Source of the DNA: Gluconacetobacter dulcium
Lineage (GTDB): Bacteria; Pseudomonadota; Alphaproteobacteria; Acetobacterales; Acetobacteraceae
Length of the DNA stretch: 54,078 nt
Assembly (NCBI RefSeq): GCF_014174165.1
Contig: NZ_JABEQN010000029.1
Coordinates: 1 to 54,078 of the forward strand
Reading direction: 5' to 3'
The position numbers and the translations under genes are program-made. Below, one piece after another: positions 1 to 54,078 of the stretch. Below the pieces are notes generated by a model that saw only the letters and a list, made by a program, of their open reading frames with translations, ran no database searches and was not told where the DNA came from. Numbering within the stretch: the stretch's first letter is position 1; each line of letters opens with the position of its first letter.

Positions 1-111
1 CGTCCAGGGGGCGATCATATAGGTGTCCCACAGGGTCACCCCCAGAACGATCGCCAGCACAACGACGCTCAGGGTCAGAACCACGCGGATCAGGGTGCGT
101 AGAAGGGGCAT
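1..111 (-). CDS. HlyD-family membrane fusion protein, N-terminus only (AaeA-like)
   Basis: Only the first 37 codons are in the window; the gene runs off the left edge. The visible start reads MPLLRTLIRVV followed by a hydrophobic stretch and WDTYMIAPW, the usual opening of periplasmic adaptor proteins that partner FUSC-type efflux pumps: a single N-terminal membrane anchor, with the TP/AP-W segment entering the periplasm. It follows the DUF1656 gene by 42 bases on the same strand, completing the order FUSC, DUF1656, HlyD known from p-hydroxybenzoate (Aae) and fusaric-acid type efflux operons. The family call rests on these few residues plus the neighbours. Confidence 0.7.
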   Translation of the reverse strand, partial: MPLLRTLIRVVLTLSVVVLAIVLGVTLWDTYMIAPWT

Positions 112-153
112 TGTCTATCTCGGACCTTGCAGGGGCAGTTGTTCGACCGTTTC

Positions 154-348
154 TCAGACGAACAGGATCATCAGGCACAGAACACAAGTGTAGAGGGCGA
201 CCTCGAACAGTGCGAGGTGCCAGAACCATTTCATGATGCCGGTCCACCACAGCGCGAAGCGGATCAGCATGGTCACCGGCAGAGCGGCGATTGCGTAGAC
301 GACGATCGGCGCCATGAAGACGCCGAAGAAATTGAACTCGGTCAGCAT
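154..348 (-). CDS. DUF1656 small membrane protein (AaeX-like)
   Basis: A 64-residue protein with two hydrophobic segments (about residues 8-28 and 44-63) and the family-like opening MLTEFNFFGVFMAPIVVYA. DUF1656 proteins accompany FUSC/HlyD efflux systems; their exact role is unknown. The ATG at 348 overlaps the TGA of the upstream FUSC gene (TGATG), so translation is probably coupled; a GTG one codon earlier (351) is an alternative. Inner-membrane location is inferred from hydrophobicity. Confidence 0.85.
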   Translation of the reverse strand: MLTEFNFFGVFMAPIVVYAIAALPVTMLIRFALWWTGIMKWFWHLALFEVALYTCVLCLMILFV

Positions 349-2582
349 CACGCGGCTCTCATTCCGAACGAACGCGTCTGGGGTGGGATGGCCATATTCA
401 GCCTGTTATTGGCGCCCGGCATGTCGCCAGGCAATTGCAGGGGACCTTGTTTGTGAAAGAATCCGGGCGCCGAGTCTACCAGCAGCGATGCCTGTTCGAG
501 GCAGGCGGCAATGCGCCGGGTGGGAACGTGGGATGCGGCGGGGCGCTCTTCGACATCGCGCATCACGTCCTGCGCCGCGGTGCGGAGGATCAGCGCGGTG
601 CGCGTGGGCTGGGTGCACAGATGCTGGAACGACGCCAGCGCCGCCAGCGTGCAGGCGCGGTCCTGTTCGTGCACCGCCGGATTCTGCACCAGATGCCGCA
701 GCCGCGCGATCAGGCGCCCCACCGAGACGCAGATGAACGCCGCATCGGTGGTTTCGTAGACGCGGGCAGGCGGCGCGACCAGCGAGAAGCGTTGGATCAT
801 ACGCAGGATCTTCTGCATCTGCAGGTTTTCCCACACCGTCCAACTGACGTGCCGGTTCAGCGGCAGGCTGGCCAGTTGCTGGGTAGCGCGATTCATCGAC
901 GTGACCAGTCGGGCGGTGTCCAGCCGATGGTCGGACGGCAGGATGACCCGGAAGACCAGAGCCAGCCCGATCAGGGCGATCAGGTAGGACAGCCAGACAT
1001 TCATCAGGGACAGGTCGTCATAGGAGATCGGATTGCGGATCTGCACCATGGCATTGAAGAACACCGCATAACCGAAGCCGCGCATGGCGTGGCGGGGATG
1101 GAATTGAAGCCAGATGCCCGGCAGCAGGCAAACCGAGAGGGACAGCCACAACAGCGGATAACCGTCGATACGGGGCAGGAGAAAGGTCTGGCAGATGAAG
1201 GCGGCGGGAATCGCGGCCAGGGTGCCGCTGGCAAACATGACGCTGGCGCGGGATGCCACCGGGCTGGTGGCCAGCAGGCAGGATGCCGGGATGAGGTAGG
1301 CGAGCATGGTGGCGCCGTTCGACCAGCGGAAGACATACCATGTCAGGCAGCCCAGCAGGGTGACGAACGCGCCGCGCGTGCCGTTGCGCAGCGCCGCCGG
1401 CCAGTCGAAGAACAGTCGTAGCCGGATCGGGCGGACATGTGCCTGCGGCCCCACGAAATCGTCCAGCGCGCTGCGCAATTGCACCAGGATGTCGCGTTCG
1501 TTGTCGATGAACGCGATGGTGGGGAGGTCTTTGGTTTCTTCTGACAGGTCGTCCAGGGTGTCGATGGCGGCGGCTAATTGGGTACGCATGCCGGCGGGAT
1601 CGTCGAGGTGCAGGTTTTCCGGGGGGATGACGGCGAAGCGCGCCATCACGTCATGCACCAGGTCGCGGGCGGCTGCGGATTGCGGATTGTCGGGCGGGTC
1701 GTCGCGCCAGATCGGGTGATGGGTGCTGAGCAGCCCCAGCAGCCGGGCCACGCCGGCACGCAGGCCGGCGGCCCGCCGGCCGATCGCGAAATTGTCGGCG
1801 GCGGCATATTCGATCGCTTCGACCAGGGCATTGGCCTGGGAGAGCAGGCGTGCGCGAGCGTCATAGCTGGTCAGCGTCATGGCGCGGAACGAGAACGGTT
1901 GGCCGCCATCGTCCGGCATGGGGGTCTGACCGGGGGCCATGTCCTCCAGATCCGCCGGGTGCGAGAACTGGCCGGTGATGTTGCGCAGTGTCTGGTCGAC
2001 CTGGCGCAGGACTTTTTCCGGCCTGCTGACCGACGTGACCAGAAACACCACGGCCGTGCTGACGATGCCGACCGTGACCGCCGACAGGCGCGACATGGCG
2101 GCCATGAAGATTCGGTCGGGGTCGGCGAAGGTGGAAATGGAAACCAGCACGATGGTGTAGCCCGCCAGCACGGCGGCATAGGCCTTGTAGAACCGCAGCA
2201 GTGTGGAGACGCAGCAGGCAATGCCGATGATGATCGACAGGCCCATGAAATAGAGCATCGGCGACTGGGGAAAGGCCGCCATCAGCAGCACCGCCGCCGT
2301 TGCGCCGATCACGGTGCCGAAAATACGCCAGAAGCTCTTGGAGACCATGGCGCCGACGACCGGATTGGCCACGATCAGGACCGTCGTGACCGAGGACATC
2401 GGTGTCTGGAGCTGGAAGAAGAATGCCAGGAACAGGGCCAGCCCGACGGCAAGCAGCGCGCGGATGCTGTAGGTGATCGTCGGCGAAAGGGCCTTCCAGT
2501 CGGGGAAGGCGAAACCGCCGAAGCGGACCAGCGAGCGCGGAAAATGCAGCGCCGTGTGCGGAGGAACCAGCCGGATGCTCAT
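348..2582 (-). CDS. FUSC-family inner-membrane efflux protein (AaeB-like)
   Basis: A 744-residue protein with the FUSC layout: an N-terminal membrane block (about residues 25-180, including SVTTVLIVANPVVGAMVSKS and FWRIFGTVIGATAAVLL), a soluble middle domain (180-365), a second membrane block (370-540) and a cytoplasmic tail. The FWRxxGTxxGA segment is typical of aromatic-acid efflux proteins such as AaeB. It is first in an operon with the DUF1656 protein and an HlyD adaptor, so it is expected to be the pump subunit of a tripartite exporter of aromatic acids or similar compounds. ATG at 2582 was preferred over a TTG 12 codons upstream. No outer-membrane channel gene is seen beside it. Confidence 0.88.
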   Translation of the reverse strand: MSIRLVPPHTALHFPRSLVRFGGFAFPDWKALSPTITYSIRALLAVGLALFLAFFFQLQTPMSSVTTVLIVANPVVGAMVSKSFWRIFGTVIGATAAVLLMAAFPQSPMLYFMGLSIIIGIACCVSTLLRFYKAYAAVLAGYTIVLVSISTFADPDRIFMAAMSRLSAVTVGIVSTAVVFLVTSVSRPEKVLRQVDQTLRNITGQFSHPADLEDMAPGQTPMPDDGGQPFSFRAMTLTSYDARARLLSQANALVEAIEYAAADNFAIGRRAAGLRAGVARLLGLLSTHHPIWRDDPPDNPQSAAARDLVHDVMARFAVIPPENLHLDDPAGMRTQLAAAIDTLDDLSEETKDLPTIAFIDNERDILVQLRSALDDFVGPQAHVRPIRLRLFFDWPAALRNGTRGAFVTLLGCLTWYVFRWSNGATMLAYLIPASCLLATSPVASRASVMFASGTLAAIPAAFICQTFLLPRIDGYPLLWLSLSVCLLPGIWLQFHPRHAMRGFGYAVFFNAMVQIRNPISYDDLSLMNVWLSYLIALIGLALVFRVILPSDHRLDTARLVTSMNRATQQLASLPLNRHVSWTVWENLQMQKILRMIQRFSLVAPPARVYETTDAAFICVSVGRLIARLRHLVQNPAVHEQDRACTLAALASFQHLCTQPTRTALILRTAAQDVMRDVEERPAASHVPTRRIAACLEQASLLVDSAPGFFHKQGPLQLPGDMPGANNRLNMAIPPQTRSFGMRAA

Positions 2583-2895
2583 GCCCGGATTGCCGCGCCT
2601 GCGGTGGCCGGGCCGCAAGGCAACGGATCACGGCCGGCCCGTCCCTGTCGGGGCGTGCTCTTATGGGTCAGACGACGTCCAAAGGATCGTGCCCGTGCAC
2701 TACGCTCGGAGTCCGCCTTCTCCACAGCTACCCGGTTTCCCTGACTTGTCATGAGAACGCATCAGGTCTGCGTGCTCATGAAATTGTGACCAGGGAATAC
2801 GTTTCCAGAAATGGCGGGCGGGGGCCAATGCAATTTCAGCATGGTCCCCAACCGGCTTTGGCGTCTCTCAGGCAATCCGGCGCTGATCGGAGGGG
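2583..2895. other. Intergenic region, 313 bases, no gene seen
   Basis: Lies between two minus-strand genes and should hold the promoter of the FUSC operon. I see no convincing coding frame, hairpin terminator or operator in it. Confidence 0.5.
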
Positions 2896-3333
2896 TTAGA
2901 TGCCCTTGCGGCCGAAGACCGAGCGGACGAGGTGCAGGATCGCGCGCAGGGCCTGGCGGCCGACCGGGCCGGCGATCGCGGTCGTCACGGCCGTCAGGGC
3001 CATGGCCTGGCGCAGCTCGTTCAGCGCGTGTTCGCGGGCGAAGCGGGCGCGGATTTCGGTCGCGGTCATGATCGAGCGGCGGCCGAGCAGCAGGAACAGC
3101 AGGGCCATGGCGCCATCGACCGCGAAGACCAGGATCGCCGCGCCGAGCACGCTGAACCCCAGCGTCTGGTAGGCGAAGGCCCACAGCAGCGCGTGTCCCG
3201 ACAGGATCGCCAGCAGGCCGAACACGGCGGCGACGACCAGGAACGCCACCTGCCTGCCGATGCGGATGGCCATCTCGCGGCGTACGGTCAGTTCCGCCTG
3301 GACAGTGGCTTTGCCAAGTTCGGCTATCTTCAT
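2896..3333 (-). CDS. Phage-holin family membrane protein (holin superfamily III, YqjE/DUF1469-like)
   Basis: A 145-residue protein opening MKIAELGKATVQAELTVRRE, with two membrane segments (about residues 29-52 and 56-82) and a charged, amphipathic C-terminal half. This arrangement is typical of putative Actinobacterial Holin-X / YqjE-like proteins, which sit in cell-envelope stress operons rather than phages. The ATG overlaps the stop of the upstream small gene (ATGA), indicating translational coupling, and AAGGA lies just upstream. Function in the cell is not known. Confidence 0.75.
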   Translation of the reverse strand: MKIAELGKATVQAELTVRREMAIRIGRQVAFLVVAAVFGLLAILSGHALLWAFAYQTLGFSVLGAAILVFAVDGAMALLFLLLGRRSIMTATEIRARFAREHALNELRQAMALTAVTTAIAGPVGRQALRAILHLVRSVFGRKGI

Positions 3334-3629
3334 GGTCCTTGCTTCTTCCCTCTGCTTCGTTGGCGGGCGCTCCGCCGGAATGCCCGCCCGGCCAGATAGC
3401 TGATCGCGGCATGGCTGGCGATGGCCGCCGGTCGCATTCGGCGCACGGCGGCTCGGATATCGGGCCGATGATCGGCCACTTCGCGTGGCTTGGCAACGAC
3501 CCGTGGGCCGTCGGTGCGCGGTTCGGCCAATGGCGCGCGCCCTGGCCGATGGCGGGATGAAAACGGTCGTTCGCAGCGTGTGCGGGCGGTTTTGCGGGCT
3601 TGCGCCGCGAGATCGGTCGTATCTTTCAT
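3330..3629 (-). CDS. Hypothetical basic small protein upstream of the holin-X gene
   Basis: A 99-residue Arg-rich protein (MKDTTDLAAQARKTARTRCE...) that I do not recognise. In enterobacteria YqjD and YqjK flank the YqjE homologue, but no clear similarity to either is visible. The best evidence that it is real is the ATGA overlap with the next gene and its position 56 bases from a divergent gene start, leaving room for a shared promoter. It could be a GC-rich open frame with no product. Confidence 0.45.
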   Translation of the reverse strand: MKDTTDLAAQARKTARTRCERPFSSRHRPGRAPLAEPRTDGPRVVAKPREVADHRPDIRAAVRRMRPAAIASHAAISYLAGRAFRRSARQRSRGKKQGP

Positions 3630-3685
3630 GCGGGTTGGCTACACTCGCCGGCTTTCGCTCCGTCCTGGCAGGTTTCGCTTCTCGC

Positions 3686-4801
3686 ATGGCTCCCCTCTCT
3701 CCACGTTTTGATGTTCGCGGATTTGTGTGCGCGCCGGTGGAGCCCTCCACGCCCGCGCTGTCGTTTTCGATCGCGCCTGGCGGGTGCCTGGCGTTGCTGG
3801 GGGACCGCGCGGTCGATCTCTCCCGCGTGCTGGACACGCTGGCCGGCCATCTGCCGTGTGTGGCCGGCGAGGTTCTGCTCGACGGGCGGGATGTGGCGGC
3901 GTTGCCGGCCGGCCATCGGGGGATGGGATTGTTCAGCGCGCGCGATCCGCTGTTCGCGCATCTGACCGTGCGGCGGAACCTGGCCTTTCCGCTGGAGGCG
4001 CGCGGCATGGCGCGTCCGGCGATCGTGGCGCGGGTGGATGCGGTGCTGGCGCTGCTGGGGCTGGACGGATGCGCCTCTCGCCGGCCGCGCGCCCTCGATC
4101 CGCAGGATGAATGGCGGGCGCGGCTTGGCCGGTTGCTGGTCTTCGCGCCGTCCGTCCTGTTGCTGGACGACCCGTTCGCCGGGTTGGCGCGGGGGGATCG
4201 GCTGGCGATGCGCCGCCTGCTGGCGCGGGTGGCGCGGGCGCAGGGCCTGACGCTGCTGCTGGCGACCGGCGATCGGGAGGACGTGTTGCTGCTGGGCGAC
4301 GCGATCGGCGTGCTGTCGGGTCGCGCGCTGTTGCAGGTTGGCAATGCCGCCGAACTGTTCGATCGGCCGGCCTGCGACCGGGTTGCCACCGGCTTCGGCG
4401 ACGCCAATGCCCTGACCGGGCGCGTCGCGTGGGTGGAAGACGATCTGGCCTCGGTCCATCTGGCCAGCGGTGCGCGGGTCGAGGCCATGGCGGGGCCGGG
4501 CCTGGCTGACGACATGCTGTGCACGCTGTGTGTCCGGCCCGACCGGATTGCCACCCTGTTTCCGACCGGCCGGGCCGCCGCCGATGACGATGGCGAGGAC
4601 ACGCTGCCGGCGGTGCTGGCGGGGCTGCATCATATGGGCGACCATATCCGGCTGCGTTTCCGGCTGGAGGATGGGCAGGAGGTTCTGGTCCGCCGGCCGC
4701 CGGCGCAGAGCCTGACGGGGCTCGTGCCCGGACGCACCGCGCGGCTGGCGTGGCAGCCGGCCCATGCGGTGGCCTTTCCGTTTCGGGGGGAAATGGGCTA
4801 G
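3686..4801 (+). CDS. PotA-like ABC ATPase with all nucleotide-binding motifs degenerate (pseudo-ATPase)
   Basis: A 371-residue protein with the full architecture of polyamine/Fe3+-type importer ATPases: nucleotide-binding fold (about residues 10-230) and a C-terminal TOBE-like domain (about 240-371). The landmarks can be aligned but the key residues are missing. Walker A reads LLGDRAVDLSRV instead of GxxGxGKS/T. The Q-loop glutamine is absent (GLFSARDPLFAHLTV). The LSGGQ signature is replaced by LDPQDEW. Walker B is VLLLDDPFAGL (D-D, not D-E). The H-loop histidine is lost (LLATGDRED). The frame is long and open with host-like codon use, so it is not an obvious pseudogene. It heads a three-gene run with a solute-binding protein and a short permease. 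ATG at 3686 gives the natural family N-terminus. ATP hydrolysis is unlikely; a structural or regulatory role is inference. Confidence 0.75.
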   Translation: MAPLSPRFDVRGFVCAPVEPSTPALSFSIAPGGCLALLGDRAVDLSRVLDTLAGHLPCVAGEVLLDGRDVAALPAGHRGMGLFSARDPLFAHLTVRRNLAFPLEARGMARPAIVARVDAVLALLGLDGCASRRPRALDPQDEWRARLGRLLVFAPSVLLLDDPFAGLARGDRLAMRRLLARVARAQGLTLLLATGDREDVLLLGDAIGVLSGRALLQVGNAAELFDRPACDRVATGFGDANALTGRVAWVEDDLASVHLASGARVEAMAGPGLADDMLCTLCVRPDRIATLFPTGRAAADDDGEDTLPAVLAGLHHMGDHIRLRFRLEDGQEVLVRRPPAQSLTGLVPGRTARLAWQPAHAVAFPFRGEMG

Positions 4802-4802
4802 C

Positions 4803-5831
4803 GTGGCCGCCTGTTTATCCTGTCTCCTGCGAAAGTTCATTCCTCTGTCCCGCCCGCCCCGCATTCTCCGATCGCTTCGCCGTCTTTTGATCGGGTTGCT
4901 GCTGCTGGCGATCGTGCCGACCGGCGGGAACGCCCGGACAGGCTGGCGCACGCATGCGCTGGTGGTGAACAGTCTGGGCGGTGCCCTGAGTGCGGCCCAG
5001 GACAAGGCGTTTTTCCGCCCCTTCGCGGCCCAGATGGGGGTCGGTATTCTGCGGTATGTGTGGGATGGCGATCCGCAGCCCCGGTCGGGGCATGCCGGCC
5101 GTGCCTGGACTGTGGCGCTGATGGAAGACAGCACCGCCCGTGCCGCCTGCATGCAGGGATTTCTGCTGCGTCTGGGCGGCGCCCCCGGCAGCGCCGATGC
5201 CTGCGGCGTGCCGGCGATGCGCGAGGGAATTGCCCTGGCGTGGGATCGCGGGCGCATTCCGGTGGCCCCGCACTGGAGCGATTTCTGGAATGTCGTGCGC
5301 TATCCCGGCAAGCGGGGGCTGCGTCGCGATCCGCGTTCGACGCTGGAGATCGCGCTGATGGCCGATGGCGTGGCGCCGGCCGATGTCTATGCCGTGCTGG
5401 GCACGCCCGAGGGAGTGGCGCGGGCCTTCCGCAAGCTCAGCCAGTTGCGTCCTTATATCGAGTGGTGGACCAGTCCGGCGGAATCCGCGCGCATCATCGG
5501 CAATGGCAGCGTGCTGATGACCAGCGCGGCCGGGGGCGAGGTGATGGCGGCCGCGACGGGTCAGCGCGATGTGGGGCTGCAATGGGAGCAGAGCCTGGAT
5601 GATGGTCTGTCCTGGGGGGTTGCGCCCGATCTGGACCGGGCGGCGCGCGACCGGGCGCGCAGCCTGCTGCATTTCATGGCCCAGCCCGAGCAGGTGGCGC
5701 GGTTCGCGTCGCTCTATCACGCGCATGGCGATGTGGGCTCGGCGCAGCCGCTGCTGATGGATGCCGCCTTCTGGCATGAGCATCTGCCCGATCTCTCCAA
5801 ACGCTTCGCGGACTGGCTGGCCGCGCCATGA
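4803..5831 (+). CDS. Extracellular solute-binding protein (PotD/PotF-like)
   Basis: About 342 residues with an N-terminal Arg-rich segment and a hydrophobic core (RRLLIGLLLLAIVPTG) consistent with a signal peptide, then a periplasmic binding-protein fold with features of the polyamine/iron binding group (TLEIALMADGVAPADVYAVL; a late YIEWWTSPAESARIIGNGSV segment, as in PotD-type proteins). GTG at 4803 is preferred: it follows the ATPase stop by one base and has a G-rich ribosome site; an in-frame ATG at 4764 would overlap the ATPase gene. The downstream permease start overlaps this stop (ATGA). The substrate cannot be read from the sequence. Confidence 0.75.
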   Translation: MAACLSCLLRKFIPLSRPPRILRSLRRLLIGLLLLAIVPTGGNARTGWRTHALVVNSLGGALSAAQDKAFFRPFAAQMGVGILRYVWDGDPQPRSGHAGRAWTVALMEDSTARAACMQGFLLRLGGAPGSADACGVPAMREGIALAWDRGRIPVAPHWSDFWNVVRYPGKRGLRRDPRSTLEIALMADGVAPADVYAVLGTPEGVARAFRKLSQLRPYIEWWTSPAESARIIGNGSVLMTSAAGGEVMAAATGQRDVGLQWEQSLDDGLSWGVAPDLDRAARDRARSLLHFMAQPEQVARFASLYHAHGDVGSAQPLLMDAAFWHEHLPDLSKRFADWLAAP

Positions 5832-6274
5832 GCGGGCTGCCGGCTTTCTCGGTGCCGGCGCTGGTTGTCAGTCTGCTGGTGGAAAGTGTGGCGGCTGGGG
5901 CTGCATGCGGGCTCGGCCTGCTGTTGCGGGCACGGCCGCAGGGGCGGCGTGTGCTGTCGGGCGCCCGGATCGGTGCCCTGGCACTGGCAATTCCGGGATG
6001 GATGGGGGCCGTGATGCTGTCCGGCCCCTGGCGCGACGGTGGTGCGGAACCTGTCGTGATGCAGGCTGTCTGCCTTGTTCCGCTGGTTCTGTTGCCGCTT
6101 CTGCACGCGTTCGACCGGTTGCCGCCCGGACTGACGCGGACGGCGGCAGGGCTGGGGGCGGGGCGGATGGTGCGGTTGCGCGGCCTGTGGTTGCCGTTGC
6201 TGGGCCCGTCGGCGCTCGCGGCGGCGGTGCTGGCGGTGGCGGGGGCCGTGATGGTTGGCGTGCTCGACGGGTAG
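5828..6274 (+). CDS. Short ABC importer permease-like protein
   Basis: A 148-residue membrane protein, roughly half the length of ordinary binding-protein-dependent permeases. It has about four hydrophobic segments. Near its C-terminus it carries a recognisable EAA-type loop (AAGLGAGRMVRLRGLWLPLL followed by GPS), the site that normally docks onto the ATPase; the acidic residue of the EAA motif is replaced (TAAGLGAG). Its start overlaps the stop of the binding-protein gene. Together with the degenerate ATPase this gives a reduced importer. It may be a decaying relic or a repurposed complex. Confidence 0.6.
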   Translation: MSGLPAFSVPALVVSLLVESVAAGAACGLGLLLRARPQGRRVLSGARIGALALAIPGWMGAVMLSGPWRDGGAEPVVMQAVCLVPLVLLPLLHAFDRLPPGLTRTAAGLGAGRMVRLRGLWLPLLGPSALAAAVLAVAGAVMVGVLDG

Positions 6275-6322
6275 GCGGCGTTTTTCTTCTCTCTGGAGCC
6301 GGGATTCAGTAAGACGGTCGCC

Positions 6323-6805
6323 ATGACCGATATGAAGCCGTTCTGGCAGGTCCGCCGGCTGGACGAAATGACGACCGAGGAATGGGAGTCGCTGTGCGAC
6401 GGGTGCGGACGCTGCTGCCTGCACAAGCTGCGCGAAGACGTGACCGAGCAGATCCTGTTTACCGATGTTGCCTGCCGGTTGCTGGATCTGGAAACCTGCC
6501 TGTGTTCGGACTATGCGTGCCGCCGGCGCAAGGTGCCCGATTGCGTGCAGTTGACCCCCGAGGCCATGGCGGAAATCGACTGGCTGCCGCCCTCATGCGC
6601 CTATCGGCTGGTGGCCGAGGGGCGGCCGCTGGCATGGTGGCATCCGCTGGTTTCAGGCTCGCCCGACACCGTGCATGAGGCCGGGGTTTCGGTGCGGGGG
6701 CGGGCGATCAGCGAGCGGCGGGCCGGGCAATTGGAGCATCACATTGTCGACTGGCCCGGCAAGATGCCCCGTCCGCGCCGGCCACGAGCGCGCGATCGGG
6801 CATGA
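6323..6805 (+). CDS. YcgN-family cysteine-cluster protein (UPF0260)
   Basis: A 160-residue soluble protein with the diagnostic early cluster [13 protein letters not shown] (about residues 28-40) and further cysteines in [19 protein letters not shown], as in the YcgN/UPF0260 family. The cysteines suggest metal or Fe-S binding, but no enzymatic role is established. FWQ near the N-terminus is also characteristic. Its stop overlaps the start of the following metallopeptidase gene (ATGA), so the two are probably co-translated. Confidence 0.9.
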
Positions 6806-7524
6806 CGGCCGGCCTTTCCGGGCTGAGGCCGACGGAGGCCGAGATTGTGCGGCTCGCAGGGCGGGATGTGCCGGTGCGCTGGCGCCGGTCGAGCCGGGCG
6901 CGGCGGTTGTCGTTGCGGATCGATGCGCGCGAGGCCGAAATCGTCATTACCCTGCCGCCGAGGGCGGAGCGCGAGGCCGGGATGGCGTTGCTGCGCAACC
7001 ATGCTGTCTGGGCGCTGTCGCGGCTGGATCACCTGCCGGCGGCGGCGCCGTGGCATGATGGGGGGCAGGTGGTGCTTGATGGGTGCGCGCATGGCATCGT
7101 CCATTGCCCCGATGGGCGGCGGGGAGTGTGGATCGAGGACGGGGTGGTGAAGGTGAGCGGTGAAGCGCCGTTCCTGCGCCGCCGGCTGGCGACGTTCCTG
7201 CGGCAGGAAGCCGGGCATCGGTTGGGGGAGCGGCTGACCGCGCTTACGGGATCGTCCGGCCTGCGGCCGCGGCGGCTGGTGATCAAGGATACCAGTAGCC
7301 GTTGGGGCAGTTGCAGTGCGAACGGCACGGTAATGCTGAACTGGCGGCTGGTGATGGCGCCCGTGGATGTGCAGCATTACGTGATTGCGCATGAACTGGC
7401 GCATCTGCGGCATATGAATCATGGCTCGGATTTCTGGGTGCTGGTGGCTGCCCTGACGCCGCATCGCCATATGGCGGAAACCTGGCTGCGCCGACACGGA
7501 CCGGCTCTGCTGCGCGCCGCTTAG
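6802..7524 (+). CDS. YgjP-like (DUF45/M48-type) zinc metallopeptidase
   Basis: A 240-residue protein with the zinc-site helix [16 protein letters not shown] (HExxH plus a downstream His) near residue 198 and the preceding [19 protein letters not shown] segment, both hallmarks of the YgjP/WLM-type domain. The N-terminal part ([20 protein letters not shown]) matches the family opening. It is likely cytosolic; the natural substrate of the family is not clear. Coupled to the YcgN-like gene upstream by a four-base overlap. Confidence 0.9.
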
Positions 7525-7587
7525 CCTGCGGAAAACGGCAACTGCCGGATTTCACTGGTCTCGCGAGTGTGCTAGAGGGCGCACCGG

Positions 7588-7673
7588 GCGAGCTTGGCGG
7601 AATGGTAGACGCACGAGACTTAAAATCTTGCGCCCGCAAGGGTGTGCGGGTTCGAGTCCCGCAGTTCGCACCA
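7588..7673 (+). tRNA. tRNA-Leu (anticodon UAA), CCA encoded
   Basis: The seven-base acceptor stem GCGAGCT pairs with AGTTCGC (one G-U), followed by ACCA. The anticodon stem CGAGA/TCTTG encloses the loop CTTAAAA, giving anticodon TAA. The long variable arm is typical of tRNA-Leu, and the T-arm GCGGGTTCGAGTCCCGC is intact. Its 3' end is the attachment site of a genomic island: 29 bases are repeated at 14149-14177. Confidence 0.95.
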
Positions 7674-7674
7674 C
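7646..7674 (+). repeat. Island attachment site, tRNA-side copy (att)
   Basis: This 29-base stretch covers the T-arm, acceptor 3' strand and CCA of tRNA-Leu. It recurs in direct orientation at 14149-14177 with one mismatch (C at 7667, T at 14170). Duplication of a tRNA 3' end is what tyrosine integrases leave at the two ends of an integrated island, and an integrase fragment starts 90 bases downstream. Confidence 0.85.
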
Positions 7675-7762
7675 AGGCACCTGAAATGGCACGATTTTTC
7701 GGCTGATAGGGGGGCAAAGGCTGTCTTTGCTCCATCGTCCTTCCCCGCCGAGGGAAGATTTT

Positions 7763-7932
7763 ATGCTCTGTGTCCGAGGCACCATTTACCATTTTCGCCG
7801 TATTGTTCCCCCTGCCTTGCGAGCAGCGTTAAACCGGCGGGAAATCTGGGTTTCCCTGAAAACCGGTTACCAGAACGAAGCCAGCAAACGGGCATCACTC
7901 ATTCATGCCAGAACCACAGAATTATTCTCTCA
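7763..7932 (+). pseudogene. Tyrosine integrase, N-terminal fragment (DUF6538-type), broken by a MITE
   Basis: From ATG 7763 (with AGGGAAG upstream) the frame reads MLCVRGTIYHFRRIVPPALR and then continues with an IWVSLKT-type motif, matching the N-terminal SAM-like/arm-binding region of phage and island integrases. After about 56 codons the frame enters the MITE at 7933 and stops at 7960. No catalytic domain (R...HxxR...Y) is found downstream, so the rest of the gene is gone. Its position just inside a tRNA attachment site is where an island integrase is expected. Confidence 0.75.
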
Positions 7933-8096
7933 GAGCCTGACCGAAAATGCGGTCTGGTGAGCGAGAGCGGCTCATCAGGGCCGCGTCCGGCGTGTGTTTC
8001 TGAGCATCGGAGCGGAGCGGCCTTGATGGCCGTGAGCACCGAAGCGCAGGAAACGCGCGGAGGACACGCCACCAGGGCGCATTTTCGGTCAGGCTC
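7933..8096 (+). mobile_element. MITE copy A (164 bp, IS5/IS1031-type ends)
   Basis: Terminal inverted repeats GAGCCTGACCGAAAATGCG (left) and the exact complement at the right end (8078-8096). Interior about 126 bp with no transposase. It shares most bases with the copy at 15207-15371 read on the opposite strand. Flanking triplets are TCA on the left and TTA on the right; both fit a TNA target but are not identical. It interrupts the integrase gene. Confidence 0.8.
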
Positions 8097-8183
8097 TTAT
8101 CCGCGAAGGTCTGCGTTTATGGCTGCTCTTTTTACCCTTCTTGACATCGTCAACTAATAGCTCTTTATGAAACCGGAAATGTA

Positions 8184-8636
8184 TTGGAGTTATCAATAGT
8201 CTTGACTACTCCCCAAACTCGACAGAAACACAATACACCACTCTTCGCAATTCTTGCGAGGGTGTTGGTTCTTGTCGGGTTTTTAGGACAACTTCTCCTT
8301 CAGGGTTTTTCCCTACCTGACGAAACGCCAAGGAGCGCAATTGAGCGGCTAACGGGCATTGATATCAGCCCGCAGCGCAACATGAGCCATGATATGGCGA
8401 TGATGGATATGCCTATGAGCATGTCAGGTCATCACCATAATACACATCATCACGACAAAAGCTGTCCGCTTTGCCCGTTGCTGGAACTTGTCGCTGTTAT
8501 TCTGACGAACCTCCCAGCACTGCCTGCTTATACTGTGTATCGATATCAACAGGAAATGCGGGCGCATCCTCCCAGAGCGCCGCCATCTGTTCTGACAGGT
8601 CTGCCACCGTCGCGCGGCCCCCCTTTACTTTCCTGA
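8184..8636 (+). CDS. DUF2946-like His/Met-rich metal-handling small protein
   Basis: About 150 residues: one N-terminal membrane segment (FAILARVLVLVGFLGQLLL, about residues 24-42), then a Met/His-rich stretch (MSHDMAMMDMPMSMSGHHHN, about 68-87) and the motif CPLC near residue 94, followed by another hydrophobic segment and a Pro-rich tail. Small DUF2946-type proteins with His clusters and a CPxC motif commonly sit next to copper-type TonB receptors. Met and His clusters favour Cu(I)/Cu(II) binding in the periplasm. The start is uncertain: TTG at 8184 is the earliest, TTG at 8202 is also possible. The next gene is a TonB receptor, 119 bases downstream. Confidence 0.65.
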   Translation: MELSIVLTTPQTRQKHNTPLFAILARVLVLVGFLGQLLLQGFSLPDETPRSAIERLTGIDISPQRNMSHDMAMMDMPMSMSGHHHNTHHHDKSCPLCPLLELVAVILTNLPALPAYTVYRYQQEMRAHPPRAPPSVLTGLPPSRGPPLLS

Positions 8637-8755
8637 GCCTTTCGTCAGCTTCTGGTGTGCGTCATCTCACCCTATACGCCGCTTTTCTGCGTGTTTGGGA
8701 GTGTTTCTGCACGACCCAGTGCTGAGTCTTTCTCAGTTCAGGATTTTCTTTAACT

Positions 8756-10945
8756 ATGTATGAAAAAACCCGTGGCGCTCAAGGAGCGTTAGCGCGTCGC
8801 GTTATCGCGCGCGTCGTCGTGCTGTCTTACGGTTTTACCGCTACACCTTTATGGGCGCAGAGCAGCACAGACAAAACATCATTTCCCCAGACTGGGATGT
8901 TGCCTCAGAAAGAGAAAAAGATAGAGGTCGCGTCCCAGTCACAAAGCTTTGTGATCGTTAATGGAACACGGCAGCCTGCCGAAAATTATCTTGCTCAGAC
9001 CAATAGTTCAGCTCTAAAAATTCCTGTTTCCATTCAGAAAACACCAGCATCGGTACAGGTCATCACTCATGCTGTCATACAGGATCGTGGCGCTCTCAGC
9101 ATTAATCAGGCCATCGAGACAGTCAGCGGTGTTGAACGTAATCTGACCTTCCCTAATTCTCTGACTTTTCGTGTGCGTGGATTTGTGGACGCTTCTACAA
9201 CCTTGCGAGATGGTTTTAGAGAACAGACCGGAACCCAAGATATTCAGGGCGTTGATAACATTGAAGTCCTCAAAGGTCCCGCATCGGTGTTATACGGTGG
9301 TTCAACCTCTTCAGGCGGTACCGTCAACGTCACGACAAAGCGAGCCATTGCAAACCATAACTTTCTGAATGCCGGATTATCAGGGGGAAGTTTTGGATTA
9401 TTCCGTGGAACCGCAGACGGTAACCGTGATCTATCAGGAGATGGAAAAATTGTTGGGCGTATCAATTTCGCCTATCAGCATGATGATACATTCCGAGACT
9501 TCGGTTACAACGAAGCAACCTATGTTGCACCCACTGTTCGGTGGACTCCGTCTCTTCATGATAAGATTGATTTCTTCGCGTCTTGGCAGCTTTCAAACTA
9601 TACTTGGGGTGCATCCCAAACCCCTTTGATCCGAAAAGCTCTGGCCCTACCCCTCTCCTATAACTTCGATAATCAGGCTCTTGGAGCCTCGCATCAGAAC
9701 TCCTGGCGTTTAGGATACAACTGGGTACATAAATTTTCTGATTCATTCCGATTTCGCTCAGGCTTTGCAAACTCAATCAACAACTATGATTTCGGTACGG
9801 ATCGTATGAGCACCTTTGCTCTCTCACCGAACGGACGAACCCTGAGCCGAGGAGTATCCAGCGGCCCTCAGATGGGTAAAGATTTTGATCTCCAGAATGA
9901 ATTTTCAGGTATTTTTCATACTGGTCCACTAAAACATGACTGGCTGGTCGGCAGCGAGCTCTATCAGACAGATTATAGTGCAAAAACCTATGGTGCCTCA
10001 CTTCCTGCACTTGTTCTTACAGATCCCATTTATACGGGGGCACTAGGACTTGCACGATTGCGCTCAAATATTTCAACACAGGCAGAAGCCGCCTCTGTGT
10101 ATTTTCAGGATTACATTTCTCTTTTTGATCGCTTCTATGTTCTTGGTGGGGGGCGCTATGATGCCACAACAACATCTTCTCTCAATAAAATAAAAGAAAT
10201 CAACACCTCTGTCTCTGACAATAAATTTTCTCCTAGGCTTGGCATTCTCTATGCCGCACGCAGAACAACGTCTCTTTATTTTAACTGGTCAACGAGTTTT
10301 ATTCCTACATCAACCTCTTCCTTCACTGGAACTCCCCTTTCACCCGGAAGGTCTCGCCAGATTGAAGCAGGCATCAAACAACAACTGTTTCATGAGCACG
10401 TTCAGGCGACAGTCGCGGTATATGATATTCGTCGCTCAAATGTTGCCACGACAGACCCTGCTCATCCACTTTATTCCATTGCTGTTGGCCAGCAGCGTAG
10501 TCGAGGAATAGAAGCTGATATAGCTGGTGAGATTTTATCGGGTTGGAAAGCCGTTCTCAGTTACGCGTACACTTTTGCCAATGTAACTCGTGACAACAAG
10601 TATCCCATCAATAGTGTTCTTGCTGGCGCTGCCAAACATACTGGAAACGTCTGGACAACATACGAATTTGCAGACAGAATAGTTTTGCATGGTCTAGGCT
10701 TGGGACTGGGTATTAGAGCCGCCACCCGACGGGAGGCAACACTTCCCAATTCGTTCTACCTTCCTGGCTATTTCCGGCTTGATTCTGCCTTATGGTATAA
10801 GTTTTCCTTACACGGACGACCCGTCAGGGCTCAGCTTAATATGACAAACCTGACCAATGCCCGAATTTATGACACGAATGGAACATTCTCCATGCGCGCG
10901 GAAGCTCCCCGTTCGGCTTTGGGTTCACTTCAGGTGACATTCTGA
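8756..10945 (+). CDS. TonB-dependent outer-membrane receptor (siderophore/metallophore type)
   Basis: 729 residues: an N-terminal Arg-rich signal sequence ending near WAQ (residues 1-34), plug domain at about 88-196 (KTPASVQVITHAVIQDRG; VLKGPASVLYGGSTSSGG) and a 22-strand-type barrel closing with the terminal Phe typical of outer-membrane proteins. There is no STN signalling domain, so it is a simple transporter rather than a transducer. It is AT-richer than the receptors at 16, 29 and 34 kb. Its stop overlaps the start of the DJ-1/PfpI gene (TGATG). No Fur-like box was seen upstream, and the His/Met-rich protein just before it suggests copper or a copper complex as cargo (inference). Confidence 0.9.
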   Translation: MYEKTRGAQGALARRVIARVVVLSYGFTATPLWAQSSTDKTSFPQTGMLPQKEKKIEVASQSQSFVIVNGTRQPAENYLAQTNSSALKIPVSIQKTPASVQVITHAVIQDRGALSINQAIETVSGVERNLTFPNSLTFRVRGFVDASTTLRDGFREQTGTQDIQGVDNIEVLKGPASVLYGGSTSSGGTVNVTTKRAIANHNFLNAGLSGGSFGLFRGTADGNRDLSGDGKIVGRINFAYQHDDTFRDFGYNEATYVAPTVRWTPSLHDKIDFFASWQLSNYTWGASQTPLIRKALALPLSYNFDNQALGASHQNSWRLGYNWVHKFSDSFRFRSGFANSINNYDFGTDRMSTFALSPNGRTLSRGVSSGPQMGKDFDLQNEFSGIFHTGPLKHDWLVGSELYQTDYSAKTYGASLPALVLTDPIYTGALGLARLRSNISTQAEAASVYFQDYISLFDRFYVLGGGRYDATTTSSLNKIKEINTSVSDNKFSPRLGILYAARRTTSLYFNWSTSFIPTSTSSFTGTPLSPGRSRQIEAGIKQQLFHEHVQATVAVYDIRRSNVATTDPAHPLYSIAVGQQRSRGIEADIAGEILSGWKAVLSYAYTFANVTRDNKYPINSVLAGAAKHTGNVWTTYEFADRIVLHGLGLGLGIRAATRREATLPNSFYLPGYFRLDSALWYKFSLHGRPVRAQLNMTNLTNARIYDTNGTFSMRAEAPRSALGSLQVTF

Positions 10946-11874
10946 TGACGAAACCCAACAGCTCTCTTGAGAGCGGCTCGTGCGTTGTTTTTGCTCAGAT
11001 CAAACCCTCTTATAAAGAAACAATCATGCCAAATTTACTGCCAGACGCTTCTTCTTTACCCGGTCTTAAACGACGTGCCCTTGCCACTCTTATCATGGCC
11101 TCCATAGTCTCAGAAAGTGCCAAGGCAGCAACGGGCAGTTCTGAAAAAGAGCATCTGGAGCATATGCAAGGTATGAAATTCTCTGGCCCCCCGATCAAAA
11201 TTGCCATGCTTGTTTACCCGAACATGGTTCTTCAGGATCTTGTCGGTCCGCAGACCATTTTTAAAATTCTAGGTGCCGAAATTCATCTGGTTGGCATGAC
11301 TATGACGCCGGTCTCCACCGATGTCGGTATTCCTGTCCCTCCAACAGACACACCAGCGACGTGCCCACAGGAACTGGATGTATTGTTTGTACCGGGCGGG
11401 CTAATGGGAACAATTGCCTGCATGAACGATCCCGACGTACTTGCTTTCTTGATAAGTCGTGCACCACACTCTCGCTTCATTACAAGCGTTTGCACAGGTA
11501 GCCTTATTCTTGCCGCAGCAGGGTTATTGGAGGGATACAAAGCGACATCCCATTGGGGTGTTGTTAATCTGCTGCCGTTAATGGGGGCTATTGAAAGCCA
11601 CGAACGCGTTGTGCAGGATCGCAATAGGATTACAGGAGGCGGTGTGACTGCTGGCCTTGATTTTGGGCTTACTCTCGCAGCGCAATTACGCGGGCAGGCC
11701 GCAGCAGAACATATTCAACTCATTATCCAGTATGCACCTCAGCCCCCGTTTCATCATGGCGACCCATCGGAAATTCCGGAAGCCCAAATGGCACTTGAAC
11801 GTAGCCGTAGAGCATGGATGGACGGGAAAGCATTGCAAGCAGCACAAACAGCCTCAAAACGATTAAAGCTATAA
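10945..11874 (+). CDS. DJ-1/PfpI-superfamily protein, isonitrile hydratase-like, probably exported
   Basis: The core (about residues 84-275) is a class-I glutamine-amidotransferase-like/DJ-1 fold: IKIAMLVYPNMVLQDLVGP, VLFVPGGLMG, and the nucleophile elbow SVCTGSLILAAAGLLEGYKA with Cys183, followed by TSHW. The SVCTGS...LL.G..ATSHW pattern is shared by cyclohexyl-isocyanide (isonitrile) hydratase InhA and related GATase1 proteins. Unusually, there is a long N-terminal extension containing LKRRALATLIMASIVSESAKA, which looks like a signal peptide. No AraC-type DNA-binding domain is present. Translationally coupled to the TonB receptor (TGATG); an alternative ATG lies at 11029. Activity on isonitriles is inference from the motif. 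Confidence 0.75.
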   Translation: MTKPNSSLESGSCVVFAQIKPSYKETIMPNLLPDASSLPGLKRRALATLIMASIVSESAKAATGSSEKEHLEHMQGMKFSGPPIKIAMLVYPNMVLQDLVGPQTIFKILGAEIHLVGMTMTPVSTDVGIPVPPTDTPATCPQELDVLFVPGGLMGTIACMNDPDVLAFLISRAPHSRFITSVCTGSLILAAAGLLEGYKATSHWGVVNLLPLMGAIESHERVVQDRNRITGGGVTAGLDFGLTLAAQLRGQAAAEHIQLIIQYAPQPPFHHGDPSEIPEAQMALERSRRAWMDGKALQAAQTASKRLKL

Positions 11875-11880
11875 TAAGAG

Positions 11881-11980
11881 GAGGTTCACGCGGGAGAGCA
11901 ATGCTCTCCCCCTGACCAGTTTGCAAACCATCGCGACACAACGTGTCCGCTGGTTTGCACGGCTGGCTATTCTCTTTTTT
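11881..11980 (+). repeat. Palindromic repeat unit, copy 1 (two stem-loops, T-run)
   Basis: Begins seven bases after the DJ-1/PfpI stop. Stem-loop 1 is GGGAGAGC/GCTCTCCC with loop AAT (11892-11910). Stem-loop 2 is a 51-base imperfect palindrome (11916-11966) with outer CCAG/CTGG, middle TGCAAACCA/TGGTTTGCA and inner GACAC/GTGTC around AAC. A T-run follows at 11975-11980. It is nearly identical to the unit at 13234-13340. It could serve as a terminator, but the 51-base palindrome differs at only one base between copies, more conservation than a terminator needs. Confidence 0.8.
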
Positions 11981-12203
11981 GAACGAGCCGCCCTCACGCC
12001 AGACATGGTCCCAGAGCTGACCCCGGTTTTTCGGACAGGGTGATAAGCTATCCCCGGCCTGGATAGGGACTGATGGGCAAGGTCAATGCTTCCCCCGTTG
12101 ACCCCCTTTATAGATTGATAAACTATATTTTGTCTTCCTTTTCCAACCAACGTAAGGTATTAAATATAATAGTTTATATAATCGCTATGGAATTACAAAT
12201 CAC
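11981..12203. other. Intergenic region before the DUF4268 gene
   Basis: The left half has a stretch resembling the end of an IS3-type element (CCCCGGTTTTTCGGACAGGG near 12021-12040), too short to name. The right half (12110-12203) is very AT-rich with several TATA-like boxes and probably carries the promoter of the DUF4268 gene. No coding frame supported. Confidence 0.4.
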
Positions 12204-13229
12204 ATGAGGTTAGGGCATATCGAAACCGTTGAGGTTCGTACAATTTGGCAAAATGAAGCAAGTCATTTTACTCCTTGGTTAGCTAAAGCTGAGAACCTCA
12301 TAGCTCTGGGGAAAGTTTTACACCTTGGCGAACTAAGATTAGAAGCGACAGAAGTTAGCGTTGGAGATTTTTCTGCGGACATTGTTGCCGTTGATGAAAA
12401 CGACACTCCAGTTCTAATTGAAAACCAACTGGAACTAACCGACCACCGTCATCTTGGTCAAGTAATAACATATCTTTCTGGAATTAATAATGATGAGGCA
12501 AATATCATCTGGATTTCAACCCGTTTTCGAGAAGAACATCGCGCTGCGATAGAATGGCTCAACAGAAATACTATTGATGGGTTTGATTTTTTTGGGATCG
12601 AAATTGAAGTTCTACGTATTGGCGAAAGTGATCCTGCCCCACGCTTCAATGTAGTAGCAATGCCAAACGACTGGGCTAAACAAGCACGTCAAACCGCACG
12701 CCGCATTTCATCAGAAGCAACAGGTAGCACAGGTCTCCTTTATCAAGAATTCTGGATATCGCTACAAGCAGCCTATGAAAAATTGGGAAATATCCGAAGA
12801 TTTCCTAAAACTTGGCCGCGACAGTGGCTCCCCTTCAGTATAGGTCGAGGCGGATTTAAGATTGTTGTGACTATAGCGCGTGCGACTAATGAGATACGAG
12901 TTGAGCTTTATATGCATCAAAAAAACATGCCTCCTAATCAAGCCTATAACGCCCTATATGCACAACGTGACAGTGTAGAAAGAGACTTCGGCACAACTTT
13001 GGATTGGCAACCTCTACCTGACCGCTGTGCCGCAAGAATTGCTGTATCTTTGCCTAATTCAAGTATTACCGACAAAGATAACTGGCCTCGCCAACAAGAG
13101 TGGATTTTGACAGAAATCACTAAGTTTAGAAAGGTTTTTACCGAACGCGTAAAGCAGATTGATCTCGATGAAAATATAGAAATACCAGAAAATGAGAGCG
13201 ATATAAATCTTACCTCAGAAAGCAACTAA
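12204..13229 (+). CDS. DUF4268 protein with PD-(D/E)XK-type nuclease-like N-terminus
   Basis: 341 residues. The N-terminal part has the nuclease-fold signature ADIVAVDENDTPVLIENQLE then TDHRHLGQVITYL (about residues 53-91): an Asp, then an E-x-Q variant of the E-x-K motif, as in this family and in restriction-like proteins. The C-terminal part (about 180-320; FWISLQAAYEKL..., LPFSIGRGGFKIVVTIA, RVELYMHQ...) matches the DUF4268 domain. Roles in DNA restriction or phage defence are suspected for such proteins but unproven. It is very AT-rich, a lone gene flanked on both sides by the same palindromic unit, which suggests it arrived as a discrete cassette. The acidic tail after residue 315 is low complexity. 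Confidence 0.8.
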   Translation: MRLGHIETVEVRTIWQNEASHFTPWLAKAENLIALGKVLHLGELRLEATEVSVGDFSADIVAVDENDTPVLIENQLELTDHRHLGQVITYLSGINNDEANIIWISTRFREEHRAAIEWLNRNTIDGFDFFGIEIEVLRIGESDPAPRFNVVAMPNDWAKQARQTARRISSEATGSTGLLYQEFWISLQAAYEKLGNIRRFPKTWPRQWLPFSIGRGGFKIVVTIARATNEIRVELYMHQKNMPPNQAYNALYAQRDSVERDFGTTLDWQPLPDRCAARIAVSLPNSSITDKDNWPRQQEWILTEITKFRKVFTERVKQIDLDENIEIPENESDINLTSESN

Positions 13230-13233
13230 AAAG

Positions 13234-13340
13234 AGGGGGTTCACGGGGGAGAGCTTTGTTCTTCCCCTGACCAGTTTGCAAACCATCGTGACACAACGTG
13301 TCCGCTGGTTTGCACGGCTGGCTTCCTGTTTTTCTTTTGT
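13234..13340 (+). repeat. Palindromic repeat unit, copy 2
   Basis: Starts just after the DUF4268 stop. Stem-loop 1 is GGGGGAGAGC/GTTCTTCCCC with loop TTT (13245-13267): the right arm differs from copy 1, but pairing is kept through G-U pairs. Stem-loop 2 (13271-13321) matches the 51-base palindrome of copy 1 except for one base. A T-rich stretch follows. Confidence 0.8.
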
Positions 13341-13371
13341 TTTTGAAAAATTATTGAAAAACTTACTTTTA

Positions 13372-13716
13372 TCACCCGACCAGCAATCTGATACGCTGCC
13401 GGATAGCCTCAAGCTCTTCTAGTAAAACTTTACCTTTGAGCTTTGCCTTTCTCACGCGCCAATCCAGACTTCTCACCTGATCTGACAAGGCCACACTGGC
13501 AGTTTTTCCAGTCAGAGCCACTTCAAAAGGATAGCCTTTAATCTTGGTCGTTGTCGGACAGCACAGCATCATTCCAGCTTTAGCGTTATAGCTGACAGGA
13601 CTCAGTACAACAGCAGGTCGGTGCCCAGCCTGCTCCCTGCCCGCCTGCGGATCAAACTCAAGCCAGACAATGTCCCCGCAATCAGGAACCCAGACAGTCG
13701 TTGCTTTGGCACTCAC
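13372..13716 (-). CDS. mazF: MazF/PemK-family mRNA interferase toxin
   Basis: 114 residues with the family core: PDCGDIVWLEFDPQAGREQA, GHRPAVVLSP and a CCPTTTKIKGYPFEV segment, the fold that cleaves mRNA at short sequence motifs. GTG start at 13716 overlaps the TGA of the antitoxin gene (GTGA), giving tight coupling. Located near the distal attachment repeat of the island, where a toxin-antitoxin pair can stabilise the integrated element. Confidence 0.93.
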   Translation of the reverse strand: MSAKATTVWVPDCGDIVWLEFDPQAGREQAGHRPAVVLSPVSYNAKAGMMLCCPTTTKIKGYPFEVALTGKTASVALSDQVRSLDWRVRKAKLKGKVLLEELEAIRQRIRLLVG

Positions 13717-13955
13717 CAGCTTTCACCACCAACAGATGGACCGAAATCGATTTCATCATGGCGATTCTTATTCGTAATACCAGACACTAACTCTTCCAAT
13801 TTGAGAGGAACTGCTCTGACTGGCTCGATGATAATCCTCCCATCTTCTTCTCGCACATCGACGGCCTGATCAATCTTCAGACTGACGGCTTCAAGCACAC
13901 CAGCAGGAAGACGAATGGCTGCACTGTTCCCCCATTTCCTGACAACGCCCTGCAT
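13713..13955 (-). CDS. mazE: MazE-family (AbrB-fold) antitoxin
   Basis: 80 residues: an N-terminal swapped-hairpin DNA-binding domain VRKWGNSAAIRLPAGVLEA (residues 4-22) and LKIDQAVDVREEDGRIIIEP, then a flexible acidic tail expected to wrap the toxin. ATG at 13955 has AAGGAAAA upstream and gives the canonical MazE start (MQGVVRKWGN). First gene of the pair; it should repress its own promoter through the palindrome at 13979-13991. Confidence 0.93.
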   Translation of the reverse strand: MQGVVRKWGNSAAIRLPAGVLEAVSLKIDQAVDVREEDGRIIIEPVRAVPLKLEELVSGITNKNRHDEIDFGPSVGGESW

Positions 13956-13978
13956 GATGATTTTCCTTACGTAAAGTT

Positions 13979-13991
13979 TATACGTCGTATA
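13979..13991. promoter_or_regulatory. Probable MazE operator
   Basis: TATACGTCGTATA is a perfect palindrome about a central T, 23 bases upstream of the mazE start, in an AT-rich promoter region. Autoregulation through such a site is normal for mazEF operons. Not tested here. Confidence 0.55.
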
Positions 13992-14148
13992 TACATCATA
14001 TTCCCACCAGAGGCCAGACAAATCCCTCTCTTGACTGCCCCACGGCTTTGCCCGCAGAGTGAACCCGCAGTCACTATGCGAAGGATGATTTCGTCTGAAA
14101 TTATCGTTCTGTTTCAATCAGTTGTTTGATTGGTTGCGACGAAAGCGA

Positions 14149-14177
14149 GCGGGTTCGAGTCCCGCAGTTTGCACCAC
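14149..14177 (+). repeat. Island attachment site, distal copy (att)
   Basis: A 29-base direct repeat of the tRNA-Leu T-arm/acceptor end at 7646-7674 with one mismatch. It is not part of a tRNA gene here: the upstream bases (GGTTGCGACGAAAGCGA) do not form the rest of a cloverleaf. It marks the end of the island; the fecR gene follows 26 bases on. Confidence 0.85.
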
Positions 14178-14203
14178 CAACCTATTGACGTAGCATGGGA
14201 TGC

Positions 14204-15169
14204 TTATTGTCTTCGTAGCAGCAAGATGCCCGCCGGTAGATGCGTCACCGTCATCCCGGCTGTCGCGGCAATGGCCGTGATGGCCGCGTCTGCCTGATCA
14301 GTACGAAATGCCCCGCTGATGGGCGGTGTTGCGGTGTCATCGGCCAGAACATAGACGCGGCCGCGTCGGTATCGTGCGACGGCCGCGACGGCCTCATGGA
14401 TTGGTGCGTTGTCCAGAATGAGATCGCCGTGCGCCCAGGCGGCGATCTCTTCGGGCGCGATACCATGTTCGACCGACGCGATCGTGCCGTCGGTGTAACT
14501 GGTGCGGTCTCCGGCCTTCAGCCTGACGGGGGCGGGAGCGTGGTGCGGCGCATGAACATCCACGATGCCCCGCGCGACCGTCACACGGACACTTGCCTCT
14601 TCCCGGCGGATCTCGAACGCCGTCCCCACATCCTCCGTCGTTCCATTGCGCGCCACCACCCGGAAAGGACGGTGCGGATCATGTTTCACTTCGAACAGCG
14701 CGTTGCCTTTCAGCAGCGTGATCGTGCGTTCCGTCGCGGTATAGCGCGTGGCAATGGCGGTATCGGCGTCGAGAATGGCGCGCGACCCATCGGCAAGGGT
14801 CAGCGTCTGCACCGTGGTTCCCGACCACTGATCGGCTCTGAGCCAGGTTGAGGCGACCGGGGCATACAGCACGAGAACAGACGCAACCATCGCGGCGCTG
14901 CCGAGGAACAGGCTCCGGCGTATGCTCCGGCGCACGCGATGCCTTTGACCCAGCCGTTGCCAGGTGCCGCGCGTGGTGCGGTCCTGTTCCGGTGTGAGGT
15001 GAAGCGCGCGCCACAACGCCCGTTCCCGCTCGAAGACCGCGTTGTTATCCGGTGATGCGGCCCGCCAGCGTCGGAACGCGCTCAGTTCCTCGGCCGTCAT
15101 GGCGCCGGACGCCATGCGGACAATCCAGTGGCGCGCCGTTTCCGCGATGTCGTGCGGTTGGTCTGTCAC
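14204..15169 (-). CDS. FecR-family anti-sigma/signal-transducing protein
   Basis: About 321 residues. N-terminal cytoplasmic anti-sigma part (ETARHWIVRMASG, FRRWRAASPDNN: the DUF4880-type start), a membrane segment near residues 88-108 preceded by twin arginines (IRRSLFLGS), then a periplasmic FecR domain (TLTLADGSRAILDADTAIA; LLKGNALFEVKHDPHRPFRV) and a C-terminal STN-like part. It should relay receptor occupancy to the sigma factor encoded upstream. GTG at 15169 is chosen because an open frame upstream of it runs into the MITE at 15207-15371 and is not family sequence. Confidence 0.9.
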   Translation of the reverse strand: MTDQPHDIAETARHWIVRMASGAMTAEELSAFRRWRAASPDNNAVFERERALWRALHLTPEQDRTTRGTWQRLGQRHRVRRSIRRSLFLGSAAMVASVLVLYAPVASTWLRADQWSGTTVQTLTLADGSRAILDADTAIATRYTATERTITLLKGNALFEVKHDPHRPFRVVARNGTTEDVGTAFEIRREEASVRVTVARGIVDVHAPHHAPAPVRLKAGDRTSYTDGTIASVEHGIAPEEIAAWAHGDLILDNAPIHEAVAAVARYRRGRVYVLADDTATPPISGAFRTDQADAAITAIAATAGMTVTHLPAGILLLRRQ

Positions 15170-15206
15170 GTAGTGCCCTTCGCCGTGTTTTCGCCCCTCT
15201 TCCTGA

Positions 15207-15371
15207 GAGCCTGACCGAAAATGCGCGCTGGCGGCGTGCCCCCCGCGCGTTTCCTGCGCTTCGGTGCTCATGGCCATCAAGGCCACTCCGCTCCGATGCT
15301 CGGAAACACATGTCGGGCGCGGTCCAATACGGGCCGCTCTTGCTCGCCAGCCCACATTCTCGGTCAGGCTC
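15207..15371 (-). mobile_element. MITE copy B (165 bp) between fecI and fecR, flanked by TGA repeats
   Basis: Left end GAGCCTGACCGAAAATGCG, right end complementary with a few changes. Flanked by TGA at 15204-15206 and TGA at 15372-15374, a clear 3-bp TNA target duplication as made by IS5/IS1031-type elements. No transposase. Read on the minus strand it matches copy A along its whole length. It separates the sigma gene from fecR; the frame of fecR stays open through it. Confidence 0.85.
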
Positions 15372-15424
15372 TGAGACGAACGGTCATCGCACGATTTAAC
15401 AGACGAACCATGATTCCGGGAAGG

Positions 15425-15928
15425 TCAGCCCGTTCGGGACGATGAAATGATATCCAGCGCGCGGCAGATATATCGGCTGACAAGGGCGATGGACCGGCCC
15501 ATGCGCGCGGCGATTTCCTTTTGGGGAACGCCATGGAAGCGGTTGAGCACGAAGGCGGTTTTCATCGGTTCCGGCAGGGCCGCGATGGCCTTTTCGATCT
15601 CTTCCAGCTCGTGCCGGGCGAATAGCGTGCGTTCCGGCGAGGGGGTGTCGTCCTCGATCCAGAGAAGATCGTGGATGTCGCTCTGGACTTCCTCGCGCCG
15701 CCTGGCCTGCCGGGCGTGGTCGATCGCGAGGTTGGAGGCGAGGCGATAGAGGAAGGCGCGCGGATTGACGATCTCCGCCGCATTCTCGATGCGCCGGATC
15801 TTTTCGAACAGTGACTGCACGGCGTCCTCGGCCGCTTCCGGGTTGCCGACGATCCGCTGGATGACGTTGAGCAGTTTATGCCGTTCCGCGGAAATCAGGT
15901 CCGTCAAAACCGCGATGTTGTCCTGCAT
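15425..15928 (-). CDS. FecI-like ECF sigma factor
   Basis: 167 residues with region 2 (LLNVIQRIVGNPEAAEDAVQ SLFEKI, then FLYRLASNLAIDHARQ) and region 4 (ALPEPMKTAFVLNRFHGVPQ followed by KEIAARMGRS). Typical of iron-starvation sigma factors that act with a FecR protein. ATG at 15928 is preferred because a Fur-like box at 15971-15990 would otherwise fall inside the gene. It pairs with the fecR gene downstream and probably drives the FecA-like receptor at 16155, which is divergent. Confidence 0.92.
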   Translation of the reverse strand: MQDNIAVLTDLISAERHKLLNVIQRIVGNPEAAEDAVQSLFEKIRRIENAAEIVNPRAFLYRLASNLAIDHARQARRREEVQSDIHDLLWIEDDTPSPERTLFARHELEEIEKAIAALPEPMKTAFVLNRFHGVPQKEIAARMGRSIALVSRYICRALDIISSSRTG

Positions 15929-15970
15929 GACGCGCCGCCTGTCCGATGCTTCTCCCCGCCTCCTACCATT

Positions 15971-15990
15971 CATGAGAATGGTTCGCAAAT
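15971..15990 (-). promoter_or_regulatory. Fur-like box upstream of fecI
   Basis: The plus strand reads CATGAGAATGGTTCGCAAAT, close to the AATGAGAAT-N-ATTCTCATT pattern of Fur sites, 43 bases upstream of the sigma-factor start. It would make the sigma factor iron-repressed. Confidence 0.5.
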
Positions 15991-16154
15991 CCATGAGTGT
16001 GACTGTTGTTCCGTTCGGAAGACGACGCCATCGGGCTCTTTCCCCGAGGGAACGGCAAAAAAAGAGCGCAGCAGGTGTAGAGAGCGGCGCCGCTCCGTCG
16101 TCATAGGTCTGTAGTTCTTAAGAATACGTTTCATTTTCAGCGGGGAAAGTTTCG

Positions 16155-18629
16155 GTGACAGTCCATAGGTGCCATCGCGGAGTCAGGTCATTCTCGCGGC
16201 TTTACGCCATTGCCCTGCTGATGGGTTCTTGCCTTGCGGGGCCGGGCGCTCGCGCGGCCGAGGGGCAAATCATCCCCACGGTTCCCTCGGCGACGATCCG
16301 GCATTTCTCGATCCCGGCCCAGCCTCTGCGCGGCGCCTTGCAGGCGTATTTTCGGCAATCCGGCGTTCAGGTGGCCTATCCGACGTCCGATGCGGGGGCT
16401 GTTCGCAGCGTCGCCGTGACGGGCGATTTCACGCCTCAGGAGGGACTGTCCCGCCTGCTGGCCGGCACGGGCCTGACATACCGTTTCACGAGCCCGAACA
16501 GCGTGACGCTCGGTAAAGCGGCCTCTGCCATCCTGCTCGGTCCGGTGCGCGTTGGCGGCACGGCACGCTTGTCCGGCGGGGATGCGCAATCGGCTTACGG
16601 CCCTGGCGTCGGTTTTGTCGCGACCCGCAGCGCCTCCGCCACCCGGACCGATACACCGCTGATCGAGGTGCCGAAGTCGGTCTATGTCGTCACGCGCAAG
16701 CAGATGGATGATCTGCAACCGCTCACGATCGGCGCGGCGTTGCGTTATACGCCGGGTATCGTCAGCTTGAGCGCCAATGACAGTACGCCTTCCGCCAGCC
16801 TGTTCCAGCCGGTGCATCAGCGTGGCTTCGAATCCTACACATTCGTGGATGGGTTGCTGAATGGAACGTCCGTCAGCGATCCATTCTTTCTGGACCGGAT
16901 CGAAGCTTTGAGCGGTCCGTCATCAGTCATGTACGGGCAGGCCAATCCCGGCGGTCTCATCAACATGACGCTCAAACGCCCGACCGAAAAGGCTCAGGGG
17001 CAGGCGAATGCAGGCTTTGGCAATTACGGGCGTTACGAAGGGCAAGTCGATTTCAGCGGCCCACTCAATAAGAGCCGGACATTGCTTTATCGCCTTATTG
17101 GAGTGGGTATTACCCAGGGATCGCAGATAGATTACAATCACTACAAGCGGCTGGCTGCTCAGGGTGATATCGAATGGAAGATTGATAAAAAGACTGATCT
17201 CACCATCATCGGACAGTTTTCCTATGATCCGGAGTCACTCGACCCATGGATTGGCGTTCCTGCATATGGCAGCTTGATCAAAGCCAATTTTGGTCGCCTT
17301 CCGGTATCGAGATATTACGGAGATCCGTCTTTTAATTATAACTGGAATCGAGAATACATGGTTGAAGCGATTTTCCACCATGAATTTACGCGAAATCTTC
17401 AGTTTAATTCGACCGCACGTTTCGATGCGCAGAGTAACGGGGGGTGTGGTCTCTGGCTTAATAACGTCGACCAAACTACCGAGACGATCAGTCGATCTGC
17501 ATTTTGTAATAGCTCGATCAAGGGACGTTCATCTCAGATGACGGCCAATCTTGGCTATGAGTTAAAAACAGGACCGATTTCGCACGCTCTCCTCGTTGGC
17601 GTCGATTATCGCGCACAATGGTCGGACGGTTACTGGGGGTTCGACTTTGCGACAGTCCCAGATGCAAGCATTCTCCACCCGGTTTATGGACAGTATACAT
17701 TCTCGGACTACAATGATTATGGGAAAGGGAAGTCTACGTGGGCAAAGTATAACTACTGGCAGGACGGTATCTATTTTCAGGATCAGATCAAGTGGCGCCG
17801 TTTCTACGTAACGCTCGCCGGGCGTCAGGACTGGAACGGATATGGCGCTCTTTTTAACCGGCCGTTTACATGGAATGCAGGGATAAACTATGTTTCCAGC
17901 ATCGGTCTTGCACCGTATTTCAATTACGCGAAATCATTCATGCCCCAGATCGGGAATGTTTATAGAAGCGGTAATATTGTGCAGCCTGATCCGTTGAACG
18001 GACATCAGTGGGAAGGCGGACTGAAATACCAGATTCCGCATACCCAGTCCCTTCTGACCGCTGCATATTATGATCTGTCCGAAAACAATGTGCTTGTGAG
18101 CAATCCGGATTTTCCAAGATATAGCAGTGAAGTCGGTCAGGTAAAATCCAAGGGTGTCGAACTTTCGGCCCATGCCAACCTGGCGCAGGGTCTGGACCTG
18201 ATTTTGAACTACACGTGGAACCGGGTTTATAATTCACGCACGAATCTGACCGGGCAGACGATCGGAGGCGAAACGGTTTCGCTGCTTGGCAAGCGACACG
18301 CGCAGCAGCCGACGAACATGGCCTCCGGATTTATCGACTATCGTTTCCCCAAAGGGATCGCGCCGGGTCTGTCGATCAATTTTGGCGTTCGCTATCAGGG
18401 CCGGAGCTGGGCGGATCAGGCCAACTCCTTCCGTAATCCCGCTTATGTTCTGTTCGATACGGGTTTCAGTTGGGACGCGGGGCAGGTGTTTTCTTCCATG
18501 AAAGGACTGAACATCAGACTGAGCATGAACAATGTTGCTAACAAGATCTACGTCCAGTGTAATTCTACCGACCTCTGTTATTACGGTGATAAACGTGTTG
18601 CATATGGTACAATCGGTTATCATTTTTGA
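16155..18629 (+). CDS. TonB-dependent siderophore receptor with STN signalling domain (FecA-like)
   Basis: 824 residues: signal peptide (SRLYAIALLMGSCLAGPGAR, ending near AAE), STN domain (about 48-118; IRHFSIPAQPLRGALQAYFR), plug (about 165-275; PLIEVPKSVYVVTRKQMDDL; EALSGPSSVMYGQANPGGLI) and barrel ending in YHF. The STN domain is what contacts a FecR protein, so this is a transducer-type receptor matched to the divergent fecI-fecR pair. GTG start at 16155 has GGGGAAAG upstream. Late motifs such as QCNSTDLCYYGDKR and RVAYGTIGYHF are shared with the receptor at 33.6 kb (CMAYASYGQAFCYYGERR), typical of hydroxamate-type receptors. Confidence 0.93.
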   Translation: MTVHRCHRGVRSFSRLYAIALLMGSCLAGPGARAAEGQIIPTVPSATIRHFSIPAQPLRGALQAYFRQSGVQVAYPTSDAGAVRSVAVTGDFTPQEGLSRLLAGTGLTYRFTSPNSVTLGKAASAILLGPVRVGGTARLSGGDAQSAYGPGVGFVATRSASATRTDTPLIEVPKSVYVVTRKQMDDLQPLTIGAALRYTPGIVSLSANDSTPSASLFQPVHQRGFESYTFVDGLLNGTSVSDPFFLDRIEALSGPSSVMYGQANPGGLINMTLKRPTEKAQGQANAGFGNYGRYEGQVDFSGPLNKSRTLLYRLIGVGITQGSQIDYNHYKRLAAQGDIEWKIDKKTDLTIIGQFSYDPESLDPWIGVPAYGSLIKANFGRLPVSRYYGDPSFNYNWNREYMVEAIFHHEFTRNLQFNSTARFDAQSNGGCGLWLNNVDQTTETISRSAFCNSSIKGRSSQMTANLGYELKTGPISHALLVGVDYRAQWSDGYWGFDFATVPDASILHPVYGQYTFSDYNDYGKGKSTWAKYNYWQDGIYFQDQIKWRRFYVTLAGRQDWNGYGALFNRPFTWNAGINYVSSIGLAPYFNYAKSFMPQIGNVYRSGNIVQPDPLNGHQWEGGLKYQIPHTQSLLTAAYYDLSENNVLVSNPDFPRYSSEVGQVKSKGVELSAHANLAQGLDLILNYTWNRVYNSRTNLTGQTIGGETVSLLGKRHAQQPTNMASGFIDYRFPKGIAPGLSINFGVRYQGRSWADQANSFRNPAYVLFDTGFSWDAGQVFSSMKGLNIRLSMNNVANKIYVQCNSTDLCYYGDKRVAYGTIGYHF

Positions 18630-18700
18630 GGAACGAAGGCCCATTGGAGCGATTTTCCAGTGCGGCCCGCATACCGGCTTGCCCTGGAAGATTTCTGTGA

Positions 18701-18742
18701 GAGCCTGACCTAAAATGCGCTCTGGTGGCGTGTCCTTCGCGC
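18701..18742 (+). mobile_element. MITE copy C, one end only
   Basis: GAGCCTGACC-T-AAAATGCG and the next 22 bases match the right arm of copy A read in reverse; similarity stops near 18742. TGA precedes the end, as for copy B. The other end is missing, so this is a truncated copy. Confidence 0.65.
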
Positions 18743-18987
18743 AAGTTCATTATCCCCGATCTCAACGCGGTGCATCCGGTCGAGATGAGGGCTTTCTCGG
18801 CTGTCGCGCCGACGTTAGGCGTCGGATACCGGATGATCCGGGAGCGGGATACGCTCGTGACGGTCCGTGCGGCGAGGCTGTTCGGCTGTTCGGCGGTCCA
18901 GCGGTCCAGCGGTCTGTCGGTGAGAGGGTGTCGCAGGACCGCCTTCGAAGCTGCACGGGTGAGATGCTGCGTTTTCGGCCGCGGTTT
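18743..18987. other. Intergenic region with short tandem 8-mers, no gene seen
   Basis: Between the MITE fragment and the convergent MRJP-like gene. It contains five adjacent 8-base units of the form GTTCGGCx/GTCCAGCG/GTCTGTCG around 18880-18920. I see no supported coding frame; it may be remnant sequence left of a rearrangement. Confidence 0.4.
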
Positions 18988-20133
18988 TCAGGGGAGACGG
19001 ATGCGGGCGAGGAGCCAGGGGCGTTCCTGCCGGTCCTGGCCGTTGTGGAAGACCGGCAGGCGGGACCATTGGCCGATCGTCAGCCATAATGTGTCGCCGT
19101 GCAGTGCCAGGCCGTCCGGGGCGATCAGGCGCGGGTCGTGGGCGACCATCGACAAGGTGCCGTCGGTCGCGCGGTGCAGGATGGCGTGGCGCTCCAGCTC
19201 CGTCAGGTAGAGGCTGCCGTCCGGGGCGGTGGCCATGCCGTCCACCACCCCGGTCTCGCCTTCATCATGCACCCCGGCCGCCAGGGCCGCCGGGGTGGCG
19301 CGGGGGTCGCCGAGAAGGGCGGTGGGGGCGCTGTAGAGCCGGCGGCTGGACAGGGGTTGCCAGTAGAGCACGCTGCTGTCGGGGCTGATGGCGATGCCGT
19401 CGGCGCCGCCCTGGCCCATGGCGGGGTGGACCAGGTCGAAGCGGTGCATCTGGCCGTCGACCTCCATCGCGAAGCCCGGTGTCGCACGGGTGGAGATGTC
19501 GGCATCGAGGATGCGCCGGGCGGTCCCGCTGGCCAGATCGACGACGACGATCGCCGGGTGGTCGGCCATGGAGGTATCGGTGATGAAGGCGAGGCCCGCG
19601 CGGCCGTGCGTGAGGTCGATCCGCACGTCGTTGACGTGGCTGTCCGGACGGATCGCGGGCGCGTGCAGCGGCAGGATTCTGACCCCCTCGCCGCCCGGTG
19701 TGGGGTCGACCATGACGAGGGCCGGTCTGGGGGGGGCGGAGGAGCCGGCGACCGTGCCCTCGTCGACGATCCAGATCCGTCCGCGTGTGTCCAGCGTCAT
19801 GCCCAGCGGGGAGATCAGCCGGGCCTGGGTGGCGGCGTCGGGGTAGGGAGTCAGGTCGGGGCGGCCGTCCGCGTGGGGCGTCAGGCGTGCGAGCCTGGGG
19901 CCGGAATGGTCCTGCGCGCTGCGGGGAAAGCCGAGGATCACGCTGCCATCGGGCAGGACGACGATGCCAGAGGGTTGCATGTCGGCAAAGCGCGCCGCGA
20001 TGGTTACGTTGCCCGAAGGGGCGGCGCCATGATCCACGCTGTCGGCCGCGCGGGCGTGCCATGGTGCCAGTGCCAGCGCCAGGACCGTGCAGAGGGCGAG
20101 TGCCGCGCCGGTTGTCTTGCCATTCTGTCGCAT
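18988..20133 (-). CDS. Exported SMP-30/major-royal-jelly-protein-like beta-propeller protein
   Basis: 381 residues with a clear signal peptide (MRQNGKTTGAALALCTVLAL then ALAPWHARA). The mature part has propeller-type repeats: PSGIVVLPDGSVILGFPR, SPLGMTLDTRGRIWIVDEG, DSHVNDVRIDLTHGRAGLAF, GADGIAISPDSSVLYWQPLS, VDGMATAPDGSLYLTELE, IAPDGLALHGDTLWLTIGQW. The N-V-R-I/D and YWQPLSSRRLY segments are characteristic of MRJP/yellow-type bacterial proteins. Periplasmic sugar-lactone hydrolysis is possible but unproven. ATG 20133 has GGGAG upstream; an earlier ATG at 20154 is the alternative. It would fit a periplasmic sugar-oxidation lifestyle. Confidence 0.85.
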   Translation of the reverse strand: MRQNGKTTGAALALCTVLALALAPWHARAADSVDHGAAPSGNVTIAARFADMQPSGIVVLPDGSVILGFPRSAQDHSGPRLARLTPHADGRPDLTPYPDAATQARLISPLGMTLDTRGRIWIVDEGTVAGSSAPPRPALVMVDPTPGGEGVRILPLHAPAIRPDSHVNDVRIDLTHGRAGLAFITDTSMADHPAIVVVDLASGTARRILDADISTRATPGFAMEVDGQMHRFDLVHPAMGQGGADGIAISPDSSVLYWQPLSSRRLYSAPTALLGDPRATPAALAAGVHDEGETGVVDGMATAPDGSLYLTELERHAILHRATDGTLSMVAHDPRLIAPDGLALHGDTLWLTIGQWSRLPVFHNGQDRQERPWLLARIRLP

Positions 20134-20366
20134 CTTCGCTCCCGCCTGCATCATATTTTCCCGTTGTCCGTAGCATTCCAGGTTCTTACGCGCGATCATG
20201 GGGATCGGGATCGTGTAAAACGTGATTGACGTACAATTGATAACGCGTAACGGGGGCGGCCGCAGCTTTAAATTTTGTGTCATGTCTTGATCTTGGACAT
20301 TCGGACCCCGGCTATGCATAGCTGGGAAACCTGATTGACTGCACCCCTCAGTTTTCGGAGCGCCGA

Positions 20367-21224
20367 ATGAGTGACAAGAACTTCCTGAGTATTCTGACGG
20401 GATCTTTCTCCACGCCGTGTGCCGACAATCCGACGGTCGCCATGATCGAGGCGGCGTACCGGCATCATGCCATCGACGCCCGCTACATTAATTGCGATGT
20501 GACATCCGGCAATCTCGGCGATGCCGTGCGGGGCGCGAAGGCAATGGAATGGGTCGGGTTCAATTGCTCGCTGCCGCACAAGGTCGCGGTGATCGAGCAT
20601 CTGGACGCGCTGTCGGACGCCGCGAAGATTATCGGCGCGGTCAATTGCGTGACGATCCGCGATGGCCGGCTGACCGGTGATAATACGGATGGGAAGGGCT
20701 TCCTGGCCTCGCTTAAAGAGGTGACCGACCCGCGCGGCAAGGCGATCCTGCTGCTGGGGGCGGGGGGTGCCGCCCGCGCGATTGCCGTGGAACTGGGGTT
20801 GGCCGGTGCCGCGCATATCACGATCGTCAATCGCAATGTCGCGCAGGCCGAAACCATCGCGGCGCTGGTGCGCGACAATACCGGGAGCGACGCATCGGCC
20901 GTGGCGTGGGACGGTGCGGTGACGGTTTCCGACGGCATTGACATCGTTATCAATGCTACCCCTGTGGGGTTGGGCGACGGGGAGGCGATGCCGGCGATCG
21001 CGCTGGATAGCCTGAAGAAAGGGCAGGTGGTTGCCGACGTGATTCCCAATCCGCCCAGGACGCGCCTTCTGCGCGAGGCGCGGGCGCGGGGCTGTACGCC
21101 GCTGGATGGCCTGGGTATGCTCGTCAATCAGGGGGTGATCTGCGTTGAATTATGGCTGGGGAAAACGGTTGATGCGGCCGTCATGAAACGTGCGCTTCAG
21201 GATATTTTCGGCGACGCCGGGTGA
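20367..21224 (+). CDS. Shikimate 5-dehydrogenase-like NAD(P)-dependent oxidoreductase (AroE family, variant)
   Basis: 285 residues. The catalytic Lys is in GFNCSLPHK (family GxNVTxPxK), the catalytic Asp in NTDG, the nucleotide-binding loop is LLGAGGAARAI followed by NRN, and the late NATPVGL motif is present. The substrate-binding opening is unusual: TGSFSTPCADNP replaces GxPxxHSxSP, so the usual pair of carboxylate-binding serines is altered. It may act on quinate, shikimate or a related compound rather than in aromatic biosynthesis. Stand-alone gene, divergent from the MRJP-like gene. Confidence 0.85.
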   Translation: MSDKNFLSILTGSFSTPCADNPTVAMIEAAYRHHAIDARYINCDVTSGNLGDAVRGAKAMEWVGFNCSLPHKVAVIEHLDALSDAAKIIGAVNCVTIRDGRLTGDNTDGKGFLASLKEVTDPRGKAILLLGAGGAARAIAVELGLAGAAHITIVNRNVAQAETIAALVRDNTGSDASAVAWDGAVTVSDGIDIVINATPVGLGDGEAMPAIALDSLKKGQVVADVIPNPPRTRLLREARARGCTPLDGLGMLVNQGVICVELWLGKTVDAAVMKRALQDIFGDAG

Positions 21225-21368
21225 TGTGGCTGGCGGCGGCGGCTGTCGGCTCGCCGCCGGAACGCATTTTCGGCCGATTTGTCCGTTTTCGACCGTGGGG
21301 CGGTTGTCGTGGCGTTTGCGCCATTTTTCGGCGTGTCGGATTCTTTCGGTTGATGGGGAAGGGCTGTC

Positions 21369-22088
21369 ATGCGCTATTCCCTCTTCCCTTCCTGGGTATT
21401 TTGCCGCCATCAAGCGGGTGGTCGATCAGCGCAAGGAAAGCCTCCCCTGCTTCAGCATCTGGATAGCCTGCTGCATCATTATGGTTACGGCATCGTGACC
21501 CTGGCCGTTCTGCTGGAGAGCATGGGCGTTCCCATTCCGGCCGAGACCTGCATCATTACGGCGTCGCTTTACTGCCTCAAGACGCATCATCTGGCCATCC
21601 AGGGGGTGGCGCTGGCGGCGATCGCCGGGGCCATCATCGGTGATAATTTCGGCTATATGATCGGGCGGCATTTCGGCATGCCATTGCTCGAAAAACATGG
21701 TGCGCGCATCGGCCTGACCCGCGAACGGCTGATTCTCGGGCGCTATCTGTTCAGCCGTCATGGCAGCGCCATCGTCTTTCTGGGCCGTTTCGTCTCGCTT
21801 CTGCGCGTGTTCGTGGCGCTGCTGGCCGGGGCCTGCAACATGCGCTGGCGCCGCTTCATGCTCTTCAATACGCTGGGGGGCACATGCTGGGCGGGTGGCT
21901 ATGCGCTGGGCACCTACATGCTCGGCCGCAAGATTTCGCAGGTTTCCGGGCCGACGGGCATTGCCATTGGCATTGTGACGCTGATCGGTCTGGTTGGTTC
22001 GGGTCTCTTCCTCAGGAAGAACGAACAGAGGCTGACGCAGCAGGCGATGAAGGACGCAGCGGAACTCTCGGCTTATCCGGGGACCTGA
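21369..22088 (+). CDS. DedA-family inner-membrane protein
   Basis: 239 residues with family motifs: LLESMGVPIPAE (membrane re-entrant region with the acidic residue), GAIIGDNFGYMIGRHFG, and FLGRFVSLLRVFVALLAGAC followed by NMRWRRFMLFNTLGG. DedA/SNARE-associated proteins act in phospholipid transport and membrane homeostasis. In the F.GRF....R motif the usual Pro is replaced (GRFVSLLR). The ATG at 21369 is the first in frame; the conserved part starts about 30 residues later, so the true start may be further in. Confidence 0.88.
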   Translation: MRYSLFPSWVFCRHQAGGRSAQGKPPLLQHLDSLLHHYGYGIVTLAVLLESMGVPIPAETCIITASLYCLKTHHLAIQGVALAAIAGAIIGDNFGYMIGRHFGMPLLEKHGARIGLTRERLILGRYLFSRHGSAIVFLGRFVSLLRVFVALLAGACNMRWRRFMLFNTLGGTCWAGGYALGTYMLGRKISQVSGPTGIAIGIVTLIGLVGSGLFLRKNEQRLTQQAMKDAAELSAYPGT

Positions 22089-22112
22089 TCGGTCGGGCGG
22101 GTCGGGGGTGTC

Positions 22113-22234
22113 TCTTCTTTTTCTGAAGAAAAAGAAGCAAAAAGACTTTTAATCGTTCAGGGCCATCGCGTGTTCCCAGCACAAAATTCCTGAACGAATC
22201 AAAGTTTTTTGGTTCTTTTTTTCAAAAAAGAACG
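22113..22234. repeat. Dispersed AT-hairpin intergenic repeat, copy 1
   Basis: Starts with hairpin CTTCTTTTTCTGAAGAAAAAGAAG-like sequence (stem CTTCTTTTTC/GAAAAAGAAG, loop TGAA) and ends with GTTCTTTTTT/AAAAAAGAAC; an inner CGTTCAGG/CCTGAACG pair lies between. Nearly the same element is at 45239-45359, and a partial copy at 39652-39685. It follows dedA and can terminate transcription from either side. Confidence 0.75.
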
Positions 22235-22316
22235 AAGACGGTCACGGTTGCGCACCGCGTTTCCATGATTGCAATTTATTTTGAACTATTCAGTTATATT
22301 CGTCTCTTTTGTCAAT

Positions 22317-22347
22317 GAACCCGACAGATCCTGAAGCGTTCGGGTTC
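22317..22347 (+). promoter_or_regulatory. Attenuator-like hairpin in the sldBA leader
   Basis: GAACCCGA (22317-22324) pairs with TCGGGTTC (22340-22347), followed by TGTTTT and, 8 bases later, the GGAG ribosome site of sldB. Position between promoter and ribosome site suggests a terminator or a translation-affecting element for the polyol dehydrogenase operon. Confidence 0.4.
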
Positions 22348-22370
22348 TGTTTTGTGTGGAGCATTGTCGA

Positions 22371-22754
22371 ATGACAGGTTTATACAGGCCCCGAAGGGCC
22401 GCTGAATGGGCGACGTGCGCGGTTGCGGTACTGCTCGTTCTTCTTGGGCTTCCCCTGTTGATCATGGGCGCTGAACTGGCCCTGCTCGGGGGCTCGTTTT
22501 ACTATGTCCTGGCGGGTGCCGCGATTATTGCCGGCGGCGTTCTCATGCTGATGGGGTCGGTTTCCGGGGCGCTGCTGTATCTGCTGGCGTGGCTGCTGAC
22601 CTGGCCGTGGGCGTTGTGGGAAGTCGGGTTCGATGGCTGGGGGCTGCTGCCGCGCCTGCTGGGGCCGACGCTGATTGCCGTGCTGGTGGTGCTGACCATT
22701 CCCGTTCTGCGTCGCGCGCAGAAAACATCGTTGGTGCGGAAGGGGATTGCGTGA
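22371..22754 (+). CDS. sldB: PQQ-dependent polyol (glycerol/sorbitol/arabitol) dehydrogenase, membrane subunit
   Basis: 127 residues, essentially the length of SldB (126), with four hydrophobic segments and the motif LTWPWALWEVGFDGWGLLPR, which resembles the N-terminal membrane part of membrane glucose dehydrogenase. It anchors the catalytic subunit in the inner membrane on the periplasmic side and likely forms the ubiquinone contact. ATG at 22371 has GGAG upstream. Its stop overlaps the sldA start (TGATG). Confidence 0.88.
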   Translation: MTGLYRPRRAAEWATCAVAVLLVLLGLPLLIMGAELALLGGSFYYVLAGAAIIAGGVLMLMGSVSGALLYLLAWLLTWPWALWEVGFDGWGLLPRLLGPTLIAVLVVLTIPVLRRAQKTSLVRKGIA

Positions 22755-24946
22755 TGTCCAGGAGAGATCTTTCCGCCGCCACTTCGCTGTGCGGCCTGCT
22801 GCTGCTTTCCTCCGTGGCGGGCATTGCGCCGGCACGCGCCCAGAGTGCTTATCAGCCGGCACCGCCCGGACCGGGAGAGGCGGATGCGCCGGGGAAGGCC
22901 GGTAACAAGTTCGCCGGTCCGTCGCCTTTCGCGCCGCAGGCGCCGGGGGTGAATGCCGCGAATATTCCCGATGGGCCGCCCGCGGAGCCGGGGGAGGTGA
23001 CGCCGGCCGTCGAGCAGATCGGCAGCCATCCGGCGCATGGGGACTGGCCGGCCTATGGGCGGGATACCGATGCCACGCGCTATTCGCCGCTGGAGCAGAT
23101 CACGCCTGCGAATGTGGGGCAGTTGACGCGCGCCTTCGTCTATCACACCGGCAGCAAGCCGGCGCCGGGGCAGGTGAACAAATGGGCCGCCGAGACCACG
23201 CCCATCAAGGTGGGGGACGGGCTGTATATGTGTTCGGCCATGAATGACATCATGAAGCTGGACCCGGCCACCGGCAAGGAAATCTGGCGGCACGACGCCG
23301 GGGTGAAATATGCCAGCATTCCCTATACGGCGGCGTGCAAGGGGGTGGTGTACTATACCTCCTCGACCGTGCCGGAGGGAGAGCCCTGCCATAACCGGAT
23401 TCTCGAAGGCACGCTGGATATGCGGCTGATCGAGGTGGATGCCGATACGGGCAAACTGTGCGAAGGCTTCGGCTATCACGGGCAGGTCAATCTGATGAAG
23501 GGCATGGGGGAGTCGGTGCCCGGCTTCGTGTCCATGACCGCGCCGCCGCCGATCGTGAATGGTGCGATCGTGGTGAATCATGAAGTGCTGGATGGGCAGC
23601 GTCGCTGGGCGCCCTCGGGCGTGATCCGTGGCTATGATGCCGAGACGGGCAAGTTTCTGTGGGCGTGGGATGTCAACCGCCCGGATGCGCATGGCGAGCC
23701 CGCCGAGGGCCAGCATTACAGCCGGGGCACACCCAATTCCTGGGCGACCATGACGGGGGACGACGCACTCGGGCTGGTCTATGTGCCGACCGGCAATTCG
23801 GCGGCCGATTATTACTCCGCCATGCGGTCGCCGGAGGAGAACAAGGTATCGTCGGCGATCGTGGCGCTGGATGTGAAGACCGGTTCGCCGCGCTGGGTGT
23901 TCCAGACCGTCCATAAGGACGTGTGGGATTACGACATCGGCTCCCAGCCCACCATGATCGACTTCCCTGGCCAGGATGGGCCGGTGCCGGCGCTGGTGGT
24001 GCCGACGAAGCGCGGCCAGACCTTCGTGCTCGATCGCCGTGACGGCAAGCCGCTGCTGCCGGTCGAGGAACGCCCGGCGCCGACCGACACCGATGTGGAG
24101 GGCGATCCGCGTTCGCCCACGCAGCCCTGGTCGGTGGGCATGCCGCGTCTGGGCCTGCCGGACCTGAAGGAAAGCGACATGTGGGGCATGTCGCCCATCG
24201 ACCAGCTTTTCTGCCGCCTGAAATTCCGCCGGGCCAAATATGAGGGCGAATTCACGGCCCCCAGCGTGGGCAAGCCGTGGATCGAATATCCCGGTTATAA
24301 CGGCGGCAGCGACTGGGGCAGCATGGCGTACGACCCCAGGACGGGCGTGCTGATCGCCAACTGGAACGTGACGCCGATGTACGACCAGCTCGTCACCCGC
24401 AAGAAGGCCGACGAACTGGGGCTGATGCCGCTTGACGATCCGAACTTCAAGCCCGGTGGCGGCGGGGCGGAAGGCAATGGGGCCATGGCCGATACGCCCT
24501 ATGGCATCGTGGTGTCGCCGTTCTGGAACCAGTACACGCACATGATGTGCAACAAGCCGCCTTACGGCATGATCACGGCGATCGACATGCATACCCGCAA
24601 GGTGCTGTGGCAGCATCCGCTGGGCAGCGCGCGGGCGAATGGTCCGTGGGGGATACCGACCTACCTGCCGCTGACGATCGGGACGCCCAATAATGGCGGG
24701 CCGGTGGTGACGGCCGGCGGCGTGGTGTTCGTCGCCGCGACGACCGACAACATGCTGCATGCGTTCGATGCCAAGACCGGCAAGGAACTGTGGAACGACG
24801 TGCTGCCGGGCGGTGGGCAGGCGACGCCGATGACGTATGAGCATAAGGGCAGGCAGTATGTCGCCATCATGGCGGGCGGGCATCATTTCATGATGACGCC
24901 GGTGAGCGATGCGCTGGTGGTCTACGCGCTGCCTGAAAACAAGTGA
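22754..24946 (+). CDS. sldA: PQQ-dependent polyol dehydrogenase, catalytic subunit
   Basis: 730 residues: signal peptide (MSRRDLSAATSLCGLLLLSS, cleaved near ARA), a Pro/Gly-rich linker and an eight-bladed propeller of the glucose/quinate/polyol dehydrogenase group: GDWPAYGRDTDATRYSPLEQ and ITPANVGQL near residue 100, VHKDVWDYDIGSQP near 390, W-rich tryptophan-docking repeats such as ATGKEIWRHDAG, TGKFLWAWDV, TGSPRWVFQT, TRKVLWQHPLG and TGKELWNDVLPGG. The absence of built-in membrane helices, with a separate small membrane subunit immediately upstream, is the SldBA arrangement of acetic acid bacteria. It oxidises polyols in the periplasm and feeds electrons to ubiquinone. Substrate specificity (glycerol, sorbitol, arabitol, gluconate) cannot be told from sequence alone. 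Confidence 0.88.
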   Translation: MSRRDLSAATSLCGLLLLSSVAGIAPARAQSAYQPAPPGPGEADAPGKAGNKFAGPSPFAPQAPGVNAANIPDGPPAEPGEVTPAVEQIGSHPAHGDWPAYGRDTDATRYSPLEQITPANVGQLTRAFVYHTGSKPAPGQVNKWAAETTPIKVGDGLYMCSAMNDIMKLDPATGKEIWRHDAGVKYASIPYTAACKGVVYYTSSTVPEGEPCHNRILEGTLDMRLIEVDADTGKLCEGFGYHGQVNLMKGMGESVPGFVSMTAPPPIVNGAIVVNHEVLDGQRRWAPSGVIRGYDAETGKFLWAWDVNRPDAHGEPAEGQHYSRGTPNSWATMTGDDALGLVYVPTGNSAADYYSAMRSPEENKVSSAIVALDVKTGSPRWVFQTVHKDVWDYDIGSQPTMIDFPGQDGPVPALVVPTKRGQTFVLDRRDGKPLLPVEERPAPTDTDVEGDPRSPTQPWSVGMPRLGLPDLKESDMWGMSPIDQLFCRLKFRRAKYEGEFTAPSVGKPWIEYPGYNGGSDWGSMAYDPRTGVLIANWNVTPMYDQLVTRKKADELGLMPLDDPNFKPGGGGAEGNGAMADTPYGIVVSPFWNQYTHMMCNKPPYGMITAIDMHTRKVLWQHPLGSARANGPWGIPTYLPLTIGTPNNGGPVVTAGGVVFVAATTDNMLHAFDAKTGKELWNDVLPGGGQATPMTYEHKGRQYVAIMAGGHHFMMTPVSDALVVYALPENK

Positions 24947-24952
24947 CGTAAA

Positions 24953-25057
24953 CGCGGGGCTCTGCCCCGCACCCCGCCAAAGGCGGCGCCTTTGGAAACC
25001 GTTTGTATGGGGGTCAAGGGGCCGACTGGCCCCTTGCGGGTGCGGGCAGAGCCCGCG
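24953..25057. repeat. Nested GC-rich palindromes after sldA
   Basis: Outer arms GCGGGGCTCTGCCCCGC (24954-24970) and GCGGGCAGAGCCCGC near 25042-25056 enclose CCAAAGGC/GCCTTTGG and AAGGGGCC/GGCCCCTT hairpins. This looks like a terminator combined with a dispersed palindromic intergenic element. Confidence 0.55.
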
Positions 25058-25062
25058 CTTTA

Positions 25063-25304
25063 ATGCGTTCCGGTTTCTCGAGCAGGCCGGTGATCGGTCC
25101 GGGGGGGGGGGGCGGGCTGGTGCTGGCGGACCGGATCGTGCTGACCGTCGAAGATCGGGACATGCTGCTGGAAGCCGGCGACAGTTTTCGCTTTGTCAGT
25201 CTGCGCCCGCATCGTTTCATGAACGCGCATGATGGCGAAAGCCGGATATTGTGGGTCAATTGTGCCATGCCGGCCGGCGGGCTGAGGGGATCGGGGAGAG
25301 CGGA
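25063..25304 (+). pseudogene. Cupin-domain remnant containing a 12-G tract
   Basis: The frame from ATG 25063 reads through a G12 run (25101-25112) into ADRIVLTVEDRDMLLEAGDS and then FRFVSLRPHRFMN...ILWVN, the C-terminal cupin part of XRE/cupin-type regulators (GD-F...P-H-F-N...LWV). The N-terminal DNA-binding half is absent: its place is taken by the palindromic element after sldA. The frame runs on into the next gene without a clean end. Probably a gene fragment; a short phase-variable product is a less likely alternative. Confidence 0.55.
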
Positions 25305-26510
25305 ATGTATGGTCGTCTGGCACGATTGCGTCTGCACTGGTACGCGCGGGTGGGACGCGACCTGCTGGCCCGGTACTGGCAATGGGCGCTGCTGGCCACG
25401 CTGCTGGTACCTGGGGCGCCGATCGTCGCACCGTTTCTCAGATTTGCCGAACTGCTGGGGCTGGCGGTCGCGCCCGGTCCGGGAATGGCGGGACATGCCT
25501 TGCTGGCGGTGGTGATCGACCTGGTGGCCGTGCTGTGGGTCCTGCCGCAGCGGCGGGCGCTGCTGGGCGGGGCGTTCATGGGGTATGTGGCCACCCTGCC
25601 GGTGCCACGCCATGTCCGGCTCGGGGTCGGTGCCACGATGCTGGTGGTGGCGAATGGTCCCCTGCTGCTGGCGGCCGGACTGGCCGCCGCGCGGATCGCC
25701 TCGCAGGCAGAGGGGATGTATCTGGCTGGCTGTTTTCTGGTGGTGCTGGGTCTTGCGGGAGTGGCTCAGTATGCCGCCCTCAGCCGGCGGCTGGTCGTGC
25801 TCGGTGGGGTTGGTATTGGTGACCTGCTTCTTGCTGCCGGGCTGGATGCCCCGTCGGCGGCGGGGCGCTGGGGCCTGGCTGGCGCGGCGCTGGCCTGTGC
25901 CGTGGCCGTGGCGGGCTTCGGCGAGCGCCTGGCGGTGGCTGGTGGACGGTGGCGCCGCCTGCGGGCCGGGCGGGCGGTGGTGCGCGATCGTGCCGGGATC
26001 GTGGCGCCGGCCGTGCGGGTGCAGTGGGGGATTCTGGCGGATCGGCCGGTCCTGTCCGTCTTGCGGATCGGGGCGGCGGTTGCGCTGGCCTTCGGCGTGG
26101 CGCGGCTGGTGGCGCTGTTCGACTTCGACAGCCGCGCCGTGCCGACCCTGATCGTGGCCGTGGCGGTGATCGGCCTGTTGCTGGCGGGCCTCTACCGCAC
26201 CCTGTCCGAGGCGCATCGGGCGGCGGCGGGGTATCTGGCGAGCTTGCCTCTGCCCCCGCGTTACTGGCCGCTGCGCGATACCGGGTTCCTGATGCTGGTC
26301 AATCTGGTGCCGCTGGCGGTCCTGCTTCGGCCGCAGGGGCGGCAGGGCGGGAGCCTGCTGGCGGTTCTGGCCGGGCTGGCGGTGGCGGGGCAGGCGCTGC
26401 TGGTGCTGCTGCGCTGGCCGGTGCTGCATGGCGGGCGCCATCGGCTGGTCCTCAGCCTGCTGCTGGCCGCCGGCTGGTCGGGCGCCGCGATGGCGGCGGT
26501 GTCACGATGA
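25305..26510 (+). CDS. ABC-type exporter membrane subunit (polytopic, family not assigned)
   Basis: 401 residues with about 10 hydrophobic segments, first cytoplasmic stretch MYGRLARLRLHWYARVGRDL. I do not recognise a named family, but the downstream ABC ATPase overlaps its stop by ATGA, so it is very likely the partner permease of an ABC-2-like exporter. The ATG at 25305 has GGGGAGAG upstream. It opens a run leading through the ATPase into an ECF sigma/FecR/TonB receptor set, so a role in metal or metallophore handling is possible (inference). Confidence 0.7.
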   Translation: MYGRLARLRLHWYARVGRDLLARYWQWALLATLLVPGAPIVAPFLRFAELLGLAVAPGPGMAGHALLAVVIDLVAVLWVLPQRRALLGGAFMGYVATLPVPRHVRLGVGATMLVVANGPLLLAAGLAAARIASQAEGMYLAGCFLVVLGLAGVAQYAALSRRLVVLGGVGIGDLLLAAGLDAPSAAGRWGLAGAALACAVAVAGFGERLAVAGGRWRRLRAGRAVVRDRAGIVAPAVRVQWGILADRPVLSVLRIGAAVALAFGVARLVALFDFDSRAVPTLIVAVAVIGLLLAGLYRTLSEAHRAAAGYLASLPLPPRYWPLRDTGFLMLVNLVPLAVLLRPQGRQGGSLLAVLAGLAVAGQALLVLLRWPVLHGGRHRLVLSLLLAAGWSGAAMAAVSR

Positions 26511-27208
26511 TGGGCGGGGGGCATCTGGCCTGCTCGGGGCTCCGGGCTGCCGTGCGCGGGCGGACGGTCTTCGACGGGATCGCGCTGGATCTCGGGCTGG
26601 GGGTGCATGCCCTGCGAGGGGAGAACGGGATCGGCAAATCGACGCTGCTGCGTCTGCTGGCCGGTGCGCAGCCCCTTGAGGCGGGGCGGGTCGTGATCGA
26701 CGGGATCGACCTGACGCAGGCGCCGGAGGCGGCCAGGCGGCGGCTGGGATATGTGCCGGATGAAAGCCCGGTCTATCCGTTCATGACGGGGGAGGACCTG
26801 CTGCGCTTCGTTGCCGCCGCCCGGCGGGTGGCGGTCGGGGCCGGGCTGCGTGCCATGCTCGACGGGTTCGGTCTGGAGCGGCACCTGCGGACGCGCTTCG
26901 ATGCCATGTCGCTGGGGACGCGCAGGAAGATGCTGCTGTGCGCCGCCTGGATCGGCAGCCCGCCCGTGCTGCTGCTGGACGAGCCGTCGAACGGGCTGGA
27001 CCCGGAGGCGCGCGATTATCTGGCGGATCTGCTGTGTCGCGCGGGAGAGGAGAAGATGGTCCTGTTCTCGTCGCACGACGTGGAATTCATGGCGGCCTGC
27101 GGTGCGACGAGCATCGAGATGCGTTCTCTCTTTCGTCCGGGCGGCATGAGCGCCGACAGTGGCGGCGGTGTTTCATCAAAACTTCACATTGCGACGCCCG
27201 CCCCGTGA
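26507..27208 (+). CDS. ABC transporter ATP-binding protein
   Basis: 233 residues with intact motifs: Walker A GENGIGKST (about residue 38), Q-loop-like region GYVPDESPVYPFMTGEDLL, signature MSLGTRRKM, Walker B VLLLDEPSNGLD and H-loop FSSHD. This contrasts with the degenerate ATPase at 3.7 kb. Coupled to the upstream permease by an ATGA overlap, and seven bases from the next gene. Confidence 0.88.
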   Translation: MMGGGHLACSGLRAAVRGRTVFDGIALDLGLGVHALRGENGIGKSTLLRLLAGAQPLEAGRVVIDGIDLTQAPEAARRRLGYVPDESPVYPFMTGEDLLRFVAAARRVAVGAGLRAMLDGFGLERHLRTRFDAMSLGTRRKMLLCAAWIGSPPVLLLDEPSNGLDPEARDYLADLLCRAGEEKMVLFSSHDVEFMAACGATSIEMRSLFRPGGMSADSGGGVSSKLHIATPAP

Positions 27209-27214
27209 TTACTT

Positions 27215-27739
27215 ATGCCCGAATTTTCCAAGGTGAGAATCGCGGCGTCGATGGTGGAATACTGGTCCCTGTGTCAGGAAACATGGCAGAGCCTCTCCCG
27301 GCGGGTGCGGGCGGCCACGCGACGCGACGATGCGGATGATCATCTTCAGACCGCGCTGCTGAATTATATCGAACGGCCCGAAGGCAGCGTCCGGCATCCT
27401 GAGGCGTATATCGTGCGCAGCGCCGTCAACCTGTCGCATAACGCACGTCGGCGGGAGCAGGGGGCGCCGGTGGAGCCGATGGACTGGACCGCCCTGGACG
27501 GGCAGGCCGGCGATGTCACGCCCTTGCAGGACCAGATTGTCGCGGCGCGGGAGCGCATGGCCCGCTTCCAGGACGGGTGCGCGCAGTTACCCGAACGGAT
27601 GCGGCAGGTTTTCGTGCTGAATCGCGTGGAAAAGATGCCATACGGGCGGATTGCTTCCGTGCTGGGCGTTTCCGAAAGCACGGTCGAGAAGGAAATGGCC
27701 AAGGCTTTGATTTTTCTGCAATCTTGGATGGAGCATTGA
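27215..27739 (+). CDS. FecI-like ECF sigma factor
   Basis: 174 residues (162 if the ATG at 27251 is used). Region 2 is HLQTALLNYIERPEGSVRHP followed by EAYIVRSAVNLSHNARRRE; region 4 is LPERMRQVFVLNRVEKMPYG and RIASVLGVSESTVEKEMAKA. Typical of short iron-type ECF sigmas. A GTGAGAAT half-site near 27233 recalls half of a Fur box. FecR follows with an overlapping start. Confidence 0.9.
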   Translation: MPEFSKVRIAASMVEYWSLCQETWQSLSRRVRAATRRDDADDHLQTALLNYIERPEGSVRHPEAYIVRSAVNLSHNARRREQGAPVEPMDWTALDGQAGDVTPLQDQIVAARERMARFQDGCAQLPERMRQVFVLNRVEKMPYGRIASVLGVSESTVEKEMAKALIFLQSWMEH

Positions 27740-28671
27740 AAGACGGCTCTGAAGCCGGGCGCATTCGGGACGATGCTGCGCTCTGGATTGCCCGTCTCCA
27801 TGCCGATGATTGCACCGATGACGATCGCGCGCGTTTCCTGCACTGGCTCCATGCCGATGCGGCCCATGCGCAGATGTTCGAATGTCTGACCGATCTGTGG
27901 GATATGGGCGCGGGCGTCAGCTTGCCCGTTCCGCCTGCGGTGGCAGCGCGGCGCCTGGCCATGCCGGCCCTGTCGCGGCGCCAGGCGATGGCGGTCGCGG
28001 TGTGTGGCGTGGCCGGACTGGTCGTGCCGCTGGCGCCCGCGGCGAACGCGCGGCGCATCCTGCGGACGCAGGTGGGCGAGACGCGCGGTTTCGCGATCGA
28101 CGGGGGGGCGGTGTGCCGGCTGGATACCGACAGCCGTGTGACGCTGATTCCCGCACGGCGGCTGGGCCTGCTGGATGGCGGGCAGGTTTTCGTGGACTGG
28201 CGGGCTGCCTACCCGTTCGCCTTCCGCGCCGGGCCGCTGGTGCTGCGGTTCTTTTCCCGCGCCGAGGCCGATGTGCGCGAAGACGCGGTGTCGGCCGGCG
28301 TGACCGCCGTCAGCGGCAGGGTCATGGTGCAGGCGCCGCAGACCGGGCGGGCGACATGGCTGGGGCAGGGCGAGCGCCTGCGGGTTTTCGCGGGCGGACG
28401 GGTGGAGCACGATCGGCCGGATCTGGACGAGCTTCTGGCCTGGCGGCGGGGCAACCTGGTGTTTCGCAACGGGCGGCTTGCCGACATCGTGGCCGAGGTC
28501 AACCGATATACGACGCGCAAGATCGTCCTCTCGACGCCCCGTCTGGCCGGCATGCGGTTGAGCGGTATCTATAATTTCGGGAAGGAACAGGATTTTCTCG
28601 AAATTCTCTCGCGCCTGCTGCCGCTGGGCGTCGTTGCCGATCCGTCCTGCTACCGGCTGGTTCCGGTGTGA
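27736..28671 (+). CDS. FecR-family anti-sigma regulator, possible Tat substrate
   Basis: 311 residues. N-terminal anti-sigma part (IRDDAALWIARLHADDCTDD, RFLHWLHADAAHAQMF), a central SRRQAMAVAVCGVAGLVVPL segment with twin arginines that looks like a Tat-type or membrane-inserting signal, then the periplasmic FecR domain (VGETRGFAIDGGAVCRLDTD; GGQVFVDWR) and a C-terminal STN-like domain (RYTTRKIVLSTPRLAGMRLS). Start TTG at 27736 overlaps the sigma stop (TTGA) with GGATGGAG just upstream; longer frames upstream lie inside the sigma gene. Confidence 0.9.
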   Translation: MKDGSEAGRIRDDAALWIARLHADDCTDDDRARFLHWLHADAAHAQMFECLTDLWDMGAGVSLPVPPAVAARRLAMPALSRRQAMAVAVCGVAGLVVPLAPAANARRILRTQVGETRGFAIDGGAVCRLDTDSRVTLIPARRLGLLDGGQVFVDWRAAYPFAFRAGPLVLRFFSRAEADVREDAVSAGVTAVSGRVMVQAPQTGRATWLGQGERLRVFAGGRVEHDRPDLDELLAWRRGNLVFRNGRLADIVAEVNRYTTRKIVLSTPRLAGMRLSGIYNFGKEQDFLEILSRLLPLGVVADPSCYRLVPV

Positions 28672-28800
28672 GCGGGGCGGGGTGATGTTTCGTTAAGATT
28701 TTATGAAGAGCCTTTCGCGGCGTTGAAAGTTTTCGGCATCGGGGTTGTCTGTGCTGCGGGGCCGCGCTGGTGGCCGGGTGACGAGGGGCAGACCGGAACA

Positions 28801-31506
28801 ATGGCAGACGGCGTTATCCGCGCGCGCCTCTTTCTTCTTTTCGCCACGATGTCTGTCCTTCTGGCGGGCGGGCCTGATGCGGTGGCCGCACCGTCTGGCC
28901 TGCTGCATGTGGATATGGCGCGTCAGCCCCTGGGCCAGGCCCTGACGGAACTTGGCCGAGAGGCCGGGCAGAACGTCATGTTCGCGCCCGATGTGGTCGG
29001 CCGGCGTCAGGCACCCGCGCTGAAGGGGGAGTACACGCTACAGGACGCGGCACGCCGGCTGCTGGCGGGTAGCGGCCTGACCCTCCGTGCGACGCCCGCT
29101 GGTGGGCTGATGATCGAAAGGGGCGTGGCCGCGCGCGCGCCCTCGGGGCCGACGCGCCATGCCAGGGCGGTGCGGGAAGATATCGTGGCGACCGGGCAGC
29201 GGATGACGCGCGCGGTGATGCGTGTCGGCGGCGAACAGATCCAGGACCTGATGCCGGGACAGAACCCGATGCAGGCCCTGAGCATCCTGCCCGGCGTGAT
29301 CTTCACCGATGTCGATCCGTGGGGGAATAACGAGCAGAATGCGAGCATGTACGTCCATGGGTTTTCCACGACCCAACTGGGCTACACGCTCGATGGTGTG
29401 CCTCTGGGGGCCGGGGCCTATGGCAATTACAATGGCCTGTCCTCGCAGCGCGCGGCGATCAGCGAGGATATCGCCAGCGTGTCGCTGTCGTCCGGCGCGG
29501 GTGCGCTCGGCACGGCGTCCACCAGCAATCTGGGCGGGACCATCGCCTTCAAGACATCCGCCCCCGCCCGGCGGGCCGGTGCGACCCTGACGCAGACATT
29601 CGGCAGTTTTGCCACCTTCCGCACCTTCGCGCGGGTGGATACCGGCCGCTTCGGCGAGGGCAATGCCGCCTATTTCGCCTTTGCGCGGCAGGTTGCGCAG
29701 CCCTGGAACCTGGGGTCAGCCAACCGGCAGGGCGGATACCAGGTCAACGGAAAATTCGTCCATGAGGGCGAGAAGACCAGGGTGACGGCCTATTTCGACT
29801 GGCAGGACAAGGTGGAGCCGAATACGCAGGGGCTCAGCATCAACACGAACGACTGGCTGGACAATCCGGCGAAATCCTACACGCGCGGCGCGTTCTATCC
29901 GGATCTGAGGGCCGCGATGGCGAACTATCCTGCCCGGTCGTCAACGGCCGCCAGCCCTTCGGCGCCGAACAATCAATATTACTTCTCGGCCGCGCAGCGT
30001 ACGGATTATCTGGCTTATGTGAATATTTCACATAAATTTTCGGATCAGGTCAGTTGGGATCATACGCTTTACTATCATTACGACCGGGGTGCCGGTCTTG
30101 TCGCCACGTCTATCCGCAGTGCGGCCATCCTGACCATCCTGGGGGCGTATCTGGACCCGACGGCTTCACACTATATCCGGAACGGCCAGTTTACTTACGC
30201 GAATGGCGGCATCGATCCGGTGGTCTGGAACCGGACGGGCGGCACCGGCTTTGCCGTGCGCACGACCGAGTACAACGACAATCGCGGTGGCATTACCAGC
30301 ACCGTCCACTACCGGGCGGGCCGGCATGATGTCGAGGCCGGCATCTGGTACGAACGCAATGACAATGCGCAGGGGCGGTTCTGGTATCCGCTCGGTGCGG
30401 CCGATACGCTCTCGCCTTATGACATGCCGAAACATCCGCTGATTACGCAGTTCGTCAACGTCTTCCATACCGATACGTTCGTCTACCACATGCAGGATAC
30501 GTATCATGTCCTGCCGAATCTGCGGCTTATGGTCGGCATGAAACTGGAGCATGTGAATACGAACGGCACGCTGCCCGTTGCGTCGCTGCCGCAGGCGCAG
30601 TCTTCCGCGACCGCCGGGGCCGGGGGGCTGGATTCGGAGACGAATACCGTTGCCGGGGGTACGCTGTCCTCGTTCAAGCCGTTTCTGCCGGCGGTCGGCG
30701 CGGTGTGGGATTTTACCAGATATGAGGAAATGTTCTTCAATATCCAGAGGAACCTGAATTCCTACGCCGAAGACGGATATGGCGGGGCGTCGCCATGGGG
30801 CGTGAGTTCCCAGCAGGAGTTCGAGGCGTTCCGCAGGGAGGGGCATCCTGAAACGTCGTGGACCTATGAAGTGGGTCTGCGTACGGCGCGGCCGCTCGAT
30901 GCCGGAATCCTGAAGGAAATTTCAGGGCAGATTGCGTATTATCATGTCGATTTCGCCGACCGGATCGGCAGGATTACCCCGCCCTATGCCGGGATCTCGG
31001 GTGTGGGCAGCACGGTTGCCAACCTGGGCGGTGTCACGACCGACGGGGTGGATATGGCGTTGACCGTGCGTCTTGGCGAGCATTTCTGGCTCTATGATGC
31101 GGTTTCGTATATCCGTAGTGTTTACAATGATAATTTTATAAGCGGTGCGACTCTTTATCGGATCGGGGGAGATAGGGTCGCGGGGATTCCCGAATGGTCG
31201 GACAAGTTCGTGCTGCGCTACAGATATGGCTGGTTCCAGGCCGAACTGAACGGCGAGTGGATGGATATCCGCTATGGTACCTATACCGACCAGCTTTATG
31301 CGCCTGCCCGGTTCACCATGGGGTTCAATACGAAATACACGTTTCACAATATCCCGCGCGTCAATGCGCTGACATTTCAGTTCAATATCTACAACCTGAC
31401 CGATGCCCGCACCTGGTCGAGCCTCTCGCCGGGCGATGCGACCAGCTATACGGCCTATCCGACCACGCCACGGAGCTTCTACGGCACGGTGTCGGTCGCG
31501 TTCTGA
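28801..31506 (+). CDS. TonB-dependent receptor with STN signalling domain
   Basis: 901 residues: signal peptide (RLFLLFATMSVLLAGG, ending near VAA), STN domain (about 34-107; GLLHVDMARQPLGQALTELG), plug (about 130-285; MQALSILPGVIFTDVDPWG, VHGFSTTQLGYTLDGVPLGA) and barrel ending SVAF. Longer than the other receptors, with a plug rich in Asn/Gly (NNEQNASMYVHGF). It is the natural partner of the sigma/FecR pair just upstream. The ligand is unknown; unlike receptors at 16 and 33.6 kb it lacks the C-terminal CYYG motif. The end overlaps the convergent DUF3325 gene by 28 bases. Confidence 0.92.
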   Translation: MADGVIRARLFLLFATMSVLLAGGPDAVAAPSGLLHVDMARQPLGQALTELGREAGQNVMFAPDVVGRRQAPALKGEYTLQDAARRLLAGSGLTLRATPAGGLMIERGVAARAPSGPTRHARAVREDIVATGQRMTRAVMRVGGEQIQDLMPGQNPMQALSILPGVIFTDVDPWGNNEQNASMYVHGFSTTQLGYTLDGVPLGAGAYGNYNGLSSQRAAISEDIASVSLSSGAGALGTASTSNLGGTIAFKTSAPARRAGATLTQTFGSFATFRTFARVDTGRFGEGNAAYFAFARQVAQPWNLGSANRQGGYQVNGKFVHEGEKTRVTAYFDWQDKVEPNTQGLSINTNDWLDNPAKSYTRGAFYPDLRAAMANYPARSSTAASPSAPNNQYYFSAAQRTDYLAYVNISHKFSDQVSWDHTLYYHYDRGAGLVATSIRSAAILTILGAYLDPTASHYIRNGQFTYANGGIDPVVWNRTGGTGFAVRTTEYNDNRGGITSTVHYRAGRHDVEAGIWYERNDNAQGRFWYPLGAADTLSPYDMPKHPLITQFVNVFHTDTFVYHMQDTYHVLPNLRLMVGMKLEHVNTNGTLPVASLPQAQSSATAGAGGLDSETNTVAGGTLSSFKPFLPAVGAVWDFTRYEEMFFNIQRNLNSYAEDGYGGASPWGVSSQQEFEAFRREGHPETSWTYEVGLRTARPLDAGILKEISGQIAYYHVDFADRIGRITPPYAGISGVGSTVANLGGVTTDGVDMALTVRLGEHFWLYDAVSYIRSVYNDNFISGATLYRIGGDRVAGIPEWSDKFVLRYRYGWFQAELNGEWMDIRYGTYTDQLYAPARFTMGFNTKYTFHNIPRVNALTFQFNIYNLTDARTWSSLSPGDATSYTAYPTTPRSFYGTVSVAF

Positions 31507-31814
31507 CGGGCGCGCGCCCGTCCGGGCGCATGGGGCCGGGCGGGGGCGCTGTCCCGCAGCGTGCAGGCCAGGGCGGCCGCGAGGAGTGCCCATCCGCAGG
31601 ACAGGGTCCATGTGGTCAGGGCGAACAGCAGGTTGCCTTCATCGCGGATCAGCCCCCACAGGGCCGTGCCCAGCAGGGCGAAGCCGGTGAGCCGCGCCAG
31701 GCGGCGCGGGGCAGGGGGGACGGGGCGCCGCAGCAATGCGCGGCTGCCCCGTTCGTTGCCGGCCGCCAGCAGCAGCGCCCCGGCCAGTTCGCACAGGATC
31801 GAAACCATGGGCAT
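31479..31814 (-). CDS. DUF3325-like small membrane protein
   Basis: 111 residues with three hydrophobic segments (SILCELAGALLLAAG; GFALLGTALWGLI; LSCGWALLAAALACTL). It is last in the order TonB receptor, DUF3649, PepSY, DUF3325, a recurring iron-uptake gene set in proteobacteria. Starts one base after the PepSY stop. Its biochemical role is unknown. Confidence 0.75.
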   Translation of the reverse strand: MPMVSILCELAGALLLAAGNERGSRALLRRPVPPAPRRLARLTGFALLGTALWGLIRDEGNLLFALTTWTLSCGWALLAAALACTLRDSAPARPHAPGRARARQNATDTVP

Positions 31815-31815
31815 G

Positions 31816-33273
31816 TCAGTTCGCCCGACTGGAGGGCGGGGGCCGGCGACTGAGGGCGTAGGCGAAGCCGGCCGCCAGCAGGATGGCGACGGCGGCCGTG
31901 CCCTGCTCCACGCCGGTCAGCCACGGGGCGCTGAAGGCGGCGACGCCCGCCAGCGCCGGGATGGCCAGGCCGGACAGGACCCGCCAGCTTCGCGCGGACG
32001 GGAGGGCGATGGCCAGCACCAGCATCAGGCCCCAGACGATGAACACGGCCTGGACCTCGTGCCCGGCACGGTCGGGCAGGGCGGCGGGCAGCAGGCGGTT
32101 GGCCAGGAAATAGCCCGCGAAGGCGATGGGCGTGCCGGCGATCATGCCTGCGTTCAGCCGCTCGACGGCTTCGGTGGACTTGCCCTGCCGGCGGCGGCGC
32201 AGGGTGCGCAGGCGCAGGCCGCTGGCGATGACGGCCGCCAGCAGCAGGCCGCAGATGAAATAGAGCCAGCGCGTGGGCAGCGGCGCGAACCGGGCGACAT
32301 GCAGCCCGTAGAGCGCGGCGGAAGCCGAGATCAGCGGCCTGTGCTCGCGATAATCGGCCAGCAGGCGCCCGGTCGTGCCGTCGAAGCGCAGCACATGGGT
32401 GTTGAAGCCGACATGCGTACCGTTGCCGCCGATGGCGATGATGGTCGAGGCGGCGTCGGCGGGATTGTAGACATAGATCTGGGCGATTCCGTCGGGGCCG
32501 AAATGCCGGGCGGCGTCGCGCAGGATCGGTTCGACCGGAGCCAGCGTGCCGGGGGTGCCGGCGGCCGGTCGTGCCGACATCGCCGGGGAGAGATCGTCCC
32601 CGAACCGGGCCGGCGCGCCGGGATAGGCGGCGAGGATGCCCCAGGGCAGCAGCAGGGTGGCCAGGGTGACGGCGCCTGAAAACGCGATGATCAGGTGGAA
32701 GGGCAGGACGGTCACGCCCAGCAGGTTATGGGCGTCCAGCCAGCTTCTCTGCCCCTTGCGGGGGCGGAACGTGAAGAAATCGGTGAAGAAGCGCCGGTGG
32801 GCGACGATGCCGGTGACCAGGGCCAGCACCAGCGCCAGGGCGGCGATGGCGGCCAGCAGCCGGCCGAACGGGTAGGGAAGCTGGAGTTCGAAGTGAAAGC
32901 GGTAGAAGAACTCGCCGCCCAGCGTGTCGCGGATCGTATTGGGGGCGCCTGATGACGGGTCCAGCGCGCGCTGGACGAACTGTCCGTCGCTCTGCTGCCA
33001 TACCGCCCAGGTGAAGGGGGCGCGCGGGCCGGCCGCCGTCAGATACCAGGCGGGCGAATGGGGGGCGTGGGTGTGCAGCCAGTCGATGGCGGCGACGCTG
33101 GCCTGTACCGGATCGGCGGTGCGCCCGGCAAGTTCGGGGTGCATCCAGACGGTGATTTCGGGACGGAAGACGCTGAGCGTGCCGGAGAGTACGATCGCCA
33201 GCAGAACCCAGCCGGTGAGGATGCCGGTCCAGTCGTGCAGCCACGTCATCGCGGTGCGGAAAGTGGGCTTCAT
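31816..33273 (-). CDS. PepSY-associated membrane protein (putative iron-siderophore reductase type)
   Basis: 485 residues. N-terminal helix with the family opening MTWLHDWTGILTGWVLLAIV, a periplasmic PepSY region (DPVQASVAAIDWLHTH...), then FYRFHFELQLPYPFGRLLAA, SWLDAHNLLGVTVLPFHLII and LYGLHVARFAPLPTRWLYF helices with conserved histidines that could hold haem. These proteins (PiuB/FoxB group) are thought to reduce Fe(III) released from siderophores at the inner membrane. The ATG overlaps the stop of the DUF3649 gene (ATGA). Confidence 0.88.
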   Translation of the reverse strand: MKPTFRTAMTWLHDWTGILTGWVLLAIVLSGTLSVFRPEITVWMHPELAGRTADPVQASVAAIDWLHTHAPHSPAWYLTAAGPRAPFTWAVWQQSDGQFVQRALDPSSGAPNTIRDTLGGEFFYRFHFELQLPYPFGRLLAAIAALALVLALVTGIVAHRRFFTDFFTFRPRKGQRSWLDAHNLLGVTVLPFHLIIAFSGAVTLATLLLPWGILAAYPGAPARFGDDLSPAMSARPAAGTPGTLAPVEPILRDAARHFGPDGIAQIYVYNPADAASTIIAIGGNGTHVGFNTHVLRFDGTTGRLLADYREHRPLISASAALYGLHVARFAPLPTRWLYFICGLLLAAVIASGLRLRTLRRRRQGKSTEAVERLNAGMIAGTPIAFAGYFLANRLLPAALPDRAGHEVQAVFIVWGLMLVLAIALPSARSWRVLSGLAIPALAGVAAFSAPWLTGVEQGTAAVAILLAAGFAYALSRRPPPSSRAN

Positions 33274-33536
33274 GGCCGCCACCCGCCCAGCAGCGCCAGG
33301 GCGGCCAGCAACGCGGCAATGCCGGTGATGGCCGCGCAGACATGCAGCAGCGTGCGCAGCGCGAAGCCCGTCATGACCATGGCGGGCCAGAGCAGGAGCC
33401 CCGCCAGCATGCCGGCCGTCACGTTTTCGGCGCGCGACCAGGGCAGGCACCGGGAGAGGGCGATCCCTGCCAGGGCCGCGACGGCGTAGCCGCCGACGAT
33501 GGCCACCGCCACGCGCAGGATCATGCCCATGCGCAT
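33270..33536 (-). CDS. DUF3649-like small membrane protein
   Basis: 88 residues, three hydrophobic segments (VAVAIVGGYAVAALAGIALS; GMLAGLLLWPAMVMTGFAL; AAITGIAALLAALALLGG). The opening RVAVAIVGGYAVA and the WPAMVM segment are typical of the iron-uptake associated DUF3649 family. ATG 33536 lies 17 bases after the TonB receptor stop; GTG or ATG four bases in are alternatives. Coupled to the PepSY gene. Confidence 0.78.
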   Translation of the reverse strand: MRMGMILRVAVAIVGGYAVAALAGIALSRCLPWSRAENVTAGMLAGLLLWPAMVMTGFALRTLLHVCAAITGIAALLAALALLGGWRP

Positions 33537-33552
33537 GGCGGCCTGGCGGGCA

Positions 33553-35778
33553 TTACCAGGTGTAGCCAATGGTGGCCTGGGCGTTGCGGCGTTCGCCGTA
33601 GTAACAGAATGCCTGCCCATAGGATGCATAGGCCATACAGTTGGCGACAAACTTCGTGTCGAAGAGGTTGCGGACACTGGCCGATGCCGTCCAGCCACGA
33701 AGCGAACGGGAAGCATTCGACAGGTCGTAGCGCAGGGATCCGTCGAAAACGGCGTATTGCGGCACCCAGACGCTGCCGTAATTGGCTTCTCCACCATAGG
33801 ATTTTGCCGTGTAGCGCAGTCCGCCACCGAAACCGAGACCTTTCACCGGGCCGGAGGGCATCGTGTAGAAGGCGAACAGCGAGGCATTGCCCTTGCCCGA
33901 CTGCATCAGCGGCTTGCCGGTCGAGTCGTCATGGACCTTCTGGACGCTGACGGCCGCGTCGATCATCAGGTTCTTGAACGCTTCGGCGTGGGCTTCGAAC
34001 TCGAAGCCGTCGGAATGCACCAGGCCGCTCTGGACCGAATAGCCGGCGTTGGCGACGGAAACGAGGACGTTCGTCTGTTCGATATGGAAGCCGGCGGCGG
34101 TCAGCAGGAGCGAGGTGCCGGGAAGCTGGTATTTCAGGCCGCCTTCAAGCTGCTTGCCGACCGATGGACTGGCCTGGTGGAGCGTCCGCCCGCCATCGGC
34201 GGAGACCAGCCCCGATTGCGGCTGGAAGGATGTCGAATAGCTGATGTACGGCGCCAGGCCGAAATCGAAATGATACAGGCCGGAGGCACGCCAGGTGATC
34301 TGGCCGGGGCTCTGCCGCGTCGTGCCGCTGCCCGACTGCCTGTCCGTCTGCTTCGAACGGTACCAGTCGTGACGCAGGCTGCCGGTCAGGATCAGGCGGT
34401 CCCAGTGGATTTCGTCCTGACCGTAGGCGCCGGCCTGGTGGGAATCCGTCAGGTAGTTCACCCACGGGCCGGGGGTGGGAATGACCATGTGGTAGTCGGG
34501 GTGGAAGACGTCGAGGCTGGGGGCGGCGCCATATTGTCCGATTTCCGTGGCGCTCTGCTGCATGTAGTCGAAACCGAACATCATCGTATGGTGCAGGGGG
34601 CCGGTCCGGACGTGGCCCTTGAACTGGCTGTCGAAGGCCAGGTTGTGCGCGTGCTCCTTCGTGGCGATCGCGGAGCGGCTCAGGAGACCTACGGCTTCGT
34701 TGTCGTAATATCCCATGTCGTACACGCTGCGATATTCGGTCATGATATCGTCGTAGCGGCCACGGGACGTGAAGCTCCAGTCCGTGTTGAACTGGTGGTT
34801 GAAGATGTAGGTGATCGCGCCCTGGCGGCGGTTGAACTTCTCGTACGACGTGTCGCCGTCATAGAAATCGCGTGGCAGGTAGCCGAACGATGCGCGTCTG
34901 AGCGAGCCGACCAGCGGGACGCCGCCATAGGTGCCGTTCTCGGGGTCGTACTGATAATTGCCCAGGAGCGTCAGCGTCGTCGGCCCGTCGCCGCCGAAGG
35001 TGAAGGACGGGCTGATCGAGAAGCGCCGGCTGCCCGTTCTGGCAAGCTGGGTGTGCTGGCCGTTGACGGTGCCGTAGAGCCGGTAGCGGACGAGGCCGTC
35101 ATCCGTCGCGTAGCCGCCGACATCGGCATCCACGCGATAAAGATCGAACATGCCGCCCGTCGCGGCCACGCCGCCATAGGAGCGCAGGTTGGTGGGCAGC
35201 TTGCTGGAGAGCGCGACCAGTCCGCCCGGACTGGACTGACCATACAAAGCCGATGCCGGGCCTTTGAGAATTTCAAGACGGTCGAGACGTGAGGTGTCGG
35301 TCTGCGCGACGGCGTAACCCGTCGGGCTGTCCTGTAGTTTCAGCCCGTCGAGGAAGGTCGGGACCATGAACCCGCGCAGCAGGAACTGATCGTAGCGCGT
35401 GCCCACGCCGCCGCGCAGGTCCGGGGTGATGCCCGCCGCGTACCGAACGGCCTGGTTGAGGTTCAGCACGCCACGCACGTCCATTTCGTTGCGGGTGACG
35501 ACGGTGACGGATTGGGCGGTGTCGATCAGCGGAGTGTCGCTCTTGGTGGCCGAGGCGGCCACGGTCGCGGCGCGGCGTGCGCTGACGACGATCTGTTCGG
35601 CCTCTGTCGGGCTGGATTTCGTATCGGTCGTTTTCGCTCCAGTGGCGGGCGTGTTGCCGTCCGGCGCCTGTCTGGTCGGCACGGGCTGGCTGCTTTCCGC
35701 CGCCAGGGCCGGTGTGGTTGCCAGAAGTAAACCGACGGCAAGGGAAATAGGTCTGGAATGTCGCGTTTCGGCTGACAC
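33553..35778 (-). CDS. TonB-dependent siderophore receptor
   Basis: 741 residues: signal peptide (RPISLAVGLLLATTPALAAE), plug (about 72-200; SDTPLIDTAQSVTVVTRNEM; ILKGPASALYGQSSPGGLVA) and barrel ending IGYTW. No STN domain. The C-terminal pair CMAYASYGQAFCYYGERRNA is typical of ferric-hydroxamate type receptors. GTG at 35778 (GGAG nine bases upstream) is preferred to a longer frame starting at 35832, which would lie inside the Fur-like box at 35817-35831. It heads the DUF3649/PepSY/DUF3325 operon. Confidence 0.93.
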   Translation of the reverse strand: MSAETRHSRPISLAVGLLLATTPALAAESSQPVPTRQAPDGNTPATGAKTTDTKSSPTEAEQIVVSARRAATVAASATKSDTPLIDTAQSVTVVTRNEMDVRGVLNLNQAVRYAAGITPDLRGGVGTRYDQFLLRGFMVPTFLDGLKLQDSPTGYAVAQTDTSRLDRLEILKGPASALYGQSSPGGLVALSSKLPTNLRSYGGVAATGGMFDLYRVDADVGGYATDDGLVRYRLYGTVNGQHTQLARTGSRRFSISPSFTFGGDGPTTLTLLGNYQYDPENGTYGGVPLVGSLRRASFGYLPRDFYDGDTSYEKFNRRQGAITYIFNHQFNTDWSFTSRGRYDDIMTEYRSVYDMGYYDNEAVGLLSRSAIATKEHAHNLAFDSQFKGHVRTGPLHHTMMFGFDYMQQSATEIGQYGAAPSLDVFHPDYHMVIPTPGPWVNYLTDSHQAGAYGQDEIHWDRLILTGSLRHDWYRSKQTDRQSGSGTTRQSPGQITWRASGLYHFDFGLAPYISYSTSFQPQSGLVSADGGRTLHQASPSVGKQLEGGLKYQLPGTSLLLTAAGFHIEQTNVLVSVANAGYSVQSGLVHSDGFEFEAHAEAFKNLMIDAAVSVQKVHDDSTGKPLMQSGKGNASLFAFYTMPSGPVKGLGFGGGLRYTAKSYGGEANYGSVWVPQYAVFDGSLRYDLSNASRSLRGWTASASVRNLFDTKFVANCMAYASYGQAFCYYGERRNAQATIGYTW

Positions 35779-35816
35779 TTGCGCTCTCCGTTTCAGGAGG
35801 CGCACTATTATGCATA

Positions 35817-35831
35817 TGATAATTAATCTCA
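35817..35831 (-). promoter_or_regulatory. Fur-like box of the TonB-PepSY operon
   Basis: On the minus strand TGAGATTAATTATCA is a 15-base near palindrome matching TGAGAAT-N-ATTCTCA closely, 38 bases upstream of the GTG start. It predicts iron repression of the operon. Confidence 0.6.
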
Positions 35832-35939
35832 ACTACATTTTGTGAAGCAACACTTGTTTTCGTCTGATTTATAAGCGGTTTGCGACGTGGGCGTGCCTTG
35901 GTGCGCATTCCAAGGGGCGCGTTTGCCCCGGACTGTGGG

Positions 35940-36743
35940 TCAGACCGTGAACTGTTCCGCCAGAATCCGTTCGGACAGGCTCTGGCCCGCGTCGAACAGC
36001 AGCGTGACGTGCAGCGTGCGGTCTTCCTCGATTTCGACCCGCACCACGTCGCGGACTTCGGTGAAGTCGGCGACAGCCGCGACGGGGCGTTTCTCGCTTT
36101 CCAGGATCGTCAGCGTTACCCGTGCGGTGGAGGGCAGCAGCGCGCCGCGCCAGCGCCGGGGGCGGAAGGCGCTGATCGGCGTCAGGGGCAGGAGGTTGGC
36201 CGAGAGCGGGACGATCGGGCCGTGGGCGGACAGATTATACGCGGTGGACCCCGCGGGCGTGGAGACCAGCACGCCGTCGCAGATCAGTTCGGGCATGCGG
36301 ACCCGGCCATCGACCGCGATTTCGATCTTCGCGGCCTGACGCGTCTGGCGGAACAGGAACACGTCATTCAGGGCCAGGGCTTTTGTCTCAACGCCGGCCC
36401 GGTCGATCGAGCACATGCGCAATGGGTGCAGCGTCGCGGCCTGTGTTTGGGCCAGATGCGCCGGCAGGTCGTCGGGCAGGGACGGGTTCATCAGGAACCC
36501 GACCGATCCGCAATTGATTCCGTAGACCGGGATCGGTTCGCCCAGCATGCTGTGCAGGGTTTCCAGCATGAAGCCGTCGCCGCCCAGGCAGATGACGGCA
36601 TCGGCGTCGTGTGGTGCGTACTGGCCGTAGCGCGCGACCAGTTCGTCGTGCGTCCGGCGCGCCTGCTCGTTGGGTGCCGAGATGAAGCTCAGGCGACGCG
36701 GGGCGCCACTGTGGGGCCAGGCGGGGGGGTGAACTTCGGTCAT
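35940..36743 (-). CDS. nadK: NAD kinase
   Basis: 267 residues. Contains CLGGDGFML (GGDG), GINCGSVGFLMN, LNDVFLFRQTRQ and DGVLVSTPAGSTAYNLSAHG, the conserved ATP-NAD kinase motifs. Makes NADP from NAD and ATP in the cytosol. Slightly short, as in many alphaproteobacterial enzymes. The amidase gene is upstream on the same strand, 28 bases away. Confidence 0.95.
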   Translation of the reverse strand: MTEVHPPAWPHSGAPRRLSFISAPNEQARRTHDELVARYGQYAPHDADAVICLGGDGFMLETLHSMLGEPIPVYGINCGSVGFLMNPSLPDDLPAHLAQTQAATLHPLRMCSIDRAGVETKALALNDVFLFRQTRQAAKIEIAVDGRVRMPELICDGVLVSTPAGSTAYNLSAHGPIVPLSANLLPLTPISAFRPRRWRGALLPSTARVTLTILESEKRPVAAVADFTEVRDVVRVEIEEDRTLHVTLLFDAGQSLSERILAEQFTV

Positions 36744-36771
36744 CGCGCGGTCATGGCCGGGTGTGGCGCCG

Positions 36772-37611
36772 TCACGTATTCAGACGACGATGGGCGAGGA
36801 CGGGCATGCCGGCGCGGACATGTTCGACCTTATCGAGGCTCAGGGCCGCCGTGGCCCAGCCGGTGCCGTTCGAGGCCTGGGCGACGATCGTGCCCCATGG
36901 GTCGATGATCATGGAGTGGCCGTAGGTGCGGCGGGCATGGCCGCCCGCGTCGATATGGGTGCCGGTGGTGCCGCAGGCCACGACCGAGCATTGGGTCTCG
37001 ATTGCGCGGGCGCGCAGGAGCGTGGACCAATGGGCCTCGCCGGTTTCGGCGGTGAAGGCCGCGGGCAGCACGATCACGTTCGCACCGCGCCGGCGCAGGG
37101 CCAGGAACAGTTCGGCGAAGCGCAGGTCGTAGCAGATGGCCAGCCCGGCGGTGAACGCGCCGACCGGGACGGTCACGATCTCGCTGCCCGGCGCGTAGGT
37201 ATCGCTCTCGCGGTAGCCTTCGCCGCCGGGGGTGGTGATGTCGAACAGGTGGATCTTGCTGTAGCGCGCGCGCTCCACCCCGTCGGGGCCGAAGACCAGG
37301 CTGGTGTTCAGCAGCCTGTCGCCGTGGCGCTGGCCGATCGAGCCGCCATGCAGCGTGATGCCGTGCGTGCGCGCGGTCTCGGACAGAAAGCGGTAGAGGG
37401 GGCCTGCGCCCGCCGTGGCGCCGGGGTTGGGCAGTTCCTCGGCATTGGCGAACTTCACCTCTGCCGTGCCGCCCAGGCAACTCCAGATTTCGGGCAGCAC
37501 CACCAGGTCGGGCCGGTCGGCGGCGACGGCGGCCGCGATCAGGTCGCGTGCCTGGGCGATATTGTCCGGCAGCGAGGAGCCGGGGGCCATCTGGACGACA
37601 GTGGTGCGCAC
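36772..37611 (-). CDS. Nitrilase-superfamily carbon-nitrogen hydrolase (Nit1-like amidase)
   Basis: 279 residues with the Glu-Lys-Cys triad: VVLPEIW (Glu), SKIHLFDI (Lys) and ICYDLRFAELF (Cys), plus ITLHGGSIGQ and HWSTLLRARAIETQ. This matches the Nit1/NitA group, which repairs deaminated glutathione in other organisms; that role here is inference. GTG at 37611 with CGGAG upstream gives the normal family start. Likely co-transcribed with nadK. Confidence 0.9.
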   Translation of the reverse strand: MRTTVVQMAPGSSLPDNIAQARDLIAAAVAADRPDLVVLPEIWSCLGGTAEVKFANAEELPNPGATAGAGPLYRFLSETARTHGITLHGGSIGQRHGDRLLNTSLVFGPDGVERARYSKIHLFDITTPGGEGYRESDTYAPGSEIVTVPVGAFTAGLAICYDLRFAELFLALRRRGANVIVLPAAFTAETGEAHWSTLLRARAIETQCSVVACGTTGTHIDAGGHARRTYGHSMIIDPWGTIVAQASNGTGWATAALSLDKVEHVRAGMPVLAHRRLNT

Positions 37612-37812
37612 CTGACACTCCGTGCGAAGGCGGATGCGGCCGGGCGGCCGATCCATTGGTCCGATCCGCGAGGGGGATCGTCAGCGGCTCTTTATAAGAT
37701 GCTGGCCGATCCGCCCGCAACTGCCGCCCGCTCGAGGGGGCTGGTTTTCGTTTCGGATCGCTTCGACGCGGGCGGAATCCGGTCTATAGGAGGCCGTTGT
37801 CCGGAGTGATCA

Positions 37813-38748
37813 ATGGCCCCCTCGTCGTCCCGTTTCGTCATCTATGCGGCCCTGGGGGGGAACCTGCTGGTCGCGGTCGTCAAATTCGTTGCCGCTTTCA
37901 TGACCGGCAGCGCCGCGATGCTGAGCGAGGCGATCCATTCGCTGATCGATACCGGCAACCAGATGCTGCTGCTGGTGGGGCTACGCCGCGCCGCGCGGCC
38001 GGCCACCGCCCTGCATCCGTTCGGCTACGGGCTGGAACTGTATTTCTGGACCTTCGTGGTGGCGCTGCTGATCTTCGGGCTCGGGGCCGGGGTCTCGGTG
38101 ATCGAGGGGGTGAGCCGTATTCGCCATCCCCAGCCGGTGGATCATGTCGTCGTCAATTACGTGGTGCTGGCGCTGGCCATCCTGTTCGAGGGCTCGGTGT
38201 GGCTGACGGCGCTGCGGGCGTTCCGCCGCAACGGCAAGGGGCGGCGGGGTTGGCTGGAGGCGGTGCGCCACAGCAAGGACCCGACCGTGTTTACCGTGCT
38301 GTTCGAGGATACGGCGGCGCTGTGTGGCCTTGGGGTGGCGCTGCTGGGCAATATCCTGGCGGAAACGCTGGATCTGCCGATGCTCGATGGTGTGGCCTCG
38401 ATCCTGATCGGCGTGATCCTGACCGTGACCGCCGCCTTCCTGGCGCGGGAGACCCAGTCCCTGCTGACCGGCGAGGGCATGGCGGTGGAATCGCAGGCCA
38501 GGGTTCGGGGGCTAGCCCTGCGTGAACCCGGCGTGCTGGGGCTGAACGAAATGCGCTCGATGCATTTCGGCCCGTCGGACGTGCTGGTGGCGCTGAGCCT
38601 GGATTTCGATAACGGGTTGAGCGCCGGGCAGGTGGAGCAGACGGTTTCGCGGATCGAGGAACAGATCCGTGCCGCCGTGCCGGAAGTGACGCATGTGTTC
38701 ATCGAGGCGCAGGATGCCTCGGCGCGGCTGGCGAAGGGGCGGCAGTAG
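37813..38748 (+). CDS. Cation diffusion facilitator family metal transporter
   Basis: 311 residues with six helices; the metal site motifs are SEAIHSLIDTGNQ (helix 2) and VLFEDTAALCGLG (helix 5, E-D in place of H-D), followed by a cytoplasmic dimer domain (about 205-300). HPFGYGLELYFW is typical of the family. It expels divalent metals (Zn, Fe, Co or similar) in exchange for protons. Single gene, divergent from the amidase/nadK pair. Confidence 0.92.
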   Translation: MAPSSSRFVIYAALGGNLLVAVVKFVAAFMTGSAAMLSEAIHSLIDTGNQMLLLVGLRRAARPATALHPFGYGLELYFWTFVVALLIFGLGAGVSVIEGVSRIRHPQPVDHVVVNYVVLALAILFEGSVWLTALRAFRRNGKGRRGWLEAVRHSKDPTVFTVLFEDTAALCGLGVALLGNILAETLDLPMLDGVASILIGVILTVTAAFLARETQSLLTGEGMAVESQARVRGLALREPGVLGLNEMRSMHFGPSDVLVALSLDFDNGLSAGQVEQTVSRIEEQIRAAVPEVTHVFIEAQDASARLAKGRQ

Positions 38749-38899
38749 GGATGGCTGAAGCCAGATGATACGGGAGATATGGAAGCGAATAGGAAGGTGC
38801 GTTTGGGGCAACCGAATTGAGACGGCAGAGTTCACTTGACGGAAAACTGTGCCATGTCCAACTTGATGTGGATAGCAACCATTGGTGACGGAGGAAGCA

Positions 38900-39106
38900 A
38901 TGCTAAAATCAGTTTCGGCGCGCTCAATCCTGAATGCATTCAATGAATTGCTTGATCTGGGTGCCCCTGCGAGAGATTACCCTGTCTCAACAGCCGAAGA
39001 TATCACATCATCGGCGTGGAAGGCGACGGGGGAATCAATGCGCCATTCGATGAATCAGATTGATGCCGAAATCGGACGCGTCTCCCATCCCCTCGTCAAT
39101 CACTAA
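38900..39106 (+). CDS. Small hypothetical protein upstream of a DUF2335 protein
   Basis: 68 residues (MLKSVSARSILNAFNELLDL...), soluble, mildly acidic, with a DYPVSTAEDI segment. ATG at 38900 is preceded by the strong site GGAGGAAG. The next gene starts inside its 3' end (39060). I do not recognise it. It is lower in GC than its neighbours, like the DUF2335 gene, so the pair probably moved in together. Confidence 0.55.
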   Translation: MLKSVSARSILNAFNELLDLGAPARDYPVSTAEDITSSAWKATGESMRHSMNQIDAEIGRVSHPLVNH

Positions 39107-39560
39107 TCCGGCTCATATACCGCAGACGCCGATCTATGGCCCCCTTCCTTCTGGGGCGGGCGCGATCATGATGGCTGCGCAAAAGACCGTCACCGGACCG
39201 ATTCCCGCATCTGAAGAAATGTCTGGGTATAAGGAGGTCAGAGAAGACCTCCCGGACAGAATTATGTCGATGGCGGAGAAAAATTCTGAAGCTGAAAGAA
39301 AGATGCGCTTGAGAGCGCAAGTGTTTCAGTTTTGCGATGCGCTGGTGCAGCGTATATTTGCACTTTCAGCGTTCTCTATTGCTATGTATTGTACATATCT
39401 TCTTGCAATATCCGGACATGATAATGCTGCTATTGCAGTTGGAAGTTCAACTGCAATAACGGTTGTTGGAAGTTTCCTTTATCGAGAGATAAAGGTAAAG
39501 GCGACCAGGGAGGGCAAGAGCACAGGACTCTCCAATCCCCACCATGGCGACCAAGCATAA
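39060..39560 (+). CDS. DUF2335-like predicted membrane protein
   Basis: 166 residues. Middle part VTGPIPASEEMSGYKEVRED then LPDRIMSMAEKNSEAERKMR matches the DUF2335 pattern (GPIP...Y....P..RI..MAE); two hydrophobic segments follow (LVQRIFALSAFSIAMYCTYL; AIAVGSSTAITVVGSFLYRE). A first partial GPLPS motif occurs at about residue 28. ATG at 39060 overlaps the preceding gene by 47 bases. Function unknown. The base composition is AT-rich for this region. Confidence 0.7.
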   Translation: MMPKSDASPIPSSITNPAHIPQTPIYGPLPSGAGAIMMAAQKTVTGPIPASEEMSGYKEVREDLPDRIMSMAEKNSEAERKMRLRAQVFQFCDALVQRIFALSAFSIAMYCTYLLAISGHDNAAIAVGSSTAITVVGSFLYREIKVKATREGKSTGLSNPHHGDQA

Positions 39561-39651
39561 GTGCCGCTGCACTATGCGGATATCCGCCACAGTAGGATGG
39601 CGAGTGCGAAGCGTCTATTCGATGAGCTGATAGTGCCCCGGAAGGATTAAG

Positions 39652-39685
39652 AGTCTTTTTGCTTCTTTTTCTTCAGAAAAAGAAG
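39652..39685. repeat. Dispersed AT-hairpin repeat, partial copy
   Basis: The sequence is the reverse complement of the first hairpin of the elements at 22113 and 45239 (stem CTTCTTTTTC/GAAAAAGAAG). It sits between convergent DUF2335 and serB genes and can act as a two-way terminator. Confidence 0.65.
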
Positions 39686-39689
39686 GCCC

Positions 39690-40586
39690 TTACTCGCCAC
39701 TCACAAAAGATGCCGCCGGATAGCCCTGCGCGAACAGCAGCGCCCGCAGGCCGGCATGGTCCACGCGGTTGCCGATCGCCGCGCGGACGATCGGCTTGGC
39801 GTGGAAGGCGATGCCCACCCCGGCCTCTTTAAGCATCGCCAGGTCGTTCGCGCCGTCGCCCACGGCCATGGTGGCGGCGGGTTTCAGGCGCCCCTCTTCG
39901 GCCAGGCGGCGCAGGTGGGCCAGTTTGGCGTCGGGGCCGAGGATCGGCTCGTCGACCGTGCCGGTCAGGATGCCCTTCTGGATGTCCAGCACGTTCGCGT
40001 GGTGTTCGGCAAAGCCGCACTGTGCCGCGACGCGGCCGGTGAAGAAGGTGAAGCCGCCGGAGACCAGCGCGGTGCGGGCGTTATGGGCGCGCATCGTCGC
40101 CACCAGTTCGCGCGCGCCCTCGTTCAGCTTCACGTCCTTCCATGCCTTTTCCAGCAGGGTGGCGGGCAGGCCGGCCAGCAGGGCGACGCGCTCGCGCAGG
40201 GCGGCGGCGAAGTCGATCTCGCCGTTCATCGAGCGGCGGGTGATCTCGGCGACGCGCTCGCCGATGCCGGCATGGGCGGCGAGGTCGTCCAGCGTTTCGT
40301 TGGCGACGATGGTGCTGTCCATGTCCGCGACGAGAAGCCCTTTGCGTCGTCCGCGCGAACGGGTCAGAAGGACGTCGATCTGGCGCGGGCCGAAAACGGC
40401 GCGCATCGTATCCAGCGTCGGCATGCCCGCATGGGGCGCCGGACTGGGGATGTCCACGGCCTCGCCGGGCGAGAGGATGACGGGGACGCCGCCCTTCACC
40501 ATGTCCCGCGCGGCGCGGGCATCGGCGTCGGTCAGGGTCGTGGCGTCGCGGCGGGCGACGAGCGTGATTGTATAGGACAGCGACAT
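39690..40586 (-). CDS. serB: Phosphoserine phosphatase
   Basis: 298 residues: N-terminal regulatory part (about 1-80) and HAD phosphatase domain with VADMDSTIV (nucleophile Asp), SMNGEIDFAAALRERVALL, VSGGFTFFT (motif II), KPAATMAVGDGANDLAML (motif IV) and KP in AFHAKP. Last step of serine biosynthesis. ATG at 40586 starts MSLSYTITLVA. Divergent from miaA with a 30-base gap. Confidence 0.95.
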   Translation of the reverse strand: MSLSYTITLVARRDATTLTDADARAARDMVKGGVPVILSPGEAVDIPSPAPHAGMPTLDTMRAVFGPRQIDVLLTRSRGRRKGLLVADMDSTIVANETLDDLAAHAGIGERVAEITRRSMNGEIDFAAALRERVALLAGLPATLLEKAWKDVKLNEGARELVATMRAHNARTALVSGGFTFFTGRVAAQCGFAEHHANVLDIQKGILTGTVDEPILGPDAKLAHLRRLAEEGRLKPAATMAVGDGANDLAMLKEAGVGIAFHAKPIVRAAIGNRVDHAGLRALLFAQGYPAASFVSGE

Positions 40587-40616
40587 GACGAACAGGCGTG
40601 TGACAGGGAAGGCGGC

Positions 40617-41615
40617 ATGACGCAAGCGGTGGATCTGTCCGGGCGGCCGGTGGTGGTGATCGCGGGGCCGACCTGCTCGGGCAAATCGGCGCTGGCGCTG
40701 GCGGTGGCGCGGGCGATGGACGGCGTGGTCATCAATGCGGATTCGATGCAGGTCTATCGCGACCTGCGGGTTCTGACCGCCCGGCCGTCGCCGGAGGAGG
40801 AGGCGGCCGTGCCGCACCGGCTCTACGGCGTGCTGCCCGCCCACGAGACCGGCAGCGTCGCGTGGTGGCGCGCCAGCGCGATGGCCGCGATCGAGGCGGC
40901 GTGGGAGGACGGGCGGCTGCCGGTGCTGTGCGGCGGCACCGGCATGTATATGCGCGCGCTGACCGACGGGCTGACCGACATCCCCGATGCCGGGGCCGAA
41001 GCGCGGGCCGAGGCGCGGCGGCTGGTGGAGGAAGAGGGGCCGGCGGCGCTGCATGCCCGGCTGGCGGCGGGCGATCCGGAAAGCGCGGCCGCCCTGCGCC
41101 CCTCCGACAGCCAGCGCGTGGCCCGCGCGTGGGAGGTGTGGACGGGCACCGGGCATGGCATGGCCCATTGGCGCCGCACCGCGACGCTGCCGCCGCTGGC
41201 CTGCCGCCGGGTGGCGGTGCGGCTGGAGCCGCCGCGCGATATCCTGCGGGCCGCCATTGCGCGGCGTTTCGAGGCGATGCTGGAGGCCGGGGCGCTGGAG
41301 GAAGTGCGGGCATTGCTGGCGCAGGATCTGTCCCCGGCCCTGCCGGCGATGCGGGCGCATGGCGTGCCTGAACTGGCCGCCCATCTGCGCGGGGAGCTGT
41401 CGCTGGAGGAGGCCATGGGCCGCGCGGTGCTGGCGACCGGGCGTTATACGCGGCGGCAGACGACGTGGTTCGCGCATCATAGCCTCGCCGAGGTGGCGGA
41501 TACGAGGGTGATCGACACGCGGATCGGCAATGATGCGCAACAAATGGAAAGAAATTACGCTAGCGTCATTTCTTTTATTCTAAACCGGATTGACGCGGGC
41601 CGTCAGTTTCCCTAA
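40617..41615 (+). CDS. miaA: tRNA dimethylallyltransferase
   Basis: 332 residues: P-loop IAGPTCSGKSALA, NADSMQVYRDLRVLTARPS, LCGGTGMYMRALTDGL, and the late RYTRRQTTWF motif. It isopentenylates A37 of tRNAs reading UNN codons, such as the UAA tRNA-Leu at 7588. ATG at 40617 has GGGAAGG upstream. Longer frames upstream overlap serB on the opposite strand and are not real. Confidence 0.95.
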   Translation: MTQAVDLSGRPVVVIAGPTCSGKSALALAVARAMDGVVINADSMQVYRDLRVLTARPSPEEEAAVPHRLYGVLPAHETGSVAWWRASAMAAIEAAWEDGRLPVLCGGTGMYMRALTDGLTDIPDAGAEARAEARRLVEEEGPAALHARLAAGDPESAAALRPSDSQRVARAWEVWTGTGHGMAHWRRTATLPPLACRRVAVRLEPPRDILRAAIARRFEAMLEAGALEEVRALLAQDLSPALPAMRAHGVPELAAHLRGELSLEEAMGRAVLATGRYTRRQTTWFAHHSLAEVADTRVIDTRIGNDAQQMERNYASVISFILNRIDAGRQFP

Positions 41616-41685
41616 ACCCAGCCGACATTCCGTCCGGAGGGGCCTTTGGTCCCGCGTCAAACACGCCGGATGGAGGAGCAGGGAC

Positions 41686-43512
41686 ATGAACGCGACACCC
41701 AACCTGAACGACCTGAAGCCGAACACGCATGCCCATGGAGCGGATGTCGTCCTCTCCGGTGCCGAGGTTCTGCTTCGCGTTCTCGTCGATCAGGGGGTCG
41801 ATGTCATTTTCGGCTATCCGGGCGGCGCGGTGCTGCCCATTTACGACGCGCTGTTCAGGCAGAACGCGGTGCGCCACATTCTGGTGCGGCACGAGCAGGC
41901 GGCGGTGCATGCGGCCGAGGCCTATGCGCGCTCGACCGGCAAGGTCGGCGTGGTGCTGGTGACCAGCGGCCCCGGTGCGACCAATGCCGTGACCGGGCTG
42001 GTGGATGCGCTGATGGATTCCATTCCGGTGGTGTGCTTCACCGGGCAGGTGGGCGTGCCGCTGATCGGCACCGATGCGTTCCAGGAGGCCGACACCACGG
42101 GCATCACCCGTCAGGCCACCAAGCATAATTATCTGGTGAAGAACCCGGCCGACCTGGCCCGCGTGGCGCACGAGGCCTTTCACATCGCCCGCAGCGGCCG
42201 CCCCGGCCCGGTGGTGGTGGACCTGCCGAAGAACATCTCGGTGGGGCCGGCGCCCTATGCCCCGGCATCGCGCGCGCCGCATCCGTCCTACCGCCCGCAG
42301 AGCGAGCCGGAGCGCGAGGCGGTGGTGCGTGCGGTGGCGGCGATGAAGCGTGCGCGCCGGCCGCTGTTCTATACCGGCGGCGGCGTCATCAATGCCGGCC
42401 CGCAGGCCAGCGAGGCGCTGGGCCGGCTGGTGCGCAGGACGGGCTTCCCCTGCACCTCGACCCTGATGGGGCTGGGTTGTTATCCGACGACCGACCGGCA
42501 GTTCCTGGGCATGCTGGGCATGCATGGGACGTACGAGGCCAATCTGGCTACCCATGGCTGCGACGTGCTGGTCGCGCTGGGGGCGCGGTTCGACGACCGG
42601 GTGACCGGGCGGCTGGATGCGTTCTCGCCGGGATCGTTCAAGATCCATGCCGATATCGAGCCCTCGCAGATCAACAAGATCGTGCAGGTCGATGTGCCGA
42701 TCGTCGGTGACGCCGGCCGGGTGATCGAGATGATGCTGGAGGAATGGGACCGGCAGGACGGCGCCTCCGACCCGGCGGCGCTGGCCCAGTGGTGGCAGCA
42801 GATCGAGGCATGGCGCGGTATCCGCAGCCTGCATTTCGACCAGGACATGACGCCGTCGGCGATCATCCGGCCGCAGCATGCCGTGCGCCGGCTGTATGAA
42901 CTGGCGATGGAGACCGGGCGCGACACGTTCGTTTCGACCGAAGTGGGCCAGCATCAGATGTGGGCCGCGCAGCATTTCCAGTTCGACCGGCCGAACCGCT
43001 GGCTGACCTCGGGCGGGCTGGGCACCATGGGGTACGGGCTGCCGGCGGCGGTGGGCGCGCAGATCGCGCATCCCGATGCGCTGGTGATCGACATCGCGGG
43101 CGAAGCCTCGACCCTGATGAACATCCAGGAACTGGGCACCATCGCGCAGTATCGCCTGCCGGTGAAGATTTTCATCCTGAACAACCAGTATATGGGCATG
43201 GTCCGCCAGTGGCAGGAATTGCTGCATGGCTCGCGCTATTCCGAAAGCTACAGCGCGGCGCTGCCGGATTTCATCCGTCTGGCCGAGAGCTTCCATGCCA
43301 AGGGTATGCGCGCGACCTGCGTGGGCGAGCTGGACGACGTGATCCGCGCCATGCTGGCCGAGCCCGGCGCGGTGGTGGCCGATATCTGCGTGGCGCAGGA
43401 CGAGAACTGCTACCCCATGATCCCGTCCGGCGCGGCCCATAACCAGATGCTTCTGGGCCCGGAGCAGGAAGGCGAGGTCAAGGTCAGCGCCGAGGGCCGC
43501 ATGCTGGTCTGA
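41686..43512 (+). CDS. ilvB: Acetolactate synthase large subunit
   Basis: 608 residues: N-terminal TPP domain (GVDVIFGYPGGAVLPIYDAL; VRHEQAAVHAAEAYARS with the catalytic Glu), central FAD domain, and C-terminal TPP domain (GGLGTMGYGLPAAVGAQIAH; GEASTLMNIQELGT; LNNQYMGMVRQWQELLHGSR). The metal-binding GDG/GDA motif reads GEA, an Asp-to-Glu change. First committed step of branched-chain amino acid synthesis. ATG 41686 with GGAGGAG upstream. Followed by ilvN and ilvC. Confidence 0.96.
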   Translation: MNATPNLNDLKPNTHAHGADVVLSGAEVLLRVLVDQGVDVIFGYPGGAVLPIYDALFRQNAVRHILVRHEQAAVHAAEAYARSTGKVGVVLVTSGPGATNAVTGLVDALMDSIPVVCFTGQVGVPLIGTDAFQEADTTGITRQATKHNYLVKNPADLARVAHEAFHIARSGRPGPVVVDLPKNISVGPAPYAPASRAPHPSYRPQSEPEREAVVRAVAAMKRARRPLFYTGGGVINAGPQASEALGRLVRRTGFPCTSTLMGLGCYPTTDRQFLGMLGMHGTYEANLATHGCDVLVALGARFDDRVTGRLDAFSPGSFKIHADIEPSQINKIVQVDVPIVGDAGRVIEMMLEEWDRQDGASDPAALAQWWQQIEAWRGIRSLHFDQDMTPSAIIRPQHAVRRLYELAMETGRDTFVSTEVGQHQMWAAQHFQFDRPNRWLTSGGLGTMGYGLPAAVGAQIAHPDALVIDIAGEASTLMNIQELGTIAQYRLPVKIFILNNQYMGMVRQWQELLHGSRYSESYSAALPDFIRLAESFHAKGMRATCVGELDDVIRAMLAEPGAVVADICVAQDENCYPMIPSGAAHNQMLLGPEQEGEVKVSAEGRMLV

Positions 43513-43562
43513 TCCGACGCTTCCTCGCCTCCGGCCCGCGCGGCCGCTTCCTTTTATATATA

Positions 43563-43589
43563 CCGGCAGCGGGGTTTGCCCCGTGCCGG
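43563..43589 (+). other. Hairpin between ilvB and ilvN
   Basis: CCGGCA-G-CGGGG pairs with CCCCG-TGCCGG around TTTG (one bulged G). It sits 22 bases before the ilvN start and is not followed by a T-run, so it may protect or balance the ilvBN message rather than terminate it. Confidence 0.4.
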
Positions 43590-43611
43590 GTTCTGTTCGG
43601 GAATTCTCATC

Positions 43612-45193
<1,582 letters not shown>

Positions 45194-45203
45194 TCATGAT
45201 ACA

Positions 45204-45233
45204 GGCCGGGCGGGCGATTGTGCCCGCCCGGCC
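45204..45233 (+). terminator. ilvC terminator hairpin
   Basis: A perfect 12-bp stem GGCCGGGCGGGC/GCCCGCCCGGCC with loop GATTGT, 11 bases after the ilvC stop. Confidence 0.75.
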
Positions 45234-45238
45234 GTGTG

Positions 45239-45359
45239 TCTTCTTTTTCTGAAGAAAAAGAAGCAAAAAGACTTCTGTCTGTTTGGGGCCATCGCGTGCC
45301 CCAGCACAAGACTCCTGAACGAATCAAAGTTTTTTGGTTCTTTTTTTCAAAAAAGAACG
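45239..45359. repeat. Dispersed AT-hairpin intergenic repeat, copy 2
   Basis: Same order as the element at 22113-22234: CTTCTTTTTC hairpin, GCAAAAAGACTT, a GGGGCCATCGCGTGCCCC core, CCTGAACGAATCAAAG, then the GTTCTTTTTT/AAAAAAGAAC hairpin. The outer parts are almost identical; the core varies. It separates ilvC from the convergent AraC gene. Confidence 0.75.
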
Positions 45360-45372
45360 GAAACTCTGGCAT

Positions 45373-46197
45373 CTACCGGGACTGAGCCGCCAGATGCCGT
45401 TTCCGGAACTGTGCAGGTCCTTCCCCGGCGGTCTGGGCAAAAGCTTTCGCGAAGGCGCTGAGCGAAGCGTAGCCGACATCGGCCGCGACGTCGGTGACGC
45501 GCCGGCCCTGGATCAACAGCCCCATCGCCATCTGAATCCGCGCCTGTCCCAGCCATGCCTGCCATGTCAGGCCGGTTTCGCGCATGAACAGGCGGCGGAA
45601 ACTGCGTTCGGACACGGCGGCATGGTCGATGGCGCCCGTCTGGGTCGCGCCGGCAAGATCGGCCAGTGCGTAATCCATGGCGCGACGGAGGGAGGGATGG
45701 GTGGTGCTGGGCAGAAACAGCTTCAGTTCCTGCTCCAGCCATTCGCCGCATAGCCGGGCGAGCACGCGCAGGAAGCTGTCGGCGAGGGGATCGGTTTCAC
45801 TGGCGCCGCGTTCCCAGCGCGTCGCGTACAGGATCATTTCGCGCATCAGCGGGTTCGCGACCAGGATGCGCACATGGGACGATGTGTCGGTGACGGAATC
45901 CGGTGAGAAATACAGCGAGGCGCCGTGATCGTCGCTGACCAGGGAGCGGTGGCGCGTGCCGGCGGGTATCCATGCCGCGCGTCCCTGCGGAAGAATATGG
46001 CGGCCCTGTTCGGTTTCGATCTGCGCCGGGCCGGCCGCCGCGTAGATCAACTGATGGTACGGGTGCGCGTGCCAGTCATAGAGGACATTGCGGGCGGCGT
46101 AGCGAAAGGCGAACCCGATGCCGGTGGGCCGGTCGAGGCCATGGCTGCGGAGAATGGCGTGGGTTTCTTCGTCGTCGAGGATGCGCATGGCCGGCAT
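45373..46197 (-). CDS. AraC-family transcriptional regulator with cupin sensor
   Basis: 274 residues: N-terminal cupin (LYDWHAHPYHQLIYAAAGPA; WIPAGTRHRSL) and C-terminal double HTH (VSERSFRRLFMRETGLTWQA; RRVTDVAADVGYASLSAFAK). It is divergent from the methyltransferase-GNAT pair at 46276, which it may control. Inducer unknown. Confidence 0.92.
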   Translation of the reverse strand: MPAMRILDDEETHAILRSHGLDRPTGIGFAFRYAARNVLYDWHAHPYHQLIYAAAGPAQIETEQGRHILPQGRAAWIPAGTRHRSLVSDDHGASLYFSPDSVTDTSSHVRILVANPLMREMILYATRWERGASETDPLADSFLRVLARLCGEWLEQELKLFLPSTTHPSLRRAMDYALADLAGATQTGAIDHAAVSERSFRRLFMRETGLTWQAWLGQARIQMAMGLLIQGRRVTDVAADVGYASLSAFAKAFAQTAGEGPAQFRKRHLAAQSR

Positions 46198-46275
46198 TCG
46201 TTCATTTATGACCGAAGAGCGTTAGCCGGTCAGGCAGTCTCCTGGCTATCTCCTTGGGAGACCGATGAGGATGAG

Positions 46276-47049
46276 ATGACCGATATCACGCATAACCAGC
46301 GTATCGTCAGCCAGTTTACCCGGTGGGCGAAGCCGTTTGCCGAACTGCCGATCCATGCCGAGGCCGATGCCATGGCGCGCACCCTTGCCGCGTGTGCTCT
46401 GGAGCCGGACCTCTCGGTTCTCGATGTCGCCTGTGGTCCCGGTATTCTGGCATGCGCGATGGCGGGGCAGGTGGGCCATGTTACCGGCATCGATATCACG
46501 CCTGCCATGATCGCACAGGCGCAGGCGCGGCAAACCGCGTACGGGCTGGCGAATGTGGCGTGGCGGATCGGCGATGCGACCGCGTTGCCGTTTCCCGATG
46601 ACTGTTTCGACCGGGTGACGACGCGCTACAGTTTCCATCATATGCCGGACCCGGCTGAAGTGCTGGCCGAGATGGTGCGCGTATGCCGTCCGGGTGGACG
46701 GATCATCGTCATCGATGCGACACCGTCATCCGAGACGCAGCGTGCCTATGACGAGATGGAGCGGCTGCGGGACCCGTCTCATACCAGTGCCCTGACGCTG
46801 GATGAATTGCGACGGATCGGGCGTGCGGCGGGGCTGGAGGAAGTGACGGTCGATGGATACCGTCTGGAAGCGCAACTCGATACGCTGGCCGATTCCGGGG
46901 ATATGCCGGCTCTGGCGGCCTTGTTCGAGGCGGATATCGCGGGCGGGCGGGATCGCCTCGGTGTGGGGGCGTGGCATGGTTCGACGGGAATCCGGTTTTA
47001 TTTTCCGGTGTCGATCGTCGCGTGGGACTGCGTGAAAGGAACCGGCTGA
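46276..47049 (+). CDS. Class I SAM-dependent methyltransferase (UbiE-like fold)
   Basis: 257 residues. SAM motif LDVACGPGILACAMAG (about residue 53), GIDITPAMIAQAQARQ, and YSFHHMPDPAEVLAEMVRVC followed by RPGGRIIVID. Substrate not evident. ATG at 46276 follows GAGGATGAG. Its stop overlaps the GNAT start (TGATG). Confidence 0.88.
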   Translation: MTDITHNQRIVSQFTRWAKPFAELPIHAEADAMARTLAACALEPDLSVLDVACGPGILACAMAGQVGHVTGIDITPAMIAQAQARQTAYGLANVAWRIGDATALPFPDDCFDRVTTRYSFHHMPDPAEVLAEMVRVCRPGGRIIVIDATPSSETQRAYDEMERLRDPSHTSALTLDELRRIGRAAGLEEVTVDGYRLEAQLDTLADSGDMPALAALFEADIAGGRDRLGVGAWHGSTGIRFYFPVSIVAWDCVKGTG

Positions 47050-47609
47050 TGCAGGCTGTCAGCACGCGATGGGCGAGCGAGGCCGATCTTCCTGCCCTGG
47101 AAAGTCTGATTGCGCTGGCGATCGGGACCTTGCAGGCGGCGTTTCTCTCGCCCGAACAGGTCGCGGCCAGCCATGCGATCATGGGGCTGGATACCCAGCT
47201 TGTCGCGGACGGCACTTATCTGGTGGCTGAACGGGACGGCGAAATCGTGGGATGCGGCGGCTGGAGCCGGCGCGCGACGCTGTATGGCGGCGATCACAGC
47301 ACCAGCCTGCGTGACCCCAGGCTTCTCGACCCTGCGCGTGACCCCGCGAAGATCCGGGCGATGTATACCCACCCGCGTTATGCACGGCAGGGTATCGGCC
47401 GGGTGATTCTCGCCGGATGCGAACAGGCCGCCCGCGCGGAGGGGTTTTCCGCGGTGGAACTGATGGCGACGTTGAGCGGTCAGCCGCTCTACGCCGCCAG
47501 CGGGTATGCGCCCGTCGAGACGGTCGAAGCGAATGTGAACGGCATTATGGTGCCGCTGGTGCGGATGCGCAGGCTGTTCGACTTTCGTGCGACGGGAGAG
47601 TGGGCATAA
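47049..47609 (+). CDS. GNAT-family N-acetyltransferase
   Basis: 186 residues with the acetyl-CoA loop YTHPRYARQGIGRVILAGCE (R-x-x-G-x-G) and flanking GEIVGCGGWSR and AASGYAPVE. Substrate unknown. Translationally coupled to the methyltransferase, so the two may modify the same compound or be co-regulated by the divergent AraC protein (inference). Confidence 0.88.
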   Translation: MQAVSTRWASEADLPALESLIALAIGTLQAAFLSPEQVAASHAIMGLDTQLVADGTYLVAERDGEIVGCGGWSRRATLYGGDHSTSLRDPRLLDPARDPAKIRAMYTHPRYARQGIGRVILAGCEQAARAEGFSAVELMATLSGQPLYAASGYAPVETVEANVNGIMVPLVRMRRLFDFRATGEWA

Positions 47610-47642
47610 GGTCGGGCAGGTTCAGGAGCAAGGACACCGACC

Positions 47643-48338
47643 ATGACCGAGTACGTCATCCCGCAGCCGCCGCAGCCTAGCCTGGCGGTTTCGGGGACCG
47701 AGGCCCGTTTCCCGGTGCGCCGGATCTGGTGCGTCGGGCAGAATTATGCCGAGCATGCGCGCGAGATGGGGGGCGATCCGGATCGTGCGCCGCCATTCTT
47801 CTTCGCCAAGCCGGGCGATGCCGTCGTTCCCGGCGGCGGGGCGCTGCCGTTTCCGGTCAAGACCGCCAATCTGCATTATGAGGTCGAACTGGTGGTGGCG
47901 ATCGGCATCGGCGGGCGGGATATCCCGGCGGATCAGGCATTGTCGCATGTCTATGGCTATGCGCTGGGTCTGGATATGACGCGCCGCGATCTTCAGGCGG
48001 CGGCCAAGAAGGCCGGCCGGCCCTGGGCGTTGGCCAAGGGGTTCGACCAGTCCTGCCCGATCGGGCCGGTGGCGCCCGTGGCCACGATCGGCCATCCGGA
48101 GCGCGGGCCGATCGCTTTGTCGGTGAACGGCGAAATCCGCCAGCAGGGCGATGTGTCGGACATGATCTGGCCGGTCGCCGATATCATCTCGCAGCTCAGT
48201 GCCTTCGTCGCGCTGGCGCCGGGGGACCTGATCATGACCGGCACGCCGGCGGGTGTCGGCCCGGTGCAGCCGGGGGATGTGCTGCATGCAAGGTGCGTCG
48301 GGGTCGGTACGCTGGATGTGACTTACGACGCCGCCTGA
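47643..48338 (+). CDS. Fumarylacetoacetate hydrolase-family protein
   Basis: 231 residues with the family core: VRRIWCVGQNYAEHAREMG, PFFFAKPGDAVV, NLHYEVELVVAIG (metal-binding Glu), YALGLDMTRRDLQ, KGFDQSCPIGP and IMTGTPAGVGPVQPGDV. Such proteins are fumarylpyruvate/acylpyruvate hydrolases or oxaloacetate decarboxylases. It follows the GNAT gene by 33 bases. Its end overlaps the convergent LysR gene by 16 bases. Confidence 0.92.
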   Translation: MTEYVIPQPPQPSLAVSGTEARFPVRRIWCVGQNYAEHAREMGGDPDRAPPFFFAKPGDAVVPGGGALPFPVKTANLHYEVELVVAIGIGGRDIPADQALSHVYGYALGLDMTRRDLQAAAKKAGRPWALAKGFDQSCPIGPVAPVATIGHPERGPIALSVNGEIRQQGDVSDMIWPVADIISQLSAFVALAPGDLIMTGTPAGVGPVQPGDVLHARCVGVGTLDVTYDAA

Positions 48339-49231
48339 TCGGACAGGATGCCGCCCGGTTGCAGCAGGTCGCCGATAAACAGCGCGATCTTCTGCGAATG
48401 GGCGGTACTGACGGGGTGGATGGCATAGAAGGTCACCGGGTCCGGTTCCCAGGCGTCCAGCACCGTGACCAGCCGTCCTGCCCGTACGGCCTCTTCGACC
48501 TCCCACAGGGATTTCTGGGTCAGGCCCATGCCGGCCAGCGCCCATTGCACCGGCAGTTCCGAATTGCTGGAGGCCAGCAGCCCGTCGATCCGCCAGGGGC
48601 GCGCGGCATCCCCACGGCCGAAGCGCCATGTGGCCCGGCACTGGCCGGTCATGTTGGCCACCAGGCAGTCATGGTGGGCGAGATCGGCGGGCGTCTTCGG
48701 GGTGCCCCGGCGGGCCAGATAGTCCGGGCTGGCCACCAGCACGCGGCGGCTTTCCATCAGGCGCCGGCCGGTCAGGGTGGTATCCACCACCGGCGCGCCG
48801 CGAATGGCGATGTCGAACCCTTCGCCGACGATATCGGCCATCCGGTCCTCCAATGTCAGATGCACGCGGATGCCCGGATGGCGGCGGACGAAACCGGCGA
48901 TGAACGGCGCCAGCCGCAAGCGTCCGAACGGGGTGGGGGCGGTGACGCGCAGCATGCCGCCGGGGGCGCTGACCGTTTCGCGCACCCTTGCTTCCATCCT
49001 CTCCGTGGCGGCCAGGATCGCGGTCGCTTCATCCAGATAGATGCGCCCGGCCTCGGTCAGGGTCTGGCGCCGGGTGGTGCGCACCAGCAGGCGCGTGCCC
49101 AGCCGGTGTTCCAGCCGCGCCAGCCGGTCGCTGACCACCGAGGGGGCCAGGCCCAGATGGCGCGCGGCTGGCGACAGGCCGCCATGGCGGACGATTTCGA
49201 CCATCACCCGCATTTCGTCGATGTCGCGCAT
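48323..49231 (-). CDS. LysR-family transcriptional regulator
   Basis: 302 residues: winged HTH (VEIVRHGGLSPAARHLGLAP; LARLEHRLGTRLLVRTTRR) and a type-2 periplasmic-binding-like effector domain (GMLRVTAPTPFGRLRLAPFI). Belongs to the aldo-keto/quinone-linked LysR group by general pattern. Divergent from the aldo/keto reductase at 49333 with a 100-base gap; likely controls it. Confidence 0.93.
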   Translation of the reverse strand: MRDIDEMRVMVEIVRHGGLSPAARHLGLAPSVVSDRLARLEHRLGTRLLVRTTRRQTLTEAGRIYLDEATAILAATERMEARVRETVSAPGGMLRVTAPTPFGRLRLAPFIAGFVRRHPGIRVHLTLEDRMADIVGEGFDIAIRGAPVVDTTLTGRRLMESRRVLVASPDYLARRGTPKTPADLAHHDCLVANMTGQCRATWRFGRGDAARPWRIDGLLASSNSELPVQWALAGMGLTQKSLWEVEEAVRAGRLVTVLDAWEPDPVTFYAIHPVSTAHSQKIALFIGDLLQPGGILSDQAAS

Positions 49232-49332
49232 CGTTCGCCTTCTCCGGAAACTGTTTTCCGGTTTTGACGGTTATCATTCCCGGCCCGGCGCGCCCATAGT
49301 CCCGCTGACCGATCCGTTACAGGAGGCAATCC

Positions 49333-50310
49333 ATGCAGTATCGTCAGCTCGGCCGGTCCGGCCTGCGTCTCTCGGCTTTCACGCTCGGGACCATGACGTT
49401 CGGGGGCAAGGGCGCGTTCGCCAAGACCGGCAATACCGACCTCGCGGGCGCACAGCGGCAGATCGACATGTGCATCGAGGCCGGGATCAATATCTTCGAT
49501 ACCGCCGATATCTATTCCGCCGGCGTGTCGGAGGAGATTCTTGGAGCGGCCCTGAAAGGGCGGTCTTCGGACATCCTGGTCAGCACCAAGACGCGCTTCC
49601 GCATGGGCGAGGGGGCGAACGATGCCGGCCTGTCGCGCTATCACATCGTCGCGGCGGCCGAGGCCAGCCTGCGCCGGCTGGGTCGCGACCATATCGACCT
49701 GTATTACCTGCATGAATGGGACGGCCAGACCCCGCTGGACGAAACGCTGGAGGCGCTGGACACGCTGACCCGCTCGGGCAAGATCCGCTATGCCGGGGTG
49801 TCCAATTTCTCGGGCTGGCATCTGATGAAGGCGTTGAGCACGGCGGAACGTCATCGCCTGATCGCCCCGGTGGCGCAGCAGATCTATTATTCGCTCCAGG
49901 CGCGCGAGGCGGAATACGAATTGCTGCCGGTGGCGCTGGATCAGGGCATCGGCGTGCAGGTATGGAGCCCGCTGGCGGGTGGCCTGCTGTCCGGCAAGCA
50001 TCGGCGCGGCAAGCCCGAACCGGAGGGCACGCGCCAGTTGGCCCAGTGGGGCGAGCCGCCGGTTTACGATGTCGAAAAGCTGTACGATGTCGTCGAGGTT
50101 CTGGTGGCGATCGGCGCGGAGCGCGGCGTGTCGGCGGCCCAGGTGGCGCTGGCCTGGGTCGCGCATCGTCCGGCGATCACTTCGGTCGTCATCGGGGCGC
50201 GGACCGATGCCCAGCTTGCCGACAATCTGAAGGCGACCGAACTGGCCCTGTCGGCCGAGGAAATGGCGCGTCTGGACGCCGCCAGTGCCCCGCCGCTGCT
50301 TTATCCTTAA
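49333..50310 (+). CDS. Aldo/keto reductase
   Basis: 325 residues. NADP-binding and catalytic parts visible: NIFDTADIYSAGVSEEILGA (Asp/Tyr), ILVSTKTRF (Lys), DLYYLHEWDGQTPLDETLEA (His) and GVSNFSGWHL, QIYYSLQAREAEYELLPVAL, and a C-terminal VIIGARTDAQLADNLKA. NADPH-dependent reduction of aldehydes or ketones; substrate unknown. Possible target of the divergent LysR protein. Confidence 0.93.
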   Translation: MQYRQLGRSGLRLSAFTLGTMTFGGKGAFAKTGNTDLAGAQRQIDMCIEAGINIFDTADIYSAGVSEEILGAALKGRSSDILVSTKTRFRMGEGANDAGLSRYHIVAAAEASLRRLGRDHIDLYYLHEWDGQTPLDETLEALDTLTRSGKIRYAGVSNFSGWHLMKALSTAERHRLIAPVAQQIYYSLQAREAEYELLPVALDQGIGVQVWSPLAGGLLSGKHRRGKPEPEGTRQLAQWGEPPVYDVEKLYDVVEVLVAIGAERGVSAAQVALAWVAHRPAITSVVIGARTDAQLADNLKATELALSAEEMARLDAASAPPLLYP

Positions 50311-50398
50311 TTGGCATCAGGCGCGCACGGCATCGGATCGCCTGTCGGCGGCCGATCTGCTGCTGCTCGGCCCTTCGATCAGCAAGGGCTGAGGCGCC

Positions 50399-50935
50399 AT
50401 GGCACGCTATCGCCGCATTGCGGCCTGCATGCTCGCGGCCGGCACGGTCGCGGGCATGATGAACGTGGCACCGGCCTGGGCCGCCGGGCCGGCCGTCATC
50501 ACCACCCAGAAACTGTCGTGGGAGATCGCCGACCAGCTCGCGGCGGCGGCGGTGCGGATCTGTGCCGCGCGGGGCTGGTCCGTCACCGCCGCCGTGGTCG
50601 ATCCGTCCGGCCATGAGCAGGTGATCATCAAGGGCGACACGGTGCCGCTGCAATCGCTGTCGGTATCCTACCGCAAGGCCTACACGGCCTATGCCTATGG
50701 CATGACCTTCGACAAGGACACGACCAGCGCCCTGATCGCGGCCAAGGTCACCGGGCCAGCCAATGGGGCGCTGAACACGATTCCGCAGGTCCTCTTCGTG
50801 CCCGGTGGGGTGCTCCTGCGCCGGGCGGATCGGTCTGTGCTGGGCGGGCTGGGTGTGTCGGGCGCGCCGGGCGGCGAACTGGACGAGGCCTGCGCGGTTG
50901 CGGCGGTCAAGGAGGTCTCGCCCCGTTTTCAATGA
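50399..50935 (+). CDS. Exported GlcG/HbpS-family (DUF336) haem-binding-like protein
   Basis: 178 residues: signal peptide (ACMLAAGTVAGMMNVAPAWA) and a GlcG-like domain (AAAVRICAARGWSVTAAVVD; SVSYRKAYTAYAYGMTF; GVSGAPGGELDEACAVAAV). Family members bind haem, corrinoids or act near glycolate oxidation; role here is unknown. Between an aldo/keto reductase and clpB. Confidence 0.88.
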   Translation: MARYRRIAACMLAAGTVAGMMNVAPAWAAGPAVITTQKLSWEIADQLAAAAVRICAARGWSVTAAVVDPSGHEQVIIKGDTVPLQSLSVSYRKAYTAYAYGMTFDKDTTSALIAAKVTGPANGALNTIPQVLFVPGGVLLRRADRSVLGGLGVSGAPGGELDEACAVAAVKEVSPRFQ

Positions 50936-50998
50936 CCGGTGTCATGAAAGCGGCCGCGTGAGGGGCGTGGCAGCCATGTGCCATCGCGTCACCATGCT

Positions 50999-51025
50999 CT
51001 TGTAACAACGTCCCATTATCCCCAT
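50999..51025 (+). promoter_or_regulatory. Probable sigma-32 (RpoH) heat-shock promoter of clpB
   Basis: CTTG (50999-51002), 17-base spacer, CCCCAT (51020-51025), matching the alphaproteobacterial RpoH pattern CTTG-N17-CyTAT. It lies about 87 bases before the clpB start, as expected for a heat-shock chaperone. Confidence 0.5.
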
Positions 51026-51111
51026 CTCGGCCTTGGTGTGGTGCGCCGTTGCCTCGTGCAGGGATGGCGCCCCCAAGCTTCAGGTCGCCTGAGTGAAAGG
51101 GACATGGGATT

Positions 51112-53715
51112 ATGAATATCGAGAAATTTACGGAACGGTCGCGCGGGTTCCTCCAGGCCGCGCAAACCATTGCGGTGCGTGAGTACAATCAGCAACTTAC
51201 GCCCGAACATCTGCTGAAGGCGCTGCTGGACGACCCCGAAGGGGCGGCTTCCGCGCTGATCCGTGCTGCCGGCGGGCAGGTGCCGGCCATTCAGGCGGCG
51301 GTCGAAGCGGCGCTGGCCAAGCTGCCCCGCGTGCAGGGTGGCGGGGCCGGCCAGCCTCAGGCGACGCCGGATCTGGTTCGTCTGCTGGATGCAGCGCAGA
51401 GCGCGGCGCAGAAGGCTGGTGATGAATTCGTGGCGCAGGACCGGCTTCTGGTCGCCATCGCCGCGTCGGAAACACCCGCCGGTCGCGCGTTGCGTGATGG
51501 CGGTGCGACGCCGCAGGCGCTGGACAAGGCGGTTGCCACCATCCGCAAGGGGCGCACCGTGACCAGCGAGAACGCCGAAGCCAGCTTCGACGCGCTGAAG
51601 AAATACGCCCGCGACGTGACCGAAATTGCCCAGCAGGGCAAGCTGGACCCGGTGATCGGGCGCGACGAGGAAATTCGGCGGGCGATCCAGGTGCTGGCCC
51701 GGCGCAGCAAGAACAATCCGGTCCTGATCGGCGAGCCCGGTGTGGGCAAGACGGCGATCGTGGAAGGGCTGGCCCTGCGCATCGTCAATGGCGACGTGCC
51801 GGAGGCGCTGAAGAACAAGCGGCTGCTGTCGCTCGATCTCGGTGCGCTGGTGGCGGGTGCCAAATTCCGCGGCGAGTTCGAGGAACGGCTGAAGGCGGTG
51901 CTCAAGGAGGTCGAGAGCGCCGAGGGGCAGGTGATCCTGTTCATCGACGAGATGCACACGCTGGTCGGTGCGGGTCGTAGCGATGGCGCGATGGATGCCT
52001 CGAACCTGATCAAGCCGGAGCTGGCACGCGGCACGCTGCACTGCATCGGCGCGACCACGCTGGATGAGTATCGCAAATATATAGAGAAGGACGCGGCGCT
52101 GGCCCGGCGTTTCCAGCCGGTCTATGTCGGCGAGCCGTCGGTGCCCGACACGATCTCGATCCTGCGCGGCATCAAGGAGAAGTATGAGCTTCATCACGGC
52201 GTGCGGATCACCGACAATGCGCTGGTGGCGGCGGCGACGCTCTCCAACCGCTACATCACCGACCGGTTCCTGCCCGACAAGGCGATCGACCTGGTGGACG
52301 AAGCGGCCAGCCGCTTGCGGATGCAGATCGACAGCAAGCCGGAGGAACTGGACGAACTCGACCGCCGGCTGATCCAGCTCAAGATCGAGCGCGAGGCCAT
52401 TCGCAAGGAAGAGGACTCGGCCAGCCGCGAGCGTCTGGTGAAGCTGGAAGCCGAACTGGCGGAAATCGAGGAAAAATCGAACGCCATGTCGGCGGCCTGG
52501 CATGCCGAGAAGGATCGGGTGAACGCGATCCAGAAGCTGAAGGAACAGCTCGATCAGGCGCGTTCGGATGTCGAGGTTGCGCAGCGGCGCGGCGATCTGG
52601 GCCGGGCGTCGGAGCTGATGTACGGCGTGATCCCCAATCTGGAGGGCAAGATCGCCAGCGCGCAGGAGGCCAACGAGAGTGCCGCCGCCGGTGCCGGGCT
52701 GGTCAGCGAGGCCGTGACCGAGCAGGGCATCGCCTCCGTCGTGTCACGCTGGACCGGCGTGCCGGTGGACCGCATGCTGGAAGGCGAGCGGGCCAAGCTG
52801 CTGCGGATGGAGGACGAACTGCGTCGCAGCGTGGTGGGTCAGGAACCGGCGCTGAAGGCGGTGGCCAATGCGGTGCGGCGTGCCCGTGCGGGCTTGCAGG
52901 ACCCCAATCGGCCGATCGGCTCGTTCCTCTTCCTCGGCCCGACCGGTGTGGGCAAGACCGAGCTGTGCAAGGCGTTGGCCCGTTTCCTGTTCGACGACGA
53001 GAAGGCGCTGCTGCGCGTCGATATGAGCGAGTTCATGGAGAAGCACGCGGTCTCCCGCCTGATCGGCGCGCCTCCGGGCTATGTCGGTTACGAGGAAGGC
53101 GGCGTGCTGACCGAGGCCGTGCGGCGCCGGCCCTATCAGGTGATCCTGTTCGATGAGGTGGAGAAAGCGCACGAGGATGTCTTCAACGTCCTGCTCCAGG
53201 TGCTCGATGACGGGCGCCTGACGGACGGGCAGGGGCGGACGGTCGATTTCCGCAACACCATCATCGTCCTGACCAGCAATCTGGGGTCCGACGTTCTGGC
53301 GCATCTGCCGGACAATGAATCCACCGATATGGTGCAGGCCGAGGTCATGAAGGTGGTGCGCAATCACTTCCGGCCGGAATTCCTCAACCGTCTGGACGAG
53401 ATCATCCTGTTCTCCCGCCTCCAGCGGGCGGACATGACGCGGATCGTCGATATCCAGATCGGGCGTCTGCGCAAGCTGCTGGACGACCGGCATATCGAAC
53501 TGGACCTGGACGAGCCGGGGCATCTCTGGCTGGCCGAGGAAGGGTATGATCCGGTTTACGGTGCGCGTCCGCTGAAGCGCGTGATCCAGCGCACGTTGCA
53601 GAACCCCCTGGCCGGGCTGCTGCTGGATGGCACCATCCATGACGGCGAGCGCATCAAGGTGTCGGCCGACGACAAGGGCCTGACCATCAACGGCCGGTCG
53701 ATCGCCGAAGGCTGA
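51112..53715 (+). CDS. clpB: ATP-dependent disaggregase ClpB
   Basis: 867 residues, standard length. N-terminal domain (1-145; [20 protein letters not shown]), NBD1 with GEPGVGKT (about 207) and [12 protein letters not shown], coiled-coil M domain (about 400-530; [13 protein letters not shown]), NBD2 with GPTGVGKT (about 608) and [14 protein letters not shown], and the C-terminal domain. Disaggregates proteins with DnaK/DnaJ/GrpE. Preceded by a heat-shock promoter and followed by a strong hairpin. Confidence 0.97.
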
Positions 53716-53724
53716 ACGGTTGCC

Positions 53725-53752
53725 GGGGCGGCGCATTGCGATGCGCCGCCCC
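53725..53752 (+). terminator. clpB terminator hairpin
   Basis: A perfect 12-bp stem GGGGCGGCGCAT/ATGCGCCGCCCC with TGCG loop, 9 bases after the clpB stop; a T-run (CCCTTTTT) follows at about 53761-53768. Confidence 0.75.
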
Positions 53753-53806
53753 ATCCGCGGCCCTTTTTGCCGCCCTGACATGGAAAAGCAGAAAAAGTTC
53801 ATTTTC

Positions 53807-53826
53807 TTATCCACTCCTTATCCACA
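53807..53826 (+). promoter_or_regulatory. Two adjacent DnaA-box-like 9-mers
   Basis: TTATCCACT (53807-53815) and TTATCCACA (53818-53826), 11 bases apart start to start. The second is the perfect DnaA box. They lie upstream of the putative rRNA promoter and may be regulatory; no oriC-scale cluster is seen. Confidence 0.45.
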
Positions 53827-53902
53827 GAGGGGTGTGGGCTCCCGGTTGGGTGGGCCGGTTTTCCGGGAAAAACAGGGTGTTTGCGGGCGATTTTGCGGCG
53901 CG

Positions 53903-53977
53903 TTGACATCCCTCCCCGATCTCCGTAAAACCCGCCTCACCGAACGGCACTACCGCTTCGGACCGGTTCTTTGACAA
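53903..53977 (+). promoter_or_regulatory. Probable rRNA operon promoter and leader with boxA
   Basis: TTGACA (53903-53908), 17-base spacer and TAAAAC (53926-53931) form a strong promoter pattern. GTTCTTTGACAA (53966-53977) resembles the boxA antitermination signal (TGCTCTTTAACA) that opens rRNA leaders. The remaining 100 bases to the window edge have no coding frame and look like leader sequence; the 16S gene itself would lie just outside the window. Confidence 0.5.
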
Positions 53978-54078
53978 CAGAATATGGAATGGAAGGGATA
54001 TGTTGGCGGCGTTCTGACGGCCTGCGGAAGTGGGTTGATTTGGGATTGGTTGATCTGGGTTTAGCCTGGGTTTGATTG

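Follow-up and report, generated by a model that had tools for sequence, protein, structure and literature searches.

Excerpts of published accounts describe MGIs (MGIVflInd1, SGI1-type; iOriT) as encoding their own tyrosine integrase and no relaxase, and as carrying an oriT that is used by the relaxase of a helper (PMC5704250, PMC11389934). Parts of the work on Staphylococcus plasmids and their pWBG749 helpers describe relaxase-less carriers with two or three oriT mimics, mostly of different inverted-repeat subtype; the two-oriT plasmids covered there include no same-strand pairs, and oriTs of such carriers can recombine through the relaxase (PMC4652767, PMC8136818). In the ColE1 superfamily (MOB-HEN), a section of one account places the oriT upstream of mobC, with an inverted repeat near the motif CTGGCT (PMC5703827). 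CIMEs and accreted tRNA islands figure in passages of a further source as att-flanked remnants without a working integrase that lie beside a tRNA gene, in or derived from tandem arrays (PMC5704250).

Here, we analyzed a 54,078-nucleotide stretch of Gluconacetobacter dulcium DNA (NZ_JABEQN010000029.1; hereafter, the window) in which a first-pass annotation had described an integrated tRNA-Leu island. Comparison with related sequences makes it quite likely that this island arose from two small integrative mobilizable elements in tandem, now decayed into a composite, of a kind that codes for an integrase, lacks a relaxase, bears oriT sites, and is mobilized in trans. Features of the island are compiled in Table 1.

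The direct repeat that brackets the island has the position, length, and single mismatch originally reported, and no further copy of the att core within eight mismatches was found on either strand of the whole window. GC content drops from ~0.69 outside to 0.43–0.52 inside the block and is 0.62–0.65 just beyond it, in keeping with its description as AT-richer. A sister genome (G006; 94–96% identity) aligns to window positions 6500–7674 and then to 14145–15208; the 33-bp overlap of the two aligned stretches contains its lone att copy, and its tRNA is followed by this copy and then directly by fecR. Because G006 joins both flanks at one att, the stretch between the two att copies in the window is an insertion with the ends that had been claimed, and the proposed check, an island-free relative in which the fecR region directly follows the tRNA, was borne out. 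In a comparison with 13 other genomes of the genus, one of which (G003) has a contig that stops ~3.4 kb past the tRNA, the downstream flank directly follows the tRNA in G006 only. The annotation had also allowed that the repeat at 14149 might prove to be a separate tRNA remnant; ARAGORN calls no second tRNA.

Table 1. Features of the tRNA-Leu(UAA) island, in window coordinates.
Feature	Position	Strand	Evidence
tRNA-Leu(UAA), intact integration target	7588..7673	+	ARAGORN; Rfam tRNA, 58 bits
attL core, 29 bp	7646..7674	+	tRNA-Leu(UAA) 3' end; single copy in G006 empty site
DUF6538 tyrosine integrase, N-terminal remnant, 77 aa	7727..7960	+	PF20172, 54.9 bits
MITE-like element, 166 bp, inside integrase	7932..8097	+	62 blastn rows in own genome, including some short or reverse-strand echoes
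DUF2946 protein	8184..8636	+	PF11162, 29.9 bits (cutoff 23.7); 89% aa identity in L068/G338
TonB-dependent siderophore receptor	8756..10945	+	TIGR01783, 250.4 bits (cutoff 223.5); 94% aa identity in L068
DJ-1/PfpI protein	10945..11874	+	PF01965, 77.8 bits; 94% aa identity in L068
R1, oriT-like two-hairpin element ending CTGGCT	11876..11968	+	110.1 bits; in the covariance model's own alignment
RE2 fragment (second right-end type), taken as remnant of unit 1 end	11969..12010	+	aligns with stretch after R in six other elements
Dispersed-repeat piece, IS-end-like, at supposed fusion point	12011..12083		matches in 5 of 14 genus genomes, including own
18-nt stub matching the 5' portion of R' (left-type oriT); presumed remnant of unit 2 left oriT	12089..12106	-	sequence match
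DUF4268 protein, PADLOC candidate defence family PDC-S11	12204..13229	+	PF14088, 87.6 bits
R2, second oriT-like element	13231..13323	+	111.3 bits; in the covariance model's own alignment
MazF toxin	13372..13716	-	NF007386, 176.9 bits (cutoff 120)
MazE antitoxin	13713..13955	-	PF04014, 48.4 bits (cutoff 24.7); under NCBIfam MazE cutoff (69.4 of 113)
Conserved right end (RE), adjoins attR	14022..14148	+	common to 13 further genomes of the family and 16 of the 17 plasmid records found; matches cover >80% of query, mostly with att copy alongside
attR, 29 bp	14149..14177	+	one mismatch to attL

All of the genes that had been named are present (the integrase fragment, DUF2946, TonB receptor, DJ-1/PfpI, DUF4268, mazF, and mazE). 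The integrase is indeed truncated, at 77 aa of DUF6538 compared to relatives' open reading frames of ~460–480 aa, a full-length relative comprising DUF6538 and Phage_integrase. Beyond the MITE-like element, the remainder of the integrase and the left oriT are absent from the window island, and homology to a genome of the Acetobacter group (G338) picks up again at position 8095. The MITE-like element, the two 93-bp structured repeats (R1 and R2), and the apparent remnants of a second element between these repeats had been missed. The island had further been described as having lost its mobility. This holds for self-encoded excision, given the truncated integrase, but not beyond it: the att copies are both kept, as are two oriT-like sites of full length, and mobilization with outside help is therefore possible.

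The island belongs to a family found at tRNA-Leu(UAA) in Acetobacteraceae, and also on plasmids of Acetobacter and Zymomonas, for which we found no earlier description in the open-access literature. Members combine a tyrosine integrase of the DUF6538 type with variable cargo that often serves defence; a toxin-antitoxin pair is frequent, the right end is conserved, and tandem att-integrase-cargo-RE-att units are seen in relatives. They integrate between att sites through an integrase of their own, full-length in relatives and truncated in the window copy. The 21 elements that we delimited span 2.3–11.5 kb. In typical members a left oriT lies 5 bp past the integrase stop codon on the opposite strand, and in many a second oriT, usually of a different type, lies farther right on the integrase strand. 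Inverted left oriTs were identified in 18 of the 21 elements, same-strand right oriTs in 15, and both in 13; five elements carry the left oriT alone, pZM32 carries the right one alone, and G325 carries neither. As in iOriT/MGI systems, the elements encode no relaxase: profile scans recognized none among ten window proteins, and tblastn recovered relaxase homologs in none of the 21 delimited intervals. Cargo sits beside the oriT, where relaxase-bearing relatives have mobC and the relaxase. Since the elements have no transfer genes of their own but carry short oriT sites, they probably hitch-hike on the transfer machinery of others.

Judging from homology, the metal block of the first unit (DUF2946, TonB receptor, and DJ-1) is the cargo of another family member. 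G338 carries it at 93.65% nucleotide identity over window positions 8095–11967, in a match that stops at the 3' end of R, and its copy adjoins the C-terminal part of an integrase. The DUF4268 protein of the second unit, which matches PDC-S11 at 367 bits (E 2e-110; residues 2–318 of 341), is a candidate defence protein. Between the blocks lies the dispersed repeat at 12011–12083; beside three places related to it, no transposase was recognized by eye, and the repeat is therefore not called an IS. Of 48 aligned rows shorter than 88 nt, 5 contain the exact 18-mer of the stub and 32 its 15-nt core; the stub occurs once in the window. At 18 nt it is short, which counts against a composite reading.

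A single att pair and two R copies 1355 bp apart could also mean that 7646–14177 arrived whole, without any tandem fusion, as an element whose repeat was duplicated and whose cargo comprised two modules. This is unlikely, given that the R copies are separated by a piece of right end, the scar of a dispersed repeat, and an opposite-strand oriT stub, and that two same-strand oriTs, or two R copies in one interval, occur in no other of the 21 delimited elements. These observations suggest that the island probably consists of two tandem elements fused by deletion, and it is better read as such a pair than as a single element with odd cargo. The genes of the unusual combination that had been remarked upon are as listed, and fusion of two tandem elements would account for the combination.

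Each R folds into two hairpins. Among 32 copies drawn from 40 hits, distinct over R plus 60 bp on each side, two-sided changes were detected at 5 of 35 pairs. For four of five covariation measures, none of 500 shuffles reached the observed value; for the fifth, further pair types, 30 did. In a 77-hit alignment, itself fitted to the model, two-sided changes involved 27 of the 35 pairs and 361 cells; the cell count averaged 118 in shuffles and did not exceed 35 in slid controls. The CTGGCT end is present in 70 of the 77 aligned copies, and conservation runs up to it; the nick would fall there, at CTGG/CT as in ColE1. No Rfam family fits R, with tRNA the only family found in window 7000–15500, and at four other loci Rfam gave two sub-threshold hits, both away from R'. 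Searching the R core against plasmids at E 10 returned no records beyond the 13 already matched.

For a survey of neighbouring genes, 83 hits were hand-picked from covariance searches; echoes of R on the reverse strand were excluded, as were loci present in duplicate (L131, plus another copy at L107:276) and the lowest-scoring hits (L118, L032, and window 53023). One place is counted twice in this set (L071:19745 = L107:2745). Among 29 of these, picked mainly for having no integrase neighbour, relatives of R or R' lie 5' of mobC and/or relaxase genes in 21; mobC adjoins 19, and 8 have no mob gene nearby. Two of five scanned proteins at the MobC position had no Pfam family, with Pfam MobC matches among the others, and the Pfam Relaxase model was matched near its cutoff by four of five scanned relaxases, one of them above it, the fifth having no match. 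Of ten proteins scanned against NCBIfam, one received two sub-cutoff mobilization names and nine had no match. In Pfam, the three relaxases of the 93-bp subtype matched no family; relaxases of this subtype are identified as such because they are homologous to the other relaxases and because of their fold. A relaxase fold is supported by a predicted model (mean pLDDT 73, pTM 0.40) with a Foldseek match that is weak alone (best E 8.6e-3), and a PDB sequence search gave chance hits only. Relaxase-bearing elements with related oriTs occur at the same tRNA locus. A member of the relaxase family is present in 2 of 14 genus genomes, and relaxase query A3 had no match in the window's own genome.

Because the 93-bp repeats R1 and R2 form covarying hairpins that end in CTGGCT, which belongs to the ColE1 nick motif, and relatives of both oriT subtypes adjoin divergent mobC-relaxase genes, R1 and R2 are most likely origins of transfer. 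As in ColE1-type oriTs, CTGGCT stands beside an inverted repeat with mobC adjacent, and both R and R' are homologous in sequence and structure to the putative oriTs of relaxase-bearing elements.

Among 60 pairs of 93-bp repeats that share a flank, 50 match on one side only, indicating that modules have been exchanged there. Controls for the 32-copy set needed 300 bp of flank, R itself 60 bp. Mean identity of the R 5' half was 0.920 for pairs sharing only the left flank (15 pairs), 0.851 for only the right (35), 0.827 for neither (436), and 0.924 for both (10); corresponding values for the 3' half were 0.967, 0.954, 0.919, and 0.943, all from non-independent pairs. This fits exchanges lying towards the nick-side half of R, and plain homologous recombination is an alternative account of them.

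Such recombination in repeated non-coding sequence would also explain the shuffling if R and R' were transcription terminators or insulators bracketing cargo. Both are hairpin-rich and intergenic, shortly past the stop codons of the integrase, DJ-1, and DUF4268 genes; a simple scan has each R copy end, on its 3' side, in a terminator-like site whose tail is loosely T-rich, and in G007 the genes on either side of R converge on it. However, R orientation tracks the element rather than its genes (in pZM32, R is on the 5' side of leftward SIR2/TIR genes), conservation reaches the CTGGCT end, and a position 5' of mobC and/or relaxase genes suits an oriT and not a terminator of these genes, rendering this explanation improbable. 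An integron-like attC, a terminator, and a packaging site were likewise set aside for R since R-like copies adjoin mobC-relaxase genes. An integron cassette array, suggested by the joining of modules at a hairpin repeat, was dropped on mobC adjacency, and the scanned integrase is DUF6538 plus Phage_integrase; a short string shared by R and the att core was judged by eye to be chance.

It is very improbable that the elements are phage satellites with R as packaging (cos/pac) site, even though small integrase-bearing defence islands resemble PICMIs in outline as far as part of one account describes these (PMC10803314): R-like copies adjoin mobC-relaxase genes, a search of 50,697 phage records (E 1e-5) gave no match to the island, including R, and two viral contigs with an 18-mer of R gave no R match. 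No packaging signal or helper-phage interference genes were recognized, although sampling of the phages that infect acetic acid bacteria has probably been poor.

In intact members, the DUF6538 integrase inserts the element by recombination at the tRNA-Leu(UAA) 3' end. Taking R and R' as oriTs, a mobC-relaxase pair from related relaxase-bearing elements would nick in trans at the CTGGCT end, and conjugation machinery present in the same cell would transfer the nicked strand. In the window, we infer that unit 1 lost most of its integrase and its left oriT next to the MITE insertion, and that a deletion leaving the dispersed-repeat scar joined the right end of unit 1 to the cargo of unit 2, which would account for two oriTs on the same strand. 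Tentatively, as an idea that we find plausible though short of probable, family members may be dual-helper satellites whose two oriTs, one on each strand, differ in relaxase specificity and occupy the positions at which relaxase-bearing relatives have theirs next to mobC and the relaxase, such that either helper family could mobilize them and relaxase joining at the nick would swap defence cargo.

If correct, trans-mobilization would account for the spread of small, transfer-gene-free defence islands in Acetobacter, Komagataeibacter, Gluconacetobacter, Bombella, and Zymomonas, and recombination at oriT would be a concrete mechanism for reshuffling anti-phage systems; under the dual-helper arrangement, oriT itself would join the cassettes of a defence repertoire that is mobile among acetic acid bacteria. 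An unexplained repeat becomes a candidate relaxase substrate, and its covariance model offers a search handle for more such islands.

Compared to what parts of the literature describe, the family resembles MGI/iOriT islands in having an integrase without a relaxase, an oriT, restriction-modification and toxin-antitoxin cargo, and tandem accretion (PMC5704250, PMC11389934). It differs in being much smaller, in the placement of an oriT 5 bp past the integrase stop on the opposite strand, in often having two oriTs, and in sharing its tRNA locus with relaxase-bearing elements that have related oriTs. Staphylococcus oriT-mimic plasmids, in the excerpts considered, are likewise relaxase-less carriers of several oriTs that mostly differ in subtype, whereas the elements here are integrative and alphaproteobacterial, with a ColE1-like nick motif and MobC. 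The inverted repeat near CTGGCT, upstream of mobC, recalls ColE1-superfamily (MOB-HEN) oriTs as partly documented (PMC5703827), but an extra GC-rich 5' hairpin is present and the relaxase sequences are far from the Pfam model. Finally, the window island is, like CIMEs as outlined in one source, att-flanked and beside a tRNA gene with a non-working integrase; unlike them, it keeps a pair of oriT-like sites and has the look of two fused units.

The 29-bp direct repeat of the tRNA-Leu 3' end (att) reported by the first-pass annotation proved to be real, with no further copy anywhere in the window, and the island-free site that it had predicted, in which the tRNA is followed by the fecR region, was found in the sister genome G006 with a single copy of the repeat. 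Sequence comparisons indicate that the island at 7646-14177 belongs to a family and is not an isolated single island. At the same tRNA, a genome of the same genus (G007) hosts a 2.8-kb element comprising a frameshift-broken integrase, one copy of the window's oriT-like repeat R (here taken as 97 bp), an HNH gene, and a right end as in the window. The segment 14022-14177 was matched in 75 of 397 Acetobacteraceae genomes, mostly by the short tRNA part alone; long matches (at least 129 of the 156 bases), counted over the rows, occurred in 13 genomes besides the window's own, two of them at 73% identity. Matching plasmid records numbered 17 (9 Acetobacter and 8 Zymomonas). Mapping of loci revealed a repeated unit order of att-int-cargo-(toxin-antitoxin)-right end-att, where int is a DUF6538 tyrosine integrase, with units often in tandem. 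Relaxase-bearing elements were also identified at this tRNA-Leu locus in four genomes (G296, G372, G395, and G011), suggesting that the locus is shared by satellites, which lack a relaxase, and the helpers supposed to supply mobC and relaxase.

PADLOC models matched 16 of 30 scanned cargo proteins from the family, several of them weakly, and yielded no match for the remaining 14. The DUF4268 protein of the window is a candidate for an anti-phage role. Other family members carry an acyltransferase or glycosyltransferase as cargo. The DUF2946-TonB-DJ-1 block of the window recurs in G338, which shares its genus label with G196 and G267.

Features of the window and of related elements
Feature	Genome or stretch	Position	Remark
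R1	window	11876-11968	
R2	window	13231-13323	
Right-end fragment, second type	window	after R1	42 bp; from sequence comparison
Dispersed repeat piece	window	beyond right-end fragment	~70 bp
Left-oriT stub	window	beyond dispersed repeat	18 nt; opposite strand
MITE-like element, AGAGCCTGACC termini	window	7932-8097	62 blastn rows for the element in own genome, echoes counted in
MITE-like element	window	15206-15372	absent from G006, where flanks meet with a 6-nt overlap
MITE-like element	window	18693-18742	partial copy
T-rich hairpin repeats, CTTCTTTTTCTGAAGAAAAAGAAG family	window	22103-22239, 39634-39685, 45229-45364	perhaps terminators
R copy, Zymomonas pZM32	L059	8967-9060	middle ~20 bp of 3' hairpin in reverse orientation compared with the remaining 31 copies of the alignment, resembling a hairpin flip
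Two small leftward ORFs	L128	2283-3004	resemble nucleotidyltransferase/HEPN toxin-antitoxin (by eye); located, within a relaxase-bearing element, between oriT and att, the place of mazEF in satellites
Long arrays of tandem units at att sites of the tRNA-Leu(UAA) type	L116/L117 (G296), L109 (G338)		several integrases and relaxase-bearing elements
DUF4268 protein (PDC-S11)	window		strong PADLOC match
Thoeris ThsA and ThsB	Zymomonas pZM32		strong PADLOC match
PD-Lambda-5	G338		strong PADLOC match
GmrSD-type protein	G338		strong PADLOC match
Hhe/PDC-S37 protein	G145		strong PADLOC match
OLD/AriA-like ATPase	G325		strong PADLOC match
Type III methyltransferase	G319		strong PADLOC case; adjoins weaker type III nuclease match
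CBASS cyclase	A. pasteurianus plasmid element		from annotation

R (~93 bp) was present in 11 of the 397 genomes, in one as a 28-bp piece only, on 13 plasmid records, and in 22 genome-collection stretches, all with titles naming Acetobacter, Bombella, Komagataeibacter, or Gluconacetobacter; one of these stretches (L138) comprised only the last 28 bases. Among the 496 pairs formed by 32 distinct copies, 60 shared a flank, and sharing was one-sided in 50 of these and two-sided in 10, all within one clade. In contrast, both sides were shared at control sites inside mazF (36/36 pairs sharing any flank), inside int (225/250), and in the left end (253/276). This difference marks R as a joint between modules.

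A covariance model of R matched 47 of 397 genomes at an E of 0.01, many weakly, and picked up a second, short class (R') beside most int genes. Twenty-eight of 83 examined matches lay on the opposite strand within 400 bp downstream of the int end, 22 of them 5 bp past the stop codon. Divergent mobC and/or relaxase homologs were found on the 5' side in 21 of 29 matches checked for mob genes. Copies of the 93-bp class had their own mobC-relaxase neighbors in L126, L128, and L074 (mobC by Pfam), and relaxase matches lay near such copies in L117 and L135. Pfam MobC was matched by 3/5 candidates in one scan and 3/3 in another, and the Pfam Relaxase model by four of five relaxases scanned, one of these above cutoff. 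For the L128 relaxase, the structure predicted by AlphaFold (mean pLDDT 73) gave its best alignments with the relaxase domains of MobM, MobA, and TraI/TrwC. ColE1 is nicked at CTGG/CT. CTGGCT, the ColE1 nick-motif core (PMC5703827), was terminal in 70 of the 77 copies aligned from the two classes. Covariation was strong in this 77-copy alignment, a caveat being its fit to the model; an unfitted R-only alignment exceeded all shuffles on four of five covariation measures. The nick-side 53 nt of R1 were 98% identical to those of L135, which has a relaxase match nearby, and those of R2 were 96% identical to L143, a stretch with no relaxase match; best nick-side identities ranged from 0.74 to 0.98 over 26 copies compared. 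A search of the window's own genome found no member of the relaxase family; the same query detected members in G011 and G008. The island would be nicked and transferred by means of relaxase-bearing relatives, the putative helpers.

The window int is interrupted by the MITE-like element, which has many genomic copies, and homology to G338 restarts directly after it, so that unit 1 (the DUF2946-TonB-DJ-1 part) has lost its left oriT and the remainder of its int. The right-end fragment, dispersed repeat, and oriT stub between R1 and DUF4268 are read as a deletion fusion, through which unit 1 would have been joined to unit 2; DUF4268, R2, mazEF, the right end, and att follow in that order.

Among 21 delimited elements, which are related to each other such that arrangement counts describe non-independent events, the left oriT was inverted directly after int in 18 and the right oriT was on the int strand in 15. 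Both were present in 13, on opposite strands in every case; nine of these combined a 93-bp right with a short left subtype, and four had two short ones. Same-strand pairs were likewise never seen on staphylococcal plasmids with two oriT mimics, and the authors of that study suspected relaxase-mediated deletion (PMC4652767). Both remaining oriTs of the window island are on one strand, an arrangement unique among the 21.
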